DNA of 64,000 nt. Source: Bifidobacterium sp. WK012_4_13 (GTDB lineage: Bacteria; Actinomycetota; Actinomycetes; Actinomycetales; Bifidobacteriaceae). The notes below the pieces were generated by a model that worked only from the letters and a program-made list of their open reading frames with translations, ran no database searches and was not told where the DNA came from. The stretch lies in NCBI RefSeq assembly GCF_041080835.1, contig NZ_CP129683.1, positions 1,488,001 through 1,552,000 on the forward strand. Direction: 5' to 3'. Of this stretch, positions 1-64,000 are shown one piece after another (position 1 is the first letter of the stretch; each line of letters begins with the position of its first letter). The position numbers were made by a program, and so were the translations under genes.

Positions 1-1695
1 GATGACTGAGCCAAGAACCGCGCCAAGAGGCGAGTTCATGCCCCCGAGCACGATGATGGTGAGGATCAGGACCGACACGTTCGAGGTGAAGACGGTTGGA
101 TCGATGTATGTGTATTGATGCGCAAGCAAAGCCCCTGCAAGACCGGTGAAGAATGTTGCAATCGCATAGGCCAGGGATTTGTATGCACCAGTCCTGATGC
201 TCAATGCCTGTGACGCCTCCTGATCGGAACCGATCGCTTCGAATACCCTGCCCAGGTGAGAGGAACGAATGCGTGTGACCACCACAAGCGCGAAGAGCAT
301 GACCACGATGTCCAACAGATATTGCATCTGCTGAGTGAACAGCACCTGCCCGAAAACCGTTGGAAATGGTATGCCCTGTATTCCCAGCGAACCTTTCGTC
401 AGCGGCTCCCACAGACGAATGATGGCAACCATCACGGCACCCACACCGATTGTCGCGATTGCAACGTAATGGCCGGAAAGCTTCCACACGGGGAAGGTGA
501 GCAGGCTCGATGCGATCGCCGCAATGATGCCTGCCGCGAGCAACGACAGCAGAAAAGGCCAGTGCAGCTGGGTCGTCAACAATGCCGAGGCATAGGCCCC
601 CACGGCCAGGGGACCGGCCATTCCCAGAATCGTCTGACCTGCGGAACCCGAGATCAAGGTAAGCCCCACTGCGGCTATTGCATAGATCGCTATCTGCGTG
701 CCGACTCCGGCAAGATAGTCGGAGAGGAAGAAGGGCGAAGCCAGCAAAATTCCTGCAAGCGCCAGATTCCCCCACCAAGGCAGGGCTATCGGTCTGCCGC
801 CGCCAAGGAACGTGCCTGTCAGTGGCTCTGACTTCACATCGTTCTTCGGTCCCAACAGACCCTGCGGTCTCAGAATCAGAATGATGAGCAGGGCTCCGAA
901 TGTGATGAGGTCATGCGCTCCGTCGCCAAGCCACGAGATGCCGACAGCTTCGACAACGCCCAGCACAAGGCCTCCAACCACGGCACCAGGTATGGACCCC
1001 AGACCCCCGATCGTTGCGGCCACGAAGGCAGTCATGCCTATGGTGCCCCCATTCATGGGATTGATGTTCGAGTTGAAAAGTCCGACGAAGATCCCCGATA
1101 CGCCCGCCAGAACCGAACCGATGACGAATGAGACGTTGCGAATCGACTTGACCGGAATGCCCATCTGACGTGCAGCCTGAGAGTCCTGCGATGTGGCTCG
1201 AATCGCCTGACCCGTCTTGCCGTATTTCAGGAACGCCCACAGTGAAATCATGATCAGCACGGTAAGCAGCACCATCACCACATCGGACGTTCCAAAACGA
1301 ACGTCGAACAATTGCAGGTTGTAGGTGGGCAGCAGCTTCGGGAAGGGTCTCGTCTGCGGGCCGAAGACGACCTGGAGACCGTTGTCCAGTATCTGACCGA
1401 CGCCAATCGTCGCGAGCAATGCTGCAATGGGCTTGCGACCCTCCAGCGGAGCGATCACCGCGGTGTTCATCAGCAATCCCAAAAGACCGGTGACGACGAT
1501 CACGGCGACAGCGATTGGGACGATTCCCCAGCCAAGGGATGCACCCAACCACCAGGCGACCATGATTCCAACCGCGACGACCGACCCTTGCGCAAAGTTG
1601 GCGACGTTGGTGACGCCAAAAATCAAGGACATGCCGACGGCCACGAGGGCATATGCGCTGCCGTGAATAAGGCCGGAAAAAAGTGTATCAATCAT
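1..1695 (-). CDS. Fused LivH-LivM branched-chain amino acid type ABC permease (partial)
   Basis: Membrane permease of a Liv/HAAT-family ABC importer. The frame is open without a stop from an ATG at 1695 to the window edge, at least 565 codons. Residues 1 to about 285 read as LivH (multiple hydrophobic helices, with NVANFAQGS near the N terminus and a GTIGMTAFVAATIGGLGS stretch). After a short hydrophilic joint around GLLGPKNDVKSE the same frame continues as LivM, ending at the edge in the LivM signature region VLGGMNSPLGAVLG. LivH and LivM are usually separate proteins of about 300 residues, so this is a two-in-one fusion. AGGAAG lies upstream of the start. It lies 69 bp downstream of the receptor gene, probably in one transcript; the ATPases LivG/LivF should follow beyond the window edge. 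I checked every codon of the visible part for stops. Confidence 0.9.
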   Translation of the reverse strand, partial: MIDTLFSGLIHGSAYALVAVGMSLIFGVTNVANFAQGSVVAVGIMVAWWLGASLGWGIVPIAVAVIVVTGLLGLLMNTAVIAPLEGRKPIAALLATIGVGQILDNGLQVVFGPQTRPFPKLLPTYNLQLFDVRFGTSDVVMVLLTVLIMISLWAFLKYGKTGQAIRATSQDSQAARQMGIPVKSIRNVSFVIGSVLAGVSGIFVGLFNSNINPMNGGTIGMTAFVAATIGGLGSIPGAVVGGLVLGVVEAVGISWLGDGAHDLITFGALLIILILRPQGLLGPKNDVKSEPLTGTFLGGGRPIALPWWGNLALAGILLASPFFLSDYLAGVGTQIAIYAIAAVGLTLISGSAGQTILGMAGPLAVGAYASALLTTQLHWPFLLSLLAAGIIAAIASSLLTFPVWKLSGHYVAIATIGVGAVMVAIIRLWEPLTKGSLGIQGIPFPTVFGQVLFTQQMQYLLDIVVMLFALVVVTRIRSSHLGRVFEAIGSDQEASQALSIRTGAYKSLAYAIATFFTGLAGALLAHQYTYIDPTVFTSNVSVLILTIIVLGGMNSPLGAVLGSVI

Positions 1696-1764
1696 ATGAT
1701 GTGCTTCCTAGCTGCATGGTGCGGCAGGCGCTAGATCGCCTGCCGCGGTGGGTGAATGCCCCGA

Positions 1765-2943
1765 CTACGCCTCGTATTGCACGAATTTGCCATCCTTGAC
1801 AATCAGCAGGATGGGTTTGATGCTGTCTGCACGGCGCGTCTTCTGATTGAAGGTGAAGGTGCCTCCGTTACCCTGATACAGCGGGAAGTCAGTCACGGTC
1901 TGCAAGGCTTTCTGAATGCCGTCGCGGGTGGGCTCGGTCTTGTTGGCGGCGTGCGCCAGATCGATGATCGCCTGATATGCCGTCACCTCGAAGTTACCAG
2001 GATTATTGCCGTACTTCGCCTTGAAATCCTTGACGAACTGCTGTGCCTTGGCATCCTTGGTACCCGTAGCCGAGAAGCTTCCGGTTATGATGGTCCCATC
2101 CGCATTGTCGCCGGCCAGATCAAGGAACTCCTTGGTCTCCTGCCCACCGAAGAACGATCCCGTATATCCCAGTTTGTCCCGCAGGGTGTTGAGTACCAAG
2201 GCGCCGTCCGGACCGTAGCCGATATCGACTACCGCATCGGGCTTCGCGTCTCGCGCGGGAATCAGAATGGGGGAGAGATCCGTCGAATCTGCGAGGTATG
2301 AGGATTCATATACGATTTGGGTGCCGTTCTTCTTGGCTTCCTCCTTGAAATACTCATATGCCTGCTTGCCCCAGTCGTTCTCGAGATATACCACTGAGAT
2401 TTTCTTGGCCTTTGTCGCAACGACATCGGCGTTCGCCTTCTGATAGGCATCCTGGCCAATCTGAGGCGTCCATACATGATCGCCTGTGTCAGTGAATGTC
2501 GGGGCGGAATTGTTGAAACCATAGTGCACCAGGCCAGCCTGCTGGAAGATCGGCGAAGCAGCAGAGGAAGCCGGGGATGCATAATCACCGACCACCGCGA
2601 TTATTGACTTATCGGCAACCAGCTTTGGCGCCACCGCCGCATCCTGCTTGGGGTCGGACTGAGTGTCGAAGTACTTGAGACCAAGCTTCTTGCCACCCAC
2701 TCCTCCGTCTGCATTCACCTTTTCGATTGCAAGGTTGAACCCTTCTTCGAAGAGCTTGCCGTACTCTGCATATTGCCCTGTCTTGGGATAGATGACGCCG
2801 ATGTTCACCGTATCCGATGTGCCGCTGCCCGACGATGCCGATGAACTGTCTCCGCCTAGACCGCACGCCGATGCTGCAAACGCTGTGCCCAGGGCAATCG
2901 TCGATGCCACGCCTATTCGTATGTATCTGTTGAAAATGCTCAT
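1765..2943 (-). CDS. Liv-type ABC transporter substrate-binding lipoprotein
   Basis: Extracytoplasmic receptor of the Liv-type importer (periplasmic-binding protein family 6, LivJ/LivK-like), 392 aa. The N terminus has a signal peptide ending in the lipobox ASAC (Cys27), followed by a Ser/Gly-rich linker, so it is a membrane-anchored lipoprotein. The mature part begins VNIGVIYPKTGQYAEYG, characteristic of the family, and has the expected length. GAGAGAACGGCA precedes the ATG. It is upstream of the fused permease in the same direction. The ligand cannot be read from sequence: the family binds branched-chain amino acids but also amides, urea and aromatic acids. The neighbouring UroD-family and sulfhydrylase genes make a sulfur or methyl compound worth considering. 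Confidence 0.9.
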   Translation of the reverse strand: MSIFNRYIRIGVASTIALGTAFAASACGLGGDSSSASSGSGTSDTVNIGVIYPKTGQYAEYGKLFEEGFNLAIEKVNADGGVGGKKLGLKYFDTQSDPKQDAAVAPKLVADKSIIAVVGDYASPASSAASPIFQQAGLVHYGFNNSAPTFTDTGDHVWTPQIGQDAYQKANADVVATKAKKISVVYLENDWGKQAYEYFKEEAKKNGTQIVYESSYLADSTDLSPILIPARDAKPDAVVDIGYGPDGALVLNTLRDKLGYTGSFFGGQETKEFLDLAGDNADGTIITGSFSATGTKDAKAQQFVKDFKAKYGNNPGNFEVTAYQAIIDLAHAANKTEPTRDGIQKALQTVTDFPLYQGNGGTFTFNQKTRRADSIKPILLIVKDGKFVQYEA

Positions 2944-3047
2944 TGCCGTTCTCTCTCTTCTGTCTTCGCTCTGATTGTTGGTAAAGATGGTTGGTGTAGC
3001 TTATGTGGGTGTTCCCGGCCGCACAATCCGCGATTCCGGACTGGGTG

Positions 3048-4097
3048 CTAGACGCGAAGGTCTCTCAGCGTCTCAAGAGCGCGATCGCTTGCAGGGGTCG
3101 GCACGGTGCAGCTTGGCGCCAGCAGAAATGGCGTGCCTTTCAAGGCAGCTATGCTCTCGGCAGCGTTCGCAGCGATGCGGTCTATGCCTCCCTCATCTGC
3201 AAAGTCCTGCGAACGTGCGCCAACGACGGGAACCGAAGTCAACGAATCCGCGACCTTCGGGTTTCCCTGAAGGAACGGATCCCATTGCAGAAACTCGAAA
3301 GCACCATCATCGAACCAAGCGGCGTGAGAGTCCGCCTGACATGTATGGAACAGCACGACGGCATCAGGGTTAGCCTCACGGATCGCATCGATAACGATTC
3401 GGTCATATGGTTCTGAAAACTCCAGATACTGCTCACGATTGAAATAGCCGCCGCTCACTGTGCCGGTTATGGCATAGAAGATGCCGTCCAGGCCGGCTCC
3501 GCCATCCTCGATCGATCTGACCAGGGATGCGCCATAGCCTGCCAGGGTTCGCGCGATATGTTCCAATGCGGACTTTGCCGCCTGAGGCTGATTGAAGATG
3601 AAATCCTCCACAGTGGTATTCGAATTCGCATAGCCATCGTCTGGATACAGCGGCAGATCGGCGATCTGCAGCAACACCGACAAGGGCGAGAACACCGTCT
3701 GCAGCACGGCGCGGTCTTCCAGCCTCTGCCTGATCAGTCGCGCCGCTTCCAGAGCTTCGGCGAACTCCGGGGTTTTCAAGGGATCGAGCTCCCGTATGCC
3801 TTCAATATCCACAGGCGTGGTAATGGGAGAGCTGATCTTCTTGGGAATCACGTATCCCTGATAGTCATCAGGGTCATACACTCCACCCCAGGCCTCTGCA
3901 TAATAGACTGCCCTTGGATTGATTTTGACCCAGTCCCAATCCCACCGCTTAACAAAATCGACGTATGTGTCAGCGAATTCGCGAGCACCGTATTCGTGCC
4001 CGACGAGATGCTGCCACGCGCTGACCAGATAGGGCGTGCTGCCATCGGAGCTGTGATGGGCAATGTCGTGGAATGACTGACGGCGGTCTGCTGTCAT
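3048..4097 (-). CDS. Uroporphyrinogen decarboxylase (UroD) family protein, non-haem type
   Basis: 349-aa protein of the UroD/MtaA/CmuA superfamily, a TIM-barrel group holding haem-pathway decarboxylases and many methyltransferases acting on corrinoids or thiols. No other haem gene is nearby, and the segment FHTCQADSH is where methyltransferase relatives carry zinc ligands, so a methyl-transfer role is more likely than tetrapyrrole decarboxylation; this is inference. The start was set at the second of two nearby ATGs: AAAGGA lies 5 bases before 4097, but is adjacent to the upstream ATG at 4103. It is co-oriented with the Liv receptor gene about 100 bp downstream and divergent from the MetY-type gene. 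True substrate unknown. Confidence 0.75.
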   Translation of the reverse strand: MTADRRQSFHDIAHHSSDGSTPYLVSAWQHLVGHEYGAREFADTYVDFVKRWDWDWVKINPRAVYYAEAWGGVYDPDDYQGYVIPKKISSPITTPVDIEGIRELDPLKTPEFAEALEAARLIRQRLEDRAVLQTVFSPLSVLLQIADLPLYPDDGYANSNTTVEDFIFNQPQAAKSALEHIARTLAGYGASLVRSIEDGGAGLDGIFYAITGTVSGGYFNREQYLEFSEPYDRIVIDAIREANPDAVVLFHTCQADSHAAWFDDGAFEFLQWDPFLQGNPKVADSLTSVPVVGARSQDFADEGGIDRIAANAAESIAALKGTPFLLAPSCTVPTPASDRALETLRDLRV

Positions 4098-4481
4098 GAT
4101 CATCCTTTCTTTTCAGACACATTGATGCGTCTGACGTCTTAGAATTGAGGTTTTTGTTTTGAACCACAGTCACGAGGAAAATCGCTGCATCACCGGGTAA
4201 TGAATAGAAAACCGCATGACCGTGCCCTTCGTCAACCTCGAAACACTGTTTTAGTTACAGACGTTCGTTATAACGGCTAATCAATCCCTGAAAGCCCCGC
4301 AATCTTGTACGCATTATCCAAAATTTCTATGACCAGGCGCTGTGTCGTTCCTTGAGATTGCTGAATAATGGGAAATCGATGGATAATCGTGAACAATCGA
4401 AACCGTGTCCCCGTGCGCCAAATCCGCTGCGGGAGACGCTGACTGATCCTCACATAAGCACCAGCCGAAGGAGCAACCCAG
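4098..4481. other. Divergent intergenic region between UroD-family and metY-like genes
   Basis: 384 bp with no convincing gene. It must hold promoters for both flanking genes. Reading toward the UroD gene, a small hairpin (arms CAGACGCA / TGTGTCTG, one G-U pair) lies at about 4113-4132, just before its ribosome binding site. Reading toward the sulfhydrylase, GAAGGAG precedes the GTG start. I looked for the SAM riboswitch types known upstream of sulfur genes and could not match a consensus. Confidence 0.5.
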
Positions 4482-5789
4482 GTGAATCGCAAGAACAGCT
4501 TTGACACAGTGCGGATTCAAGGTGGATACACCCCCGAGGAGCACAATCACGCTTCAAACGTTCCGATTTATCTGAGCGCGGCTTTCACCATGGGCAGCGC
4601 CCAAAGAGGAAGGGACATGGCAGAGGGCCGTGAGCCCGGATTCACCTATTCTCGGGTGGGAAATCCGACCGTCGACATTCTGGAGCGCAGGATCGCCGCC
4701 CTTGATGGCGGGGTTTCAGCAGTTGCCGTGTCATCAGGAATGGCCGCGATCTCCAACACGATTCTCGCCGTCGCCGAAGGCGGCGGTCGAATCGTGGCCC
4801 ATCACGACATCTATGGAGCCAGCCTGGATGAATTCGTGAGCCTTGCTCCAAAATTAGGCATTGAATTTGATTTTGTCGATGATATCAATAATCCCGATGA
4901 AGTCAGCAAGGCCATTGGCCCGAATACGAAAGCCATCTATGCGGAAAGCGTGACCAACCCCATCACCAGGGTCACCGACGTCGATCGACTCGCGTCGGTC
5001 GCGCACCAGGCGGGCATCCCTCTGATAGTCGACAACACCTTCCCCACTCCATACCTATTCCGTCCGATAGAGCACGGTGCGGATATCGTTGTCTATTCGT
5101 CGACGAAGGGAATCAATGGCCACGGAAATGTGGTGAGCGGTCTTATAGTCGACGCGGGACGCTTCGATTGGTCAAGCGATCGATTCCCACAGTTTTCCGA
5201 ACCGGAATTCACCCTGTATACCGAATCCAATGGGCGTTCACGAAGCTTTGTCGAGGCATTTGGCAATGAGGCATTCCATCAGCGTCTTCGATGTAAGTTC
5301 GTGCGTCTTCTCGGTGCCGTCCTGGGCCCGCAGGAGGCCTATCTTGAGCTCCTCGGATTGGAGACCATCAGCGAGCGCATCAGCAAGGAAGTGTCTTCGG
5401 CGCTTCGCATCGCAAACTTCCTCAATCACCATGAGCATGTCACCAAGGTAAACTATGCCGGACTTCCCGACAGCAAGCAGTCGCAGCTGGTCAGTTCCTT
5501 GTTCCCAAAGGGCATCGGCGCAATTCTCTCCTTCGAACTTGAAGGGTCGGAGGATCGGATCGACAGATTCATAGATGCCACCGAGGTGTTCCACTATGTC
5601 CCCAACGTCGGCGACGTGCGTTCACTCATCGTCAATCCGGCACGCATCACTCACCGCGAAGTTCCCTTTGAATTTTGGGAGAGGAACGGCCTGAATGTCA
5701 ATTTGATCAGACTCTCCATCGGATTGGAGGATGCCGACGATCTCATTGCCGATTTGGAACAGGCGTTCGAGACCGCCTATCGCGATTGA
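4482..5789 (+). CDS. O-acetylhomoserine sulfhydrylase / trans-sulfuration family PLP enzyme
   Basis: Cys/Met metabolism PLP-dependent enzyme, 435 aa, the length typical of MetY (O-acetylhomoserine aminocarboxypropyltransferase) rather than the shorter cystathionine gamma-synthases. Visible features are FTYSRVGNPTVDILERRIAAL (phosphate/active-site region), SSGMAAI, VDNTFPTP and the PLP lysine in VYSSTKGINGHG. Likely reaction: O-acetylhomoserine plus sulfide or methanethiol giving homocysteine or methionine. A GTG start with GAAGGAG 8 bases upstream was chosen. It stands alone on the plus strand, divergent from the UroD-family gene, with which it may share regulation. A gamma-lyase or gamma-synthase activity in the same fold cannot be excluded. 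Confidence 0.85.
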   Translation: MNRKNSFDTVRIQGGYTPEEHNHASNVPIYLSAAFTMGSAQRGRDMAEGREPGFTYSRVGNPTVDILERRIAALDGGVSAVAVSSGMAAISNTILAVAEGGGRIVAHHDIYGASLDEFVSLAPKLGIEFDFVDDINNPDEVSKAIGPNTKAIYAESVTNPITRVTDVDRLASVAHQAGIPLIVDNTFPTPYLFRPIEHGADIVVYSSTKGINGHGNVVSGLIVDAGRFDWSSDRFPQFSEPEFTLYTESNGRSRSFVEAFGNEAFHQRLRCKFVRLLGAVLGPQEAYLELLGLETISERISKEVSSALRIANFLNHHEHVTKVNYAGLPDSKQSQLVSSLFPKGIGAILSFELEGSEDRIDRFIDATEVFHYVPNVGDVRSLIVNPARITHREVPFEFWERNGLNVNLIRLSIGLEDADDLIADLEQAFETAYRD

Positions 5790-5969
5790 TCCCTATCCCG
5801 ATTAATCATCGATGGGATCAGGCAGGCCGGGCTCGAGATCGTAAGTCCTCAGATCACCAATTCATCGCCTGTCCAAACGAATCTCATCAAAAACAACCGG
5901 CAAAGACATTGTTGACCGCCATTGCGTCATATGCGAAAGCCTCCCCTGCCTCCATTGTGTGACGGTACT

Positions 5970-6686
5970 ATGAGCTCAGCTAACAAGGGGGCGGTTGTGG
6001 TCGATACGAATGGCAGCAGACAGGGCACTGATTCGCAGGATGCCGAGCAGCAAAAGGAAAGTACGGCGACGGTGACATGGAGCCGAATGCTCGCTGGCAA
6101 CAGACGCTTTTCGCAAGGAGAGGCCGAACATCCTTGGCAGGACAGGGAAACGCGAGAGGGACTTATCGACGGTCAGAGCCCAGACGCGGCGGTGCTCTCA
6201 TGCTCGGATTCCCGCGTGCCTCCAGAGATCATATTCGACGAAGGCCTGGGCGACCTGTTCACCATCCGCACCGCGGGGGAGATCGTCGACGATGCGGTAA
6301 AGGCATCGCTTGAATTCGCGATTGAATCGTTGCATGTAAGCCTTTTGGTCGTCATGGGACATGAACACTGCGGTGCAGTCCAGTCTGCCCTATCTGCATT
6401 GAATGCCGACGAATCATTGCGCGAGAGATTCTCGGACGCTGATGAAAGTGCCGAAATCGAATCCGACTCAATCGTCGTACGGCAGGTCGGCGCTTCGATC
6501 CTTACAGCACAGAGCTCGGAATTGAACACGACTGACGATTATGAACGCGTTCATGTCGCCAGGACCATCGAGCATCTGGTTGCCGACTCGAGCATCATCC
6601 AGAGTGCCATCGCTGACGGCAGGGTCACCATTGTCGGAGCCCGCTACCTACTCACGACCGGGAAGGTGGAGGTGCTTTCGTTCTGA
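5970..6686 (+). CDS. Beta-class carbonic anhydrase
   Basis: Zinc enzyme interconverting CO2 and bicarbonate. The beta-class signature is clear: CSDSRVPPE supplies the first zinc Cys and the Asp/Arg dyad, and HEHCGA supplies the zinc His and second Cys; RTAGEIVDD is the usual conserved strand. 238 aa from the ATG at 5970, including a roughly 35-residue hydrophilic N-terminal extension rich in Ser/Gln/Glu. In-frame TTG 5922 and ATG 5931 are possible alternatives; none has a strong ribosome binding site, so the start is uncertain. It is monocistronic by appearance. Bicarbonate supply for carboxylation is the usual role in bacteria with a fermentative metabolism. Confidence 0.9.
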   Translation: MSSANKGAVVVDTNGSRQGTDSQDAEQQKESTATVTWSRMLAGNRRFSQGEAEHPWQDRETREGLIDGQSPDAAVLSCSDSRVPPEIIFDEGLGDLFTIRTAGEIVDDAVKASLEFAIESLHVSLLVVMGHEHCGAVQSALSALNADESLRERFSDADESAEIESDSIVVRQVGASILTAQSSELNTTDDYERVHVARTIEHLVADSSIIQSAIADGRVTIVGARYLLTTGKVEVLSF

Positions 6687-6828
6687 ACGATTCGTACCCT
6701 CCTGGGGTCTGTGGAAAAACAGCACGAGGCGACGGCTGCTCGGCGCAGGCCACGAAGGATTGCCGCTGACACTTCGCTCATAGATGTGCGTGCTGGGCAA
6801 TGACCGCTGCTCACAGTAAATTGGAAAT

Positions 6829-8178
6829 ATGTCGTTGTGGCTTAATATCGTACTGATTTTTGTATTTCTTCTTATCGGCTCCGTGTTCTCAGGCACGGAG
6901 CTTGCATTGGTGTCGCTTCGTGGGTCGCAGATCGAACAAATGGAGCAGGAGGACGCCAACGGGGCACGCGTGGGCAAAATTGCCAGAGACCCGAACACCT
7001 TCCTTTCAACCGTGCAGATTGGAGTCACGCTTTCAGGATTCCTGTCAGCATCGTTCGGAGCCTCGTCTCTTGCACCGGAGATAGTGCCGGTGATCGCTTC
7101 GTGGGGTGTGCCAGACAACGTGGCATCACCGCTTACGACCGTCGTATTGACGTTGATCATCTCTTATTTCTCGATCGTCATATCCGAGATGGTTCCGAAG
7201 CGAATCGCCATGCAACGCACGGAGCAGATCGCACGTGCGACCGTTCCGGCAATCCATGTCTTCTCCGCTGTCTGCAGACCCCTGATATGGCTCATCGGGA
7301 AGAATACGAACGGGCTCGTGCGTCTGCTCGGATTCGACCCTCAGCAGACCAACACGCAGGCGAGCGACGACGAGCTGAGAGTCCTGGTGTCAAGCAACAC
7401 GCATCTGAGCAAGGACGAGCGCACGATACTGGACGATGTATTCGACGCTTCCGAGACGATCGTCGCCGAAGTCATGCGCCCCCGAGCCGATGTCACCTTC
7501 CTGGACGGCGACATGCCCCTGCACGATGCGGCTGTGTTCGTCCGGAATGAGCCATATTCGCGTTACCCCGTCAAAGGCAAGGATTTTGACGATGTGCTCG
7601 GCTTCGTGCATGTGCGAGACCTGCTTGACGTGCGCGACCCAGAAGCGAAGACCGTCGCAGATGTGACGCGCGACGGGATCTCCCTGCCCGGCACGTCAAA
7701 GCTTCTTCCAAGCCTTGAGCTGCTGCGCAAGCGTGGCATCCATCTTGCGGTGGTCATCGACGAATACGGTGGAACGGACGGCATCGTAACCCTTGAGGAC
7801 ATGACCGAGGAACTCGTTGGCGACATACGCGACGAATATGACCTGCCGGAAACTCCCGGCGGCCCCCGTCAGAAGCAGACCGCATTCGTGAACGGCGTCG
7901 CCACGATCGATGGCGGCATGACCATCGAAGACTTTGCCGATGTGACCGGCATAGAACTTGAAGACGGACCATATGAAACTGTGGCGGGCTACTTCCTCGC
8001 CCATACGGGGAAGATGGGTCAGGTCGGCGAGATTCTGCATTCCGACGACGGATACGACATGGTCGTCACACAGGTCGAGGGCAGACGAATAGAGACCGTG
8101 CAGGTACGCCGCAGGCAGAACATCGACGCCTCAGATCCGGCGACTGATGCCGAAAGAAATGTGCAGCCCGCCAGATAA
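6829..8178 (+). CDS. CNNM/CorC-type membrane protein (hemolysin family) with CBS pair
   Basis: 449-aa integral membrane protein of the HlyC/CorC family. Order of domains: an N-terminal CNNM/DUF21 transmembrane region (residues 1 to about 195, with SGTELALVSLR near the start), two CBS domains (about 215-340; MRPRADVTFLD, DEYGGTDGIVTLEDM), and a C-terminal CorC_HlyC domain ending near 435. Relatives handle Mg2+/Co2+ efflux or magnesium homeostasis; the hemolysin name is historical. The upstream ribosome binding site is weak (TTGGAAAT). It is followed by an intergenic dyad and Dps. Confidence 0.9.
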   Translation: MSLWLNIVLIFVFLLIGSVFSGTELALVSLRGSQIEQMEQEDANGARVGKIARDPNTFLSTVQIGVTLSGFLSASFGASSLAPEIVPVIASWGVPDNVASPLTTVVLTLIISYFSIVISEMVPKRIAMQRTEQIARATVPAIHVFSAVCRPLIWLIGKNTNGLVRLLGFDPQQTNTQASDDELRVLVSSNTHLSKDERTILDDVFDASETIVAEVMRPRADVTFLDGDMPLHDAAVFVRNEPYSRYPVKGKDFDDVLGFVHVRDLLDVRDPEAKTVADVTRDGISLPGTSKLLPSLELLRKRGIHLAVVIDEYGGTDGIVTLEDMTEELVGDIRDEYDLPETPGGPRQKQTAFVNGVATIDGGMTIEDFADVTGIELEDGPYETVAGYFLAHTGKMGQVGEILHSDDGYDMVVTQVEGRRIETVQVRRRQNIDASDPATDAERNVQPAR

Positions 8179-8256
8179 GGGGTTTGAGCAGGTACGGTCT
8201 TCAAAGGCCCATGGACCTTCACATTTCACTGATTTGACTTCTTGCACCTGACCTTT

Positions 8257-8273
8257 ACCCTAGTGATTAGGGT
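8257..8273. promoter_or_regulatory. Inverted repeat upstream of dps, putative operator
   Basis: Perfect dyad ACCCTA-GTGAT-TAGGGT about 80 bp before the Dps start, nested inside a second weaker pair TTGCACC / GGTGCAA (8242-8277). Position and symmetry suggest a repressor site; iron- or peroxide-responsive regulators commonly control dps, but the sequence does not match a consensus I can name. Confidence 0.35.
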
Positions 8274-8355
8274 GCAATGATTAACGATTCCATCTGTTGA
8301 GCCGCACCAACGAAATCACAGTGGAATGCGTAAAGAAGAATACGAAGGAGTTCTT

Positions 8356-8835
8356 ATGGCATTGACTTTCACAGTTCCCGGACTCGATGAAGCAGCTTCC
8401 GAGAAGATCATCTCCATTTTGCAGAACAGGCTGAGCCAGGAGCAGGAAGCGTCGCTCGTGCTCAAGCACGCTCATTGGAACGTTACTGGGCCGAACTTCA
8501 TAGCAGTCCATGAAATGCTTGATCCGCAGGTCGACGAAGTCAGGGACATGGCCGACGAAACCGCCGAGCGCATTGCAACGCTTGGAGGATCGCCAGATGG
8601 CCGTCCTGAGGCCATTATCCGCAACCGCACCTGGAATGGGATCGATCTGAGCGGACGCAAGTCAACGTTGGATTATCTGAAGGCACTGTGCGGATTCTAC
8701 GACTCATTCATCGCCGACGACCGCGAGGCCATCAAGGAACTCGATGAGCTCGATGTCGTCAGTTCGAACATCCTTCAGGACCACGTGCAGAAGCTCGAGG
8801 CCTTCCAGTGGTTCATGAGGAGCCACCTCATCTGA
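8356..8835 (+). CDS. dps: Dps family DNA-binding ferritin-like protein
   Basis: 159-aa miniferritin that oxidises and stores iron with peroxide and protects DNA. The inter-subunit ferroxidase motif is intact: KHAHWNVTGPNF, then HEMLDPQVDEVRDMADETAER, with His, Asp and Glu in the classical spacing. The C terminus is short, without a Lys-rich DNA-binding tail. The start at 8356 is set by GAAGGAG 5 to 6 bases upstream; an in-frame upstream start at 8326 lacks such a site. It is monocistronic, with a dyad upstream and a GC-rich hairpin just after the stop. Confidence 0.92.
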   Translation: MALTFTVPGLDEAASEKIISILQNRLSQEQEASLVLKHAHWNVTGPNFIAVHEMLDPQVDEVRDMADETAERIATLGGSPDGRPEAIIRNRTWNGIDLSGRKSTLDYLKALCGFYDSFIADDREAIKELDELDVVSSNILQDHVQKLEAFQWFMRSHLI

Positions 8836-8847
8836 GCCCGGCAGCCT

Positions 8848-8867
8848 GGCAGCGCTTCGGCGCTGCC
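8848..8867 (+). terminator. Hairpin after dps
   Basis: Perfect 8-bp stem GGCAGCGC / GCGCTGCC closed by a TTCG tetraloop, 13 bases after the dps stop. There is no run of T after it, so termination is likely but not a canonical intrinsic signal. Confidence 0.6.
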
Positions 8868-9075
8868 GCTCATGGATAGCTCACGTTTTCGCATAATGTG
8901 CCTTCACAGCCATCATTCCGTCGAACTACTTGAATTCAATGGAAGGCGACTGTGGAGGCACATTGCTGTCTCGCCGTCTATATGTTGATCGCAGACTCTG
9001 TGAGTTTCCGGACACCTGCATGGCTGCATGGCTGCATCGGCACCGACTTTGGAAATCCGACCTAGGCACAGGCCT

Positions 9076-9699
9076 TCAACCGATGATGTGATGGTTGAGT
9101 GTGTTGCGACGGCGCTTCCAATCAGGCATGAATGCAGTCATGTACCGTTGGAATTCCGCACCGTGCCCCGATGCCAGAAGGTGAGTGAGTTCATGGACCA
9201 GCACATATTCGAGCAATTCGGGTTTCAGCCAGGCCAGTTCAAGATTCAGGCGTATACGTCTCGTTGCCGGCGTGCATGATCCCCAGCGGCTTGTCATGAG
9301 TCTGAATGAGATGTTGCTTGGCTCACGGCCAACGATCGGCACCCAGGTATGCAGGAGGCCAGGGAGAGCGGCATTGAGCCGCTGCTGGGCCTGACGCCTT
9401 CGTTCGGCTGTCCATGTTTGCGCGACTCCAGACTCCGGACTCGCCTGCCGTGCCTGAATGAGCTCCTTCTCCGCACGCTCGATCCAGTCCCAACGGGCGA
9501 TGATAAATTCCTCAATGGTCTGATCGGTTATGCGCCACGGTGCCGTCACGCCGATCCCGCCATCCTTGGTTCGAATTCGCAGATACATGTTCTTCACTGA
9601 TTTACGAGTAATCGTGATTGATTTTCCGCGTATATCCAGCGTTCGGACGCTGCTTTTCCGTACCGTGCCCTTCGTCGCACCTCTATGGACCACACCCAC
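9076..9699 (-). CDS. YgjP-type (DUF45) M48-like metallopeptidase
   Basis: 207-aa member of the YgjP/DUF45 metallohydrolase family. The zinc-binding helix HELTHLLASGHGAEF contains HExxH with a downstream His, and the family motifs SRWGSC and LNLELAWLKPELLEYVLVHEL precede it. In some bacteria the family is fused to restriction or helicase proteins; here it is free-standing. The start is a GTG at 9699 and could be a little downstream. The physiological substrate is unknown. Its 5' end faces the tRNA promoter region. Confidence 0.85.
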   Translation of the reverse strand: MGVVHRGATKGTVRKSSVRTLDIRGKSITITRKSVKNMYLRIRTKDGGIGVTAPWRITDQTIEEFIIARWDWIERAEKELIQARQASPESGVAQTWTAERRRQAQQRLNAALPGLLHTWVPIVGREPSNISFRLMTSRWGSCTPATRRIRLNLELAWLKPELLEYVLVHELTHLLASGHGAEFQRYMTAFMPDWKRRRNTLNHHIIG

Positions 9700-9776
9700 T
9701 CGATTCTTCTACCATCCTTGCACTTGTCTGTCTATTGTCACGCACACCATCCGGCATGAAAAACGACACGGTGGAA

Positions 9777-9805
9777 TTGACTTAATTTGGCTAAGAATGT
9801 ATTGT
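9777..9805 (+). promoter_or_regulatory. Promoter of the tRNA-Ile/tRNA-Ala pair
   Basis: TTGACT (-35) and TATTGT (-10) separated by 17 bp. The -10 ends 33 bp before the mature tRNA-Ile 5' end, so the start of transcription falls inside the adjoining hairpin. Confidence 0.6.
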
Positions 9806-9807
9806 AT

Positions 9808-9836
9808 CTCTTTGTGTGTTTTAGACACACAAAGAG
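9808..9836 (+). other. Perfect hairpin abutting the tRNA-Ile 5' end
   Basis: Arms CTCTTTGTGTG and CACACAAAGAG, 11 bp without mismatch, 7-nt loop, ending two bases before tRNA-Ile. Located in the expected 5' leader of the precursor, so it may shape leader processing. It has no obvious T run for either strand. Confidence 0.5.
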
Positions 9837-9837
9837 C

Positions 9838-9911
9838 GGGCCCGTAGCTCAGGTGGTTAGAGCGCATCCCTGATAAGGATGAGGTCGGAGGTTCAAGTCC
9901 TCCCGGGCCCA
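9838..9911 (+). tRNA. tRNA-Ile(GAT)
   Basis: 74 nt. Acceptor GGGCCCG pairs with CGGGCCC (9904-9910), discriminator A. Anticodon stem CATCC/GGATG with loop CTGATAA; anticodon GAT at 9872-9874. The TTC loop region GGTTCAAGTCC is normal. No CCA is encoded. Confidence 0.97.
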
Positions 9912-9938
9912 CGCTAAATTCGATTGTTTGGCACATAT

Positions 9939-10011
9939 GGGGCTATGGCGCAGCTGGTAGCGCATCTGCTTTGCAAGCAGAGGGTCGGGAGTTCGAATCT
10001 CCCTAGCTCCA
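9939..10011 (+). tRNA. tRNA-Ala(TGC)
   Basis: 73 nt. Acceptor GGGGCTA pairs with TAGCTCC (10004-10010, one G-U), discriminator A. Anticodon stem TCTGC/GCAGA with loop TTTGCAA; anticodon TGC at 9972-9974. No CCA is encoded. Its 3' end is the integration site of the adjoining element and remains intact after insertion. Confidence 0.97.
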
Positions 10012-10012
10012 C
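10003..10012 (+). other. attL-like core in the tRNA-Ala 3' end
   Basis: CTAGCTCCAC spanning the acceptor 3' strand of tRNA-Ala. The same ten bases recur at 21210-21219, after the last cargo gene. The integrase gene starts 181 bp downstream. The core is short compared with usual tRNA attachment repeats. Confidence 0.65.
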
Positions 10013-10192
10013 GGACAGGGTTTTCGGGGTTATCTCGGAAGCCCTTTTTTATGAGGTTTTCCAGTGTTTTCAACGGATTCACGACTGTTTTTCTCAATTA
10101 TTCTGCGTTGCATAATGACTCTTATTAGGCCGGGATACCGTAGACTTAGGTTACATTTTAGGTTATGTATCCGGCCGGAGAGGTCGGCTACC

Positions 10193-11503
10193 ATGCCAAG
10201 GAGGAAAACCTTGCGCAGCGCTTTCGGATCAATCATTCAGAGGAAGAATCGGCAGGGATATGTCATATCCCTCGAAGCTCGTTACCCAAATCCGCTTGAC
10301 CCGAGCAAGCGAGTCATCAAATCCTTCCCTCTGGGTGCTAAAGCAGTGGCGCAACACTGGCTCGACGAAGAGAAGAAACTCGTCGATGCACACATGGCAG
10401 GCACGGAAACATGGACACCGCCAAAAGTTCGTGAAGCGAAAAAGACAAAGGCAAAGATACTGTTCCGTGACTACTCAGAACAGTTTCTCGACACTTACCG
10501 TACCTCTGACGGTTCTAAGCTCACCGAGGCGTCGGCACGAAAAAAGCGTGAGGCAATTGACCATCTCAACGATTACTTCGGTGACATGATGGTTTCCGAA
10601 ATCAAGCAGAAGAATGTGGAAGACTGGCTGGACGGCGATTACGTCGACGGGGTTCATGCACTCCGACGTGCCTATCAAGTGCTCAAAGCCATTGCCCAGA
10701 AAGCCCTGGCTTCTAACGAAGAAGAACCAGCTTTGCTCGACTCCGATCCATGCCAACGGCCGAACCCGAAACTGCCCAAATCCAGACAATCAATAATTCC
10801 GCCAGCCACACAGGAAGAACTGGGACTGATCTACAACGCTATGCCCGATTATTCAAGAATCGCTATCTACCTGGGAGCCGTCTTCGGCCTGCGGATCAGC
10901 GAGGTATGCGCATTGCAAGTATGCGATATCGACTTCGCCCATAAACTATTGCACGTACGTCACGCACTGACCAGAGGGGATGGGGACACTGGAACACTCT
11001 CCTTTAAAGGCACCAAGACAGAGAGCAGTAACGAGGACCTACCGATTCCCGACAGTTTCACGCCCCTCATCAAGGAGCACATCAAAGCTCATTGCGAATC
11101 ATCGAAGACTGCGATGCTCATTCCCGCGAAACACTCCAATATCATGAGTCCGAACACGCTGCGCGCACAGTTCGATGAAGCGAAATTAGCAGCAAACCGT
11201 CCCGATTTGCACTTCCACACTCTGAGAGCAACCGCGATCACCACCGCCGCACAGGCAGGAGGCACCCCGAAGGAAGTCCAAGAATACGGACGCCATGCAT
11301 CCGCGAAAATTTCACTGGCTCTCTACCAACGCGCCACTCGACAAGGTGAACGCCAACTTGCCAACAAGGTCTTCGCCACACTGGTCAAACCAGAACGCAC
11401 CCGAGATCTCATCGAAGCAGAATACAAGGAGACACTTAAACAGATTCAAGAATTACAGGATAAGGTCAAGAACCTTGAAACCGAACTAAAAGCAATGGAA
11501 TGA
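10193..11503 (+). CDS. Tyrosine-family site-specific integrase
   Basis: 436-aa recombinase that would catalyse integration at tRNA-Ala. An N-terminal AP2-like arm-binding region is followed by a SAM-like core-binding domain and the catalytic domain. Catalytic residues visible in order: Arg in FGLRISEVCAL, Lys in SFKGTKTES, HxxR in HFHTLRATAI, and the Tyr nucleophile in ISLALYQRAT. The C terminus is a Glu/Lys-rich predicted coiled coil. The ATG at 10193 was chosen because GGAGAGG lies upstream and the preceding in-frame codons run back into the att region without protein-like character. The gene reads away from the tRNA, the usual layout for tRNA-integrated elements. Confidence 0.92.
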   Translation: MPRRKTLRSAFGSIIQRKNRQGYVISLEARYPNPLDPSKRVIKSFPLGAKAVAQHWLDEEKKLVDAHMAGTETWTPPKVREAKKTKAKILFRDYSEQFLDTYRTSDGSKLTEASARKKREAIDHLNDYFGDMMVSEIKQKNVEDWLDGDYVDGVHALRRAYQVLKAIAQKALASNEEEPALLDSDPCQRPNPKLPKSRQSIIPPATQEELGLIYNAMPDYSRIAIYLGAVFGLRISEVCALQVCDIDFAHKLLHVRHALTRGDGDTGTLSFKGTKTESSNEDLPIPDSFTPLIKEHIKAHCESSKTAMLIPAKHSNIMSPNTLRAQFDEAKLAANRPDLHFHTLRATAITTAAQAGGTPKEVQEYGRHASAKISLALYQRATRQGERQLANKVFATLVKPERTRDLIEAEYKETLKQIQELQDKVKNLETELKAME

Positions 11504-11546
11504 CACTCATGGGCAAGCTGCAATAACATCACGCAATTCATACCCG

Positions 11547-12188
11547 TTATTTCACGCGCTGAAGAATTCCAACGCCATTATTCAATTGGGCGTCGTCCTG
11601 TAACGGCTCAAAAGGATAGTAGAACGTGCCATCTCCATCTCTGCCACTATTACCGACCAGAACCGTTAACTTCATTTCATTCTTTGTTGCGGTTACACGA
11701 TAGTGGTCGGAGCTGTTGTCGGATAAGAGGGACAGGAATAAGTCACCTGACGCGTCGTAAATCCACTTCCCGCTATACTGATCAACATCCACTGGGAAAT
11801 AGTCAGTTATTGCATACCACATGCCGCTGCCATTATTCCCGTCCATTGGCGCACCGTTCTGATACAGCGCATACACTGTCGTTTTGTGTTCTCCCTCTAT
11901 CACTTTCGGAAAACCGGATGTGAATTGTGCATCTTTGCCATCGTTGATCATTGGACTTGGCTTGGTAGTAAATTCATATTCCGTGCCATCCTTGGCTTTC
12001 CACTTCGTTCCGACGATCTCATTAACCTTAAGCTGCTGCGGAGCAGAATCAGACGTCCGCTGCTTGCTCTGCGTCGAATTATTGTTCTCGCGATTATCAG
12101 CCGCCCGGTCTGTGGATATGCCACAGCTCGACAGTGGGACCAGCAAAGCAAATACCGCCATCGTTGCCGCAAGTTTGGATTTCATCAT
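11547..12188 (-). CDS. Element-encoded lipoprotein of unknown function
   Basis: 213-aa predicted lipoprotein: a charged start MMKSK, a hydrophobic stretch, and the lipobox VPLSSC, then a Ser/Asn/Gln-rich linker. The mature domain, with WKAKDGTEYEFTT, GSGMWYAITDYFP and GKWIYDASGD, resembles small beta-rich extracellular domains, but I do not recognise a family. ATGs at 12188 and 12185 are both possible after GTGGGAAG. It is divergent from the XRE regulator across a dyad-rich spacer, so it is probably repressed by it. Position next to an integrase suggests an exclusion or immunity role; that is inference only. Confidence 0.7.
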   Translation of the reverse strand: MMKSKLAATMAVFALLVPLSSCGISTDRAADNRENNNSTQSKQRTSDSAPQQLKVNEIVGTKWKAKDGTEYEFTTKPSPMINDGKDAQFTSGFPKVIEGEHKTTVYALYQNGAPMDGNNGSGMWYAITDYFPVDVDQYSGKWIYDASGDLFLSLLSDNSSDHYRVTATKNEMKLTVLVGNSGRDGDGTFYYPFEPLQDDAQLNNGVGILQRVK

Positions 12189-12207
12189 CTTCCCACACCC
12201 TCTTCCA

Positions 12208-12245
12208 GTTAGCCTTACCGATAAAGCCTTACCAGTAAGGCTAAC
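12208..12245. promoter_or_regulatory. Dyad operator between lipoprotein and XRE regulator
   Basis: Inverted repeat GTTAGCCTTAC / GTAAGGCTAAC (11 bp arms, 16-bp spacer), with an extra direct copy of GCCTTAC inside the spacer. It lies 31 bp before the regulator start and 20 bp before the lipoprotein start, so it could control both. Confidence 0.55.
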
Positions 12246-12275
12246 ATTACTTACGACTTTGAACATGCTGGTTGC

Positions 12276-12554
12276 ATGCCTCACACATCATTACCCACTG
12301 ATTGGCCAGCTTTCGCAAAACGGCTCGGCATCAATATCCAACGACGTCGTGTGGAACGAGAACTTAGTCAGGAAAGCGTCGCCTTTGGCGCAAATCTTTC
12401 GCGTTTCACGTATCAGCAGTTGGAAAAGGGCGAGTCGAGACCAGGGACACCAGCAAATCCAAGTCTTTCAAATATCATGGCCATATCGGAAGTGCTGAAT
12501 GTGGATCTCGGTGAACTCCTACCTCAGCCTTGGCCTGATCTTCGAGCCAAATAG
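12276..12554 (+). CDS. XRE/Cro-CI family transcriptional regulator
   Basis: 92-aa small repressor. The HTH_3 fold covers residues 12 to about 80: RLGINIQRRRVERELSQESVAFGANLSRFTYQQLEKGES, then MAISEVLNVDLGELL. There is no sensor domain. It begins 31 bp after the inverted repeat at 12208-12245. By position it is the likely switch for the element, balancing the integrase/lipoprotein side against the excision and replication genes transcribed on the minus strand. The flanking genes are convergent with it downstream. Confidence 0.85.
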   Translation: MPHTSLPTDWPAFAKRLGINIQRRRVERELSQESVAFGANLSRFTYQQLEKGESRPGTPANPSLSNIMAISEVLNVDLGELLPQPWPDLRAK

Positions 12555-12582
12555 CGACGCGTCCGGATCCAACAAAAGAAAA

Positions 12583-12789
12583 TCACACTACGCCACGATT
12601 GAAGGGCTTAGCAAAGAAATTCTCTACGTCTTCTGCGCTGACGAGGATGTGATGAGAACTTGACTTCCAACACCTGAACCTACCCTGAGCCAGCATACGC
12701 TTGACGGTCGCCGGGGAACAATGAAAGATGTCAACCATCTGCTCCACCGTATAAGTACGAGGAACGCGCTCTCGCGTGCTGTTAATCAT
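12583..12789 (-). CDS. Excisionase-like HTH protein (MerR/Xis type)
   Basis: 68-aa winged-helix DNA-binding protein: RTYTVEQMVDIFHCSPATVKRMLAQGRFRCWKSSSHHILVSAEDVENFF. This is the helix_turn_helix_17/excisionase pattern found in Xis proteins of AICEs. The ATG overlaps the stop of the Rep gene by four bases (ATGA), so both are translated from one mRNA. It would be expected to direct the integrase toward excision. Confidence 0.8.
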   Translation of the reverse strand: MINSTRERVPRTYTVEQMVDIFHCSPATVKRMLAQGRFRCWKSSSHHILVSAEDVENFFAKPFNRGVV

Positions 12790-13478
12790 GCTTCACCATC
12801 TTCGACATGAGGATTACGGTCCGCTCGAATCCTAATAGATCGGATATACCTTTCCGCGAATTGCATGTTTCGAAGGTGGATGAACGCAAAACTGGCGAGT
12901 TTCCCATCATTTGAATTGAGTAGTTCATAGGTCGAATGTCCTTCCCTCAGAAGTGCCCTAGCTCTTATCCATAAGGGCTGTTCTCGTTCTGACTCCTTGT
13001 AGTCAATTTCACCCCATTCCCAAGGACCATCGAGCACCTTCTCATCTACGATCTCACCGGTTTTGACATCTTTCTTAGAAGTCTTCCTCGAATAGTCCAT
13101 GAGCTGACGAACAGACCCCCAACGTTCCTTCACTCGCACTTGGTCGTAGCCGGCTTTCTTGAATGCCCTGTGGATGGCCGAGAAGCTTTTCGCGTTCGCC
13201 AGTTGAAACGAAATGTGACAGTGCCCATCACCATCGTCAGGATGGCTTGGGAAAGCCTCACACTGTGTGATGCCTCCCACGGCGAATGTGCTGAGAAACT
13301 GTTTGAGCGTTTCTGTGATACTGGTGACATGTTGTATCACCACGTGGTATTCCATCTTCCTTGCGGACTGGTCCACGGTCTCCACGTCGCTCTCGAATTG
13401 CTCATCCGTAGAGACAACTACTTCGTTGTCACTGTCCTCCGCTATCTTATGCCGGCTTTCAGCCGTATCGTTGACCAT
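12786..13478 (-). CDS. HUH replication initiator, geminivirus/CRESS-like Rep
   Basis: 230-aa protein with rolling-circle Rep endonuclease motifs. Motif I region MEYHVVIQHVTS (residues 42-53), motif II HCH at 86-88 in GDGHCHISFQ (metal-binding), motif III Tyr129 in MDYSRK with Lys132, followed by EWGEID at 154-159, the arrangement seen in geminivirus-type Reps (motifs I-III then WGxF). Plasmid Reps of this class are known from bifidobacteria (p4M type) and phytoplasmas. An SF3 helicase domain is absent, so a host helicase would be needed. It would nick at an origin for element replication or transfer. Start ATG 13478; upstream region 13502-13585 carries two hairpins. A relaxase role is an alternative. 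Confidence 0.7.
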   Translation of the reverse strand: MVNDTAESRHKIAEDSDNEVVVSTDEQFESDVETVDQSARKMEYHVVIQHVTSITETLKQFLSTFAVGGITQCEAFPSHPDDGDGHCHISFQLANAKSFSAIHRAFKKAGYDQVRVKERWGSVRQLMDYSRKTSKKDVKTGEIVDEKVLDGPWEWGEIDYKESEREQPLWIRARALLREGHSTYELLNSNDGKLASFAFIHLRNMQFAERYIRSIRIRADRNPHVEDGEA

Positions 13479-13501
13479 GTCGATCCTCCATCGGATTGAT
13501 G

Positions 13502-13585
13502 GGACTCCGGCACTGATTTTGCGGTCTTGCCGGAGTCCGTTTTACATTTACATTGCCGCTGCATAGTAATAGAAGATATGCAGCG
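13502..13585. other. Two adjacent hairpins between rep and traB-like genes, candidate nick site
   Basis: Hairpin 1: arms GGACTCCGGCA (13502-13512) and TGCCGGAGTCC (13528-13538), 15-nt loop. Hairpin 2: arms CGCTGCATA (13557-13565) and TATGCAGCG (13577-13585), 11-nt loop containing TAATAG. Both are perfect and lie in the 114-bp gap just upstream of rep. They could be an HUH origin or an oriT; transcription terminators for the traB-like gene are the simple alternative, though the minus-strand sequence after them is not T-rich. Confidence 0.45.
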
Positions 13586-13592
13586 ACCTTCC

Positions 13593-14864
13593 TTACTGGC
13601 GGCTTCCGCTGACGCTCACGCCGCCTCGGATTGCTCCGATTATCTGTTCATCGTTGATGTTCGCGACTTGGAACAGTCGAGCGATGACTGCCTGACCAGC
13701 GATGATCATTCTGCCCGGCTTACCCGGTGGAACCACATGCTTATCGTCGGGATGAGGCTCATCGTCTCGCAGATTGCCGAGAGCCATCCGAGTCATCTCC
13801 GGAGTCGTCGTGTATCCCGATATCTTCGATGGGATCACATCGCGCAACGCGGTTGGGATGGCCTGTGAATCAACCTTCTGCGTGGCTAGAATCGTGAACA
13901 TACCGGCGCTGCGCTGCAACTTGATTAACCGTGTCAACAAGGCGGTGATCTCCTCAACGACGGGACGCTCGTCACGCGTTACCGCACTCAGATACTCCTG
14001 AAACTCATCGACGATCAGCACTTCCAAAGGAGGCTGACTATCGACTGGTTGATCTTGATAGTCTCCGGGGAGGCTACGCATTCGTTCCTGCCGTAATCGT
14101 TCACGCTCACGAAGCTGCTCAAGGAAGATTGGTTTATCATCACCGATCACCGAAATTCCGGCATTCTTGAAGACATCGAACTTTGAGTCGTTCTTCCCAT
14201 TTGCAATGCTCACAGCAACATCAGAAAGTGCCAGCTCAGCCGCGATTCTCTTCACGAGAACCGTCTTCCCGGCATTCGGCGCGCCACTGATCAACGCCCC
14301 GCTATAACCCAAAGTATTCAAATATACATCCGAACCTTTGATGTCCCATCCGAGATAGACTTGGCCACCGGCTGTGTCGTAAGGGCGCAACTCGAGCGAA
14401 TTCTCGTCAGGGGAATTCTCCAACGGATCGCGAAGGTACACGTTGACTATGGCCGTCAATGCACCTTGCTTCTCAATCACGATGTCGTATGCACTGAATT
14501 CGAGGATGAGATTCTCGCGTTGCTCCAGTAGCCTATCGACTGTGGCAACCTTCGGTAGGCCATGAAAACGAAAACGGTATCCATATGACATGCGATGCTT
14601 AAGACCAGCATGAGGGAAGCACGTCTTGTATCGTATTGAACCATCTGGCTTCTGAACCCGTTTGTCTACGGTTAACCCGCAACCTCCTGATATTCCGCGG
14701 AAACGTATGCCTAGCATCATCGAGGGAGCCAATCCCATTACAAACAACAGAACAACAGCAACCCACAGCTGGGGATAGAAGCATTGCCAGGCGATGAGAG
14801 TGGCCACCACCATCAAACTGATGATGGTGACCAGATACCAGTGAGACCGAAGGATGTTCCTCAT
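13593..14864 (-). CDS. FtsK/SpoIIIE-type conjugative DNA translocase (TraB/TraSA-like)
   Basis: 423-aa membrane-anchored ATPase. Two hydrophobic helices near residues 10-52, then a cytoplasmic domain with Walker A GAPNAGKT (194-201), Walker B EVLIVDEFQEY (281-291) and FtsK-like TILATQKVDSQAIP. AICEs use a single protein of this kind as a hexameric pump moving double-stranded DNA between mycelia or cells; that role is family knowledge, while activity in this host is inference. It is cotranslated with the upstream 111-aa gene (4-bp ATGA overlap) and precedes the rep/xis pair. Confidence 0.88.
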   Translation of the reverse strand: MRNILRSHWYLVTIISLMVVATLIAWQCFYPQLWVAVVLLFVMGLAPSMMLGIRFRGISGGCGLTVDKRVQKPDGSIRYKTCFPHAGLKHRMSYGYRFRFHGLPKVATVDRLLEQRENLILEFSAYDIVIEKQGALTAIVNVYLRDPLENSPDENSLELRPYDTAGGQVYLGWDIKGSDVYLNTLGYSGALISGAPNAGKTVLVKRIAAELALSDVAVSIANGKNDSKFDVFKNAGISVIGDDKPIFLEQLRERERLRQERMRSLPGDYQDQPVDSQPPLEVLIVDEFQEYLSAVTRDERPVVEEITALLTRLIKLQRSAGMFTILATQKVDSQAIPTALRDVIPSKISGYTTTPEMTRMALGNLRDDEPHPDDKHVVPPGKPGRMIIAGQAVIARLFQVANINDEQIIGAIRGGVSVSGSRQ

Positions 14865-15196
14865 CGGTTTTTCTTATCCTCGCCCATGTCCTGTGCCGAC
14901 TGCTCAGCAAGCGCAGTCTTGACATCAGTTTTCTCCACGTCGTTCAGCTTCAACCGCGTGCCTACCGCAAGACTGCCCAACATCAATTGCGCGATCTCAT
15001 AGGTGGAACCGTCCCGACCGGAACGCTGGATGATACCTATTCTTAGCGCAGAGGGATTGGCAGCGATATGCCTCAACTCTCGATCCTTTATGAAGGCTCT
15101 ATCCAAACGTTCTTTATCTAACATGACATCAATTCCATGCCACGAAGTGCCGTTCTGACGAAGCCCTTGTACCTGTTTGAACTCAATCCTGGCCAT
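14861..15196 (-). CDS. Small element protein upstream of the translocase
   Basis: 111-aa hydrophilic protein that I cannot assign to a family. It starts MARIEFKQVQGL and ends in a charged tail (QDMGEDKKNR). AAAGGAGATCAA before the ATG at 15196 fixes the start; an in-frame ATG at 15241 has no ribosome binding site. The stop overlaps the translocase start by four bases. Small genes in this position on AICEs often encode transfer accessory (Spd-like) proteins; this is inference from location. Confidence 0.75.
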   Translation of the reverse strand: MARIEFKQVQGLRQNGTSWHGIDVMLDKERLDRAFIKDRELRHIAANPSALRIGIIQRSGRDGSTYEIAQLMLGSLAVGTRLKLNDVEKTDVKTALAEQSAQDMGEDKKNR

Positions 15197-15331
15197 TTGA
15201 TCTCCTTTATTGTTGCCCGTCGCCAGACTTTCCAGTGACACGCCAAACGATATTGAGAACTGAGGCCCTTTGTCCGAATGCTATCTTTTAGGTAATTTCC
15301 TCGAAAACAGTTGGAATGAAAGGGATACAAG

Positions 15332-16807
15332 ATGGTTCATACGTTCGACAAGAGGGTTGCCGAGAGAATTAACGTAATTCTGTCAGACAGAAATATGCCC
15401 ACGAAACAGGAACGATGTGGATACCTGAAAGCAAAAATCACCGACACATACCATTCCGACATGGGCATTAGTACCGCCTCTCTTCACAACATCCTTTCTG
15501 GCAGAACACCACTGACATTAGAACGTGCCATAGTAATTGCTAATTCGCTCAACATACCGATCGGCAATCTTTTAGCCGATCCGGAGCGTCCGAACTCCTC
15601 ATCGATAAAAAGCACGCAGGTTCCGGAAATGCGATATGAGAAAAATTACATGATCCTTCAGCAATGTCGATTTACCGCTGTCGAGTACGAGAATCTGGAT
15701 GTCGTAGATATCAAGAGGAAAATTCGCACTAACCTCAAGCATCTGTTGCTCAACAACCATGAGGTTTGGGCCAATAACGATTATTCAACCGCGAAATCAT
15801 CGACATCTGCTGCGGGCACTATGCACGCAGGTTTTAAAGTACAGAAACCAATTAAAAGGAAAACAAAATGTCTAATTACCAGTGAACGTTTCTTCTCATA
15901 TATCACGACCAGCTACTATCACGATTCAATGAGCTTCCGCCCACAAACTCTGTACAACATTGCCGAAGGAACCCGTTCATTGCAACTACGTGAGGCACTT
16001 GTCGTTATACATGTTTTTGACTGCAACATTGATTTCAAACGAGGTGCGATATTCAATAGTCGGACACGATATACAAAACGTGAAATCCAAAGCATCTTGC
16101 GAGTACTTTCTGTAGCCTGCGACGAAATCGAAATCATCAATCAAAAAATCAAAGACTTCCAGATAAGTCAAACATTAAAGCGTCGAGAAAAACGCATCAA
16201 TCTGGACTTTACTTACACCGATGTAATTCACCAAAAATATCCACAATTACGACGCTTCTCATCCAATGAAGCCGCGTCTCTCGCTCTCATTATGCTAGAT
16301 AAAAAACTTGATGCTCCTGAATGGTCGCCGAACTTATTCGCTGAGATGGACCGATTAATAGATTTACAGAACGATAGAGCCAATGATCATCAACTCCTTT
16401 CGCCATTATTCGGATACCATGAGAACTTCCCCGAATGCACCAACTACTCGAGACGAGGAAAGGGTGGATTCTCTCAACAAATGCGATGTCCTCTTTGCAC
16501 TTTGGTAAATGGGGCAATTCACGAAATAGAACAACTGAGCAAAGACGACGTGCACGCAATCACCAAAATGATCCGAGGACAATTCCAAATCATATACAGC
16601 AAACTCTTCTGGGACAATACTCCGGAATATTTGACCCGCAACGACAGCATCGACCACGAAGCGATTCGACAAACCCTTATACAGGATCAAAAGCTATTTT
16701 GTAAACTTGCTGACTGTTTTAAAGACACGAAATGTATATTAGGCGAAGCCCTCTCAACCGAATTCCCTCAACTTAATAAACTGTTATACGGTCGTCTTAG
16801 TAGATAA
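15332..16807 (+). CDS. Large regulator with two Cro/CI-like HTH units and a Cys cluster
   Basis: 491-aa protein without a family I recognise. Residues about 45-85 (ISTASLHNILSGRTPLTLERAIVIANSLNIPIGN) form an XRE-type HTH. About residues 193-230 (MSFRPQTLYNIAEGTRSLQLREALVVIHVFDCNI) align with it position by position, indicating an internal duplication. A later segment carries PECTNYS and RCPLC with flanking His, a possible zinc site. The gene is A/T rich and is the only plus-strand gene among the cargo, facing the TIR gene convergently. It may regulate the transfer operon upstream of it (divergent start, 135-bp spacer) or the defence genes. Confidence 0.7.
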   Translation: MVHTFDKRVAERINVILSDRNMPTKQERCGYLKAKITDTYHSDMGISTASLHNILSGRTPLTLERAIVIANSLNIPIGNLLADPERPNSSSIKSTQVPEMRYEKNYMILQQCRFTAVEYENLDVVDIKRKIRTNLKHLLLNNHEVWANNDYSTAKSSTSAAGTMHAGFKVQKPIKRKTKCLITSERFFSYITTSYYHDSMSFRPQTLYNIAEGTRSLQLREALVVIHVFDCNIDFKRGAIFNSRTRYTKREIQSILRVLSVACDEIEIINQKIKDFQISQTLKRREKRINLDFTYTDVIHQKYPQLRRFSSNEAASLALIMLDKKLDAPEWSPNLFAEMDRLIDLQNDRANDHQLLSPLFGYHENFPECTNYSRRGKGGFSQQMRCPLCTLVNGAIHEIEQLSKDDVHAITKMIRGQFQIIYSKLFWDNTPEYLTRNDSIDHEAIRQTLIQDQKLFCKLADCFKDTKCILGEALSTEFPQLNKLLYGRLSR

Positions 16808-16859
16808 ACGTCCGCTCATCATATTGGTGGTTGTTGCTTCATCCGTAGAGCGAGTAAGC

Positions 16860-17897
16860 TTAAAAATCGACTGCCCATGGGTCCGCATCATCGGATACAT
16901 CGGACGTAGATTCAACAGGTAGTAAACTCTCAAGACCACGGCTCTTGGCTACTTCTTTGGCGAGATCTCGGTTTGTTTCAAACCCAGGTTGTTTGAGTGC
17001 GAGCTTAAATGCGAGTTCCTTGTATTCTCCATTTTCTCCTCCGACACCGCCGCTTGCATTGTATACCTGATCATTATCTCTGATTGCAGCAAGTATTGAT
17101 GCCACTTCATGAGAATCAAGCCCAGTCGCCGAATAAAGCTGTTTCCAAACAAGATCAGTCCGATGATAGTTCTGCGAGAGCTTTAGTGCCTCGACCATTG
17201 ACGCATAAAAACCGTTTGTTAACTCGGGTTTTGTACTTAGCCACCTGATGATTTCGTCGCCAATTTTCTCGGCAGTCATGTCAGCTCGTACGGGGAAAGC
17301 CTGCTTTTTCCCAAATGGACCATAAGGATCTTCATCATGAAACTTGAGCGCATAACAAGGAACCTCGCGGCCCAGCAGCCACCCCACTTCTTGATCACAC
17401 CACTTACTTTCATTGAAATGTGGAGACAAAAAAGCCACACCAGCATCGCAATCATGGAGAGCTTTCTCAATTTCCTTAAGCCATTCGTGGTCAGGCACAA
17501 TCGACTCATGCGCAACGAATAACATTATGCCCCAGCTTTTTAAGTAAGAACTTACTTGGCCAACCAATGCCTTCTGCGAAGTGAGATGCGATGCGAACAA
17601 AAAAAGCGGTCGAACACCCTGTTGCCGATTCATTTGAATAGTAGTTTCAAACAACTGACTTACTGCCGGAACCAATTCTTCGACAATATCGCGTGGAAGG
17701 TCACGAATTATGTTGAGAACTGCGCTGAATCGCTCCTCATTTGACCTCTCATATCCGTCTTCGTCCTCCCATTGCCCCTGCATAACTTCATCTGTATGCA
17801 GCTCATGGAAAAGTAGGTTCACCTCATCGAAGTCGCATTCAGCCAATGTCCGTGCGACACTTCGCATTTTCGACAACTTCTCGATATCAATAGACAT
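16860..17897 (-). CDS. TIR-domain protein (defence-associated)
   Basis: 345-aa protein with a central TIR domain, residues about 96-200: RPLFLFASHLTSQKALVGQVSSYL, then HEWLKEIEKALHDCDAGVAFLSPHFNESKWCDQEVGWLLGR. The Glu of WCDQE (Glu170) sits where catalytic NADase TIRs have their essential Glu. The N-terminal 90 residues are helical and acidic; the C-terminal 130 residues look like a small helical domain (SATGLDSHEVASILAAIRDN, ELAFKLALKQPG). ATG 17897 was chosen because AAAGGA lies 4 bases before it; a TTG at 17942 has no site. It has its own upstream spacer and is separated by a perfect hairpin from the TIR/SLOG operon. Confidence 0.85.
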   Translation of the reverse strand: MSIDIEKLSKMRSVARTLAECDFDEVNLLFHELHTDEVMQGQWEDEDGYERSNEERFSAVLNIIRDLPRDIVEELVPAVSQLFETTIQMNRQQGVRPLFLFASHLTSQKALVGQVSSYLKSWGIMLFVAHESIVPDHEWLKEIEKALHDCDAGVAFLSPHFNESKWCDQEVGWLLGREVPCYALKFHDEDPYGPFGKKQAFPVRADMTAEKIGDEIIRWLSTKPELTNGFYASMVEALKLSQNYHRTDLVWKQLYSATGLDSHEVASILAAIRDNDQVYNASGGVGGENGEYKELAFKLALKQPGFETNRDLAKEVAKSRGLESLLPVESTSDVSDDADPWAVDF

Positions 17898-18093
17898 ATC
17901 ATCCTTTACTGTGGCCAAACCATGAAAATCAAATTTCCTCAATGGGACAATATCTTACATTTCTGTAATCGCTATGTTGGAATTACTCTCTCTTCAACCT
18001 ATCAAATGAACGACTTTTGTTTTTCTCACTGAATAGCTATTCGATTTACAATTTCATCATTCGTTCAATTCATACGGCTAAAGGTTCTCGAAT

Positions 18094-18133
18094 TTAGGGG
18101 TGTACTCCATCTCCAGATGGAGTACACCCCTAA
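18094..18133. terminator. Perfect 19-bp inverted repeat, probable terminator of TIR/SLOG operon
   Basis: Arms 18094-18112 and 18115-18133 are exact complements (19 bp; begins TTAGGGGTGTACTCC) with two bases between. It lies between the end of the TIR/SLOG operon and the promoter of the next TIR gene. Neither flank has a T run, so it may block transcription from both sides through stem strength, or be a regulatory or protein-binding structure. Confidence 0.55.
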
Positions 18134-18168
18134 GTCTCAGCACAGTTATTATTCGCAAATAACAAAAG

Positions 18169-18360
18169 TCAAGCGATAGGCCACTTAGTGACGAACACGT
18201 AGAGCAATGAATCCGCACTTTTTACCCTCAAAGAAGGCCGGACTTTCAAGTAGCGGATAACGGAGTACAGACAATTCGCCCAAATAGATGAAAGATGCTT
18301 TTCTGCCGATACCGGAAGGACGATTCCTGAATAAAGGAAACCTTCATCATGAATAGTCAC
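18169..18360 (-). CDS. Possible small protein at the end of the TIR/SLOG operon
   Basis: 63-aa frame starting with GTG 13 bases after the SLOG gene stop and ending before the large hairpin, so it would be the last gene of the operon. AAAGG lies about 12 bases upstream of the start, rather far. The sequence (SSIWANCLYSVIRYLKVRPS near the middle) is moderately hydrophobic and basic but shows no motif I know. It could be a genuine small component or chance. Confidence 0.3.
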   Translation of the reverse strand: MTIHDEGFLYSGIVLPVSAEKHLSSIWANCLYSVIRYLKVRPSLRVKSADSLLYVFVTKWPIA

Positions 18361-18373
18361 ATTCTCGGTGCCT

Positions 18374-19030
18374 TTACAGTCTTTGTACTAAATCATTAAC
18401 AATATGCCGTGCCAGGGTAGAATAAATGTCGCTCGCTGTTAGTTCTTGACGTAGTTTCGTCGGCGATTTATCAACTAACTTTTTTGCTTCCCCCCCAGGA
18501 CATCCGAAAACATATACTGGAGCATCTGGCTGTAGCGTGTGAAACAGGTTGTATTCATCGGATATACCGCTCATACCGCCGATAAAAACTGCTGCAACAG
18601 GTCTTGATTCTGTTAGCATCTGATGACGCATGTGTTCAAGACTCTTGGGCGCCAATGCTGGGTTTGCAGGTTCGTTTTCAATTCGATCTGTCCAGATAAT
18701 CGTACCTATCCCATCATCCTCATATCTCTTTGTTGCAACCGGTAAAATTGATTTGAAAGTGGCCGATTGATAAACAACAACCCGTTTGTCATTTTCTTTC
18801 AATTGCTCTGCAGCAACGTAAAGAAGAAGAGGCGCAATAGTAGGATGTGTTGCGGTAACTAATTTGCCACCATTCCGCAAAACAGCTCGCGCTATGGCAA
18901 CTACAGCATCGGTTATTCCGAAAGGATCGAAGCTTCCCTCCCATCGGTGTGGATCGGGAATGCTAGCGGAAATGAAAATGGTCGAACCTAGCATTTGATG
19001 ATTTTGAATGTCTGCAACTCTGTTCACCAT
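18374..19030 (-). CDS. SLOG-domain protein (nucleotide sensor)
   Basis: 218-aa single-domain protein with a Rossmann-like SLOG/LOG fold: strand TIFISASIP at residues 17-25, helix AVVAIARAVLRNGGKLVT, and VFIGGMSGISDEYNLF near 150-165, which parallels the PGGxGTxxE nucleotide-binding loop of LOG proteins. SLOG domains bind NAD-derived nucleotides, for example the sensor of Thoeris ThsA; the TIR-associated SLOG families were predicted to act in such conflict systems. No effector domain is fused here. ATG 19030 follows GGAGGCAA and overlaps the upstream TIR gene by 7 bp, so the two are translationally coupled. Confidence 0.75.
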   Translation of the reverse strand: MVNRVADIQNHQMLGSTIFISASIPDPHRWEGSFDPFGITDAVVAIARAVLRNGGKLVTATHPTIAPLLLYVAAEQLKENDKRVVVYQSATFKSILPVATKRYEDDGIGTIIWTDRIENEPANPALAPKSLEHMRHQMLTESRPVAAVFIGGMSGISDEYNLFHTLQPDAPVYVFGCPGGEAKKLVDKSPTKLRQELTASDIYSTLARHIVNDLVQRL

Positions 19031-20196
19031 TTGCCTCCAATCGCGTTTTCCGAAACGACTTCAAGTCGACGCTCTCCGGCGACCCATTCAAGATGCTTTC
19101 TTTTCAACTCACTTAAATGCCTTGCAGTATGAATGAGTTGAGCTGATGCAGAAGCGTCGATCTGTTCCCGGGTCTCATCTAAATGTTGCAGATCTCCACA
19201 AGTCGGCAATCGTGGTGTCACGCAAACAATTGAATGTTTTCCGTTGCTTCCAGTGATGTCAAGCGCCCAATCCTTAAGAGGTACACAACTAGCTCCCTGA
19301 TCTTTGGCCGAATCTTGGACTCCTCGTAAAAGAATGTTTCGTCGCCGTACAATCGCACGTGCGTGAGCAGCCTCTACCTCATAGGTGATTTTCTCAATTG
19401 CAGATCGAGTGAAGACATCGTATCCATGACTGTCCCTTATGATGTCAGTGGGTTCTAATACGAGCCGGGGAAGACCAGCACTTCCAGGAACTTGCTCAGG
19501 CTTTCCCGGCCACTGGACAATTAGTATCCCCATTACATGAGCGAGAGCGTAATCAACTTCGTCATAGACCCATTCCGATGCGTGCGCATCAGGCGTCTCA
19601 AGCAATAGCAGAAATGCAAAATCTTCAAGCACGTCTGCAATTTTCTCTTGAACCTCTTCTCCGGGTTCTATCGAGAAACGATCAATGAAGGGCTTGAACT
19701 TACGATGTGTAAGCTGATCGTGCAGTTGCTCAGCAGCAGCAAGACCATCAGTCCTCCTGTGACTAATAAATACACGCCGATCACGCTCCTCAATATTGAG
19801 CTGCTCGAGCACCATACGGGCAAGTTGCCTAGCTGGATTGCTACCAGACCACTCAAACCCATTGAATTCAGAAACCTCCTCGGGAATTTGATTCGTGAAC
19901 AAAGCAACATTATCAACAACAGGTACAACCAATAATCCGTTGGCCAATGCACTTTGAAGTTCTGCCTTCATCGAAGGATCGTTTTTTGTCGTCGTCCCGC
20001 CAAAAACCAATACAAGAGATGGCGCTCCGGTAGTTACGAGACCCTCCCCAACGCTAACAGTTACTGATTTGTGAATACCGAGTTCTGTGAGTTCATCAGC
20101 AATTGCCTTTTGAAACTGATCGAGCCAATTCCGACGATCCACCTGTAGGACCTGCACTTGATACACGATAGACACAATAAAACTCCCGTTATTCAT
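19024..20196 (-). CDS. Two-part TIR-domain protein, translationally coupled to SLOG gene
   Basis: 390 aa. Residues 1-135 form an alpha/beta region (SLVLVFGGTTTKND, LQSALANGLLVVPVVDN, IPEEVSEFNGFEW) that looks like a degenerate TIR- or SLOG-like domain. Residues 138-235 are a clear TIR: RRVFISHRRTDGLAAAEQLHDQL, FIDRFSIEPGEEVQEKI, and SEWVYDEVDYAL with the catalytic-position Glu213. The C-terminal 150 residues are unassigned. The ATG at 20196 starts 20 bp after the upstream gene's stop but lacks a good ribosome binding site; an in-frame ATG at 20289 overlapping the upstream gene is an alternative. Likely an NAD-consuming signal producer or effector. Confidence 0.8.
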   Translation of the reverse strand: MNNGSFIVSIVYQVQVLQVDRRNWLDQFQKAIADELTELGIHKSVTVSVGEGLVTTGAPSLVLVFGGTTTKNDPSMKAELQSALANGLLVVPVVDNVALFTNQIPEEVSEFNGFEWSGSNPARQLARMVLEQLNIEERDRRVFISHRRTDGLAAAEQLHDQLTHRKFKPFIDRFSIEPGEEVQEKIADVLEDFAFLLLLETPDAHASEWVYDEVDYALAHVMGILIVQWPGKPEQVPGSAGLPRLVLEPTDIIRDSHGYDVFTRSAIEKITYEVEAAHARAIVRRRNILLRGVQDSAKDQGASCVPLKDWALDITGSNGKHSIVCVTPRLPTCGDLQHLDETREQIDASASAQLIHTARHLSELKRKHLEWVAGERRLEVVSENAIGGKW

Positions 20197-20215
20197 ACGA
20201 ATGCATACATCAAGG

Positions 20216-20812
20216 TCACGAACAGCTAAGATTCCTCTGTTGTAATGCACGACTGTTATCAACAAAACGGGCCCTTGCCGTTCGATCATTGAATGCAGTT
20301 TCGATATCAGATCGCACAGCTGAAAGGGAAGAAGGATAGTTGAAGAAGTGAGCATACGAACGAACGTGGTCATTCGTATCCCAATTGTCTTTAATTCGGG
20401 CAGGAAGATGTGCCGAGTTATGCAAATATGGAAGAGGATAGACAAGCAGCCCGCTTCTTTTATTGTTAATGTCGTTCCTCAAAGAGGATGATATTTCCCA
20501 GTCGACAAACTTCCGAGTCCATGTGCAGCTACCTAAGAGAACGATGGTCACGGTTGAGTCTGTGAGATATTTTTCACGAATTCGACGTTTAATGTAGTCG
20601 TCGTCAGTACTGTCGACAAAATCGTCTTCAACCGTCACACCAACTGAACGGGCGATGAATTCCGACCCGAATGACTCAATGAATTGTCCAACTTCGGACA
20701 TATCACCAACATGATATGAAATGAAACATTTGTGCCGTGTTGGGTCACTGTTTCTGGATGCCGCCCGTTCCGCAATCCGTTGTAACTGGAACATCTCTCC
20801 TGTAGCTGACAT
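20216..20812 (-). CDS. ThsB-like TIR protein (PF08937 type)
   Basis: 198 aa. Residues 27-125 match the ThsB/MTH538 TIR-like fold: KCFISYHVGDMSEVGQFI, then DDDYIKRRIREKYLTDSTVTIVLLGSCTWTRKFVDWEISSSLR; Glu106 is in the catalytic position. In Thoeris, ThsB senses phage and makes a cyclic or histidine-linked ADP-ribose signal read by a SLOG-containing protein. Here the gene is first in an operon with a second TIR gene and a SLOG gene. GGGGAGAGAA directly precedes the ATG. The assignment to this TIR subtype is by motif reading only. Confidence 0.8.
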   Translation of the reverse strand: MSATGEMFQLQRIAERAASRNSDPTRHKCFISYHVGDMSEVGQFIESFGSEFIARSVGVTVEDDFVDSTDDDYIKRRIREKYLTDSTVTIVLLGSCTWTRKFVDWEISSSLRNDINNKRSGLLVYPLPYLHNSAHLPARIKDNWDTNDHVRSYAHFFNYPSSLSAVRSDIETAFNDRTARARFVDNSRALQQRNLSCS

Positions 20813-21209
20813 TTCTCTCCCCTGTTAGATACCTCTGGACAAGAATTCTAGCAGTGGTTACCCTCAGAATGTTTGCTATTACGAGTATTTACTCATATTC
20901 AAGTCGGCATAATCACAAAGCAGTGAAGCCTGCTGATACTCCCAATCGTATTGAAACTATCGTCTCTTTCTGTGAACAAACCTGTCGCCGCATATCCCAT
21001 GAGGGAAAGGCCAAGAAGCGCGCAATTTCATCTTGCTACTATCGTTTGCGTTCTGTGGGTTCACAAGATCACGTACATATATGATTTATTCAAGTACAGA
21101 AGTCGACAGACTAATGCTATCATAGGTTATGAAATAGGTTACACAGCAGTCCTTACATAACTCAGACAACTGAAATAAAAGCAAAGCTGAACCACCTACA
21201 GGAACCCGG
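20813..21209. other. Right-end spacer of the integrated element
   Basis: About 400 A/T-rich bases between the TIR operon start and the right att repeat. Short plus-strand frames here have no ribosome binding site or protein-like composition. The region should contain the TIR operon promoter (minus strand) and arm sites for the integrase; I could not define either. Confidence 0.5.
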
Positions 21210-21219
21210 CTAGCTCCAC
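21210..21219 (+). other. attR-like core
   Basis: CTAGCTCCAC, identical to the last bases of tRNA-Ala at 10003-10012. It marks the junction where chromosomal sequence resumes, and is followed 11 bases later by a terminator-like hairpin that would have been the end of the uninterrupted tRNA transcript. Confidence 0.65.
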
Positions 21220-21230
21220 AGTTATTTAAG

Positions 21231-21252
21231 GGCCGGTTATGAAAGACCGGCC
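21231..21252 (+). terminator. Displaced terminator of the tRNA operon
   Basis: Stem GGCCGGT / ACCGGCC with an 8-nt loop, followed by ATTCTTATT. Before integration it would have stood about 20 bp after tRNA-Ala. Confidence 0.65.
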
Positions 21253-21306
21253 ATTCTTATTGCAATTTCAGTGAGGTATCCTAATCTTTGGGTGCTCCTC
21301 TTCACT

Positions 21307-21534
21307 CTATCTGCCGATTATCTGCAGTGCCTGAGAGCCATTCGTAATAGCAACACCTGCACTCGGCTCCGATAACACCTGAGTAATATGTTCATGATTC
21401 ACCATGACCAATCGGTTGTTCCTTCCCTTTCCACGATAGTTGCATGTTGCAACAAACATAACAAGACAACGATCCGTTCGCTGCATTCTCTCGGCACTTC
21501 GCACCTGTTGTGCGTAGGATGCTTTATCTGACAC
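21307..21534 (-). CDS. Doubtful small ORF
   Basis: 75-aa frame with a GTG start and no good ribosome binding site. The C-terminal part (HITQVLSEPSAGVAITNGSQALQIIGR) has plausible protein character, but I recognise no family. It could be a remnant of a gene broken by earlier integrations at this tRNA, or chance. The flanks 21260-21750 otherwise hold nothing I can identify. Confidence 0.25.
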   Translation of the reverse strand: MSDKASYAQQVRSAERMQRTDRCLVMFVATCNYRGKGRNNRLVMVNHEHITQVLSEPSAGVAITNGSQALQIIGR

Positions 21535-21754
21535 TATATTCTCAACTAGAAGCTCCTATATTTCAGAATTGACGGCAGCCGGCATCCTATTGCATCTGTA
21601 ACTTTTCACTTAGAGACCAAATTGGCACATGGTATCCTCCATGATTAAACAGCCTTTTCCTACTGAAATGATCGGCTGACATCATGCCACTCAATCCTTA
21701 ATATATTGCGTAAAGATTCAAAGACCTTTCACGCGCCTGGGCATGGATGTCTGG

Positions 21755-22276
21755 TCACAGGGCTGAGCTGCCCCGGGATTCGCCCGTCTGCAGGAGCTGG
21801 GCATCTCGAGAGGATACATCAGCGGAGTCGGAACCGCACTGCGGAGATTCCCCAGGGACACCTGCTTTATCGTCGCAGCGGCATTCCTTGTAGAGTTCGA
21901 ACAGATCGGCATCACGGCCCTTGAGCTGATCCTCATACATTGAGATCTTATGTCTGACCAGATCAAGATTGGTCTGATAATGCGCCAGTTTCTCGGTAAG
22001 GTGACGCTCATGCTTGCGCATGATCTCAAGCAGTTCACCTTCCGCCCCCTCGACCCCGCGACGTCTGAGGCTCACATATCGCGACAGATCGGCGACCGGC
22101 ATATCGGTGCTGCGCATATGGTGAATGAATTGCAGCCACAGGAGATCATCGTCACTGTAGTACCGTCTGCCGCTGGGATGCCGCCTTGCCGTCAGCAGCC
22201 CCTCATTCTCGTAATATCGCAGTGTCGGCGCGGTCATTCCCGTAGCCTCCGCAGCCTGCCCGATCGAATATTCCAC
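21755..22276 (-). CDS. MerR-family transcriptional regulator (AdhR/NmlR-like)
   Basis: 173 aa. N-terminal MerR winged helix: YSIGQAAEATGMTAPTLRYYENEGLL, then RRYYSDDDLLWLQFIHHMRSTDMPVADLSRYV; next a long coiled-coil helix (residues about 75-125) and a variable tail containing a Cys pair (ECRCDD). It lacks the metal-binding loop of the metal sensors and resembles regulators of aldehyde or electrophile stress. Start GTG 22276 after GGAGAGG; the upstream ATG at 22312 lies within the operator. Divergent from the aldo/keto reductase, with a dyad in a 19-bp promoter spacer between them, the classic MerR arrangement. Confidence 0.88.
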   Translation of the reverse strand: MEYSIGQAAEATGMTAPTLRYYENEGLLTARRHPSGRRYYSDDDLLWLQFIHHMRSTDMPVADLSRYVSLRRRGVEGAEGELLEIMRKHERHLTEKLAHYQTNLDLVRHKISMYEDQLKGRDADLFELYKECRCDDKAGVPGESPQCGSDSADVSSRDAQLLQTGESRGSSAL

Positions 22277-22296
22277 CAGCAAACCTCTCCATCCAC

Positions 22297-22327
22297 TTGA
22301 CTTAAAGTTCACTTTAAGTTTTAGACT
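22297..22327 (+). promoter_or_regulatory. MerR-type promoter/operator of the aldo/keto reductase
   Basis: -35 TTGACT and -10 TAGACT spaced 19 bp, longer than the optimal 17 as expected for MerR activation. A perfect dyad, ACTTAAAG-TTCA-CTTTAAGT (22300-22319), fills the spacer. A near copy stands at 29591-29621. Confidence 0.75.
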
Positions 22328-22525
22328 ATGTTAGGTCAACGACACGACACATCAGAGAGACTGTGTTCACGGTGCAGATCATGGATTATGAGCCACTGCA
22401 AGCAACATTTCCATACTTCGCCGTCCGCACAAACAGTAAGACGCGACGGCGCATGCCAGACAGCTGCACTTGACTCACGGCCACGCACACGGTGAATGCA
22501 CCGATCCATTCGAAAGGGAAGCATC

Positions 22526-23542
22526 ATGCAGTACGTTTCATTAGGAGTATCAGGAATACAGGTTTCACCCATCTTCCTCGGAGGAATGTCCTTCGGTGAA
22601 CCTGACCCCAATCAGCATCAGTGGACGGTGGATCCGGACACCACGCGCAGCATCATCGCCAAGGCCATCGATCTGGGTATCAATGCCATAGATACCGCGA
22701 ACTGCTACGCCAATGGAAGCAGCGAGACGTATATTGGCGAGGCACTCAAGGCACTTGGGGTGAACCGTGAGAACGTGGTGTTGGCAAGCAAAGTCTACTT
22801 CAATGAGGGGCACTCCTCGGCGGAGGCGATCAAGCGCGAGATCGAAGGCAGCCTGCGGCGTCTCGGCACCGAGTACCTTGACCTCTACATCCTGCATCGC
22901 TTCGACTACGGCACTCCCATCGAGGAAAGCATGCAGGCTCTCGACGATCTGGTGAAGGAGGGCAAGGTCCGTGCGTTGGGAGCGAGCGAAATGTATGGAT
23001 ATCAGTATCACAACCTTCAGAAAGCCGCGCATGCCAACGGATGGACACCGCTGTCAAGCCTGCAGTGCCACTACAACCTGCTCTACCGCGAGGACGAACG
23101 TGAGCTTCTGCCCGTAGCCCGGCAGTATGGGGCCTTGCCGACGCCTTACAGCCCGTTGGCCTCCGGTCATCTTGCCCGCAGCACCTGGGATTCAGATTCA
23201 CTGCGAGGAACGACCGATGCTGTTGTACGCGACAAATACGATGCCGCAAGAAATCAGGATCAACCGATCATCGAACGCGTCGCACATCTCGCTCAGAAGC
23301 ATGGCGTCAGCATGGCCCAAATTGCGCTGTCGTGGCAGTGGTCACATGGAGCTTCCTCACCCATTGTCGGATGCTCTTCCCCCGAGCGCGTCGAAGAAGC
23401 GGTCAAAGCGCTGGACGTGCATCTCGAAGAAGGCGACATCCAGTATCTTGAGTCACCCTATGTAGCGCATGAACTGGTCGGCCCACTGGCGAGGCCCGGC
23501 GAGAAACACTTGGCAGGGACCACCAAGCCGGAGCACCGCTAG
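22526..23542 (+). CDS. Aldo/keto reductase
   Basis: 338-aa NADPH-dependent carbonyl reductase of the AKR superfamily ((beta/alpha)8 barrel). Catalytic tetrad residues are visible: Asp and Tyr in AIDTANCYANG, Lys in LASKVYFNEG, His in YILHRFDYG. The C-terminal cofactor region SPIVGCSSPERVEEAVKALD is typical. Start ATG 22526 follows AAAGGGAAGCATC. It is driven by the MerR promoter 200 bp upstream and followed by the DUF3737 gene, probably cotranscribed. Likely detoxifies reactive aldehydes; actual substrate unknown. Confidence 0.9.
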   Translation: MQYVSLGVSGIQVSPIFLGGMSFGEPDPNQHQWTVDPDTTRSIIAKAIDLGINAIDTANCYANGSSETYIGEALKALGVNRENVVLASKVYFNEGHSSAEAIKREIEGSLRRLGTEYLDLYILHRFDYGTPIEESMQALDDLVKEGKVRALGASEMYGYQYHNLQKAAHANGWTPLSSLQCHYNLLYREDERELLPVARQYGALPTPYSPLASGHLARSTWDSDSLRGTTDAVVRDKYDAARNQDQPIIERVAHLAQKHGVSMAQIALSWQWSHGASSPIVGCSSPERVEEAVKALDVHLEEGDIQYLESPYVAHELVGPLARPGEKHLAGTTKPEHR

Positions 23543-23607
23543 ACCAGAAATCCGTGCAGGCAGGAGCTCCTACCGACACAGGCAGGAATCCACAACCAGG
23601 AAGCAAG

Positions 23608-24480
23608 ATGACAAACTATCACGATGCCTTTTTCGAGGGAGAACGCTCGCTGTTCGCCGAACATGATGCGACGATCACCAGTGTCACCTTCGGCGAAGGC
23701 GAGTCCCCCCTCAAGGAAAGCCGGAACATCGCTCTGGACTCGACGGTCTTCCAATGGAAGTATCCGTTGTGGTACAGCCGTCACATCACCGTGAGACGCT
23801 CGATCTTCGAAAGCATGTCACGTTCCGGAATCTGGTACACCGACGACATCTCATTGGCCGACACCACCTGCCAGGCACCCAAACTCTTCAGACGATGCAA
23901 CAGGGTGGATCTTGAACGCGTGCACTTCTCCGATGCGGAGGAAACCCTCTGGCACTGCCGGGACATCCACATCCACGACGTGCAGGCTAATGGCGACTAT
24001 CTGGGAATGGACTGCGATGGCGTATATGCCGAACACCTCGACGTCGTCGGCAACTATGTCTTCGATGGCGCGCGCAATCTGGAAATCCACGATTCGACAT
24101 TCGTCTCGAAAGATGCCTTCTGGAACTGCGAGAACGTTGCCATCTACGACTCCGTAATCAATGGGGAATACCTTGGCTGGAACACCAAAAACCTCACCTT
24201 GGTCAACTGCACCATCCGAAGCAACCAGGGTCTGTGCTACATCGATCATCTCACGATGAGGAATTGCAGGCTGTTGCACACCGATCTCGCATTCGAGTAC
24301 TGCACAGATATCGATGCAGACATCCGATCTTCAATCATGAGCGTGAAGAACCCAATCAGCGGCATCATCCGAGCCGAGCGCATCGACTCACTGATCATGG
24401 ATCGTCATGTGGTCGATCCCACCAAGACGAAAATCGAGATCACGCAGATACCCGCCACCGTCGACTCATCGAATATCTGA
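23608..24480 (+). CDS. DUF3737 family right-handed beta-helix protein
   Basis: 290 aa. Successive short repeats of the form N..I..S.F...E..W (for example NIALDSTVFQWKYPLWYSRHITVRRSIFESMSRSGIWYTDDISLADTTC) indicate a pentapeptide-like or pectate-lyase-like solenoid, the pattern of DUF3737. Function is unknown. AGGAAGCAAG before ATG 23608 sets the start. It follows the aldo/keto reductase by 65 bp in the same direction, so it shares the MerR-controlled transcript. Confidence 0.8.
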   Translation: MTNYHDAFFEGERSLFAEHDATITSVTFGEGESPLKESRNIALDSTVFQWKYPLWYSRHITVRRSIFESMSRSGIWYTDDISLADTTCQAPKLFRRCNRVDLERVHFSDAEETLWHCRDIHIHDVQANGDYLGMDCDGVYAEHLDVVGNYVFDGARNLEIHDSTFVSKDAFWNCENVAIYDSVINGEYLGWNTKNLTLVNCTIRSNQGLCYIDHLTMRNCRLLHTDLAFEYCTDIDADIRSSIMSVKNPISGIIRAERIDSLIMDRHVVDPTKTKIEITQIPATVDSSNI

Positions 24481-24528
24481 GCGCGTCAGTTCGGTCCAGC
24501 ACCGCCATCTGCGACTGCGACGAAGCGA

Positions 24529-25335
24529 TCACATACGATCGGCTATGAACTGCCCTGCCTTGGTGAAGCATCGCGTATAGATCAGCGTCATAATCAGTGC
24601 ATCCCCCATCATGGTGATGGCGCTCAACGCGGCGAGGACGACGAACTGATATTTTGCAGCCTCCAAGGGATTGCCTCCTGCCATGATCTGACCTGCCATC
24701 ATTCCCGGGATGAGAACTACGCCACTTGAAGCCAGCTGCGCGATTGTCGGAATGAGCCCGAGTCTGACAGCCGCGACAATGGAGGGCTTGGCCGCCTCGA
24801 AAGGACTCGCACCAAGACTGAGATATACTTCGATCTCATATCGTCGTGATGTCATATCCGAAAAGAACCGGCTCATGGCCACTGCAACCGCAGCCACAAG
24901 ATTTCCCAACATCATTCCGGTAACCGGAATGAGAATCTGCGGCGCGAACCATGGTGCGGGCCTGATAATCAACTCACTGACCACACCATCGACGATGAGC
25001 ACGCTGGCGATCAAGGTCAGAAGCACCGGAAACACCAGTCCGTGAGGTATGTCATCAGCCCGGCTCAGCGTAATCTGCACCGCGGCGAGCACCATTACCA
25101 ACAGCAAAGCGGCGACGATCCACGGATTATTCATCCTGATCACGTACTCGATGATGTATCCCATGGCGAGCAACTGGAACAGGGAGCGCAAGGTGGACCA
25201 GAGCATCGATTTGGCGATTCCAAGTTTCATGACCACGGTCAGAGCCGCAGCCAAAACAACCAAAATCAGAGTGATCAACAGGCCCCAGATATCAATGTCG
25301 TAGACGCCGGTCGCAACATTCGATGCGAGTTTCAC
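24529..25335 (-). CDS. fetB: FetB-type (UPF0014) ABC transporter permease
   Basis: 268-aa membrane protein of the UPF0014/FetB family with about seven helices and the conserved segments SLFQLLAMGYII, IPVTGMMLGN, LSLGASPFEA and LIPGMMAGQIMAGGNPLEAAKYQ. FetAB of E. coli is an iron exporter that lowers oxidative stress; orthology to that function is inferred. Its ATG overlaps the FetA stop by four bases. It is the last gene of an operon with FetA and a two-component system. Confidence 0.88.
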   Translation of the reverse strand: MKLASNVATGVYDIDIWGLLITLILVVLAAALTVVMKLGIAKSMLWSTLRSLFQLLAMGYIIEYVIRMNNPWIVAALLLVMVLAAVQITLSRADDIPHGLVFPVLLTLIASVLIVDGVVSELIIRPAPWFAPQILIPVTGMMLGNLVAAVAVAMSRFFSDMTSRRYEIEVYLSLGASPFEAAKPSIVAAVRLGLIPTIAQLASSGVVLIPGMMAGQIMAGGNPLEAAKYQFVVLAALSAITMMGDALIMTLIYTRCFTKAGQFIADRM

Positions 25336-26036
25336 AGTGCGCCTCCTTCAGACAAGCTGCCTTGTTCCAATCGAAGCGTTCGCGACGCCAATCCATCTGC
25401 ATCCCTGTGCCGCACGCGCAGGACGGCCATGCCTGTGCTCTTGGATGTTCTCTCCAAAAGGCAGGCAACCATCGTTGCACTGTCCGAATCAAGACCGGCA
25501 TCAACCTCGTCGCTGAGCAGGACTTTGGGTTTCAGCAGCAAGCTGCGAAGCAGACAAACCCGCGCCTGCTGCCCCACCGAAAGCGATAAGGGATTTCGGT
25601 CAAGCTCTACATCCTGCAATCCGAGGACATCCAGGCCTTTCCTGAGCTCCAACGGGGAGGGACGTTCCCGCGAATTGACGCTACTCCTGCTGAAACGGCC
25701 TCTTCCAAAAGAGAAGCCGAGCAGAAGTGACCCAATCACCGTTCGAGAAGTCAGGGTAGGTCGTTGAGGAAGATAGACGACCTGTCTCCTCCACTCCTGC
25801 GGATTGAAATCACGGCAGCTGCATCCTTCGAGATCCATCATTGCGCAAGCATCGGGATCCAGCATGGCAAGAGCCGTGAGCAGATGCGACTTTCCGGAAC
25901 CTGACGGACCGATGAGATCGACGATCTCCCCTCGCCCGAGCTGCAGCGAAAGCCCTGAAAACAGAATTTTTGGTTGTGTATTCGGGCCATCCTGCCCGAA
26001 TACACACGACAAATCCTCGGCTTTGAAGTATTCCAC
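25332..26036 (-). CDS. fetA: FetA-type ABC transporter ATP-binding protein
   Basis: 234-aa ATPase. Walker A GPSGSGKS near residue 43, signature LSVGQQAR (a variant of LSGGQ), Walker B VLLSDEVDAGL with a Ser/Asp pattern, and an H-loop region at RVRHRDAD. It starts at a GTG 4 bp after the histidine kinase stop and overlaps FetB. Partner of the UPF0014 permease in a predicted iron or metal exporter. Confidence 0.88.
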   Translation of the reverse strand: MEYFKAEDLSCVFGQDGPNTQPKILFSGLSLQLGRGEIVDLIGPSGSGKSHLLTALAMLDPDACAMMDLEGCSCRDFNPQEWRRQVVYLPQRPTLTSRTVIGSLLLGFSFGRGRFSRSSVNSRERPSPLELRKGLDVLGLQDVELDRNPLSLSVGQQARVCLLRSLLLKPKVLLSDEVDAGLDSDSATMVACLLERTSKSTGMAVLRVRHRDADGLASRTLRLEQGSLSEGGAL

Positions 26037-26040
26037 GCGT

Positions 26041-27054
26041 CTATTGCCTCGATTTCTTGGACACCGTTGGCAGTGTAATCATGATTGCCGTCCCATCTCC
26101 ATCAAACTGGACGACGGATATTCTCCCCTTATAACGTGACAGTACGTCACGGGTCAGTGCCAGCCCCAGACCATACCCGCGCTGTCCACTGTCTGTATCC
26201 GCCCTTGCGAACCGAGCGAAATAACGCTCAGGATCGCCCGTCATGCCCACACCATGATCACGAATCGTCACGTTGACCATTCCCTTGTCCTCTTTCGCCG
26301 TAACCTCGATAACCGAGTGCTCCGGTGAATGAGCCAGCGCATTGTCGAGAATCGCCACAAGGCAGCGTACGATGCCCGTCTCTCCGGCCATCACCGTGAT
26401 TGCGGATTCTGGCACATCAAGAACAATGGCAATGGCACGTTGATTCGCCAACACCTCCAACGCCCTGACGGCCTCCTGGATGCTCCTGCGCATATCCACC
26501 GGACGTGGGCTGTTGGCATCTTGCGCCGCCACTAACAGATCGTTGATAACCCCATCCATTCTGGCAATGTCGTTCCCGAGCTCATCCAATGCCTGACCAA
26601 CGTCTTTGCCATGCTCGACGCGATGCTTGATCAGCTCACCACGAGCACCGATAATCGCCAAAGGGGTTTTCAATTCATGACTGGCATCAGCAACAAAATT
26701 TCGTTGCAATCTCATGGCTTCATCCAGCGGACGGATTTCTTGACGCGCCAAAAACCAAGCGATAATCCCCGTGGTGGCGATAATGCCGACGACAAACAGC
26801 ACGACGAGAATCAAGGCTTTTTCGGAATCAATGACCAGAGTACCGTTGAACAATATTCCAGAGGTCACATCATCAGGGCTGATGCCCCGTTCGCTGAACT
26901 CGTGCCGGGATCCAAGAATGATGCCAACGGTCATCACCAGCGCTCCTATGATCGTCGTCACACTCATAGCGAGCATCATGCGTAGGGTGATGGATCTGAT
27001 CGCCTTCACTCCCGGCAGTCGCCCTTCGCGTTTCGAATCACCATGAGAAATCAT
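26041..27054 (-). CDS. Sensor histidine kinase
   Basis: 337 aa. Transmembrane helices near residues 24-48 and 80-103 flank a very short (about 30 residue) extracytoplasmic loop. Dimerisation/H-box VADASHELKTPLAI with phospho-acceptor His126, N-box ILDNALAHS, and G boxes DHGVGM and GYGLGLAL are intact. The tiny sensor loop suggests signal detection within the membrane, as in envelope-stress kinases. Its ATG overlaps the response regulator stop (ATGA) and it precedes fetA by 4 bp, so kinase and exporter are on one mRNA. Confidence 0.93.
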   Translation of the reverse strand: MISHGDSKREGRLPGVKAIRSITLRMMLAMSVTTIIGALVMTVGIILGSRHEFSERGISPDDVTSGILFNGTLVIDSEKALILVVLFVVGIIATTGIIAWFLARQEIRPLDEAMRLQRNFVADASHELKTPLAIIGARGELIKHRVEHGKDVGQALDELGNDIARMDGVINDLLVAAQDANSPRPVDMRRSIQEAVRALEVLANQRAIAIVLDVPESAITVMAGETGIVRCLVAILDNALAHSPEHSVIEVTAKEDKGMVNVTIRDHGVGMTGDPERYFARFARADTDSGQRGYGLGLALTRDVLSRYKGRISVVQFDGDGTAIMITLPTVSKKSRQ

Positions 27055-27782
27055 GTCAGCTCACCTTCCCTGGGAGCACCCAGACAATATCCTTTGCTCC
27101 TGACCGTTATGATGAGTTTTCTGGTCGTTTTTGCCCTGATGTATGAGACGTAGGCGTCAACCGTGCCTTCCACCGCATCTTGCCTGAACGCGGCACGAAG
27201 GAGCTCACTTCTGGTAAAGATTCGATCCGGATCGATGCACATTGTCCTGAGTAGGGATACCTCCGCAGGCGTGAGTTGGATGCTGAGACCTTCAGGTGAC
27301 TTGACCACACCTTTTTCCGCCTGAAAGTTCCAATCTCCGATGTCATATGACTGCATCTCGGCATGATAGCCGCGAAGCATCGTCCTGAGGCGGGCATTCA
27401 ACTCCTCGAAACGAAAGGGCTTGGTCAGATAGTCGTTGGCACCTCCGTCCAAGCCAGAAACGATGTCCTCAGTAGAGGCAAGAGCTGTAAGCATCAACAT
27501 TGGCACGGTGATTCCCCTTCTGCGCGCAGAGCGCACAAAATCCAAGCCATCCATATCCGGCAGACGTCGATCGACTATGGCTGCATCGTATCTGTCCATA
27601 TCCAGATGCTCGCGCGCCTGCACCGCAGTCGTGACCCAATCGACGCGGTAATCGTCCTCCAGGAGTTCGCTGAGGATGCCCCCCATGCGCAAATCATCCT
27701 CAATCAGCAGCACAAGGGGTTGAAACAGCTTCGAAGGATCAGACATGGCATAAGATTGGTGCCGATTATCCTTGTTACTCAT
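27051..27782 (-). CDS. OmpR-family response regulator
   Basis: 243 aa. Receiver domain with acidic pocket Glu28/Asp29/Asp30, phospho-acceptor Asp71 (IVDRRLPDMDGL) and Lys121 (LTKPF); C-terminal winged helix ending ISYIRAKTT...VRSKGYCLG-type. The wing sequence is somewhat divergent (IQLTPAEVSLLRTMCIDP, FTRSELLRAAF). The start could be ATG 27746 (second Met) instead. First gene of the RR-kinase-FetAB operon, 50 bp after DedA. Confidence 0.92.
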   Translation of the reverse strand: MSNKDNRHQSYAMSDPSKLFQPLVLLIEDDLRMGGILSELLEDDYRVDWVTTAVQAREHLDMDRYDAAIVDRRLPDMDGLDFVRSARRRGITVPMLMLTALASTEDIVSGLDGGANDYLTKPFRFEELNARLRTMLRGYHAEMQSYDIGDWNFQAEKGVVKSPEGLSIQLTPAEVSLLRTMCIDPDRIFTRSELLRAAFRQDAVEGTVDAYVSYIRAKTTRKLIITVRSKGYCLGAPREGELT

Positions 27783-27831
27783 TGTTCCTTCCTATGCCAA
27801 TCTGTTGAATCACTCGTGCAATCATCGCTGG

Positions 27832-28464
27832 TCAGCGATAAGACAGCCTTGCCGCAACGGCTTTGATGAGCAGCGGGATGATTGAGACGAGCACGATCAA
27901 CAGACATACCATCTCCACATGATCCGCTATCAATGGTATGCGCCCAAGGAGATACCCCATGACCGGCACGGTGATGCCCCAGATGAGGGCTCCTACGAAG
28001 TTTGCAATCGCAAAGCGACGATGGTCATATCCAGCCATGCCAATGGCGAAGGGAACAAAAGTGCGCAGAATGGGTACAAATCGAGCGAAGACTATGGCCT
28101 TTCCTCCGTGCTTATCGAAAAATCGCTTCGCCCTGTCAAGCCGGTCGGCATTCCCGCCTTGCATCCATGACTTGATTTTCTGAATATCTCCGCTTCGTTT
28201 GCCGATTTCGTAACCAAGCTGGTCACCGACGAATGCGCAGATGACGACGACCATGCAGATCAGCCACAAAGCCGTGCCCGCCATCGAGGAATCGCTCATC
28301 GCAGTGGAGGAGGCGATCATACCAAGAAGAAAGACCAGCGAATCTCCCGGAAGGAAGAAACCGATCAACAGCCCGGATTCCGCGAAGATGATTATGCACG
28401 ACACCAGCAAAGCCCACGGCCCTGCGGCATTGACGATGAATTCGGGACTGAGAAATGACTGCAT
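27832..28464 (-). CDS. DedA family membrane protein
   Basis: 210 aa, DedA/VTT (SNARE-associated) family, about five to six hydrophobic segments. Conserved features: ESGLLIGFFLPGDSLVFLLG (re-entrant loop with acidic residue), GDQLGYEIGKRSG, and FARFVPILRTFVPFAIGMAGYDHRRFAIANFVGALIW. Members flip undecaprenyl phosphate or phospholipids and support envelope integrity. It lies 50 bp upstream of the two-component operon in the same direction and divergent from the PAP2 phosphatase, itself an undecaprenyl-pyrophosphate phosphatase-type fold; the pairing suggests shared lipid-carrier recycling. Confidence 0.9.
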   Translation of the reverse strand: MQSFLSPEFIVNAAGPWALLVSCIIIFAESGLLIGFFLPGDSLVFLLGMIASSTAMSDSSMAGTALWLICMVVVICAFVGDQLGYEIGKRSGDIQKIKSWMQGGNADRLDRAKRFFDKHGGKAIVFARFVPILRTFVPFAIGMAGYDHRRFAIANFVGALIWGITVPVMGYLLGRIPLIADHVEMVCLLIVLVSIIPLLIKAVAARLSYR

Positions 28465-28641
28465 GCTCTGATCCTTCCAGCGAGGTCTGTTCCTTATGAA
28501 TCGTGACCATGCTCTCAGGCGCGCACTAAGAGAACACTAAGAATCCCTTGGCCCTGTCCGCGATTGCTCACCGCGCCATCTCACCAGAGTCTTGAGGAAT
28601 TCTTAGCATTGTCTTGGTTTGCCGCTGCAATACTTACTCGC

Positions 28642-29319
28642 ATGCGCTTTCCACTCTTCAAGCCAATGCGGCAACTGTCACGAGGCCAATGGCTGCTGCT
28701 CACCACGACATCCCTGACACTGATTTTGGTCATACCCACCGGTCGAATACTCGCTGACAGCGCATCGATCACCCGTGACGAGTCGAGAATCGTTGCGGTC
28801 TGCACATCTGCACCATCGCTGTTCAAATCGCTCTCGATGTTGATCGGGGCAGTGTTCTCGACGAACGTGACCGTCATGCTGCTGACCTTTACCCTGCTGT
28901 ATCTAGCATGGCGTTACCGAAGCGGATTACAGACCATACGCGCTGCAGTCATATCGCTCACACCTCTTGCCACAGTGCTGGTGGTGAAGATCGCCGTCGG
29001 CAGGAATCGGCCAGACACGCCCCTAGGCAGTCTTGCCTCTGACCCCAGCTTCCCCAGCGGACACGTGGCATCATCAATCGCCATCGTCACGTTGCTGCTA
29101 TTCATCATGCGCATGCACGACAGGCAACGGCCGGACGTCGCCAATATCCGAATTGTCCGCGCACGTTTGGCCTTCAAGATCCTGCTGCTGACACTGCCGG
29201 CATTGACTGCGGCGTCCAGGCTGGTGCTTGGCATGCACTATCCCAGTGACGTACTGACATCACTTGTGCTCTGCAGTTTGCTGACGTCGAGTCTCTACGC
29301 AATCACACTTCCTGAATGA
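28642..29319 (+). CDS. PAP2 family membrane phosphatase
   Basis: 225 aa, multi-span. The three PAP2 signature motifs are present: KIAVGRNRPDTP, PSFPSGHVA, and ASRLVLGMHYPSDV. Acts on lipid pyrophosphates or phosphatidic acid at the outer membrane face. The start is uncertain: ATG 28642 begins the conserved-looking part but has a poor ribosome binding site; a TTG at 28564 is in frame. Divergent from DedA. Confidence 0.85.
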   Translation: MRFPLFKPMRQLSRGQWLLLTTTSLTLILVIPTGRILADSASITRDESRIVAVCTSAPSLFKSLSMLIGAVFSTNVTVMLLTFTLLYLAWRYRSGLQTIRAAVISLTPLATVLVVKIAVGRNRPDTPLGSLASDPSFPSGHVASSIAIVTLLLFIMRMHDRQRPDVANIRIVRARLAFKILLLTLPALTAASRLVLGMHYPSDVLTSLVLCSLLTSSLYAITLPE

Positions 29320-29590
29320 GCTCAATGCACTACTGATGCCATGCCCATATCCTGCTGATTGGCAAGAAAATTAGGAAGCAAGTTTTCATCATCGAATCCA
29401 GCCAAGATTATTCCATATGTGAAATTCGCGAAGTAGTTGGAGACCGTGCTGAGCCCAGGCTCAAACTGATCCAAAGCACAGCAGAAATTCCTGTTTGGAG
29501 CGCACCTTCATCGCGTCACATCCAGTTTCTTATTATGCAAGTGAAACACATCAGGCAAGCGCAAGTGGCATTCAAACTATTCCCAAGGAC
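29320..29590. other. Intergenic region before the MerR-type promoter
   Basis: No gene seen in about 270 bp after the phosphatase. Short frames on both strands have no ribosome binding site. It ends at the MerR-type promoter of the dehydrogenase. Confidence 0.5.
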
Positions 29591-29621
29591 TTGACTTAAA
29601 GCTCACTTTAACATTTATAGT
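29591..29621 (+). promoter_or_regulatory. Second MerR-type promoter/operator, upstream of alcohol dehydrogenase
   Basis: -35 TTGACT and -10 TATAGT with a 19-bp spacer carrying the dyad TTAAAG-CTCA-CTTTAA. Fifteen of the first sixteen bases from the -35 match the site at 22297, so the same MerR regulator probably acts here. Confidence 0.75.
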
Positions 29622-29663
29622 GGCGACCGTTGGAAAGCAATAGCTAACACAAGGAGGAGCATC

Positions 29664-30677
29664 ATGCGTGGTGTCATTATGAAATCTGCGAGAGATGTGC
29701 GTGTGGAGGATGTCGAAGAGCCTCGTATTATCGAGTCGACCGATGCGGTCATCTCGTTGACTGCAACATGTATATGTGGTTCTGATCTCTGGCCGTACCG
29801 AGGCATCGAGCCCGTTGACAATCAACCCATGGGGCATGAATACGTCGGCATTGTCAAAGAGATCGGTGATGCTGTCACAACCGTGGCTCCAGGGGACTTC
29901 GTTGTGGGTTCGTTCTGTCTGTCCGATGGCACCTGTGAAATCTGTACGGCGGGATATCCTTCTCGTTGCGCAAATGGTGGTTTCATGTCCGGGTCTCAGG
30001 CCCAGAAGGTCCGTGTTCCCCTTGCCGATGGCACCCTCGTGAAAACACCTGGCATGCCGGATCCGGACCTGATTCCTTCACTGCTGGCCGCTTCGGACGT
30101 GCTCGGGACAGGATGGTTCGGGGCAGTTGCCGCAGAGTCCGGGCCGGGCAAGACCGTCGCGGTCGTCGGTGATGGCGCGGTTGGTCTGATGGCGATCCTG
30201 GCTGCGAAGCAGCTAGGCGCGGAACGCATCATCGCCATGTCGCGGCACGAATCCCGTCAAAAGCTAGCGCGGGAATTCGGTGCAACCGACATCGTTGAGG
30301 AACGAGGGGATGCCGGCGTTGCGAAGATCAAGGAACTGACCAACGGATACGGTGCGCACAGCGTCGTTGAGGCCGTAGGAACCCAGGAGTCCATGCTTCA
30401 GGCCATTCATTCGACCCGACCTGGCGGCCATGTCGGCTTTGTCGGTGTGTCCCACGATGTCGAGATTCCAGGAGGGGATCTGTTCTTCTCCGAGGTCCAT
30501 CTTTTCGGTGGCCCGGCTCCTGTGCGTCGTTTCCTGCCTGAGCTGATCAAGCTCATCTGGGAACGCAAGATCAACCCCGGGAAGGTCTTTGACCTGACGC
30601 TTCCGCTTGAGGATGCGGCGGAGGGGTACAAGGCAATGGATGAGCGCCGCGCCATCAAGGTGCTGCTGAAACCCTGA
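29664..30677 (+). CDS. Zinc-dependent alcohol dehydrogenase family protein
   Basis: 337-aa medium-chain dehydrogenase. Catalytic zinc ligands: Cys in CICGSD and GHE (MGHEYVG). Structural-zinc loop is partial: CEICTAGYPSRC. Rossmann motif VVGDGAVGLMAILAA. Resembles glutathione-independent formaldehyde or quinone/alcohol dehydrogenases. ACAAGGAGGAGCATC precedes ATG 29664. It follows the second MerR-type promoter by 43 bp. Probable role in aldehyde/alcohol detoxification. Confidence 0.92.
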   Translation: MRGVIMKSARDVRVEDVEEPRIIESTDAVISLTATCICGSDLWPYRGIEPVDNQPMGHEYVGIVKEIGDAVTTVAPGDFVVGSFCLSDGTCEICTAGYPSRCANGGFMSGSQAQKVRVPLADGTLVKTPGMPDPDLIPSLLAASDVLGTGWFGAVAAESGPGKTVAVVGDGAVGLMAILAAKQLGAERIIAMSRHESRQKLAREFGATDIVEERGDAGVAKIKELTNGYGAHSVVEAVGTQESMLQAIHSTRPGGHVGFVGVSHDVEIPGGDLFFSEVHLFGGPAPVRRFLPELIKLIWERKINPGKVFDLTLPLEDAAEGYKAMDERRAIKVLLKP

Positions 30678-30783
30678 CCTTGCCTCACCCACAGCATTGA
30701 GTCTACTCAATCTTATTCTCATCCATCATTCCAAGCTTGGATGCATTGGACAACATGACCGCTAAGGATACGTAAGGATACAT

Positions 30784-31206
30784 ATGAACGACAATTTTCA
30801 AGATAACGTGCACCATGGCATATTTCCCTTTGGGACTGAAAACGATTCATTTTCCCAATATTTCATAGGCAAAAGCTTTTTGGCCAGCCTCGTGGACGAT
30901 CCCAAGATTACTGTCAGCGTCAGTAACGTGTCATTTGAACCAGGATGCCGCAATAACTGGCACACACATAATCAAGGGTTTCAAATACTGCTGGTGACTG
31001 GTGGCGAAGGACTCTATCAGGAAGTCGGTAAACCTGCACGACATCTTCGGCCAGGAGATGTCGTCGTCGTGCACGATGGGATTAGACACTGGCACGGTGC
31101 GACCTCAGATAGTTGGTTCTCCCACATAGCCATCACGGCAGGGACAGTGCGCTGGTTCGAACCAGTAACCACTCAAGAGTACGAAGATGCCAACAACGAA
31201 CGGTAA
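30784..31206 (+). CDS. Cupin-domain protein
   Basis: 140 aa, single cupin barrel: motif 1 NNWHTHNQGFQILLVTGGEGLY (His-x-His metal ligands), motif 2 RPGDVVVVHDGIRHWHGAT. Similar to small cupins located beside carboxymuconolactone decarboxylase-family and aldo/keto reductase genes. TAAGGATACAT precedes the ATG. It begins 106 bp after the dehydrogenase and may be read from the same transcript. Enzymatic role unknown. Confidence 0.85.
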   Translation: MNDNFQDNVHHGIFPFGTENDSFSQYFIGKSFLASLVDDPKITVSVSNVSFEPGCRNNWHTHNQGFQILLVTGGEGLYQEVGKPARHLRPGDVVVVHDGIRHWHGATSDSWFSHIAITAGTVRWFEPVTTQEYEDANNER

Positions 31207-31496
31207 ACAGTGGGCAGTGACAATATGCATTCTCAGATTGTCCAAGATTCCAAGCAATGAGCACGCTGCCTGGCCACCTTTCTTCGTTGCTGCGATGCAA
31301 GTTCCGATACCCTCGTTGTTGCAAGGTCCAATAATGTTTGCCGGGCAGATACAGCCCTTTGCCTGCATTCCAAATAGCTGCTCTTGTGTGACGGCTCATC
31401 GTTTTGAGTGATTGAGCAACCTCGAAAAACAAAACCGTGGTTTGAGATGCAACGCTGCCGCCCAAGTTAATTTTCCGACTCACTAAGGAAAGAAGC

Positions 31497-32195
31497 ATGC
31501 ATATGAATATCGCAGTTCTCGGAACAGGTATGGTGGGACGAGCGCTAGCCAATAGATTAGCCGAACTTGGCCATCACGTCGCTATCGGTACGCGCAATGT
31601 CGATGCAACGTTGTCGCACACCGCAAAAGGCTCCATGGGACTTGAACCGTTCAAAGATTGGATAGAAGCTCAGGACAATGTTCGGCTGGCGACCTACAAG
31701 AAAGCGGCGGTTTCCTCCGATCTCATTGTCAATGCCGTGGCTGGAATGCACTCCATATCAGCACTTGAATCCATTGGTGCGAGAGATCTGGCAGGTAAGG
31801 TCCTTCTCGATCTAGCGATTCCTCTGGATCTGTCCAATGGGATACCGCCCACATTGGTCATATCGAACGACGACAGCCTGGGCGAACAAATCCAGCGCGC
31901 TTTCCCGAAGACACGTGTGGTGAAGGCTCTCCACACTGTCTATTATCAAGTGATGATTCACCCAGAACTGGTCCCCGGTAATCATACGATCTTCATGGGC
32001 GGTAACGATGCAGAAGCCAAGCAAGTCGTTCGGTCCGTTATCGCGTCATTTGGATGGCCCGACGAGTCGATAATCGATTTGGGAGACATTACCACCGCCC
32101 GAGCAACAGAAATGTACTCACGTCTCTTCTTCGCCTTATACGGCAAATTTGGAACATTTAATTTCAATATCAATGTGACGCGGGCAACAAAGTAA
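31497..32195 (+). CDS. NAD(P)-binding oxidoreductase, F420-dependent-NADP-reductase family
   Basis: 232 aa. N-terminal Rossmann fold IAVLGTGMVGRALANRLAELGHHVAIGTRN (GxGxxG), core typical of PF03807 NADP oxidoreductases. The family name comes from archaeal and actinobacterial F420 reductases, but no F420 synthesis gene is seen here, so the second substrate is unknown. ATGs 31497 or 31503 are both possible after AAGGAAAGAAGC. It is followed 15 bp later by the frameshifted aldo/keto reductase, so one operon. Confidence 0.8.
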   Translation: MHMNIAVLGTGMVGRALANRLAELGHHVAIGTRNVDATLSHTAKGSMGLEPFKDWIEAQDNVRLATYKKAAVSSDLIVNAVAGMHSISALESIGARDLAGKVLLDLAIPLDLSNGIPPTLVISNDDSLGEQIQRAFPKTRVVKALHTVYYQVMIHPELVPGNHTIFMGGNDAEAKQVVRSVIASFGWPDESIIDLGDITTARATEMYSRLFFALYGKFGTFNFNINVTRATK

Positions 32196-32210
32196 ACTAA
32201 GGATCATTCA

Positions 32211-33232
32211 ATGCAGTACGCACATCTTGGACGAAGCGGCTTGAAGGTCAGCCGTATCGGCTTGGGCACAATGAACTTTGACATGGTCATAGATGAAAGC
32301 CAGAGTGCGACTCTCCTTGACACCGCGGTGGACGCAGGAATCAACTTCATCGATACAGCCGATGTCTATGGCGGCCCGCAGTCCCCAGAAATGGAAAAAG
32401 GTTATGGCATCTCAGAGGAATTCATAGGCCGCTGGCTGAAGAATCATGGAAATCGCGAAAAAGTCGTGCTCGCCACGAAAGTCTATCAACCAATGGGTAT
32501 GGGCCCCAACGACCGCCATCTTTCTGCCTATCACATCAAGCGAGCTTGCGAAGAAAGCTTGCGAAGAAAGCTTGCGAAGAAAGCTTGCGAAGACTGCACA
32601 CTGATCACATAGACGTGTATCAGATGCATCATGTCGACCGTTTGACTCCCTGGGACGAAATCTGGCAAGCCATGGAGCAACTGGTCCAAGAGGGGAAAAT
32701 AATCTATGTCGGTTCAAGCAACTTCGCAGGATGGGATATTGCAACCGCACAGGCGAAGGCCGACAATCGGCATTTGTTGGGCCTGATTTCTGAGCAGGCC
32801 CACTACAATCTCAGCTCACGTGGAGTTGAGCTCGAGCTGATTTCAGCTCTGGAGTATTACGGTCTCGGTTTGATTCCCTGGAGTCCACTTGGAGGCGGAC
32901 TGCTCGCTGGAAGCTTACAAAAAAATAAAGGCTCTTCACGCCGTGATGGGGCAGGCATTGGCGGACTTCCACAGGAAGCTGAACAACTGCAATCCTCTTT
33001 GACACGTTATGAGAAACTCTGCGCAGACATTGGCGAGAGCGCCGCTAACGTTGCGATTGCTTGGTTACTCAGCAGATCTGTGGTTTCTTCCGTATTGGTC
33101 GGTTCCAGAACCAGCAGTCAACTTGTTTCAAGCCTACACGCTCTAGACATAAAGCTGACTGAAGAGACTCTTCAAGAATTGAACTTCATTTGGCCTGGTC
33201 CGGGTTCAGCACCTGAAGCATACGCGTGGTAG
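32211..33232 (+). pseudogene. Aldo/keto reductase frameshifted by a 13-bp tandem repeat
   Basis: Homologous to AKR proteins over the full length, but in two frames. Frame A, 32211-32612 (133 aa), starts MQYAHLGRSGLKVSRIGLGTMNFD and contains FIDTADVYGG (Asp, Tyr) and LATKVYQ (Lys). Frame B continues from about 32546 to 33232 with HTDHIDVYQMHHVDRL (catalytic His), NFAGWDIA and SSVLVGSRTSSQL. The break lies exactly at three full copies of CTTGCGAAGAAAG plus a partial. A normal AKR sequence (KRACEESLRRLHTDHID) results with one full copy, so the gene gained 26 bp. Everything else is intact, suggesting either recent inactivation or reversible switching. Confidence 0.85.
32545..32593 (+). repeat. 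13-bp tandem repeat inside the aldo/keto reductase
   Basis: CTTGCGAAGAAAG at 32545-32557, 32558-32570 and 32571-32583, then CTTGCGAAGA at 32584-32593: 3.8 copies. Thirteen is not a multiple of three, so each gain or loss of a unit changes the frame. One or four full copies would restore the reading frame. Confidence 0.97.
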
Positions 33233-33299
33233 ACGCAAATTCCCCTGTGTGCATTTCGTATCCAAAATGCACAGAATCAAATACGAGAATCGAGGAAAC

Positions 33300-33695
33300 A
33301 TGAAAGATTGGCGACAGCAGGCTATCGAAAAAATAACAACGACTGATGATTTTCACATCGCACCTTTCCACCCTGATAAAAAGACCACAGGAACCCTTAC
33401 GTGGATCTGGTCGGTCGTGGTCGAAGGGCGCATATTCGTTCGCGCCTGGAATGGCATAAACGGCAGATGGTATCAAGCCGCAATTGCCCAGCATTCCGGA
33501 ATTATTACCGCAGCGGGCAAGCGATATCAGGTTGAGTTTAATCCCGTGCATAGCGCTAAGCTGAACAATGATATTGACTCCGCCTATGAGAACAAATATA
33601 GGAATAGCGCGTATCTCAAACCAATGATTTCCGATGGTCCAAAGTCATCAACGGTTGAGGTCATTCTTCGCGCGAATATTCCCAATGCGGATTGA
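33300..33695 (+). CDS. DUF2255 family protein
   Basis: 131 aa. The pattern TWIWSVVVEGRIFVRAWNGINGRWYQAAI followed by a basic segment is characteristic of DUF2255, a small split-barrel-like family often near oxidoreductases. Start ATG 33300 follows GAGGAAAC; the ORF extends upstream without signal. It is 67 bp after the aldo/keto reductase. Function unknown. Confidence 0.75.
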   Translation: MKDWRQQAIEKITTTDDFHIAPFHPDKKTTGTLTWIWSVVVEGRIFVRAWNGINGRWYQAAIAQHSGIITAAGKRYQVEFNPVHSAKLNNDIDSAYENKYRNSAYLKPMISDGPKSSTVEVILRANIPNAD

Positions 33696-33863
33696 TCGAT
33701 CAAGAGACATTGCAATCTCCTTTGAAATGCAACTATTCATCAGACTCTGAAAATATTGGTAAGACCATTCCCTCAGACTGACAGGCATTTCACGCATGTC
33801 ACGAACATAGAAGCGATGTGTCACCTACCAAGGGATAAGACAACAAGTAAAAAGGAACGTAAA

Positions 33864-34208
33864 ATGAGCAGCAATACACAAAACGATAAGACCGGTTGGA
33901 CAGGCGGACAAAATGCATTCGGCGATTTCGCACCAGGAATCGCAGACTATACCGATCGTGTGCTCTTTGACGAAGTATGGGAGCGAAAGGGTCTCAGTAA
34001 GAGAGACCGCAGCCTGATCACCGTCGCGGCCTTAACCGCCATGGGCAAGATGGATCAATTGCAATTCCACCTTTCCTTTGCAAGACAGAATGGTGTGTCA
34101 GATGAAGAGTTGAAGGAAGTCCTTCTTCATTTGGCCTTCTATTCCGGCTGGCCGAACGGCATGGGGGCCACCACAGTGCTAAAAAATATCATTGACGGCA
34201 ACAAATAG
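33864..34208 (+). CDS. Carboxymuconolactone decarboxylase (CMD) family protein
   Basis: 114 aa, one CMD domain: FDEVWERKGLSKRDRSLITVAALTAMGKMDQLQFHL, then NGVSDEELKEVLLHLAFYSGWPNGMGA. No CxxC is present, so it is not an AhpD-type peroxidase. Family members act on lactones or as redox partners; here it closes a row of oxidoreductase genes. AAAAAGGAACGTAAA precedes ATG 33864. Confidence 0.88.
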   Translation: MSSNTQNDKTGWTGGQNAFGDFAPGIADYTDRVLFDEVWERKGLSKRDRSLITVAALTAMGKMDQLQFHLSFARQNGVSDEELKEVLLHLAFYSGWPNGMGATTVLKNIIDGNK

Positions 34209-34451
34209 GCTTCCGAACCATCAACATGCATCAGTGCTCTTGCTCGGCATGTCATATTTCATGCAGACCGGGATTCCAAACGAAACCAGCACCTCCAAAC
34301 GACAGAAGACGAGGGCGGGTGCATATGCCTGCATACCGGCACATGCACCCGCCCATGATCGCGTCCTGTCCGAGACTTCAATCGACACTCGTGAAGTTCA
34401 CGGCATCGCTTCTATGACTTCTTCGTCCAGAGCCTCATCGCTCCATTGCGC

Positions 34452-35120
34452 TCAGATAAGGTCGACTCCTGCGGAGGCGCCGATCCTGTTCGCACCGGCC
34501 TTGACCATCGCCTGGAAGTCTTCACGGGTGTGAATCCCGCCGGATGCCTTGACTCCAAGGTCTGGGCCGACCGTCTCACGCATCAACGCGACATCGTGCA
34601 CAGTCGCACCACCGCTTGAGAATCCGGTTGATGTCTTGACAAAGTCTGCACCGGCCGAAACCGCGGCCTTGCACGCATGCACGATCTGATCGTCATCGAG
34701 CAGGCATGTCTCCAAGATGACCTTCACCACAATCGGATTGTTCGCTGAATCACTGTGAGCGTGCGCCGCCTCGGCTACCGCCTGGATGTCTTTGGCGACA
34801 TAGTCCCAGTTCCCATCAAGCGCCTGCCCGATGTTCAGCACCATGTCAACCTCCGTGGCTCCATCCTGGATTGCCTGCTCGGTTTCAAAGGCCTTGACAC
34901 GCGAAGGAGATGCCCCGAAAGGGAAGCTGATGACGGTGCATACCTTCACATCCGAGTCCGCAAGGCTGGAAGACGCGGCAGACACCCAGCATGGGTTGAC
35001 GCACACTGAATGGAAATGGTACTGGTCGGCTTCCTTGCACAGTTTCTGAATCTCGCCAAGACGCGCGTCCGGCTTCAACAGTGTGTGATCGATCAACGAC
35101 GCTGAACTGTTATTAGTCAT
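34452..35120 (-). CDS. deoC: Deoxyribose-phosphate aldolase
   Basis: 222-aa class I aldolase splitting 2-deoxyribose 5-phosphate to glyceraldehyde 3-phosphate and acetaldehyde. The family features [27 protein letters not shown] and the Schiff-base Lys in [15 protein letters not shown] are all present. Start ATG 35120 follows GATGAGGAAACT. It is last in the minus-strand order after the FucP-type permease, 190 bp downstream. With the ribokinase-family gene in the same cluster it suggests deoxyribose catabolism. Confidence 0.93.
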
Positions 35121-35313
35121 AGTTTCCTCATCATTCAAAAAATATTGCCATGCGCATGGAACTGACGTAGGTCCGTGGAAAGGCATTGAGATGCGGCCCA
35201 TTCCGCAAATCGAATGCAATGCATGGCTTTCACATGTCTGGAATAACCAATGTGGCGCCGCGCTTCAAGGAATGATCCCATCTGAAGCGCGACACCACAT
35301 GAGTGTTTGTCAA

Positions 35314-36678
35314 TCAGACAGCAGCAGAGTCTAGCTGTGTCTTCTGGCTGAGCTCCAATTCAAGCTTCTGCTTTGGAGTGAGCTTGTCGTGCTTCATCTC
35401 AGAGATGAAGTACACCGCAACGAGTGCGAATTCAACTGCTGGGAGCAAGAAGGAGAACTGCATCGTTGAGTTGTCCGATACGATGCCCTGAATTGCTGGC
35501 AGAACCGCACCGCCCACAATCGCCATGACCACGAATGCTCCTGCGGTCTCTGTGTAACGGCGGTCTTCGACGGTTTCCAAGGTTCTGGAATAGATCGTCG
35601 GCCAGGCCGGACCCATGAGCAGGCTCACAACGACAGCAAGCCATATGGCAACGATGCTGTGTATGAACGTCGTTCCGAGAAGGAAGACACAGCCAATCGT
35701 CGCATAGATCGCGAGCACCCTCGTCTCTCTGAACTTGGAAAGAAGATAGCTTGCAAGGAATCTTCCAATAAAGAAGCAGATGTAGCTATACAGCATGAAG
35801 TTGGCGGCGTAGCGATCGCTGAAGCTTGGGAACATCTCGAGAGCCAGACGGATGGTGAATGACCACACGCCGGTCTGCACGCCCATGTAGACGAACTGGG
35901 CCCCAACACCCATCCAGAATCTCTTGTTCTTGAAGAGATAGGCCATCGTCTCCTTGAGCGTGGCCGAGGCAATCTCACCGGTCTTGGTCTTTGGACGTCC
36001 GCTAGGGAACTTCGTGAATGCGAACAATACGATCAGGACAATGAGAACGACCAAGACGTACTTGTATGGTTCAAGGGTTCTGGCAAGCTGCTGCTGGCCG
36101 AACTGCGCAGCCATCGACTTCGACATCTTCTCCATCTCGGCCTTCAGGTTGGAGTCCTGGAACACCAGGTACTTGCCCAAGAGAATGCCGATGATGTCGC
36201 CGAGAGCGTTCATGGTCTGGGAAATGTTGATACGGACGGTACCCAGTCTCTTAGGTCCGAGAAGGGTCGTATACGTATCGGCAGAGGTCTCAAGGAAGCT
36301 CAGGCCGATTGCCTCGACGAAAATCGCGAACAGGAAGATCTCATATGTTGCGACTCGCGATGCCGGGAAGAATACGAAGCATCCCAGTGCGAAGAATGCA
36401 AGACCTGCGATGATGCCCATCTTGTAGCTTGTCTTCTTGATGAAAAGCGACGCCGGGATTGCGACGATGAAATAGCCGCCGTAGAACGCGCTCTGCACGA
36501 ATGCCGTGGCAAAATCGCTTAAATCGAAAACTGCCTTGAACTGTGTGATAAGAATATCGTTAAGACTTGCCGCGATCGCCCACATTGCGAAAAGGATTGT
36601 AACAAGCACGAATTGCAGGATAGGTGTTTTGTTCAGATATCCATCCGAACTTTCTATCCACTTTACTTTGTTTTTCAA
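35314..36678 (-). CDS. FucP-type MFS sugar:proton symporter
   Basis: 454 aa, about twelve membrane helices, with the FucP family marks FAMWAIAASLNDILITQFKAVF near the N terminus and ETSADTYTTLLGP in the middle. FucP relatives carry fucose, galactose, glucose or deoxyribose (DeoP). The start is a TTG at 36678 preceded by GGAGGAG; no ATG is near. It follows the LacI-type regulator by 24 bp in the same direction. Confidence 0.88.
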   Translation of the reverse strand: MKNKVKWIESSDGYLNKTPILQFVLVTILFAMWAIAASLNDILITQFKAVFDLSDFATAFVQSAFYGGYFIVAIPASLFIKKTSYKMGIIAGLAFFALGCFVFFPASRVATYEIFLFAIFVEAIGLSFLETSADTYTTLLGPKRLGTVRINISQTMNALGDIIGILLGKYLVFQDSNLKAEMEKMSKSMAAQFGQQQLARTLEPYKYVLVVLIVLIVLFAFTKFPSGRPKTKTGEIASATLKETMAYLFKNKRFWMGVGAQFVYMGVQTGVWSFTIRLALEMFPSFSDRYAANFMLYSYICFFIGRFLASYLLSKFRETRVLAIYATIGCVFLLGTTFIHSIVAIWLAVVVSLLMGPAWPTIYSRTLETVEDRRYTETAGAFVVMAIVGGAVLPAIQGIVSDNSTMQFSFLLPAVEFALVAVYFISEMKHDKLTPKQKLELELSQKTQLDSAAV

Positions 36679-36702
36679 AACTCCTCCATCATAAATGACG
36701 TT

Positions 36703-37722
36703 TTAGATTGTACCAACGGATTTGCCTTCCACAAACACATCATTGATGACGAGGTTCTGGGGAACATCCGCATTCCCGCTAGATTCGTTGATCATCTGAA
36801 GAGTCATCTGCGCAGTCAGCTTTCCGATCATTTCAAGATTCTGCCGATAACAGGTGAGTATGGGGGTAATCAGTCTTTGGTTATCAATGGAGCCAAACGA
36901 AACAAGTGAGTACTGCTGTGGAATACTGATCTTGCGGTCAAAGGCAGCCTCCAGGAAGCCTTCGCTCATCAGATTGTTCGAGCTTACGACAGCCGTGGCT
37001 CGATCGCTTCTGTTATCGAAGAAATCCACTGAGAGGCGGTATGTCTCGTCACGCATGAAATTTCCATGGAGCACGAGGGAATCATCATACTCAATCCGGT
37101 TCTTGAGCAATGCCTTCCTATAGCCTTGCAGTCGTTCCTTGCCTGTGGTCGAGTCCAAGGAGCCTGCGAGAAACAGAATTGACCTATGCCCCTTGTCAAT
37201 GAGGTATTGGGTCAGAATGCAGCACTCGCGCACGTTATCCGACCCAATGAAAGGCATGTGCAATTCCTCGATGTTTCTATCGAGCAACATCACAGGGAAT
37301 CCCTCTTTATGCAACAGCTCAAGCAAAGAGATATTCTGACCGCTAGAACTAATGACAATGGCATCCACATCCTGGTCGCGAAGACGATTCAGAATTCCCT
37401 TTTCCCTGTCAGGTGACTCATCGGTACTGCTGATGATCAGTCCGTATCCTTCATGGAAAAGAAATTCATCCATCGCCCTCGCGATTCCAGCAAAGTATGG
37501 ATTCGCAATGTCCGCAACGACCAAGGCAATCAGTTTCGATTTATTGGTCCTCAGGTTTCGAGCAACCTGGCTCGGCGAGAAATTCAGCTCCCTGACCGCC
37601 CTGCGCACCCTATCCCGTTTCTCTGCAGTAACGGGATAGTCGGAGTTGTTCACAACTCTCGAAACCGTTGAGACAGACACCCCTGCCAATGCCGCAACAT
37701 CTTGAATTTTAGTTCTTTGCAT
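36703..37722 (-). CDS. LacI-family transcriptional regulator
   Basis: 339 aa. Classical N-terminal HTH and hinge: IQDVAALAGVSVSTVSRVVNNSDYPVTAEKRDRVRRAV, hinge RNLRTNKSKLIALVVADIANPYFAGIA, then a sugar-binding periplasmic-binding-protein-like core. It is encoded inside the sugar cluster between the ribokinase and the permease. Palindromes matching LacI-type operators lie before the first gene of the cluster (39837-39854) and further upstream (39915-39932). Likely local repressor, inducer unknown. Confidence 0.92.
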   Translation of the reverse strand: MQRTKIQDVAALAGVSVSTVSRVVNNSDYPVTAEKRDRVRRAVRELNFSPSQVARNLRTNKSKLIALVVADIANPYFAGIARAMDEFLFHEGYGLIISSTDESPDREKGILNRLRDQDVDAIVISSSGQNISLLELLHKEGFPVMLLDRNIEELHMPFIGSDNVRECCILTQYLIDKGHRSILFLAGSLDSTTGKERLQGYRKALLKNRIEYDDSLVLHGNFMRDETYRLSVDFFDNRSDRATAVVSSNNLMSEGFLEAAFDRKISIPQQYSLVSFGSIDNQRLITPILTCYRQNLEMIGKLTAQMTLQMINESSGNADVPQNLVINDVFVEGKSVGTI

Positions 37723-37783
37723 TCTTTAATTTTGCCACAGACACTTACTTGTCTCGATTAGCCTCATTCGAATGAATAATTGC

Positions 37784-38707
37784 TTATGCTCTATTCTTCG
37801 TAATGAACTCTTCCACCTCGCTTTGGAGAGGAAGGGAAGGCTGTGCTCCGAGCTTGGTCACCGAAAGCGCGGATGCCGCAGAGGCGAATCCAAGCGATTC
37901 CTCGATGTCACGGTCGTTGCTCAGACCATAGGCGAATGCTCCAATGAACTCATCGCCTGCGGCAGTGCTGTCAACCGGTTCAACGTGATATGCCTTGACG
38001 ACACCCTCGTTCTCACGAGTCTTGTAATAGGAACCACGCTCTCCAAGGGTTATGATCACCCGCTGGTAGCCCTCTTCGAGGAGTCTTTCCGCGGCTGCCC
38101 TGGCAGAATCCACGGAATCTACCTTCACACCTGTGAGAATCTCGGACTCATGCTCGTTGGGAACGATCCAAGAGACCATAGGTGCATACTTGTAATCCAA
38201 CTTCTGCGCCGGCGCAGGATTGAGAATCACTGTCTTTTGCAACTCATGGCACAGCTCGATGACTCTGTATACCGCAGGAAGAGGAATCTCCAGCTGCAGG
38301 ATAATGATGTCGTTCTCCTCGATCACGCTCTTGAGCTCGTCGATCTCATCCGTGGTAATCAACGCATTCGCTCCTGGAACCACCACAATGCGGTTGCGTC
38401 CCTTGCCATCTAGCTGTGGATTGCCGACGCCCGAACTTGCCTTGTCAGTGAAGAGCACATGCGAGTAGTCAATGCCGTTCTCCTTCATCGACGCAATCTG
38501 ATCCTTGCCGAATCCGTCTTCGCCAAGTTTGCCGATCATCGTCACATCGCCACCCAGACGAGCGCATGCAACCGCCTGATTGGCTCCCTTTCCACCAGTG
38601 AACTGGTTGAAGGACTCGCCAATGATGGTTTCGCCCTCATCGACGAAGCGCTCGGCCTTGACGACCAGATCAGTCATGAAGCTGCCAATTACCAATACCT
38701 TTTTCAT
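37784..38707 (-). CDS. Ribokinase-family (PfkB) sugar kinase
   Basis: 307 aa. PfkB signature 1 [20 protein letters not shown] and signature 2 [13 protein letters not shown] with catalytic Asp. Ribokinases use ribose; close relatives use 2-deoxyribose (DeoK). The presence of DeoC and a FucP-type permease in the cluster makes deoxyribokinase plausible. Two bases separate it from the SIS gene, so the pair is cotranslated. AAAA-rich leader, ATG 38707. Confidence 0.9.
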
Positions 38708-38709
38708 TT

Positions 38710-39339
38710 TTAGAGCTCCTTAAGTATCCCTTGTGCGACAAGTTTCTTTCCCAATGCCCCACCGGGATGGTTCAATCCAAATCCCTCTTCGGTAAAGCCG
38801 ATGAGACGCGAAAGCGTCAGACCGATCGCGTCACCTGCGACGAGCACGCCCGTCGAACTGCAGGAAGGTGCAAGATTGAACTTGTCTGCCTCACTATCGA
38901 CATGAATCACCAGTGAAACATCCGCCGCTCGAGCCAAAGACGAGTCATTGTTGCCGGTCATCGAAACGATCTTGACCTTTTTCGCCTTCAATGAAGGAAG
39001 AACCCTGAGCACTTCCTGCGTCTCACCGCTGTTGGAAATCGCTATGACGACATCCGATTCCGAGACCATGCCCAGATCGCCATGAACCGCTTCGGTTGAA
39101 TGCATGAAGAACGAGGGTATGCCTACGCTCGCAAAAGTCGCCGCCAGTTTTTCCCCAATGTGTCCTGACTTGCCGACTCCGGTGAAAACGACCTTCCCCT
39201 TGCACGCAAGCAACAGATCGATGGCGTCTTGGTAGGAGGAATTCACATCATGCTGGATGCTTCTGAGCGCATCAATCTCTTTGTCGAAAACATCGTTCAC
39301 CAACTCAGTGACGTTGGGTTCATTACGATTATCTTCCAT
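38710..39339 (-). CDS. SIS-domain sugar-phosphate isomerase
   Basis: 209-aa SIS protein resembling the isomerase half of arabinose-5-phosphate isomerases (KdsD/GutQ), without the CBS pair: [44 protein letters not shown] and [16 protein letters not shown]. Actinobacteria do not make Kdo, so it probably interconverts an aldose and ketose phosphate in the local pathway. It lies between the mutarotase and ribokinase genes. Confidence 0.85.
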
Positions 39340-39389
39340 AACAGCCTTCTTTGGTCTTAGGTGGATATTTCACAAGGTGATCTATGAAA

Positions 39390-39812
39390 TTAGTGCTCAA
39401 CCACTCCGACGGTGAGAAGAATGTTCGAGAAAACCCTGGTCTCGCCGGTGTTGATGGCCAACTTGACGTTGTCAGCCTCTTTCGCCGCCTGATAGAACCC
39501 AAAGCGGTCGAGAACCGGAAGCTTGTCGACGTGGAGAATGGAGCGGAACTCCTCAAAGATCTCAGGCTCTGGAACGCCCTCGCCTGGGGTCATGACCTCT
39601 GCCTTTTCGAAGTTCATTTCCTTGACCAAGGTTTCCAGCACCTGCGTGACCGTGGGAAGATCTGGGCGAAGAGCCAGATACACCTTTTCAGTATTTGGGT
39701 TGGTATCTGAATCGACAGGATAGTTACCGTCGACGATGAGAATCTTGTCACCGTGCCCACAATTTGCGATTGCGCGGAAGATGGCTGGGTGAAGCAACTC
39801 TGTCTTTAACAT
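39390..39812 (-). CDS. RbsD/FucU-family sugar mutarotase
   Basis: 140 aa, RbsD/FucU fold: MLKTELLHPAIFRAIANCGHGDKILIVDGNYPVDS with the catalytic His/Asp positions, and a YLALRPDLPTVTQVLETLV middle typical of the FucU side. Interconverts pyranose and furanose or anomers of an imported sugar. First gene of the cluster. GAAGGAGATATGCA precedes the ATG, with an operator-like palindrome 25 bp upstream. Confidence 0.88.
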   Translation of the reverse strand: MLKTELLHPAIFRAIANCGHGDKILIVDGNYPVDSDTNPNTEKVYLALRPDLPTVTQVLETLVKEMNFEKAEVMTPGEGVPEPEIFEEFRSILHVDKLPVLDRFGFYQAAKEADNVKLAINTGETRVFSNILLTVGVVEH

Positions 39813-39836
39813 TGCATATCTCCTTCGATATAATCC

Positions 39837-39854
39837 ATAGATAACGTTTTCTAT
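39837..39854. promoter_or_regulatory. LacI-type operator 1
   Basis: ATAGATAACGTTTTCTAT, a near-perfect 18-bp palindrome with a central CG, 25 bp upstream of the mutarotase start. Typical of LacI/PurR-family operators. Confidence 0.6.
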
Positions 39855-39914
39855 GAATACAACGGAATACTATTTCCAGTTTTTTCCTTTGTCAACTCAA
39901 CGACTCATCAAGAT

Positions 39915-39932
39915 ACAGAAAACCTTTTCTGT
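39915..39932. promoter_or_regulatory. LacI-type operator 2
   Basis: ACAGAAAACCTTTTCTGT, fully symmetric except the centre, 78 bp further upstream and sharing the AGAAAAC half-site with operator 1. A pair would allow looping. Confidence 0.5.
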
Positions 39933-39953
39933 TTGGCTGTATTAGAGGGGACA

Positions 39954-39978
39954 CGCCCGGAAAAGAATCTACCGGGCG
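39954..39978 (-). terminator. Terminator after the Gfo/Idh gene
   Basis: CGCCCGG / CCGGGCG, 7-bp stem with 11-nt loop. On the minus strand it is followed by TGTCCCCTCT, moderately T-rich. It separates the oxidoreductase from the sugar cluster promoter. Confidence 0.5.
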
Positions 39979-40037
39979 CAGCATCCAGTCACAAGATATC
40001 TTACGATTTCCGATGCATGACCATGCGGGTCAAAGCC

Positions 40038-41057
40038 TCACCTGAGGTCCGCTGACGAGTCAGAGGGGAAGGAAATGCCGGCCGAGCGCCGCATGTCCCA
40101 CAGCACGGAATTGACATCCTCACTTAGCCGAAGCCAATGCTGATATCTGCTCTCGGCATCAGGCGACCCCAAGTCATCAAGCACCGAAGAGAACTCTCCC
40201 ACCTCTCCAAGCATGGGATTATCGCTGACCGTTTCCCCCATGGGTTCTTCCTTGCCATCGCGATTCACATAGCAGACGTTTCGAAGTTCGCCACCATCGT
40301 CTGCGCTGATGTAGTCCTTCGTTCCATAGATCTCTGACCGCATTGAAGACGAGACGGTTTTTGACGTGATGACGGTCACGAGAAAGTCGTCGTAGCGAAG
40401 CACGCCAGTCCCCATTCCATCCACCCCGGTCGAGAGCATGCATGGAATGTATGTCGCCTCTTTCGGCTTCCCGAAAAGTGCTACCGCATCGTATACAAGA
40501 TACACGCCCAGGTCCTGCAGAGCCCCTCCAGAGAAATCAGGCGAGAATACGTTGGGAACCCCCTGCGCGGGATCGTTGAGCATGGGCATCTTGGAGGAAT
40601 ACTTCATGTAGGAGAGGGTCGCTCCGTTGACTGAATCCATTTCAGACAGCTTTTTGGCAATCGCATGAAAGTTCTTGGTATGAATATTTCGAGCTGCTTC
40701 GAACATGCGCACGGAAGGATGCTTCTTCAAGAGCTCCAGTATCTTCCTGAACTCGACAGGGTTTGAAAATGCAGGCTTTTCAACGATTATGTGCTTGTCA
40801 TGGCGAATGGCCTCTGAGGCTTGAGAGAAATGCGCGGAGTTCGGAGATGCGATGTAGATGACATCGACCTGATCGCTGTCGCACAGCTCGGCAAATGAGG
40901 TACGGACCGTCACATGCTCCCCAGGATTGAGGAACTGCTCGCCCTTGCTCGACTTCCTTGAGAACAGTTCCGTCCAGGCGAACGCCCCTGTGGCCTCGAC
41001 TGCATCGGCGAACTGTCGAGAAATCCAACCGGTGCCGACTATTGCGATATTCAGCAT
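40038..41057 (-). CDS. Gfo/Idh/MocA family oxidoreductase
   Basis: 339 aa. N-terminal NAD(P) fold LNIAIVGTGWISRQFADAVEATG, then IIVEKPAFSNPVEF with the family EKP motif, and a C-terminal alpha/beta domain including GGALQDLGVYLVYDAVALFG. It oxidises or reduces a sugar or cyclitol of unknown identity. Start ATG 41057 after AAGGAGTGGGGGAAAC. Same direction as the sugar cluster but separated by a hairpin. Confidence 0.88.
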   Translation of the reverse strand: MLNIAIVGTGWISRQFADAVEATGAFAWTELFSRKSSKGEQFLNPGEHVTVRTSFAELCDSDQVDVIYIASPNSAHFSQASEAIRHDKHIIVEKPAFSNPVEFRKILELLKKHPSVRMFEAARNIHTKNFHAIAKKLSEMDSVNGATLSYMKYSSKMPMLNDPAQGVPNVFSPDFSGGALQDLGVYLVYDAVALFGKPKEATYIPCMLSTGVDGMGTGVLRYDDFLVTVITSKTVSSSMRSEIYGTKDYISADDGGELRNVCYVNRDGKEEPMGETVSDNPMLGEVGEFSSVLDDLGSPDAESRYQHWLRLSEDVNSVLWDMRRSAGISFPSDSSADLR

Positions 41058-41237
41058 GTTTCCCCCACTCCTTGATTCATGCACAGCGATTGTGCACATA
41101 AGAGTTCCTGATCATCTATGAAAAGCTATCAATGGAATTGTAATTGCCGATATCTACTATAAGACTCCCGACCATCGGGCATGCCTGCACTGCAGGGTAC
41201 GCCAAAGACGGCGGTCTGCACGACTGCAATGACGAGC

Positions 41238-41274
41238 GTTGCCGGATAGCACCAAATAAGGGCTATCCGGCAAC
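41238..41274 (-). terminator. Hairpin between gabT and the Gfo/Idh gene
   Basis: GTTGCCGGATAGC (41238-41250) and GCTATCCGGCAAC (41262-41274), 13-bp perfect arms, 11-nt loop. It lies 47 bp after the gabT stop on the minus strand. No T run after it, so it is a strong structure of probable terminator function. Confidence 0.55.
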
Positions 41275-41320
41275 CGGAGCCTTCTCAAGTCTTCAGGCTC
41301 CTCATATGCCGACGAACGTG

Positions 41321-42667
41321 TCAGCTGAGGCTTTCCTCGGTTATGATTGCCTTGAGCACGTCCAAGGCCTCGTTCAGCTCGTCATCGTCGATCACCAGTG
41401 GCGGCAGCAGCCTGATGACGTTCCCGTAGATCCCGCAGGTCAATATGATCAGTCCAGCCTGCATTGCCTTGCTGACAATTCGGCTCACCAAGGGTTTATT
41501 GGGCTCCATGCTTCCTGGCTTGACGAATTCGATGGCCTGCATGGCTCCCAGGCCACGAACCTCGGCCACCGTGTCCAACTCTTCGATGAGCGGCTTCAGG
41601 GAAGTCTCAACAAGGGACGAGATATGACGCGAGCGCGCGTTGAGATCCTTGCTCTCCATCATTGAGATGGCGGCAAGCGCAGCTGCACACGAAACGGGAT
41701 TCCCGCCATATGTGCCGCCGATGCCACCGGGCTGCACGCTGTCCATGATCTCAGCGCGGCCGGTCACGGCCGATATTGGCATGCCGCCACCCAACGCCTT
41801 GGCCGTGGTGATGAGATCGGGAATCACGCCGAAATGATCGGATGCAAACCACTCACCCGTGCGGCAGAAGCCTGACTGAATCTCGTCGGAGACATAGAGC
41901 ACGCCATGCTCATGCGCCCATTCGGACAGTGTTTTGAGGAATCCTTCGGCAGGCACGATGAAGCCACCCTCACCCTGCAACGGTTCAGCTATGATCGCTG
42001 CGACGTTGTCGTGACCCACAAGCAGCTCGATCTTTTCTATGCTCGCCTTGGCAGCGGCCACGCCATCCGTGCCGAAGGCGTCGCGCAGAGGATAGGAGTA
42101 TGGAACCGGATAGATATCGGGAGCGAATGCGCCGAATCCCTGCTTGTATGGCGAAGATTTGGTGGTCATTGCCATCGTCAGATTCGTTCTGCCGTGGAAG
42201 GCGTTCTCCATCACGATCACCGCCGAACGACCGGTGTATTTGCGCGCGATCTTCACGGCGTTCTCGACCGCTTCCGCACCGGAGTTCAGCAGCACGCTTT
42301 TCTTGGGAAAATCACCTGGGGTATGTTCCGCAAGCTTCTCGCAAACCTCGATGTAGCTTTCATAGGGAGTGGTTGCAAAGTTGGTGTGCGTCAGCTTTGC
42401 GACGGCGCCCTGCACCGCCTTGACCACCTCAGGCGCCGCATTGCCGACACCGGTGACCGCGATGCCTGCTGCAAGATCGATGAACCTGTTCCCATCGACG
42501 TCGGTTATGGTCGATCCCGACGCACTCTCTGCGAAGATGGGCATATGCGCACCGACGCCGGCACTTACGAATTGATGATGCCTGGCAGTCAGCGCCTGGG
42601 ATTTCGGACCTGGAATGGGCGTAAGGAGTTCGCGGGCTTTCTGTGGAACATCTGACACTCTGGACAT
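41321..42667 (-). CDS. gabT: 4-aminobutyrate aminotransferase (class III, GabT-like)
   Basis: 448-aa PLP enzyme moving the amino group of GABA (or beta-alanine, 5-aminovalerate) to 2-oxoglutarate. Motifs: NSGAEAVENAVKIAR, AFHGRTNLTMAMT, EPLQGEGGF, SDEIQSGFCRTG and the PLP Lys in TTAKALGGGMP. Length and start motif fit GabT of actinobacteria. Start ATG 42667. It is last in the minus-strand order after the beta-hydroxyacid dehydrogenase, APC permease and nitrilase genes. Confidence 0.9.
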   Translation of the reverse strand: MSRVSDVPQKARELLTPIPGPKSQALTARHHQFVSAGVGAHMPIFAESASGSTITDVDGNRFIDLAAGIAVTGVGNAAPEVVKAVQGAVAKLTHTNFATTPYESYIEVCEKLAEHTPGDFPKKSVLLNSGAEAVENAVKIARKYTGRSAVIVMENAFHGRTNLTMAMTTKSSPYKQGFGAFAPDIYPVPYSYPLRDAFGTDGVAAAKASIEKIELLVGHDNVAAIIAEPLQGEGGFIVPAEGFLKTLSEWAHEHGVLYVSDEIQSGFCRTGEWFASDHFGVIPDLITTAKALGGGMPISAVTGRAEIMDSVQPGGIGGTYGGNPVSCAAALAAISMMESKDLNARSRHISSLVETSLKPLIEELDTVAEVRGLGAMQAIEFVKPGSMEPNKPLVSRIVSKAMQAGLIILTCGIYGNVIRLLPPLVIDDDELNEALDVLKAIITEESLS

Positions 42668-42704
42668 GACTGTTGTTCTTTCTCTACTTGGTGGTTGCAT
42701 GATT

Positions 42705-42758
42705 GGTGACTGGTTATTGGTGACTGGTTATTGAGAATTGCGTGATTGAGAATTGTGG
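42705..42758. repeat. Short tandem duplications upstream of gabT
   Basis: GGTGACTGGTTATT occurs twice (42705-42718, 42719-42732), followed by GAGAATTGCGTGATT and the start of a second copy GAGAATTGTGG. They lie in the 148-bp gap between gabT and the dehydrogenase and may alter operon spacing. Confidence 0.85.
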
Positions 42759-42815
42759 ATATCGCTTACCTGGCCGTCGGCGAGGCGCATCGAGAGGTGC
42801 GGAATTCTGCCGCGA

Positions 42816-43667
42816 TCATTCGAATGACGTGGCGACTGCACTGATATCGTCATGGGCATGGCCTGTGCCATCGGATTGGGCATACAGATCCATGACCAAT
42901 GACAGCAGGTCGCTGCGGAATCCGACCGAATCCATGACGGATTTCATCAGACCGAGATCCTTCTCCAAGGCCGATACCTCGAATTGCGGGCTGTAGTCGG
43001 CGGCAATGGCCTTGCCACCCTTGATATGCGCGTAGGGAGAATCCGAGGTCCCTCCGGCAATGACATCCAGGAAGAGCTGCGGGTTCACCCCCTGGCGCTC
43101 GAGCACCTTCACGGACTGGCACGCTGCTGCGGTGATGCATCCCAGCCACAGGTTGCAGGCGAGCTTGACCGCCGTGCCATCTCCCACTTCAGGCCCGCAA
43201 TGCACCAGCTTCTTCGAGATGGCGTCCAGGAATGGCGCTGCTCTGTCGAATAACGCCGCATCCCCACCGCCTATCAGAATGAGCTGCGACGAATTCGCCT
43301 GGTCCTTGCTTCCCATCATCATCGTCTCGATAAGATGCAGATGGCGTTCAGCCGCGAATTCACGTACCTGGTGCGAAGCCTCGGTGCCTATCGTCGACAT
43401 CTGCACCCAGACCGCGTCGGAAGGCGCTTGCCGGTACGAGCTTTCCAGCACGTCGAGAACGCTCGCACCATCGAATACCACGATGGCAATGACGTCTGCC
43501 TGCGACACGGCCTTGGAAAGATCGGCTTCGGCACGAATCGAATCGCTCTCAAGTGCTTGAGCACGTGCGATGGTGCGATTCCATGCCGTGACACGAAAGC
43601 CCTTGGATCCGGCCACCTTCGCGATGCCACTGCCCATGATGCCCGTGCCTAAAACGGTGATGTTCAT
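42816..43667 (-). CDS. 3-hydroxyisobutyrate dehydrogenase family protein
   Basis: 283 aa beta-hydroxyacid dehydrogenase. Rossmann motif MNITVLGTGIMGSGIAKVAG, substrate loop, and the catalytic Lys in GTAVKLACN. Relatives reduce tartronate, succinic or methylmalonate semialdehydes, so a semialdehyde reductase working with GabT is likely. Start ATG 43667 after AAAGGAACGAGT. 78 bp from the APC gene. Confidence 0.85.
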   Translation of the reverse strand: MNITVLGTGIMGSGIAKVAGSKGFRVTAWNRTIARAQALESDSIRAEADLSKAVSQADVIAIVVFDGASVLDVLESSYRQAPSDAVWVQMSTIGTEASHQVREFAAERHLHLIETMMMGSKDQANSSQLILIGGGDAALFDRAAPFLDAISKKLVHCGPEVGDGTAVKLACNLWLGCITAAACQSVKVLERQGVNPQLFLDVIAGGTSDSPYAHIKGGKAIAADYSPQFEVSALEKDLGLMKSVMDSVGFRSDLLSLVMDLYAQSDGTGHAHDDISAVATSFE

Positions 43668-43745
43668 ACTCGTTCCTTTCGAAGAATCATTGATTGTGAA
43701 GATCTTTGCTGCGGCCGACACGCACGTTCTCAACGCCGCAGCCGC

Positions 43746-45137
43746 TCAGTCCTCGCTGTATTCAGGCGGATTGTGTCTGAATCCCTTGGTGAGGAAAGCG
43801 AGGATGACGATGCCGATTGCAAGCCATGCCAGTCCAAGAATCAGAGCCTGTCTGTCAAGGTGAATGAGCAGATAGGCGCAGAACGCGGCTCCAAGAACGG
43901 GGAATGCTATGTTGCGCAGCCATCCGCCGCTCATCAGGCTCTTTCTGGTGTCCGGCTTGGCCTTGACGTACGAGGTGATGACGCTGACATTGACCAGGGT
44001 GAACGCGGTGAATGCGCCGAAGTTGACGAAGGACGTCGAAGTCGCGACATCGAGGAACATCGCGATCAGCCCGACTGCGCCGACCAGCAGAATGCTCAGC
44101 AGCGGGGTGTTGAACCTGACGCTGACGCGGCCGAATATCTTCTTGGGAAGGACCCCGTCGCGCCCCATGACATACAGGAGTCGGGAAGCACTCGCCTGGG
44201 TGGCGATGCCTGAGGTGAACTGACCGAAGCACAGCCCGGCGATGAAGATGGCCGTGAAGAGATTCCCGCCTATCTGCCCTGCGATTTCGAAGGCGGCCGA
44301 CGACGTGTTGTCGAAGACGCCACCGGGATGCACAAGCTGCGTCGTGTAGGCGACGATGATGAAGATCAGTCCGCCGATGGCCGCGACAAGCATGATTGCC
44401 TTCGGCATCGTCTTGCGAGGCTCCTTGGTTTCCTCGGAGAGAGTCGTGACGGCATCGAACCCAAGGAATGAGTAAGCCGCAATCGCCGCTCCTGCGACCA
44501 CGCCGGAAACACTAGAGCCTGAACCGATGAATGGCTGGGTGCTTAAGGCCGATGCCGCACCACCACCCATGATCACGGTTCGCAGGGAGAGTATGACGAA
44601 GATGGCAATGACGAGCGCCTGGAAGCTCATCAGTGCGAAGTTCACCTTGTCGGCGACATTGAGACCGAAGATGTTCAGCGCCGTCGTGATGATCACGAAT
44701 CCCAGGATCCACACCCAGGTCGGCACTCCTGGGAATTCGGCATTGAGATATGAAGCCCCTATCAGCCAGACGACCATCGGCAGGAAGAGATAGTCAAGCA
44801 GCACGGCCCACCCGACGAGGAATCCAAGCTTGGGATTGATGGATTTGCCGATGTATGTGTATGCGGAACCGGACTGGGGATACAGCACGGACATGCGGCC
44901 ATAGCTTCCTGCAGTGAACAGCATGGCCACAAGCGCCACGGTGTAGGACATGGCTGTGGCGCCCTTGGAGAGTTCGGCGATGACGCCGAAGGTGCCAAGG
45001 ACGATGATTGGCGTCATGTATGCCAATCCGAACATGATTACGGAACGAAGACCCATGGTGCGTTTCAGCCTGGGTTCTGAGACTCGCTCTGACGCGAAGG
45101 CCTGTGCATCGTTGGTTGCGACTTTTTCAGCGGTCAT
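43746..45137 (-). CDS. APC family amino acid permease
   Basis: 463 aa, about twelve helices. Motifs of the APC superfamily: GLAYMTPIIVLGTFGV (TM1), SGSAYTYIGKSINPKLGFLVGW, and SFLGFDAVTTLSEETKEPRKTMPKAI. Imports an amino acid or amine such as GABA or an omega-amino acid; substrate not determinable. Start ATG 45137 (GAAAGGGG upstream) overlaps the nitrilase stop by 11 bp, so the two are coupled. Confidence 0.9.
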   Translation of the reverse strand: MTAEKVATNDAQAFASERVSEPRLKRTMGLRSVIMFGLAYMTPIIVLGTFGVIAELSKGATAMSYTVALVAMLFTAGSYGRMSVLYPQSGSAYTYIGKSINPKLGFLVGWAVLLDYLFLPMVVWLIGASYLNAEFPGVPTWVWILGFVIITTALNIFGLNVADKVNFALMSFQALVIAIFVILSLRTVIMGGGAASALSTQPFIGSGSSVSGVVAGAAIAAYSFLGFDAVTTLSEETKEPRKTMPKAIMLVAAIGGLIFIIVAYTTQLVHPGGVFDNTSSAAFEIAGQIGGNLFTAIFIAGLCFGQFTSGIATQASASRLLYVMGRDGVLPKKIFGRVSVRFNTPLLSILLVGAVGLIAMFLDVATSTSFVNFGAFTAFTLVNVSVITSYVKAKPDTRKSLMSGGWLRNIAFPVLGAAFCAYLLIHLDRQALILGLAWLAIGIVILAFLTKGFRHNPPEYSED

Positions 45138-46110
45138 CCCGATGCCCCTTTCTGTTGCGGTTAGCTTCATATGAAATGGTTGTTTGTTGAGGCTGCCAAC
45201 GCACGGGCTTGATGTGCCCTTCGTACAGAGGCAGAGGTATTTCGGGATCATCGGGCAGGAACTGTTCCCACAACCTGTTGCTCCCAGCGGTTCCGACCTG
45301 TCGGACGCGATCCACTGAGGCCAGATCGATGGTTTCCAGCAGAAGATCTTCGCCGCTGCCTTCGCTTGCCGTCAGGATCTCTCCTTCGGGATCGACGAGC
45401 AGGGATTGTCCCACGCCCTCCGGGGCGGCTGCGTTGACACTTGCCACGAACACCTGGTTCGTGATTGCCGTGGCGCGTGCGAGAACGAGTTCCTGGCGAC
45501 GGTCAGGAGTTGTGGTGCGAACCAGATTGACGATGATGTCGGCGCCCAGCCATGCGACCTGGCGAGAGATTTCAGGGAACCATGCGTCATAGCAGATGGT
45601 CAGACCGAGGCGTCCCTTGCCTGGGATATCGATGACGGTGAATGATTTGCCCGGTGCGTAATGCTCATAGGGACGCCAAGGGCATATCTTCCGATAGCTG
45701 CCGGCAATCCTCCCTTCAGGCGAGAAGACGACTGCGGTGTTATAGATGTCACCTGCCGAATTGTTCTCGCAGAAGGTGCCTGGAATCAGCCAGACATTGA
45801 GTTCCCTGGCAAGATCGGAGCACTTCGCCAGCATCGAATCATCCGCTGGATTCATCGGATCCGCCCGATCCAGTGGAATGTCGACCGCCACATTCCCCTG
45901 AAGCTCCCTGGCCTGAAATTCATCGAGCGTTCCGGTTCCAAAGAGATGCATCTCCGGGAAGGCCACAAGTTCCGGCCTGTTCCCTTGCGCATCATGGGCC
46001 TTGCAGATTTCCCGGACTGTTGTGGCAAAACGATCGAAAGCATTCGAATCGGAGACCTGCAGTTGGGCATATTGGGCCAACGCAATGGTCAAAGTACGCG
46101 TTTCCGTCAT
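45127..46110 (-). CDS. Nitrilase-superfamily carbon-nitrogen hydrolase
   Basis: 327 aa. Catalytic triad: Glu in VAFPEMH, Lys in YRKICPW, Cys in TICYDAWFPE. Members hydrolyse amides such as N-carbamoylputrescine or omega-amides. Genetic setting with an APC permease, GabT and a semialdehyde reductase suggests an amide in polyamine or GABA metabolism. First gene of this minus-strand operon; ATG 46110 lies 114 bp from the PucR-side operator. Confidence 0.85.
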   Translation of the reverse strand: MTETRTLTIALAQYAQLQVSDSNAFDRFATTVREICKAHDAQGNRPELVAFPEMHLFGTGTLDEFQARELQGNVAVDIPLDRADPMNPADDSMLAKCSDLARELNVWLIPGTFCENNSAGDIYNTAVVFSPEGRIAGSYRKICPWRPYEHYAPGKSFTVIDIPGKGRLGLTICYDAWFPEISRQVAWLGADIIVNLVRTTTPDRRQELVLARATAITNQVFVASVNAAAPEGVGQSLLVDPEGEILTASEGSGEDLLLETIDLASVDRVRQVGTAGSNRLWEQFLPDDPEIPLPLYEGHIKPVRWQPQQTTISYEANRNRKGHRDDR

Positions 46111-46223
46111 ATCCAGTCCTTAACAGGTAGGTGTTGCTTATTGATTGCAAGCTTCAATCCGAGGCGTTGCACCAAACATAGAATTGGCGTGATGTCTTTT
46201 ATATGGCCAAATTGGATAAAATA

Positions 46224-46240
46224 TGGCTAATATATAGCCA
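46224..46240. promoter_or_regulatory. Palindrome between nitrilase and PucR genes
   Basis: TGGCTA-ATATA-TAGCCA, perfect arms; a related ATATGGCCAA lies just left at 46201. A second palindrome, TGCATGCA-TTC-TGCATGCA, lies at 46254-46272. Located between divergent genes, suited to an operator for both. Confidence 0.5.
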
Positions 46241-46303
46241 GAAAGTACATAAATGCATGCATTCTGCATGCAAGCTCTCATGATTCGGGGTCGGTGCATC
46301 TCA

Positions 46304-47884
46304 ATGACAATTTCACTCAGAGGCTTATTGAGCCGTTCAAACCTTCACCTTGAGGTCGTAGTCGCTGGGGACTCCGAATCAGTTGATGCCCCGATCTCCT
46401 GGGTGCATTCGACCGAATTGGCCGACCCCACGCCCTATCTTGTCGGAGGGGAGCTGATATTGCTCACAGGGTTGGACATGGCAGACGACAAGGCCAACGA
46501 GAAACAGCGCCAATACGCCAGAAGACTAGTGAAGGCCGACGTCAGAGGCATTGGCTTTGGCATTGGCGTCAAGCACCCCAGCATACCGGAATGGCTCGTT
46601 GAGCAATGCGGGCACTATGGCCTTCCTCTTTTCAGCGTTCCTGCACCCACACCTTTTATCGCGATAACCAAAGAGGTTTCGAGAGGTCTCACCGACGAGA
46701 GGCAGCGTGGCTTCGCACATCTGTATAACGATCAGCGGCAGCTCATGCGTTCCGTGCACAGCCTCTATCCGGTGAGCTCCATCGTTTCCAAACTCGCTGA
46801 GATCGTCGGCGGCTGGGCGACTCTGATCAACCCTGCAGGAACCGTGATCGCCTCATCCCATCGCTTTCTTCCGGTGCAGATAGGCTCACTCGGAGATGCG
46901 CTGACCTTCAGCGTGCTTGGCGAGGCAAAATTCGTCAATGTCAGAGGCTACGACGTTGCGGTATTCCATGTCGCATCTCCTGGAGGGGACACTCTTGGGT
47001 ATCTGATCGTGGGGAGGAAGGGGCTGACGGGTTCATTGGACCACACCCCGGTGGCTGCGGCGGCTGCGCTGCTGTCACTCGCCATCAGCCGTTCAAGCGA
47101 TGCGAACAGGGTTCTGTCGCGCCTGAGGGCACTGATGGTTCGCCGATGCCTGGAAGGACGCGAAAAATCAGTGCGTCCCTATGCGCATGACCTTTGGGAC
47201 GGGATGCCGGCGGAACCACTGTGCGCGATGAGACTTGTTGGGGACATGAGTGCCTTGGAAGCGGCGCAGCATCTCGTCGAGCCTTTTCGCAAATCAATGG
47301 TCAAGAATCTCAATCCAGTGGTCTTCGGCATGGTAGAGGACGATCTGTGGGTGATCGTCTCACAGTCGAACGCCTCGGAATGGATCAATCAGCTCAGCAG
47401 GGACGGCAGCGTTGTGCTTGGCATTTCATCAGGCTCCACCTGGCTGGATATGGCCAGGGCAAGGCACGAGGCGTATCAGGCCGCAGCCGAGGCAAAGACC
47501 ACAGGAGCGGCAACATTGCAGTATGGCCAGGGCAGTGGTGCGGGAGCCCTGGAGAATCTGGTCGAGCCATCTCTTTTGCGGGCCTTCGCGGATCTCAAGC
47601 TCGCCCCGCTTCGAAACGTGACTTTCAATCTGTCGACCGGCCCTCATACGGGCCAAGAACGAAACGACGATGCCGGTACCCTGAGCATAGGGGCGATTGA
47701 CGTGCTGCGAACATGGATAGAAGCGCGCGGAAAGTTGGAGGAAGCCGCGTTCAAGCTCGAAATCCATAGGCATACGATGAGCAAGTACATGGCCCAGATT
47801 GCAAAGCTGCTTTCCGTGGACCTGAAGGACCCCGGAACGGTCGCCGAACTCTGGTTCGCATGCAGGTACTCCAGAACAAGGTAG
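46304..47884 (+). CDS. PucR-family transcriptional regulator
   Basis: 526 aa. N-terminal PucR domain (SLRGLLSRSNLHLEVVVAGDS, LVGGELILLTG), a central ligand/CdaR-like region, and the C-terminal PucR helix-turn-helix: LRTWIEARGKLEEAAFKLEIHRHTMSKYMAQIAKLL. Family regulates purine, proline, GABA and other nitrogen pathways. ATG 46304 was chosen at the first domain residue; the ORF extends to 46253. Divergent from the nitrilase-APC-dehydrogenase-GabT operon, likely its regulator. Confidence 0.88.
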   Translation: MTISLRGLLSRSNLHLEVVVAGDSESVDAPISWVHSTELADPTPYLVGGELILLTGLDMADDKANEKQRQYARRLVKADVRGIGFGIGVKHPSIPEWLVEQCGHYGLPLFSVPAPTPFIAITKEVSRGLTDERQRGFAHLYNDQRQLMRSVHSLYPVSSIVSKLAEIVGGWATLINPAGTVIASSHRFLPVQIGSLGDALTFSVLGEAKFVNVRGYDVAVFHVASPGGDTLGYLIVGRKGLTGSLDHTPVAAAAALLSLAISRSSDANRVLSRLRALMVRRCLEGREKSVRPYAHDLWDGMPAEPLCAMRLVGDMSALEAAQHLVEPFRKSMVKNLNPVVFGMVEDDLWVIVSQSNASEWINQLSRDGSVVLGISSGSTWLDMARARHEAYQAAAEAKTTGAATLQYGQGSGAGALENLVEPSLLRAFADLKLAPLRNVTFNLSTGPHTGQERNDDAGTLSIGAIDVLRTWIEARGKLEEAAFKLEIHRHTMSKYMAQIAKLLSVDLKDPGTVAELWFACRYSRTR

Positions 47885-47946
47885 CCTCCCAGACCGCATC
47901 ATCGATCATGTGCAACGGCCCGCCCGCGCGGATTTGATCGCAACTC

Positions 47947-48042
47947 TCATTTGACGGCTCCCGCGGTGAGCCCTGCAACTATATGCTTTGAAGCGAAGGC
48001 GAATATGATCCTTGGCTGATTCACCGTCGAACCCATCGCTTT
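47947..48042 (-). pseudogene. C-terminal remnant of a sugar ABC permease (MalG-type)
   Basis: The minus-strand end reads NQPRIIFAFASKHIVAGLTAGAVK followed by stop, matching the universal C terminus of CUT1 MalG/LacG-like permeases. Upstream the frame has no transmembrane character, so only about 30 codons survive. No sibling transporter gene is in the window. Confidence 0.55.
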
Positions 48043-48195
48043 GGCAACCGCAGCCGACAGTCGGCTTAGACAGTCACACGATTTTCTTTCTGACAGTATT
48101 ATCGAGTTCACATAACGTATATCGTTGTGATATATAGTTCGTTTAACTATATTCGTTACGATAATGCTCACTTGCCCAGTGCTAAGGAAAACATC

Positions 48196-49551
48196 ATGGT
48201 CAAAACGCAACAACCCTACGCAGTCACGAATCCTGCGACAGGAGAAGTCGAGAGAACGTACCCGAATGCGACCGACGAGCAGATCCATGCCTCGCTTGAG
48301 GCAGCCCAGAAGGCATTCCAGACGTGGGGAAAGGTCAGCGCAAGCGAGGAACGCGCCGGGCTGCTATCGCGTTTGGCGGATCTGTATCTTAAGCACGCAG
48401 AGAGCCTCGCGGCCATCATCACTCATGAGATGGGCAAAAGTCACGATGAGGCCTTGGGCGAGGTAGAGTTCAGCGCCGACATCTATCGCTACTACGCCGA
48501 ACATGGCATTGAACTGCTGAAGGACGAGCCAGTCGCCCGAGTCTCCGGCGGCAGCGCGACCATGAGAAAATCACCGATCGGCGTGCTTCTTGGCATCCAG
48601 CCATGGAACTATCCGTACTATCAGGTCGCACGATTCGCCGCACCGAATCTCATGCTCGGCAATACGATTATCCTGAAGCATGCCGAGCTCTGTCCGCAAT
48701 CCGCAGCAATGATGGAGCAGCTATTCCTGGAGGCCGGCTTCCCAGAGGGGGCCTATACCAACGTGTATGCAAGCTTCGAACAGGTCAGTGACATCATCGC
48801 CGACAACCGCGTGAGAGGGGTGTCTCTCACGGGTTCGGAACGCGCAGGAAAACGCATAGCCGAACAGGCGGGCGAGAACCTCAAGAAGGTGGTGTGCGAA
48901 CTCGGCGGCAACGACCCCTTCATCCTGCTCAGCACCGACGATCTGGATGCAGCCGTCGAGGCGGCCGTGGGGGCACGCTTTGAGAACTCCGGCCAGATTT
49001 GCAACGGAGCAAAACGGTTCATCGTCATCGATGGTCTGTATGAGGAGTTTCTCGATGCATTCAAGTCATCCGCATCTCGACTCGAGCTCGCTCCCCTGTG
49101 CTCGCTGCAGGCGGCGCAACGTCTCAGCCGACAGGTCCATGCCGCATTGGAAGCAGGCGCGACACTTGAGATGGGCTCCCCGGACAACGATGGAGCATAC
49201 TTCCAAGCCACCGTCCTGACCGACATTCCCGAAGGCGCATCGGCTCGCTACGAGGAGTTCTTCGGTCCGGTCGCGCAGTTCTACCGAGTCTCGTCCGAAG
49301 AGGAGGCCGTGGCATTGGCGAACGATACGCCATATGGCCTCGGCTCATATCTGTTCACCACCGACAAGGAGCAGGCGGATCGCGTCGCCGACCGCATCGA
49401 TGCAGGAATGGTATACATCAACGAGTCAGGTGCAGACTCAGCCGAAATACCGTTCGGAGGGGTAAAGAATTCAGGATTCGGACGCGAAATGGGAGCACCT
49501 GGAATTCGCGAGTTCGTGAATCTCAAGCTTGTGACCACCCATCAGGAGTGA
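48196..49551 (+). CDS. NAD(P)-dependent succinate-semialdehyde dehydrogenase family
   Basis: 451 aa aldehyde dehydrogenase. Catalytic Cys in NSGQICNGAKR, general-base Glu in CELGGNDPF, cofactor loop LTGSERAGK, and ENSGQ. The semialdehyde from GABA would give succinate; length (about 450) matches the short GabD2/Sad class. AAGGAAAACATC before ATG 48196. Monocistronic, on the plus strand after PucR. Confidence 0.87.
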   Translation: MVKTQQPYAVTNPATGEVERTYPNATDEQIHASLEAAQKAFQTWGKVSASEERAGLLSRLADLYLKHAESLAAIITHEMGKSHDEALGEVEFSADIYRYYAEHGIELLKDEPVARVSGGSATMRKSPIGVLLGIQPWNYPYYQVARFAAPNLMLGNTIILKHAELCPQSAAMMEQLFLEAGFPEGAYTNVYASFEQVSDIIADNRVRGVSLTGSERAGKRIAEQAGENLKKVVCELGGNDPFILLSTDDLDAAVEAAVGARFENSGQICNGAKRFIVIDGLYEEFLDAFKSSASRLELAPLCSLQAAQRLSRQVHAALEAGATLEMGSPDNDGAYFQATVLTDIPEGASARYEEFFGPVAQFYRVSSEEEAVALANDTPYGLGSYLFTTDKEQADRVADRIDAGMVYINESGADSAEIPFGGVKNSGFGREMGAPGIREFVNLKLVTTHQE

Positions 49552-49592
49552 TGCACGCTGCTTTCCGACCCATCGACTTGCCTCAGGCGAGT

Positions 49593-50549
49593 TTACTGTC
49601 TCGCGTGACGATTCATCGTCACCGCGAGCAGCACGGCAAGGAAAATGAAGACGAAGCCGATGACCGCCATGCCGCTTGGACGTTCTCCAAACCAGATCAT
49701 TGAAATGGCCAAGGCGAATAAGGTATCCGTCGAAAGCAAGATGGACGCTTCCATGGCAGAGGTGCTCGCAAGACCGATGTTCTGGAGAATCTGAGCTCCT
49801 ACGGCAGCGATCACCAGATACAGCACTGCGACCCACGCGTTCTGATGTCGCACGATCTGCATGGGAAATGGCTCCGTGCAGATTGCGCCGACGAGGAACA
49901 GCAACCCCGAGACCAGAAAAATGACAAAGGTGAGCACCACCGCATCAGTGGCGATGCTCAGGGTGCCGAGCGCATAGAAATAAGCGGCAAAGGCAAAGGC
50001 GCAGACAATCGTAAGGCCATCGCCAAGAATCGAAGCCCCGGCTCCCGCCGTCATGGCGTCGCCTGCGACGCATCCAACGCCGACAAGGCAGAGCACGGCC
50101 GCGACGATGTGATGCAACCCAGGCGAGCGACGACGCATGACCCACTGAATAATCGGAATGATCACACAATACAGTGCACTGAGAAAGGCGCTCCGACCTG
50201 GGCTTATCAGTGTCAGGCCTTTCATCTGCGCGAGGAACGCGACGTAATACAGCACAGCCACGCCGACGGTGGCCAGCAGAACCTTAGGATTTCGCAATGA
50301 TTGCAGTCTATTACGGCATATAGCCCACAGAATCAACGCCCCGACCAAGGTTCGGATCGCAAGGAGCCATTGAGGCGATATGACCTCCATGGCAGATTTC
50401 GAAATGGTGTAGGTACTGCCCCAGATCGCAGCCGCAGCGAGCAGCATGATGCGAGGAATCACACGTCCGAGATGGCCACGGGACCAGGAAGCACGAGACG
50501 CGCAATGGCGCGCCTCATCTGAAATCCGCTCCGGATCTTGGCGTGACAT
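49593..50549 (-). CDS. EamA/DMT superfamily transporter
   Basis: 318 aa with about ten hydrophobic helices in two EamA repeats. Pattern: LLAAAAIWGSTYTISKSAMEVISPQWLLAIRTLVGALILW, and C-terminal ASTSAMEASILLSTDTLFALAISMIWFGERPSGMAVIGFVFIFLAVLLAV. Likely an amino acid or metabolite exporter. The first roughly 35 residues are charged and precede TM1; the start may be downstream. Divergent neighbour: Lrp-type regulator lies 100 bp to the right. Confidence 0.87.
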   Translation of the reverse strand: MSRQDPERISDEARHCASRASWSRGHLGRVIPRIMLLAAAAIWGSTYTISKSAMEVISPQWLLAIRTLVGALILWAICRNRLQSLRNPKVLLATVGVAVLYYVAFLAQMKGLTLISPGRSAFLSALYCVIIPIIQWVMRRRSPGLHHIVAAVLCLVGVGCVAGDAMTAGAGASILGDGLTIVCAFAFAAYFYALGTLSIATDAVVLTFVIFLVSGLLFLVGAICTEPFPMQIVRHQNAWVAVLYLVIAAVGAQILQNIGLASTSAMEASILLSTDTLFALAISMIWFGERPSGMAVIGFVFIFLAVLLAVTMNRHARQ

Positions 50550-50656
50550 GGACCATGGAGATGGGCGCCTGAATTGCATGCAACAATCATGCACTTCATA
50601 TGTTTCGAATATCGAAGCTAAAATTAATATTTAGAAAATATATCGTTGCATTCTAA

Positions 50657-51142
50657 TTATAGGACGCCGAAATTATAATGTTCAGATGCCAATTGAAGGT
50701 AGGTGAAGATTTCAGTCCGATTGACGCCCGAAAGCTTTCGGATGCTGTTCACCAGGTCAAGCAGTTCAGTGTCGGAAACGCAGAACACCTCAAGTAGAAG
50801 GTCATATCTGCCAGCCGTGACGACAATGTAATCGATGTTGTTGATCGCCTTGAGCTTCGCCACGACGGGTTCCAATGCGCCGCTCAGCGTCACCCCAATC
50901 ATTGCCTGCCGATGATAGCCAAGCTGCATTGGATTCGTAACGGCGACGATCTGAATGATGCCGCTATCGGTAAGGCGCTGAACCCTGCTGCGCACGGCGG
51001 CCTCGGACAGTCCAACGAGCTTGCCGATCGCGACATAGGACCGTCGGCCATCCTTCTGAAGCTCCTTGATTATTGTCTTGTTGATATCATCGAGCAACGG
51101 CTTGGCCGCATCTCGACTCGTCGTGCTGGTTTTGACTGTCAT
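50657..51142 (-). CDS. Lrp/AsnC-family transcriptional regulator
   Basis: 161 aa. Lrp HTH (DDINKTIIKELQKDGRRSYVAIGKLVGLSEAAVRSRVQRLTDSGII) and a RAM ligand domain (GVTLSGALEPVVAKLKAINNIDYIVVTAGRYDLLLEVFC). Divergent from the PotABCD operon and co-oriented with the DMT exporter, so it may control amino acid/polyamine transport. Family members sense amino acids. Confidence 0.9.
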   Translation of the reverse strand: MTVKTSTTSRDAAKPLLDDINKTIIKELQKDGRRSYVAIGKLVGLSEAAVRSRVQRLTDSGIIQIVAVTNPMQLGYHRQAMIGVTLSGALEPVVAKLKAINNIDYIVVTAGRYDLLLEVFCVSDTELLDLVNSIRKLSGVNRTEIFTYLQLASEHYNFGVL

Positions 51143-51428
51143 TGCTCCACATTTCGTTATTGAAAATCCTGAATGCTCCCAATGTTATGTTACGAGCACG
51201 TTGAGAGGTAATCGGCTCTTTACCTCGATGAAATCAGCAGCGTTTGTAATACAGTCATGATTTACATATCAAATTGAATAATTTGCATTGTTTTTCGTAG
51301 CGAATTCAGTAATTGAATTAGTTTTTCGTTGCACTAACAGCTCAGCCGTGTTCCATCCGTTACTCCCATACTTCAATGCCGTGGCGAGTGACATCGATGG
51401 CATGCAGCGGCGAAGGAGGTAGTTTGCA

Positions 51429-52547
51429 TTGACGACAGAACATACCGCAACAGCCAGTCAGCAATCACAAAGCCGCCAGGAGATGGGCCTTACCATCAAC
51501 ATGGCGACGAAAATATTCCAATCCGCAGAAGGCAGCGAAGTCCGAGCCATCGACCAGGCAAGCCTGGAAATACGTCCGGGAGAATTCTTCGTCATGCTCG
51601 GCCCGTCCGGCTGCGGAAAAACAACCCTCCTTCGAGCCATAGCAGGCTTGGAAACGCTTGATGCCGGCGAAATCTATCTTGGCAGCACTCGCATCGATGG
51701 CATACCTCCGTATTCACGGCCGGTGAATACCGTCTTTCAGAGCTATGCCCTTTTCCCACACCTCACCGTCGCCGAGAATGTCGCGTTCGGTCTTGAAATG
51801 GAAGGGCAGTCGCGCTCTGACATACGAAAGCGCGTTCAGGAGATGCTCGACCTCGTGCATCTAGGCAACCGAGGAACCCGCAAGCCCGATCAGCTCTCAG
51901 GAGGTCAGCAGCAGCGCGTCGCCCTCGCCCGCGCCCTCGCGAAAAGCCCGAAGGTGCTGCTGTTGGACGAATCGCTCTCCGCGCTGGACTTCAAGCTCCG
52001 ACGTCAGATGCAGGTGGAGCTGAAACGCATACAGAGGGAGACGGGCATCACCTTCGTCTTCGTGACGCACGACCAGGAAGAGGCACTTTCGATGGGAGAC
52101 CACATAGCGGTGTTCTCAAAGGGAAGACCTGAGCAGATTGGCACGCCGGAAGAAATCTACAACAAGCCCGTCAATCGTTTTGTCGCGGATTTCATTGGAG
52201 ACATCAATTTCATCGAAGCGAGCAAGGCAGCGAACAACGCAGTCACCATCTCAACGACCGAACTGCCCGTCGAGCAGGACCTGTCCAAGATACCTGTCGG
52301 GTCATCCCTGACCTTGGCCGTTCGCCCCGAGAACATCAGCCTGGGACCTGCAGTCGAATCGGCATTGTGCGGCACAATAGCATCGCAGACCTTCATGGGA
52401 GCCAATATGCGCTGCGAGATCCAGCTCGACGGGGGCGCGACCATCCTGGTACGTGTGCCACCGCCATTTGATTTCGACATCCTGCACGAGCACGGGCAAG
52501 TATCCCTCTCGATTCTCCCCCAGCACCTAAGGGCGGTCGACCAATGA
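51429..52547 (+). CDS. potA: Spermidine/putrescine ABC transporter ATP-binding protein
   Basis: 372 aa. Walker A GPSGCGKT, signature LSGGQQQR, Walker B VLLLDESLSAL, H-loop VFVTHDQEE, then a TOBE domain (LAVRPENISLG). The Walker B acidic residue position reads DES rather than the usual DEP. TTG start at 51429, 6 bases after GAAGGAGGTAG; no ATG is better placed. First gene of an operon overlapping the first permease by four bases. Confidence 0.92.
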   Translation: MTTEHTATASQQSQSRQEMGLTINMATKIFQSAEGSEVRAIDQASLEIRPGEFFVMLGPSGCGKTTLLRAIAGLETLDAGEIYLGSTRIDGIPPYSRPVNTVFQSYALFPHLTVAENVAFGLEMEGQSRSDIRKRVQEMLDLVHLGNRGTRKPDQLSGGQQQRVALARALAKSPKVLLLDESLSALDFKLRRQMQVELKRIQRETGITFVFVTHDQEEALSMGDHIAVFSKGRPEQIGTPEEIYNKPVNRFVADFIGDINFIEASKAANNAVTISTTELPVEQDLSKIPVGSSLTLAVRPENISLGPAVESALCGTIASQTFMGANMRCEIQLDGGATILVRVPPPFDFDILHEHGQVSLSILPQHLRAVDQ

Positions 52548-53509
52548 GGCGCGCGACCGAAGCAAGCTCCCGAAGCAAGAAGACGAATACCTTACGCAGC
52601 CTGTTCGGAACCCCGCAGCGGCAACGACCAGGGCTTCTCAGCCATTGGTATGCCTGGCCTGCAGTGATCGTCGGATTGATATTCACTCTCGGTCCCATAG
52701 GTGTGATCATCGCCTTCTCATTCATGAGCAGACCCGAATCCGGCGGTGGCGTCGTATTCAAATTCTCGACAGACGCATACGAGTCGCTGCTCTTCAGCCG
52801 CGATTTCAGCAATGTGGTCTCCTTTGACTGGCGATACGTTCAAGTTCTGGGAACATCGTTATGGCAGGCGTTGCTCACTACTGCCGTATGCATCGCGCTA
52901 TCATTCCCCATCGCCCTATGGATGTCGCTCAAGAAGCCACGCGTTCAGCAAATGCTCGTACTTGCCGTCACGATACCGTTCTGGACCAATGAACTGGTAA
53001 GGACCTATGCGTGGATGCTGATTCTCAATCAGAATGGTCCAATCAATGGTCTTCTCAGACTTCTTGGATTTGGCAGCCAGCAGCTGCTCTATACGCAATC
53101 AGCCTCGGTCATCGGCCTTATATACACATTCCTGCCCTTTGCAATACTTCCCATGTATTCCACGATGTCAGGATTCGACTTCCGTTTGGTTGAGGCGGCC
53201 TACGATCTCGGAGCCCACAAGCTCACCGTGATGAGACGGATCATTCTGCGCGCCGCCCGTCCAGGCATCATGTCGGGGATTTCACTATGCTTCATCCCCG
53301 CTTTCGGAGCCTATCTCCAGCCGGTGCTGCTTGGTGGGGGCAGGGTCCTGATGGTTGGCAACCTTATCGCCTCGGAATTCTCAGAGGCTCGAAATTGGCC
53401 GCTCGGCGCCTCATTGTCGACAGCGATTCTGGCCATCACGCTTATAGGCATGGCAATCGCCACATACATGGGAGGGCGAGCCTCAAGAAGGGCTGGGATC
53501 ACAATATGA
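52544..53509 (+). CDS. potB: Polyamine-type ABC transporter permease B
   Basis: 321 aa, six helices; BPD_transp_1 EAA motif near EAAYDLGAHKLTVMRRIILRAARPGIMSG. Overlaps potA and potC by 4 bp on either side, so stoichiometric expression is expected. N-terminal ~25 residues are basic. Confidence 0.9.
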   Translation: MRRATEASSRSKKTNTLRSLFGTPQRQRPGLLSHWYAWPAVIVGLIFTLGPIGVIIAFSFMSRPESGGGVVFKFSTDAYESLLFSRDFSNVVSFDWRYVQVLGTSLWQALLTTAVCIALSFPIALWMSLKKPRVQQMLVLAVTIPFWTNELVRTYAWMLILNQNGPINGLLRLLGFGSQQLLYTQSASVIGLIYTFLPFAILPMYSTMSGFDFRLVEAAYDLGAHKLTVMRRIILRAARPGIMSGISLCFIPAFGAYLQPVLLGGGRVLMVGNLIASEFSEARNWPLGASLSTAILAITLIGMAIATYMGGRASRRAGITI

Positions 53510-54468
53510 AAGAAACCTCAGATACGAGCAGCCACAGCGATGTTGAATTCGCAGACCTCATCGCGCGCACCAGAGCACAGCGACTTGCGAATGGAGACGC
53601 TCCGGATTCCATCTCAAACCCTGAATGGCTGTCTGGCAAACAGCCTGGCCGGCCTCTGAGCACAAAGCGCTCAGGACATAGGCAGGATCCCCTGAAGCGG
53701 TTCCCGATGGTGGCGCTTACCAGCGTGCTTTCGTTGGCGTTCCTGTATGTGCCGATGCTGTTCATCGTCGTCTTTTCATTCAACAAAGGTCAGCAAGCAT
53801 TGCTGTGGCATGGCTTTTCTTTTGAATGGTATGGAAAGGTGTTCTCCGACAACAACATTCTCAGCGCGACGGTCACATCGCTCGAGGTCGCCTTCATAGC
53901 GACGGCATGCTCCAGCATCATAGGCGTCCTGTTCGTGCTGGCCGTCGATCACATGTCGTCGGCCGGATCGGCACTGGCAACGTCGCTCATCAACGTTTCG
54001 CTGATCATTCCAGAGGTCGTTCTGGGCGTCTCGACCATGTCCCTGATTCGACTGATGGGACTCACACCTGGATTCCTTCCGCTGGTTCTCGCGCACACGA
54101 CATTCTGCATACCGTTCGTCGTCATGCCAATTCGTTCACGCCTGACAACGCTCGACCGCTCTTGCTTCGAGGCTGCAGAGGACCTTGGTGCATCGACGTT
54201 TCAGACAGTGCGGAGAATCACGCTCCCGCTGCTCACACCGGCAATCATTTCGGGAGCCCTGATGGCATTTGTCGTGTCAATGGACGACTTCATGATTTCC
54301 AATTTCCTTACATCGGCAGGAACAACCACACTGCCAATCTATATCTTCTCTCTGATTCGCAAGGGAGTGAATCCGAGCGTCAACGTGGTCGCCACGCTGC
54401 TGCTGCTGCTCGCGATCATCGTCACGATCGCGTCGACGCTGCTCACCCGTTCGCAGAACCGCAAATGA
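53506..54468 (+). CDS. potC: Polyamine-type ABC transporter permease C
   Basis: 320 aa. EAA motif in FEAAEDLGASTFQTVRRITLPLLTPAIISG. A hydrophilic N-terminal extension of about 65 residues precedes the first helix, unusual for PotC. Start ATG 53506 overlaps the potB stop (ATGA). Confidence 0.9.
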   Translation: MKETSDTSSHSDVEFADLIARTRAQRLANGDAPDSISNPEWLSGKQPGRPLSTKRSGHRQDPLKRFPMVALTSVLSLAFLYVPMLFIVVFSFNKGQQALLWHGFSFEWYGKVFSDNNILSATVTSLEVAFIATACSSIIGVLFVLAVDHMSSAGSALATSLINVSLIIPEVVLGVSTMSLIRLMGLTPGFLPLVLAHTTFCIPFVVMPIRSRLTTLDRSCFEAAEDLGASTFQTVRRITLPLLTPAIISGALMAFVVSMDDFMISNFLTSAGTTTLPIYIFSLIRKGVNPSVNVVATLLLLLAIIVTIASTLLTRSQNRK

Positions 54469-54494
54469 CATTGCTACGAGACAAGGGGTAGGTC

Positions 54495-55658
54495 ATGAAA
54501 TCTCACACTCGGCAACAAACCTTCGCTCGATTGGCGAAGCACGCAGCGAATTTCGCCGCGGCACTCATATCTGCGACCATGGTGATTTCGCTTGGGGCGT
54601 GCAGTGGAGGAATCAGCGACAGCATCGCACCTTCCGGCGGTGCCGCAGACAAGGCAGTCACATGGTCGCAGGCCGCCCGCGGAGGCACCCTGCACATATA
54701 CACCTGGGCGGACTATGTGACTCCAGAAGTTCAGAAGGCCTATGAGAAGGCGACCGGCACCAAGCTCACCATCGACACCTTTGACAGCAACGAAGCCCTT
54801 GAAGCCAAGCTTCAATCAAGTGGCGGAGCCGGGTACGACATCGTCATGCCAAGCGACTACATGGTGAAGCAGCTGATAACCGACGGACTGCTCCAGAAAG
54901 TCGACATTGCAAGTCTGCCCAATGCAAAGAACATCAAGACCTCGCTGAGAAAGCCATATTACGATCCCAAGGATCAGTATTCGATTCCATACATCATTGG
55001 ATATACCGGCTTCGTGTATGACTCGACGGTTCTGTCAAGCGCCCAGGCGCCAAAGACATGGAAGCAATTCTTCAATCCACCAGCGGCCGCGGGCAAGGTA
55101 CAGATCCTGAACGATCAGGTGGAGATAGTCAACGCGGCATTGAGAGCCGTGGGAGCCGAGCAGTGCTCAACAAGGAATACCGATTACCAAAAGGCCGATA
55201 CGCTCCTCGCCTCCTTCAAAAGCAAGGTCGGAGTCATGAGCTCGGATGGCGTTGCGGACCGGCTGGCATCCGGAGAGGAAAAGCTGGGAATGTCTTGGAG
55301 CTTCGATGCGTATCAGGCCATGGAAAGCAATGCGAATCTACGGTTCGTCTATCCAACGGACGGAACGAGCATGTATGTCGACACCGCCGCCATCGTGCGC
55401 GGCTCCCAGCATGTGGGGCAGGCACTTACCTTCCTCAATTACATGTTGAACGTCAAGAACAAGCAGGCGGTCGAGGAAAGCGGGGGTTCAGGGAGCGTCC
55501 TGACTGGCGGCGATGCCCTTCTTCCTGAGGCGATGCGCAAGATCAATGCGGTCGTACCCACGGATGCCGAATCGAAAACGCTGGTTCTGGAGCAGCAGTG
55601 TTCGAATACCGTCAATGACTATTACACGAAACTATATGAGAACTTCACACAACAATGA
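54495..55658 (+). CDS. potD: Polyamine-binding lipoprotein (PotD-like)
   Basis: 387 aa. Signal peptide with lipobox SLGAC (Cys36), then the PotD/SpuD fold: LHIYTWADYVTPEVQKAYEKATGTKL, YDIVMPSDYMVKQLI, and SWSFDAYQAM. Members bind putrescine or spermidine through acidic and aromatic residues. AAGGGGTAGGTC precedes the ATG. Completes the potABCD importer. Confidence 0.9.
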   Translation: MKSHTRQQTFARLAKHAANFAAALISATMVISLGACSGGISDSIAPSGGAADKAVTWSQAARGGTLHIYTWADYVTPEVQKAYEKATGTKLTIDTFDSNEALEAKLQSSGGAGYDIVMPSDYMVKQLITDGLLQKVDIASLPNAKNIKTSLRKPYYDPKDQYSIPYIIGYTGFVYDSTVLSSAQAPKTWKQFFNPPAAAGKVQILNDQVEIVNAALRAVGAEQCSTRNTDYQKADTLLASFKSKVGVMSSDGVADRLASGEEKLGMSWSFDAYQAMESNANLRFVYPTDGTSMYVDTAAIVRGSQHVGQALTFLNYMLNVKNKQAVEESGGSGSVLTGGDALLPEAMRKINAVVPTDAESKTLVLEQQCSNTVNDYYTKLYENFTQQ

Positions 55659-55840
55659 TTCGGAAATAAATGTAAAAAATTAATATTAGTGCGAATATAG
55701 TAGTTTTAATATGAAATATCTTGGAAATATATAGCTGCTTAGCTAATATTGCTTATAGAACCGCAGGCCGGGTTTTGAAGGGCAAGTTTCCAACAACAGC
55801 AATCATGCTTACGCAGGCCGGTGGCAGTGAGGAAAACGTC

Positions 55841-57235
55841 ATGTCAACAGTTATTGACAGAACTACCGTTATCAATCCAACAAGGGTTAAGGAACTCACG
55901 GCTAAGGAGAGCGAGCTGCTCAACGGCAAACTCGTGAAGTCGCGAGAGATGTATGACAAGGCTCGCGTTCATCTGAGCAATGGGGTCGCATCTTCGTACC
56001 AGCTCCGCGATCCCTGGCCCATCTATGTTGACCGGGGAGAGGGCTCAAGAATCTTCGACGTTGATGGCAATGAATACTATGATTTCCATAACGGCTTCGG
56101 CGCAATGATACAGGGACATGGCAACCCGGTCATCGGCAAGGCCATCAGCGAAAGATTCCCGAAGGGAACGCACTTCGCCGTGCCGGACGAGGACGACTAC
56201 ATTGTCGCCGGAGAGCTGTCGCAGCGCTTCAACCTGCCAAAATGGCGCTATACCAATTCCGGCTCGGAAGCGACGATGGATGCGATTCGCATTGCACGCG
56301 CCTATACGCACCGCGACTATTTCATGAAGATATTCGGTTCATACCACGGTCATCATGATGCTGTGATGATCTCCATCAGCGAGGATTACGACAAGATCGG
56401 AGATCCGAATCATCTCAAGTCGCTCCCCTACGGTGCCGGAATCCCCAAGGCGACGGTCCCTCTCACAGTGCCCGTTCCATTCAACGATGCCGCAGCTCTG
56501 GAACACAGAATCATAGAGATGGAGCAAGAGGGAAACCCACCTGCCTGCCTGATCATGGAGCCCTGTCTCATGAACATGGGCATCGTGCCACCTGAGCCCG
56601 GATATCTCGAGGCGGTGCGAGACATCACCGCGAAACATGGCATCGTCCTTATCTTTGACGAGGTGAAGACCGGTCTGACCATTGGACCAGGCGGAGCAAC
56701 GCAGCTGTTTGGCGTCACACCCGACATGGTCACCGTTTCGAAGGCCCTGGGCGGAGGTCTTCCCATGGGAGCCATCGGCGGGACCGAAGAGGTCATGAGC
56801 GTCGTCGAGGATGGCGAGGTCTATCAGGTCGGCACATACAGCGGGAACCCTCTGTGCGTCGCTGCGGCCCGCGCCAACCTCGAAAAGGTTCTCACGCCTG
56901 AGGCCTACGCTCATTTTGACGACTTGAACGGTCGGCTCATGGAAGGCTGCACGGATGTCGTCAAGCGCTTCGGCTTCCCCGGATACGCGGTCGGATTCGG
57001 CGCGAAGGGCTGCGTGACATTCTCGCCAAAGAAGGTCGTTGACTACGTCACCTTCCGTGAAGGCCAGCGCAGCGAGCTGAATGAGCTCTGCTGGCTATAT
57101 GCGATGAACCGAGGGGTGTTCATGACACCCGGTCGCGAGGAGGAATGGACGCTTTCCGTATTCCACGACAATGACGCAGTCGATGCATATGTCTCGGCAT
57201 TCGACGAAATGGCCCATGATCTCATGAAGGAATGA
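55841..57235 (+). CDS. Class III aminotransferase of the glutamate-1-semialdehyde aminomutase type
   Basis: 464 aa. PLP Lys in TVSKALGGGLPMG; motifs NSGSEATMDAIRIARAYT, GSYHGHHDAVM, FDEVKTGLT. The sequence resembles GSA-aminomutase-like transaminases that act outside haem synthesis; location beside potABCD suggests it transaminates a polyamine or omega-amino acid. Start ATG 55841 after GAGGAAAACGTC; the upstream ORF extension to 55721 has no ribosome site. Follows potD after 182 bp. Confidence 0.87.
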   Translation: MSTVIDRTTVINPTRVKELTAKESELLNGKLVKSREMYDKARVHLSNGVASSYQLRDPWPIYVDRGEGSRIFDVDGNEYYDFHNGFGAMIQGHGNPVIGKAISERFPKGTHFAVPDEDDYIVAGELSQRFNLPKWRYTNSGSEATMDAIRIARAYTHRDYFMKIFGSYHGHHDAVMISISEDYDKIGDPNHLKSLPYGAGIPKATVPLTVPVPFNDAAALEHRIIEMEQEGNPPACLIMEPCLMNMGIVPPEPGYLEAVRDITAKHGIVLIFDEVKTGLTIGPGGATQLFGVTPDMVTVSKALGGGLPMGAIGGTEEVMSVVEDGEVYQVGTYSGNPLCVAAARANLEKVLTPEAYAHFDDLNGRLMEGCTDVVKRFGFPGYAVGFGAKGCVTFSPKKVVDYVTFREGQRSELNELCWLYAMNRGVFMTPGREEEWTLSVFHDNDAVDAYVSAFDEMAHDLMKE

Positions 57236-57262
57236 TGAGATTCCCTTCTTTAGGAATTCTCG

Positions 57263-57334
57263 GTGCCTGATTGCCAAGCGTGCAGTCAGGCACGTCTCGG
57301 CTGTCAGTGGCATCATCACATGCGAACTGACAGC
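57263..57334. terminator. Two hairpins between convergent genes
   Basis: First: GTGCCTGA (57263-57270) with TCAGGCAC (57286-57293). Second: GCTGTCAGT (57300-57308) with ACTGACAGC (57326-57334). They sit between the aminotransferase (plus) and SDR (minus) stops, a fitting place for bidirectional termination. Confidence 0.55.
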
Positions 57335-57348
57335 CGATTTCCATACCA

Positions 57349-58182
57349 TCATGCGGTGGGCATCGGCACCTTGCCAGACTGCACGGCCGCTATCGCACCG
57401 CCATCGACGAGCAGATCGATTCCGGTGATGAAGCTTGCCTGTGGGCCGACGAGGTAGGTGACCGCATCTGCGATATCGCTCGAAGTCCCCAGGCGACCGG
57501 TTCCCGAATTATCCACCATGGCCTGCATGAATGCGCCGGATGGACTGTCTAGCTCCTGCTGACCCATGCCGGTCGAAATGACACCGGGGCTGACGGCATT
57601 GATCCTCGCACCGCGGGCACCCCATGCGATGCTCGCCGTCTGCACCTGAATCCTGTTTGCCAGCTTGGCAACTCCATATCCGATACCGGAGTTGCCCAAT
57701 GCGGCTTCTGAAAGAAAGTCCAGCTTCAGCAGCTCCTCTCCTCTTGAAACGCGTATTGCATGTTCCTGTTCACGGGTGAATGGACGGGAAAGATAGCTTG
57801 ACATGCTGGACACCACCACACCAGCGGTTCCTGGCCTGACTATCTCGCCAAACTCTTCCAGCGTGTAGGCAACGCCCGCAAGATCGATTGCAAGCACCCG
57901 TTCAAGAGACGCCATGGTCGGCGACACCCCCGCTGTATGCACGAAGGTCGACATGGCCCCGGTTTGCTCGACCATTTCCACCAGCCCATGCACCGATTCC
58001 CTGGATGAGACATCGACCTGCTGCGCAACGACATCAAAGCCATCGGCGCGCATCGAATCGCATGTCCCACGAAGCAGCTCTTCATTGTAATCGGCAAGAA
58101 CCGTCGTTCTGCCCGGTGCGAGACGACGCGCAATCGTTGCGCCCATGCCACCGACACCGACAATCACTACCACGTCACTCAT
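57349..58182 (-). CDS. Short-chain dehydrogenase/reductase
   Basis: 277 aa. Cofactor loop VVIVGVGGMGATIARRL is a variant of TGxxxGxG. Downstream VSSMSSYLS, catalytic Tyr and Lys in GYGVAKLANRIQVQ, and NAVSPGVISTGMG fit classical SDRs; the region between carries an insert of about 25 residues. The reduced substrate is unknown. Stands alone with a GTG or ATG region start at 58182 (ATG). Confidence 0.85.
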   Translation of the reverse strand: MSDVVVIVGVGGMGATIARRLAPGRTTVLADYNEELLRGTCDSMRADGFDVVAQQVDVSSRESVHGLVEMVEQTGAMSTFVHTAGVSPTMASLERVLAIDLAGVAYTLEEFGEIVRPGTAGVVVSSMSSYLSRPFTREQEHAIRVSRGEELLKLDFLSEAALGNSGIGYGVAKLANRIQVQTASIAWGARGARINAVSPGVISTGMGQQELDSPSGAFMQAMVDNSGTGRLGTSSDIADAVTYLVGPQASFITGIDLLVDGGAIAAVQSGKVPMPTA

Positions 58183-58249
58183 GAGAAAACCCCCTTGTTT
58201 AGATCCTGAAGTAACACGCTCATGCTATCAGCATCTTCTGAAAGGAAGC

Positions 58250-58288
58250 CCCTCCTTGGCACCGGCTTCGCGGTCGTTGCAAGGAGGG
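58250..58288 (-). terminator. Terminator after the GH31 gene
   Basis: CCCTCCTTG / CAAGGAGGG, 9-bp perfect stem with a 21-nt loop, 34 bases after the glycosidase stop in the minus direction. Confidence 0.5.
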
Positions 58289-58321
58289 TTTCCCATCACT
58301 GAGGATCCTCGGCCTTGCACA

Positions 58322-60667
58322 TCACATGATCAGCGATGCATATTCGATGACCATCGACCGCAGATCGGGATTGGTGATGGTCTGGGCGTATGTCACCAGG
58401 TTCACCGGAGTGGTCAGGTCATCGTCGACCTTCTTGAGGACCTCGCGCTTCTCCTCGTAAGGCAGCTCAGCCCCCTGTAACAGTCCAAGCAGCTGTCCGC
58501 GCGCCCTTTCGGCCTGTCGTCCGTCTTCGTTGGGCTTGCCCTCGAACTTCTGACCGTCGCCAAGGGTGAACTCATTCCTGTCACCGATCGTGAATCCGTG
58601 CAGCTTGAAGTGCAGCCTTCGCTCTTCGGGTACGATGCCGTCCTCATCTTCAAGGGCTGCGCTGACAGCACCGTCGCGGACACGTATCGTGGTCTTGGCG
58701 ATGCTTCGATTCATATGCTCATACATCACATATTCGTTGTCCTCGTTGCCATACACCTGAATGTCGAGCTCGGTGGGAAGCTCGTCGGCTCGCTGCATCG
58801 GGTCGGTCGCCAGCGGAACGATGGCACCGAGCTTGGCGAAGACCGGCATGTTCTCCAAGCTTCTTCCAAGACGGATCTGCGTCTCGCCGGTCTTGAACTG
58901 CCCATCCAGGTTCGTGCTGGATGCCATCGGCCGGGTGACGCCCTCATGGTCACCCTGATATACCAGATCGGTGAAGATATCCATCCATTTGCCCTCTGGT
59001 AGCCATGCATCCACGAAGCCGACGTTCAGCTGAGGAACCTGTGGTGTGGTGATGGGGGCGACCATCAGCTCGCTGCCGAAGAAATACTGGTTCCTGAAGA
59101 GATAGCTTTCCTCATTGTCCTGATACCGGTAGTACATCGGTTCGATGAGCGCCCTGTCCTTGTCGTGGGTCTCGACGTTGGCGCTGTCGAGATAGGGGAC
59201 AAGACGGTTGCGCAGACGAAGATACGCATTCATGCATTCATGGACGTCGAGGCGATATTTCCATGGTTCCTTGCCAGAGAAGGGATTGTCAGAGCTGTGC
59301 AGACGGTTGATCGGACTGAACACGCCAAGCTGCAGCCAGCGAAGCGACAGGGCGGGATCGAAGCTTCCCCAGATATGACCTCCTATGTCATGGCTCCACC
59401 AGGTGTAGCCGATGTTGGTCGCGGTCACTGTGAAATAAGGCTGGAAGTTCAGCGATGCCCATGTGATGACCGTGTCTCCCGAGAAGCCGACTGGGTAACG
59501 ATGGGAGCCTGGCCCTGCGAAGCGCGAGAGGATGATGCCCTCGCCGTCATGCTCCTTCTGGTTGTCGAGGAAATGATAGTGGTTCAGATTCCACAGCGGT
59601 TCCACCTTGTCCTTGCTGCGGCTTGAACCCTGCTGCCAGTCAAGCCACCAGAAGTCGACGCCCTCCTTCTCCATCGGATGATGCACATCGTCGAAATATG
59701 CCTTGCGGAAGCTGGGATCGTCCATGTCGAAGATGGCTGGCTCCTCCTTCTCGACATCGAGGCCCAGATCCCTGGCAACCGCTGGATATGAATCCTCGAA
59801 GGCTCGGATTCCGCCAGCCGGATGGGTGTTCAGCGAAACATGCCTGTGCTGCCTCTTGAGTTCCTTGAGGAAATCGCGATGGTCCGGGAACAGCTTGGAG
59901 TTCCATGAATATCCGGTCCAGGTGCTTCCGAAGCGGGCCGGCACGTCGTCGGTGCGATGCCAGTCCATATCGATCATCGTGACGCTTATCGGCACGTTCT
60001 CCTTGTCGAATCTGCCCATCAGGTCAAGGTATTCCTGCTGCGTGTACCTGTAGTACCGGCTCCACCAGTTTCCCAGTGCATAGCGCGGAATGATCGGGGT
60101 CTTGCCGCTCAGGCGGTAGTAGTCCGATAGTTCCCTGCGATAGTTGCGACCATAGGCAAAGAAGTACCCGTCCGCCTCTTCTGGATTACGGTGCACGAAA
60201 TGATTGTCTTCGATGGCGAAGGAATCGCTGTCGTCGAGGAATGCGTAGCCGTCGCGACTCATGATGCCATCCTCGATGGGTGTCGAACCATCGACAAGGT
60301 CCAGCGTCGCGTTGGTCCCTCCCAGATTCCCGCTCACATGCTCGCCGAAATACCATATGCTGTCATGCAATGTGTATTGGTATTTCGCATCGATGTGGAG
60401 GTTGCTTGACGCGAACCGACCGCCGTCATAGTAGAGATGGAAGAATTTCGTCTCGATCTCTATCTCATGACCGTTGCGGTTGCGCTCGACCTCGTAATCG
60501 ACAGGCTCGAAGCTCCGGTTGGCGACGAGCTGGGTGCTGCGATCCTCGAACACCCCTGAGGATGCGTATTCCAATCGGATCAATCGATCGGTGATCAGTG
60601 TGAATCTGTAGTTGCTTCCTTGCACTACGTTTCCATCGGCATCGTTGTTGCTGGCAGTCCTGCTCAT
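58322..60667 (-). CDS. Glycoside hydrolase family 31 alpha-glycosidase
   Basis: 781 aa, no signal peptide, so cytoplasmic. GH31 catalytic signature near residue 340: DFWWLDWQQGSS, with the nucleophile Asp; acid/base Asp in SGDTVITW near residue 400; WWSHDIGGH follows. An N-terminal beta-domain and C-terminal beta sandwiches fit the family. Retaining alpha-glucosidase or alpha-xylosidase on imported oligosaccharides. Start ATG 60667 after GAAAGGAGTCATCGTT. The MFS gene begins just upstream (53 bp) and probably supplies the substrate. Confidence 0.92.
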   Translation of the reverse strand: MSRTASNNDADGNVVQGSNYRFTLITDRLIRLEYASSGVFEDRSTQLVANRSFEPVDYEVERNRNGHEIEIETKFFHLYYDGGRFASSNLHIDAKYQYTLHDSIWYFGEHVSGNLGGTNATLDLVDGSTPIEDGIMSRDGYAFLDDSDSFAIEDNHFVHRNPEEADGYFFAYGRNYRRELSDYYRLSGKTPIIPRYALGNWWSRYYRYTQQEYLDLMGRFDKENVPISVTMIDMDWHRTDDVPARFGSTWTGYSWNSKLFPDHRDFLKELKRQHRHVSLNTHPAGGIRAFEDSYPAVARDLGLDVEKEEPAIFDMDDPSFRKAYFDDVHHPMEKEGVDFWWLDWQQGSSRSKDKVEPLWNLNHYHFLDNQKEHDGEGIILSRFAGPGSHRYPVGFSGDTVITWASLNFQPYFTVTATNIGYTWWSHDIGGHIWGSFDPALSLRWLQLGVFSPINRLHSSDNPFSGKEPWKYRLDVHECMNAYLRLRNRLVPYLDSANVETHDKDRALIEPMYYRYQDNEESYLFRNQYFFGSELMVAPITTPQVPQLNVGFVDAWLPEGKWMDIFTDLVYQGDHEGVTRPMASSTNLDGQFKTGETQIRLGRSLENMPVFAKLGAIVPLATDPMQRADELPTELDIQVYGNEDNEYVMYEHMNRSIAKTTIRVRDGAVSAALEDEDGIVPEERRLHFKLHGFTIGDRNEFTLGDGQKFEGKPNEDGRQAERARGQLLGLLQGAELPYEEKREVLKKVDDDLTTPVNLVTYAQTITNPDLRSMVIEYASLIM

Positions 60668-60719
60668 AACGATGACTCCTTTCATTCAATGTGGCTTCTG
60701 ACTGATTTCCCTGGGGTCC

Positions 60720-61958
60720 TCAGAAGCGAACCTTTGTTTTTCTGACGATTACGGCGCTGACGACCGCAAACACTGCAAGGACGATCGCGAAGAAGACAAT
60801 CGGTGCAGTCGCCGTGTCTCCCATGATCTTCTGTGAAAGGGCGATGCCGTACGTCGACAGGAACGAACCGATGTTGCATCCCACGAGAAGCATCGTATTC
60901 GCGCCTGCCTGCGCCTTGGCAGGAACGAGTTGGACGATCATGTTGAAGCCGCAGATCGTCGTCGCCGCACAGAATCCGGCAACGAAGCTGGCAATGATGA
61001 GCATCGCCGGATTGGATGCGAAGTACAGCATCATCAGTCCGACAACATAGAGCATGAGGAACGCAGGCAGCGTGTAGCCGTGCAGCCTGCGGTAGATTCG
61101 TCCGAACGCGACTCCGCCCAGGAAGCCTCCCAATGTGGCGATGGAGACGGCGACGCTGGAACTCTGCGCGCTCATGATGTGCTGGGCAATCGCAATCCGG
61201 GGAATCTGCAGCAGAACGAGGATGTTCACCATGACGATCACGCACACCAGCAGGAACAGAGCTATCGTTCCGGGGGTGAAATAGGTTCTTGCGCTGAGCT
61301 TCCCACGCGCTTCGTTCATTGGCTCCTCGGGCTCGGGCAGTTCAGGTATCACCTTCCAGAACAGAATCGCGATCGGAATCGCAAGAAAATAGATCAGGAA
61401 GGCAACATGCCATCCGAAGGTGAGCAGGAAGCCGACCAACAGCGTCGCAACCGTGGCGCCCACCTGTTCGCAGGCCCCACGATATCCAAGCATCGTGGAT
61501 TCCTCACCATCGTCATAGAAGCGGTTGATGATGGTTATGGCCAATGAATTGAACATGCCCATACCCGCTCCAAGCAGCATCCTGGATATCAGGATCAGCC
61601 AGTAGAGGTTGGATACAAGTGGCCCGATCCCCGATATCGCTATGCAGCATAGACCAAGGATGATTGCCTTCTTGATTCCGATCGCGTGCGAGATGGAGGG
61701 CGACAGCAGCAGGAATATCAGTACGAACACCTGTGGCACGGTCGCCAGCAGATTGATCGATGACTCCGAGGTGACGCCTAGCGTTTTGGCCATGTATGGC
61801 AAGGCCGGTGAGATTGAGGTGCCGGTCACCAGAATGAGCGAGATGCTCAGAATGGTGAACTTGAACAGTATTGACTTTGACTTGGTCTTCAGCGAAGTTG
61901 CAGGGGACATGTCGCCCTTCCTGGGCTGATTGCTCAAAACATCGTTGGATGCTTTCAT
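60720..61958 (-). CDS. MFS transporter (partner of GH31 enzyme)
   Basis: 412 aa, twelve helices. Sequence includes LILVTGTSISPALPYMAKTLG, LLGAGMGMFNSLAITIINRFYDD, MLGYRGACEQVGATVATLLVGFLL, typical of drug:H+ or sugar MFS proteins. Upstream of the GH31 gene by 53 bp in the same direction; a role in uptake of an alpha-glucoside is inferred. Start ATG 61958; an in-frame upstream ATG at 62012 is less likely. Confidence 0.87.
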   Translation of the reverse strand: MKASNDVLSNQPRKGDMSPATSLKTKSKSILFKFTILSISLILVTGTSISPALPYMAKTLGVTSESSINLLATVPQVFVLIFLLLSPSISHAIGIKKAIILGLCCIAISGIGPLVSNLYWLILISRMLLGAGMGMFNSLAITIINRFYDDGEESTMLGYRGACEQVGATVATLLVGFLLTFGWHVAFLIYFLAIPIAILFWKVIPELPEPEEPMNEARGKLSARTYFTPGTIALFLLVCVIVMVNILVLLQIPRIAIAQHIMSAQSSSVAVSIATLGGFLGGVAFGRIYRRLHGYTLPAFLMLYVVGLMMLYFASNPAMLIIASFVAGFCAATTICGFNMIVQLVPAKAQAGANTMLLVGCNIGSFLSTYGIALSQKIMGDTATAPIVFFAIVLAVFAVVSAVIVRKTKVRF

Positions 61959-62639
61959 GGAATGCTCTTTTTTGCTCTGTGTTGCATGAATCGACAGCTG
62001 TGCCGATGTCATGACAAGCCTGTTGTAAGGATCAAACGATCAGAACGAGTCGACGCCGTTGCCGGCGAGTGCTCTGACAATCCATTCCTGGCAGCCGATA
62101 TGAGGCGCATCGAGCTAGCGGTACCTGATTGCCTGCGTAATGAGTCGACGCATGACGAGGGTCGTGCGTGACGTGCCAAGACTGGATGAGGAAGAATCTG
62201 GAAATTGCCTGAGAAAGCTCACGCAAGGCTCCGCATGAAGCCAAGTCCGAACCAGGGGCGGGCATGTCAGTCTGAATCAAGGGGTCCGTGCATCTGCATG
62301 CGAGTCTAAGGTCTGCGAAGGTTCCCAGCAGTGAATGCGGCGTGCTACATGGAAGGGAAACGGCCAACAAGGCGTTCTGTCTGATGGCGCAGCTGAACCG
62401 CGCAAAGAGCACAGTCGTTCATGAAGCCCATCACAGTCATCGTAGCCATCACCACCTTGTCACCTAGTCATTGACGCGATGCTGAGCCGAAGTCTGATTC
62501 AAATGAATCGGCTGCGTATCGTCTGCCATCCATCACAGTCATCGCTTCCGTGCGCCTGCGATGCTCAAACTGTATGACGGCATCATGACAAAGATCACCG
62601 CGACAGATATGAGCCTGGATACGCGGCCACAGGCAGGCG
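61959..62639. other. Intergenic region upstream of MFS/GH31 operon
   Basis: About 680 bp without a convincing gene. A 126-codon minus-strand frame (62032-62412) has a Cys/Arg/Ser-rich random-looking composition. A small palindrome GATTCA-AA-TGAATC lies at 62496-62509, possibly an operator, and CATCACAGTCATCG occurs twice (62428 and 62532). Confidence 0.5.
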
Positions 62640-63314
62640 TCAGTCGTCCAGATTCATGCAATAGCTCCAGTTTCCAACAGTGACACCGTTGCGTTCGACC
62701 ATCTGAGAAAGAAATTCAGTGAAGCCGTTGCCGACATAGAATCGTCGATTTGGCTCGGTGTTGGTTATCAGCGTGATCGTCTTCCCGCCATGGCTTCTGA
62801 CGTATGGGACCATGCAGTCCTGAATCATTCGGCTTCCAAGTCGCTGACCGCGATGTCTGCTTTGCACCGCCAGCAATTCCACATACCAGGCCTTGGGATA
62901 CCTGATGAAGCAGTCCTTGTCGGTATCGTCACTGATCCTTCTGAAATCCAGTATGCGTCCCAAACCCACATGCCAAGGAAGCCGCCAGCCTCCGGAAACG
63001 ATGTAGTTCAGGAGTCCAGGGCGTCTGTTCTTTGGATTCTGCATCAAGGCGACAGATACGATGCTGCCGTCAAGCACACCGACCAGGCAGTCATTGCGTC
63101 GAGCAATCGCCCGAATGTACATGAGAAGCAGCGATCTGATGAACTTCAGATACTCGGCTTCGCCGCTGAACGCATCTCGAAACACAAAGCTGAAGAATGG
63201 ATAGTCCACGAAGGAAGCGGCGGCAAGATCTGCGATGTCGCCCAGCTCGCTGTGCTTGGCAAGCCTGTATTTAACGGTTGATTGCTGCGGAGTCTCAGAC
63301 ATGCCACCCATCAT
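62640..63314 (-). CDS. GNAT family N-acetyltransferase
   Basis: 224 aa. Acetyl-CoA motif A: ELLAVQSRHRGQRLGSRMIQ, followed by LITNTEPNRRFYVGNGF, standard GNAT folds. N terminus MMGGMSETPQ has ATGs at 63314 and 63302; the first has AGAAGACCT upstream. Substrate unknown. Divergent from the terminal MFS gene. Confidence 0.87.
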   Translation of the reverse strand: MMGGMSETPQQSTVKYRLAKHSELGDIADLAAASFVDYPFFSFVFRDAFSGEAEYLKFIRSLLLMYIRAIARRNDCLVGVLDGSIVSVALMQNPKNRRPGLLNYIVSGGWRLPWHVGLGRILDFRRISDDTDKDCFIRYPKAWYVELLAVQSRHRGQRLGSRMIQDCMVPYVRSHGGKTITLITNTEPNRRFYVGNGFTEFLSQMVERNGVTVGNWSYCMNLDD

Positions 63315-63450
63315 AGGTCTTCTGCACTACCGGACGAAGGGATTCCAGTGCCACGAAGACTTATCTGAATTCATGGCGATATGGACTCGTAAAAAAAGCA
63401 ACCGCATGGTAACTTATGAACTACACAATGAAGTGCAGAAGGAGATTCCT

Positions 63451-64000
63451 ATGTCGACATCACATAAATCCTCTGAATTGAAGCCAGCGGAGGCTATCCA
63501 GACATTGCCCTCGGAGGCACCCGGAGCAGGGGAAAGTCCGATCGAAGTCGCAGCAAGCAATTTCTCGGCCGACGATTCACCATTCAACGAATTCGGAGAG
63601 CGCCGATTCGTCACCAGACTCAGCTGGTTTGGCCCGCTGAATCTAGTGGCGGTGCTTGCCTTCACCATCCCTACCGCAGCGACGGCCGCCCTGTTCTCGT
63701 TCATGTATACCGTCGTGCTGCCCGAATCCCAGGCAAACACCGCAATAGGCATCACCAACGTGTTCGGTGCCTTTGTGGGTGCCATATTTGCCGTGCTGAT
63801 CGGATTTCTGTCGGATAGAACGCACACTCGCATGGGCAGAAGAAACCCGTGGATTCTCAGCGGAGCCGCAATCTGCACACTTGGACTTGTCGGACTTGCG
63901 TTCGCCGACTACACGGCTATCTGGTCGGTCGTACTCTTCTTCTGCATATTCCAGGCCGGACTCAACACCTTCTATGCCGCCTACACCGCCCTGCTGCCAG
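63451..64000 (+). CDS. MFS transporter, start of gene (partial)
   Basis: 183 codons visible, then the window ends. ATG 63451 follows AGAAGGAGATTCCT. A 55-residue hydrophilic lead precedes helices: LNLVAVLAFTIPTAATAALFSFMYTVVLP, then IGFLSDRTHTRMGRRNPWIL, the MFS cytoplasmic loop 2-3 motif. Resembles sugar/cation MFS proteins of actinobacteria. Confidence 0.87.
   Translation, partial: MSTSHKSSELKPAEAIQTLPSEAPGAGESPIEVAASNFSADDSPFNEFGERRFVTRLSWFGPLNLVAVLAFTIPTAATAALFSFMYTVVLPESQANTAIGITNVFGAFVGAIFAVLIGFLSDRTHTRMGRRNPWILSGAAICTLGLVGLAFADYTAIWSVVLFFCIFQAGLNTFYAAYTALLP

Follow-up and report, generated by a model that had tools for sequence, protein, structure and literature searches.

The operon at positions 18374-20812 of the window (the whole 64,000-nucleotide stretch of the Bifidobacterium sp. 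WK012_4_13 genome analysed here) is very probably a Thoeris type III defence system. "Thoeris type III" is an already named family, to which the window copy adds another member. We place the cassette in this known family because both of its NCBIfam models are exceeded (NF058526 for ThcB4, 320.5 bits against a cut-off of 220 over profile positions 1-373 of 375; NF058525 for ThcA, 164.6 bits against 110), because ThcB4 and ThcA are paired elsewhere, and because small TIR genes lie nearby. A first-pass annotation of this DNA had proposed a Thoeris-like TIR/SLOG cassette, which is supported, with a layout distinct from the described Thoeris systems, which is not, since NCBIfam release 20 (June 2026) already models Thoeris type III. 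The features concerned are the following.

9939..10012, plus strand: tRNA-Ala(TGC), found with ARAGORN, probable integration site
10064..11503, plus strand: tyrosine integrase (PF00589, E 2e-18), directly downstream of the tRNA-Ala
13593..14864, minus strand: FtsK-like ATPase of the presumed element (AAA above cut-off)
16860..17897, minus strand: third TIR gene, 345 aa from ATG 17897
18094..18133, no strand: perfect 19-bp inverted repeat with a 2-nt loop, between thcA and the third TIR gene
18374..19030, minus strand: thcA, stand-alone SLOG (cluster 3), 218 aa
19024..20175, minus strand: thcB4, three-domain TIR, 383 aa from GTG 20175
20216..20812, minus strand: ThsB-like small TIR gene, first gene of the operon, 198 aa

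All four proteins are encoded by open, uninterrupted frames at the expected positions. On the minus strand the order is small TIR, thcB4, thcA, with thcA overlapping thcB4 by 7 nt, so the small TIR, second TIR and SLOG genes previously assigned to one operon do form one. The cassette covers about 2.4 kb, with one small TIR and no accessory effector seen. The sequence GGAGG precedes the thcA ATG and GGGGAG the small TIR start at ATG 20812, and CGGGAG stands before GTG 20175, the more probable start of thcB4. Counted from ATG 20196, ThcB4 has 390 aa. A start at TTG 20445 was rejected, since it would make thcB4 run 230 bases into the small TIR gene.

Pfam searches bore out the presence of three TIR proteins and of a SLOG protein with no fused effector; each TIR has a Glu at the catalytic position. 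The small TIR (20216-20812) matches PF08937 ThsB_TIR (E 6e-18) and carries Glu106 in the five-letter motif FVDWE; the frame 19024-20445 matches TIR_2 (E 5e-16) and ThsB_TIR (E 2e-6), with Glu213 (counted from ATG 20196) in WVYDE; and the third TIR (16860-17942) matches PF13676 TIR_2 (E 9e-12), with Glu170 (counted from ATG 17897) in WCDQE. ThcA (18374-19030) matches PF18180, SLOG cluster 3 (E 1e-32).

We compared the window with loci retrieved by two ThcA peptide patterns, using the best 80 of 163. This choice overstates conservation within the patterns and misses distant ThcA, and the totals of 81 and 82 given below also take in the window and near-identical loci. The neighbourhood is conserved in other genomes, a point that the first pass had put up for checking: in 81 of 82 loci of this set, window included, the gene immediately upstream of thcA is thcB4. 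The exception, L082, is cut at a contig end, where an overlapping ORF looks by eye like a ThcB4 C-terminus; a ThcA fusion at this locus was rejected, its 418-aa frame, again by eye, extending upstream of an ordinary ThcA. Among 189 genomes of the family and 396 of the phylum, the three with a full-length match to ThcB4 are also the three with one to ThcA (G000, G134 and G553, the last with a ThcB4 of 205.5 bits, below the 220 cut-off). Within the window's family, 2 of the 189 genomes have ThcA, and each belongs to the genus of the window. ThcB4 and ThcA tree distances correlate strongly (Mantel r 0.93 over 53 loci; best of 999 permutations 0.24), a correlation to which shared ancestry adds, and agreement is mixed in detail, with 24 of 50 splits shared. 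Judged by their record titles, most of the best 80 of 163 ThcA relatives come from Pseudomonadota or Bacteroidota. Relatives of ThcA were found in 29 of 72,556 plasmid records and in none of 50,697 phage records. The E. coli cassette is present in 4 of 5426 genomes, annotated without Thoeris names; when E. coli genomes were searched for distant DNA matches to the Proteus locus, nothing was returned.

The small TIR is probably the phage sensor and signal maker. The window protein matches 9b7d (listed as ThsB1) and 6lhy (listed as a DUF1863 protein, which we take to be ThsB) weakly, both at E 0.024, and no NCBIfam family; the ThcB4 model is weakly matched by 18 of 89 small TIRs. E106 is invariant in 89/89 small TIRs, the window's included, and S207, W209 and E213 are kept in 81/81 ThcB4, all from the window and loci among the best 80 of 163, so the catalytic-position Glu residues are not chance residues. 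The 89 are what remains of 96 small TIRs after duplicate removal, with L042:8660-9121 left out of A3. Small TIRs are more diverse than ThcB4 or ThcA, single-linkage clustering at 60% identity giving 48 clusters for 96 small TIRs, 22 for 81 ThcB4 and 19 for 82 ThcA, although the higher number is partly due to one locus being able to hold several kinds. Of 46 non-redundant loci, 43 have small TIR genes no more than 4 kb away, both strands considered; this count leaves out L001-L004, ten loci that to the eye looked like duplicates, and loci with less than 7.5 kb on either side. The small-TIR profile was built from the same loci that it counted, and the fall with distance (68, 20, 2, 3 and 3 small TIRs per 1.5-kb step) serves as the control. 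The three loci with no small TIR within 4 kb are L018, L021 and L028, the latter two of which contain a Tle1-like lipase. Separately, the opposite strand of L021 carries a TIR-like ORF of 320 aa.

The stand-alone ThcA, whose AlphaFold2 model has a mean pLDDT of 93.6, carries GGMxGxxxE in 82/82 cases in the set from the best 80 of 163; since VFIGGM was part of the search pattern, only the later G and the E are independent. According to two papers, the STALD pocket of ThsA comprises Ser288, Phe357, Arg371 and Glu403 (PMC7272460), and 3'cADPR is coordinated by R371, E403 and K388 (PMC10022894). By our reading of the sequences, these four pocket residues would correspond to S21, F92, R135 and E159 of ThcA, which are conserved in 81, 79, 82 and 82 of 82 ThcA, respectively, in the same set from the best 80 of 163. 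The Pfam STALD model matches 21 of 59 ThcA. The best PDB profile match is 7uxt (listed as "USG protein" and presumably a ThsA) at E 0.071, with the R and E aligned, and two single ThcA sequences matched no ThsA; the apparent sequence link between ThcA and ThsA is weak. No LOG enzyme appeared among six PDB profile matches of ThcA up to E 10, or among the Pfam matches of 59 ThcA at E 0.01.

In its AlphaFold2 model (mean pLDDT 89.6), ThcB4 consists of an N-terminal alpha/beta domain, a SARM1-like TIR and a C-terminal alpha/beta domain. By profile search the nearest solved relatives of its TIR are SARM1 TIRs (E 3.6e-8), which it also matches in fold. Among the first 50 Foldseek matches listed, those that make sense are to TIR domains; we disregarded long alignments with receptors, isomerases and GTPases, whose rmsd is about 16-29. 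Neither end domain has a convincing solved relative among the Foldseek matches listed, and profile comparison of the end domains with TIR, with SLOG and with each other gave nothing convincing, the best being the N-terminal domain against ThcA at 25% probability. We consider ThcB4 the best candidate for the effector and the third TIR a poor one.

The reading that we prefer, which we think about equally apt to be right or wrong, is that of a split effector, in which the small TIR makes a signal, ThcA senses it, and the TIR of ThcB4, activated by ThcA, depletes NAD+. The small, diverse ThsB-like TIR would sense infection and turn NAD+ into an ADP-ribose-type signal, which the stand-alone ThcA would bind in a ThsA-like (STALD) pocket. 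The effector would consist of ThcA together with ThcB4, whose genes are adjacent and, in the window, have overlapping frames, and ligand-bound ThcA would release the SARM1-like TIR of ThcB4, whereupon NAD+ would be destroyed and the infected cell would stop. Such an effector would amount to a ThsA split into two genes, with a TIR replacing SIR2. From the anatomy observed, namely the domains, the conserved catalytic and likely pocket residues, the strict pairing and the operon structure, we infer the signal, the ligand binding, the complex, the NAD+ depletion and phage defence itself. More tentatively, the system may be described as a "TIR in, TIR out" relay, with a signal-making class of TIR, a free SLOG reader and a SARM1-like TIR executioner; a SIR2-SLOG effector would here be divided between two linked genes and use a different NADase fold, and ThcB4 would dock through its N- and C-terminal domains. 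If this relay is true, a second, SARM1-like TIR replaces the SIR2 part of the Thoeris effector as a separate gene product.

Since signal production and NAD+ depletion are both within the reach of TIRs, the likeness to SARM1 does not settle the role of ThcB4. It is conceivable, if unlikely, that ThcB4 and the small TIR are sensor and signal maker in the manner of ThsB1 and ThsB2 and that the effector is ThcA, which might be a LOG-type glycosidase breaking down nucleotides once it has bound the signal. R135 and E159, invariant in the 82 ThcA of the set from the best 80 of 163, are residues with a catalytic role in LOG enzymes, and the name ThcA parallels ThsA, which suggests that its authors took ThcA as the effector. 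Two cooperating TIRs are known from S. aureus Thoeris: according to PMC12578639, ThsB1 is the phage sensor, its putative catalytic residues being dispensable, and in a second system it is taken to make the signal, and by analogy either role would fit ThcB4 on the sensing side. However, such Arg and Glu residues bind ligand in the ThsA sensor domain (PMC7272460, PMC10022894), so R135 and E159 are no proof of catalysis, and the PDB profile and Pfam matches include no LOG enzyme. We consider it very unlikely that ThcA is a brake, binding or degrading the signal and thereby sparing the cell from death by spontaneous TIR activity; viral SLOG proteins have been proposed to degrade ADPR-type signals (PMC9503650), but a brake need not pair with ThcB4 in nearly every locus.

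Rather improbable, though less so than a brake, is that ThcB4-ThcA is a signalling module for exchangeable effectors, of which the window holds a minimal copy with the effector elsewhere or missing. Further genes are present in 50/82 operon chains of the set from the best 80 of 163; a minority of these genes were annotated, with one representative taken from each of ten gene clusters and 100 single genes set aside. A SLOG-patatin occurs in L045, L053 and L056 and in the plasmid loci L088 and L089 (E. coli and Pantoea), a Tle1-like lipase in L012, L021-L023, L028 and L029, and type I restriction genes surround ThcB4-ThcA in several Bacteroidota; the two lipase kinds are plausibly separate effectors. 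Together, however, these lipases are found in only 9/82 loci, and 32/82 chains, 22 of them including a small TIR, hold no other gene of at least 130 aa, so the effector should lie among the three protein kinds; some of these 32 chains end at a contig end, and genes on the other strand are uncounted.

That the third TIR is the executioner switched on by ThcA in the window's host is, like the brake, very unlikely. It adjoins thcA on the same strand, but is not counted in the operon because of the gap to thcA (476 bp from the corrected start at ATG 17897, or 431 bp from TTG 17942, which would give 360 aa) and the inverted repeat in between. This repeat is possibly a transcription boundary; it has no T-run and was not among the terminator-like sites found. 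A 55% identical paralogue lies elsewhere in the genome beside AbiEi/AbiEii, and ThcA is absent from all five other family loci examined, namely this one and those of four of six plasmid matches, with the G549 match outside this set. The third TIR is also missing beside the B. asteroides cassette. Among the loci fetched as the best 80 of 163, and ThcB4 itself apart, only L070 (E 7e-18, opposite strand) and L063 (truncated, E 4e-6, with an operon like that of L070) have a relative beside the ThcA operon. We therefore rejected the third TIR as a system component on the five ThcA-free loci, with L070 and L063 as a caveat, and regard it as probably an orphan neighbour.

The small three-gene version would be convenient for identifying the killer protein, the signal and the way in which a separate SLOG sensor relays it. 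Like Thoeris type III elsewhere, the window has ThcA and ThcB4 above the NCBIfam cut-offs, adjacent, with a small TIR gene upstream; adjacency of thcB4 and thcA plus a further TIR gene is a feature that we derived from the loci compared here and that the window shares. Other loci have up to four small TIRs on the same strand within 4 kb, and the window has one. The E. coli plasmid locus NZ_CP034659 (L088) likewise combines small TIRs with ThcB4 and ThcA in an operon-like run. It differs from the window in that ThcB4 is accompanied by four TIR genes and by a SLOG-patatin phospholipase, which bears the annotation "CBASS cGAMP-activated phospholipase". The window has in common with Thoeris type I (ThsA SIR2-SLOG plus ThsB) the ThsB-like TIR and a SLOG with likely STALD pocket residues, whereas the window SLOG is a protein of its own with a TIR protein as its partner. 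Thoeris type IV (TIR-caspase) is defined by a caspase-like effector. Pfam scans of ten proteins of the presumed element found no SIR2 family (the type I ThsA effector), no macro domain (the type II effector, with a transmembrane part) and no caspase-like peptidase family. The S. aureus ThsB1/ThsB2 system (PMC12578639) also has two TIR proteins in one operon, but its effector is a ThsA with a STALD domain, whereas ThcB4 of the window has its own C-terminal domain. The type VI signal is 2'cADPR according to PMC13232231. No original description of type III Thoeris or account of its mechanism was found in the literature searched.

The cassette had also been placed on a mobile element, which the integrase at the tRNA-Ala and parallels in relative G131 and B. 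asteroides support in part; a direct repeat at the far end (the right attachment repeat) was looked for and not found. The integrase at 10064..11503 is probably that of the presumed element. The FtsK-like protein (13593..14864) matches FtsK_SpoIIIE just below cut-off and has a weak TraB-like match. DNA identity around the tRNA-Ala ends at 10014 with G131 and G130 and at 10012 with B. asteroides, and with G149 it continues past the tRNA-Ala to 10076. In G131 this tRNA-Ala is likewise followed by an integrase-like gene, another one than in the window, and B. asteroides has its copy of the cassette next to the same tRNA-Ala.

The three genes at the centre of the locus make up a real, intact-looking cassette that probably serves in defence, lying in a tight minus-strand run in the order small TIR, ThcB4 and ThcA. 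Each is preceded by a plausible ribosome-binding site, and the ThcB4 frame runs 7 nt into that of ThcA. Between ThcA and a third TIR gene lies an inverted repeat of 19 bp without mismatches. The features are as follows, with coordinates counted within the window:

20216-20812, minus strand: small ThsB-like TIR protein, 198 aa
19024 to 20175 or 20196, minus strand: ThcB4, TIR protein named by NCBIfam
18374-19030, minus strand: ThcA, stand-alone SLOG protein, 218 aa, named by NCBIfam
16860-17897, minus strand: third TIR protein, 345 aa, several hundred bases past ThcA
downstream of tRNA-Ala: tyrosine integrase
beyond the integrase: FtsK-like ATPase

The catalytic glutamate that the first-pass annotation had assigned to each of the three TIR proteins was found at its position every time, and ThcA has no second domain, as had been claimed for a SLOG protein free of any fused effector. 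What did not survive was the proposal that the cassette departs from described Thoeris layouts: NCBIfam release 20 (June 2026) already names both core proteins, ThcB4 and ThcA, Thoeris type III, so the layout is not new. Our literature searches did not find a description of type III Thoeris. Yirmiya et al. 2025 is reportedly a preprint on TIR systems, and a type VI Thoeris is mentioned in PMC13232231. This copy of the cassette is small enough for testing the type III mechanism.

The tyrosine integrase at the tRNA-Ala partly supports the earlier placement of the cassette on a mobile element. So does the cassette of Bifidobacterium asteroides ESL0200, of the same genus as the 2.47 Mb genome carrying the window: it has 74-75% DNA identity with the window over 18388-20836, adjoins the corresponding tRNA-Ala and points the same way relative to it. 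A right end of the window's element was sought and not found. A close relative (G131, L099:4790-16846) carries a different element at this tRNA-Ala, with an integrase-like and then a VirD4/TraG-like gene, both named by eye. The tRNA-Ala site looks like an integration hotspot.

To follow the pairing across genomes, a three-sequence ThcA alignment was searched against 84,980 species genomes, giving 163 relatives, and the best 80 of these, together with the window and locus L005 of genome G553, formed a set of 82 loci, some of them near-identical, that span several phyla going by their record titles. ThcB4 lies immediately upstream of ThcA in 81 of the 82, the exception ending at a contig edge. 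Of 46 non-redundant loci, 43 have a small TIR within 4 kb of ThcA when both strands are counted, and 40 when the count is confined to ThcA's strand. Small TIRs number 68 within 1.5 kb of ThcA and thin out to 2-3 per 1.5 kb past 3 kb. The grouping of ThcB4, ThcA and the small TIR is more than chance. Full-length matches to both NCBIfam models coincided in the window's genome and B. asteroides ESL0200 among 189 family genomes, and in the window's genome and G553, whose ThcB4 score is slightly below the curated cut-off, among 396 phylum genomes; the remaining listed ThcB4-model matches in both sets cover the profile partially, mostly over the TIR domain. The ThcA and ThcB4 trees are correlated in their distances (r = 0.93) and share 24 of 50 splits.

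The small TIRs all retain the catalytic Glu (89/89), and 78 of the 89 scanned match PF08937. Their mean column identity is 11%, versus 38% for each of ThcB4 and ThcA, a figure to which the presence of several small-TIR kinds per locus also contributes; such diversity would fit a role in phage sensing, as expected of phage sensors. In G553 (L005:7708-10478), a ThsB-like small TIR gene stands on each side of ThcB4-ThcA.

The third TIR is taken as an independent TIR gene sharing the island with the cassette. It is missing next to the B. asteroides cassette, and a paralogue with 55% identity in the window's own genome (G000:C1:2243796-2244809; L090:7749-8813) adjoins an AbiEi/AbiEii-like pair. Plasmid relatives come from Paenarthrobacter, Pseudarthrobacter, Rhodococcus and Klebsiella, the analysis covering four of six plasmid records with a hit, and the ThcA profile had no match in the five stretches holding the paralogue and four plasmid relatives. 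Among the fetched ThcA loci, a relative adjoins the operon, on the opposite strand, in L070 (9349-10434) and L063 (9350-9967), whose operons resemble each other, and in no others. A 491-aa plus-strand protein (15332-16807) with a weak helix-turn-helix match is directed towards the third TIR.

The SLOG assignment of ThcA held by sequence, with cluster 3 matched by 59 of 59 ThcA proteins and the Pfam STALD model also by 21 of them; the ThcA model has a mean pLDDT of 93.6. The sensor domain of ThsA belongs to the STALD family, and PMC7272460 lists Ser288, Phe357, Arg371 and Glu403 for its pocket. S21, F92, R135 and E159 of ThcA are their likely counterparts, the Ser and Phe by our own reading. 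The Arg and Glu pairing is aligned in a profile match (E 0.071) to 7uxt, which we take to be a ThsA structure.

In the confident ThcB4 model (mean pLDDT 89.6), the TIR domain is preceded by an alpha/beta domain at the N-terminus and followed, past a long helix, by another at the C-terminus. The TIR domain matches SARM1 by sequence (E 3.6e-8) and by the model's fold, and its S207, W209 and E213 are invariant in 81 sequences. Neither profile comparison nor fold search gave anything convincing for the N- and C-terminal domains. The ThsB model of the PADLOC 2023 set spans ThcB4 nearly full length (E 9e-44).

No other gene of at least 130 aa occurs in 32 of the 82 operon chains, 22 of which include a small TIR, although some of the 32 stop at a contig end and opposite-strand genes fall outside the count. 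The minimal set should therefore hold an effector, and because ThcA is single-domain and ThcB4 has a complete SARM1-type TIR, we favour ThcB4 as the candidate executioner and ThcA as the candidate signal reader. The small TIR would make a signal, ThcA would read it and ThcB4 would act through its TIR, the pair amounting to ThsA divided over two genes. The main rival exchanges these roles, placing ThcB4 on the sensing side by analogy with S. aureus ThsB1, a sensing-side TIR in PMC12578639, and making ThcA the effector. The other 50 of the 82 chains contain further genes. The minority of these that were annotated include lipases, which, like the restriction and base-modification genes found at other loci, could act as additional effectors or as defences working alongside the cassette.

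A Tle1-like lipase occurs in 6 of 82 loci; in L021-L023, L028 and L029 this gene, of a T6SS phospholipase family, lies immediately 5' of ThcB4, and a same-strand small TIR within 4 kb is absent. SLOG-patatin proteins occur in three of the 82 (L045, L053, L056) and in E. coli and Pantoea plasmid loci (L088, L089), their SLOG belonging to cluster 2 (by Pfam for L045 and L088, by cluster or profile for the remaining three). The E. coli protein is annotated 'CBASS cGAMP-activated phospholipase', probably due to its patatin domain. In six loci (L020, L038, L041, L042, L048, L073), ThcB4, ThcA and small TIRs lie 3' of type I restriction hsdM/hsdS-like genes, with an hsdR-like gene downstream in five, and in L009, L046 and L054 ThcB4-ThcA is close to 5-hmdU DNA kinase, Nmad2 or thymidylate-synthase-like DNA base modification genes (by Pfam for L009, by cluster for the other two).
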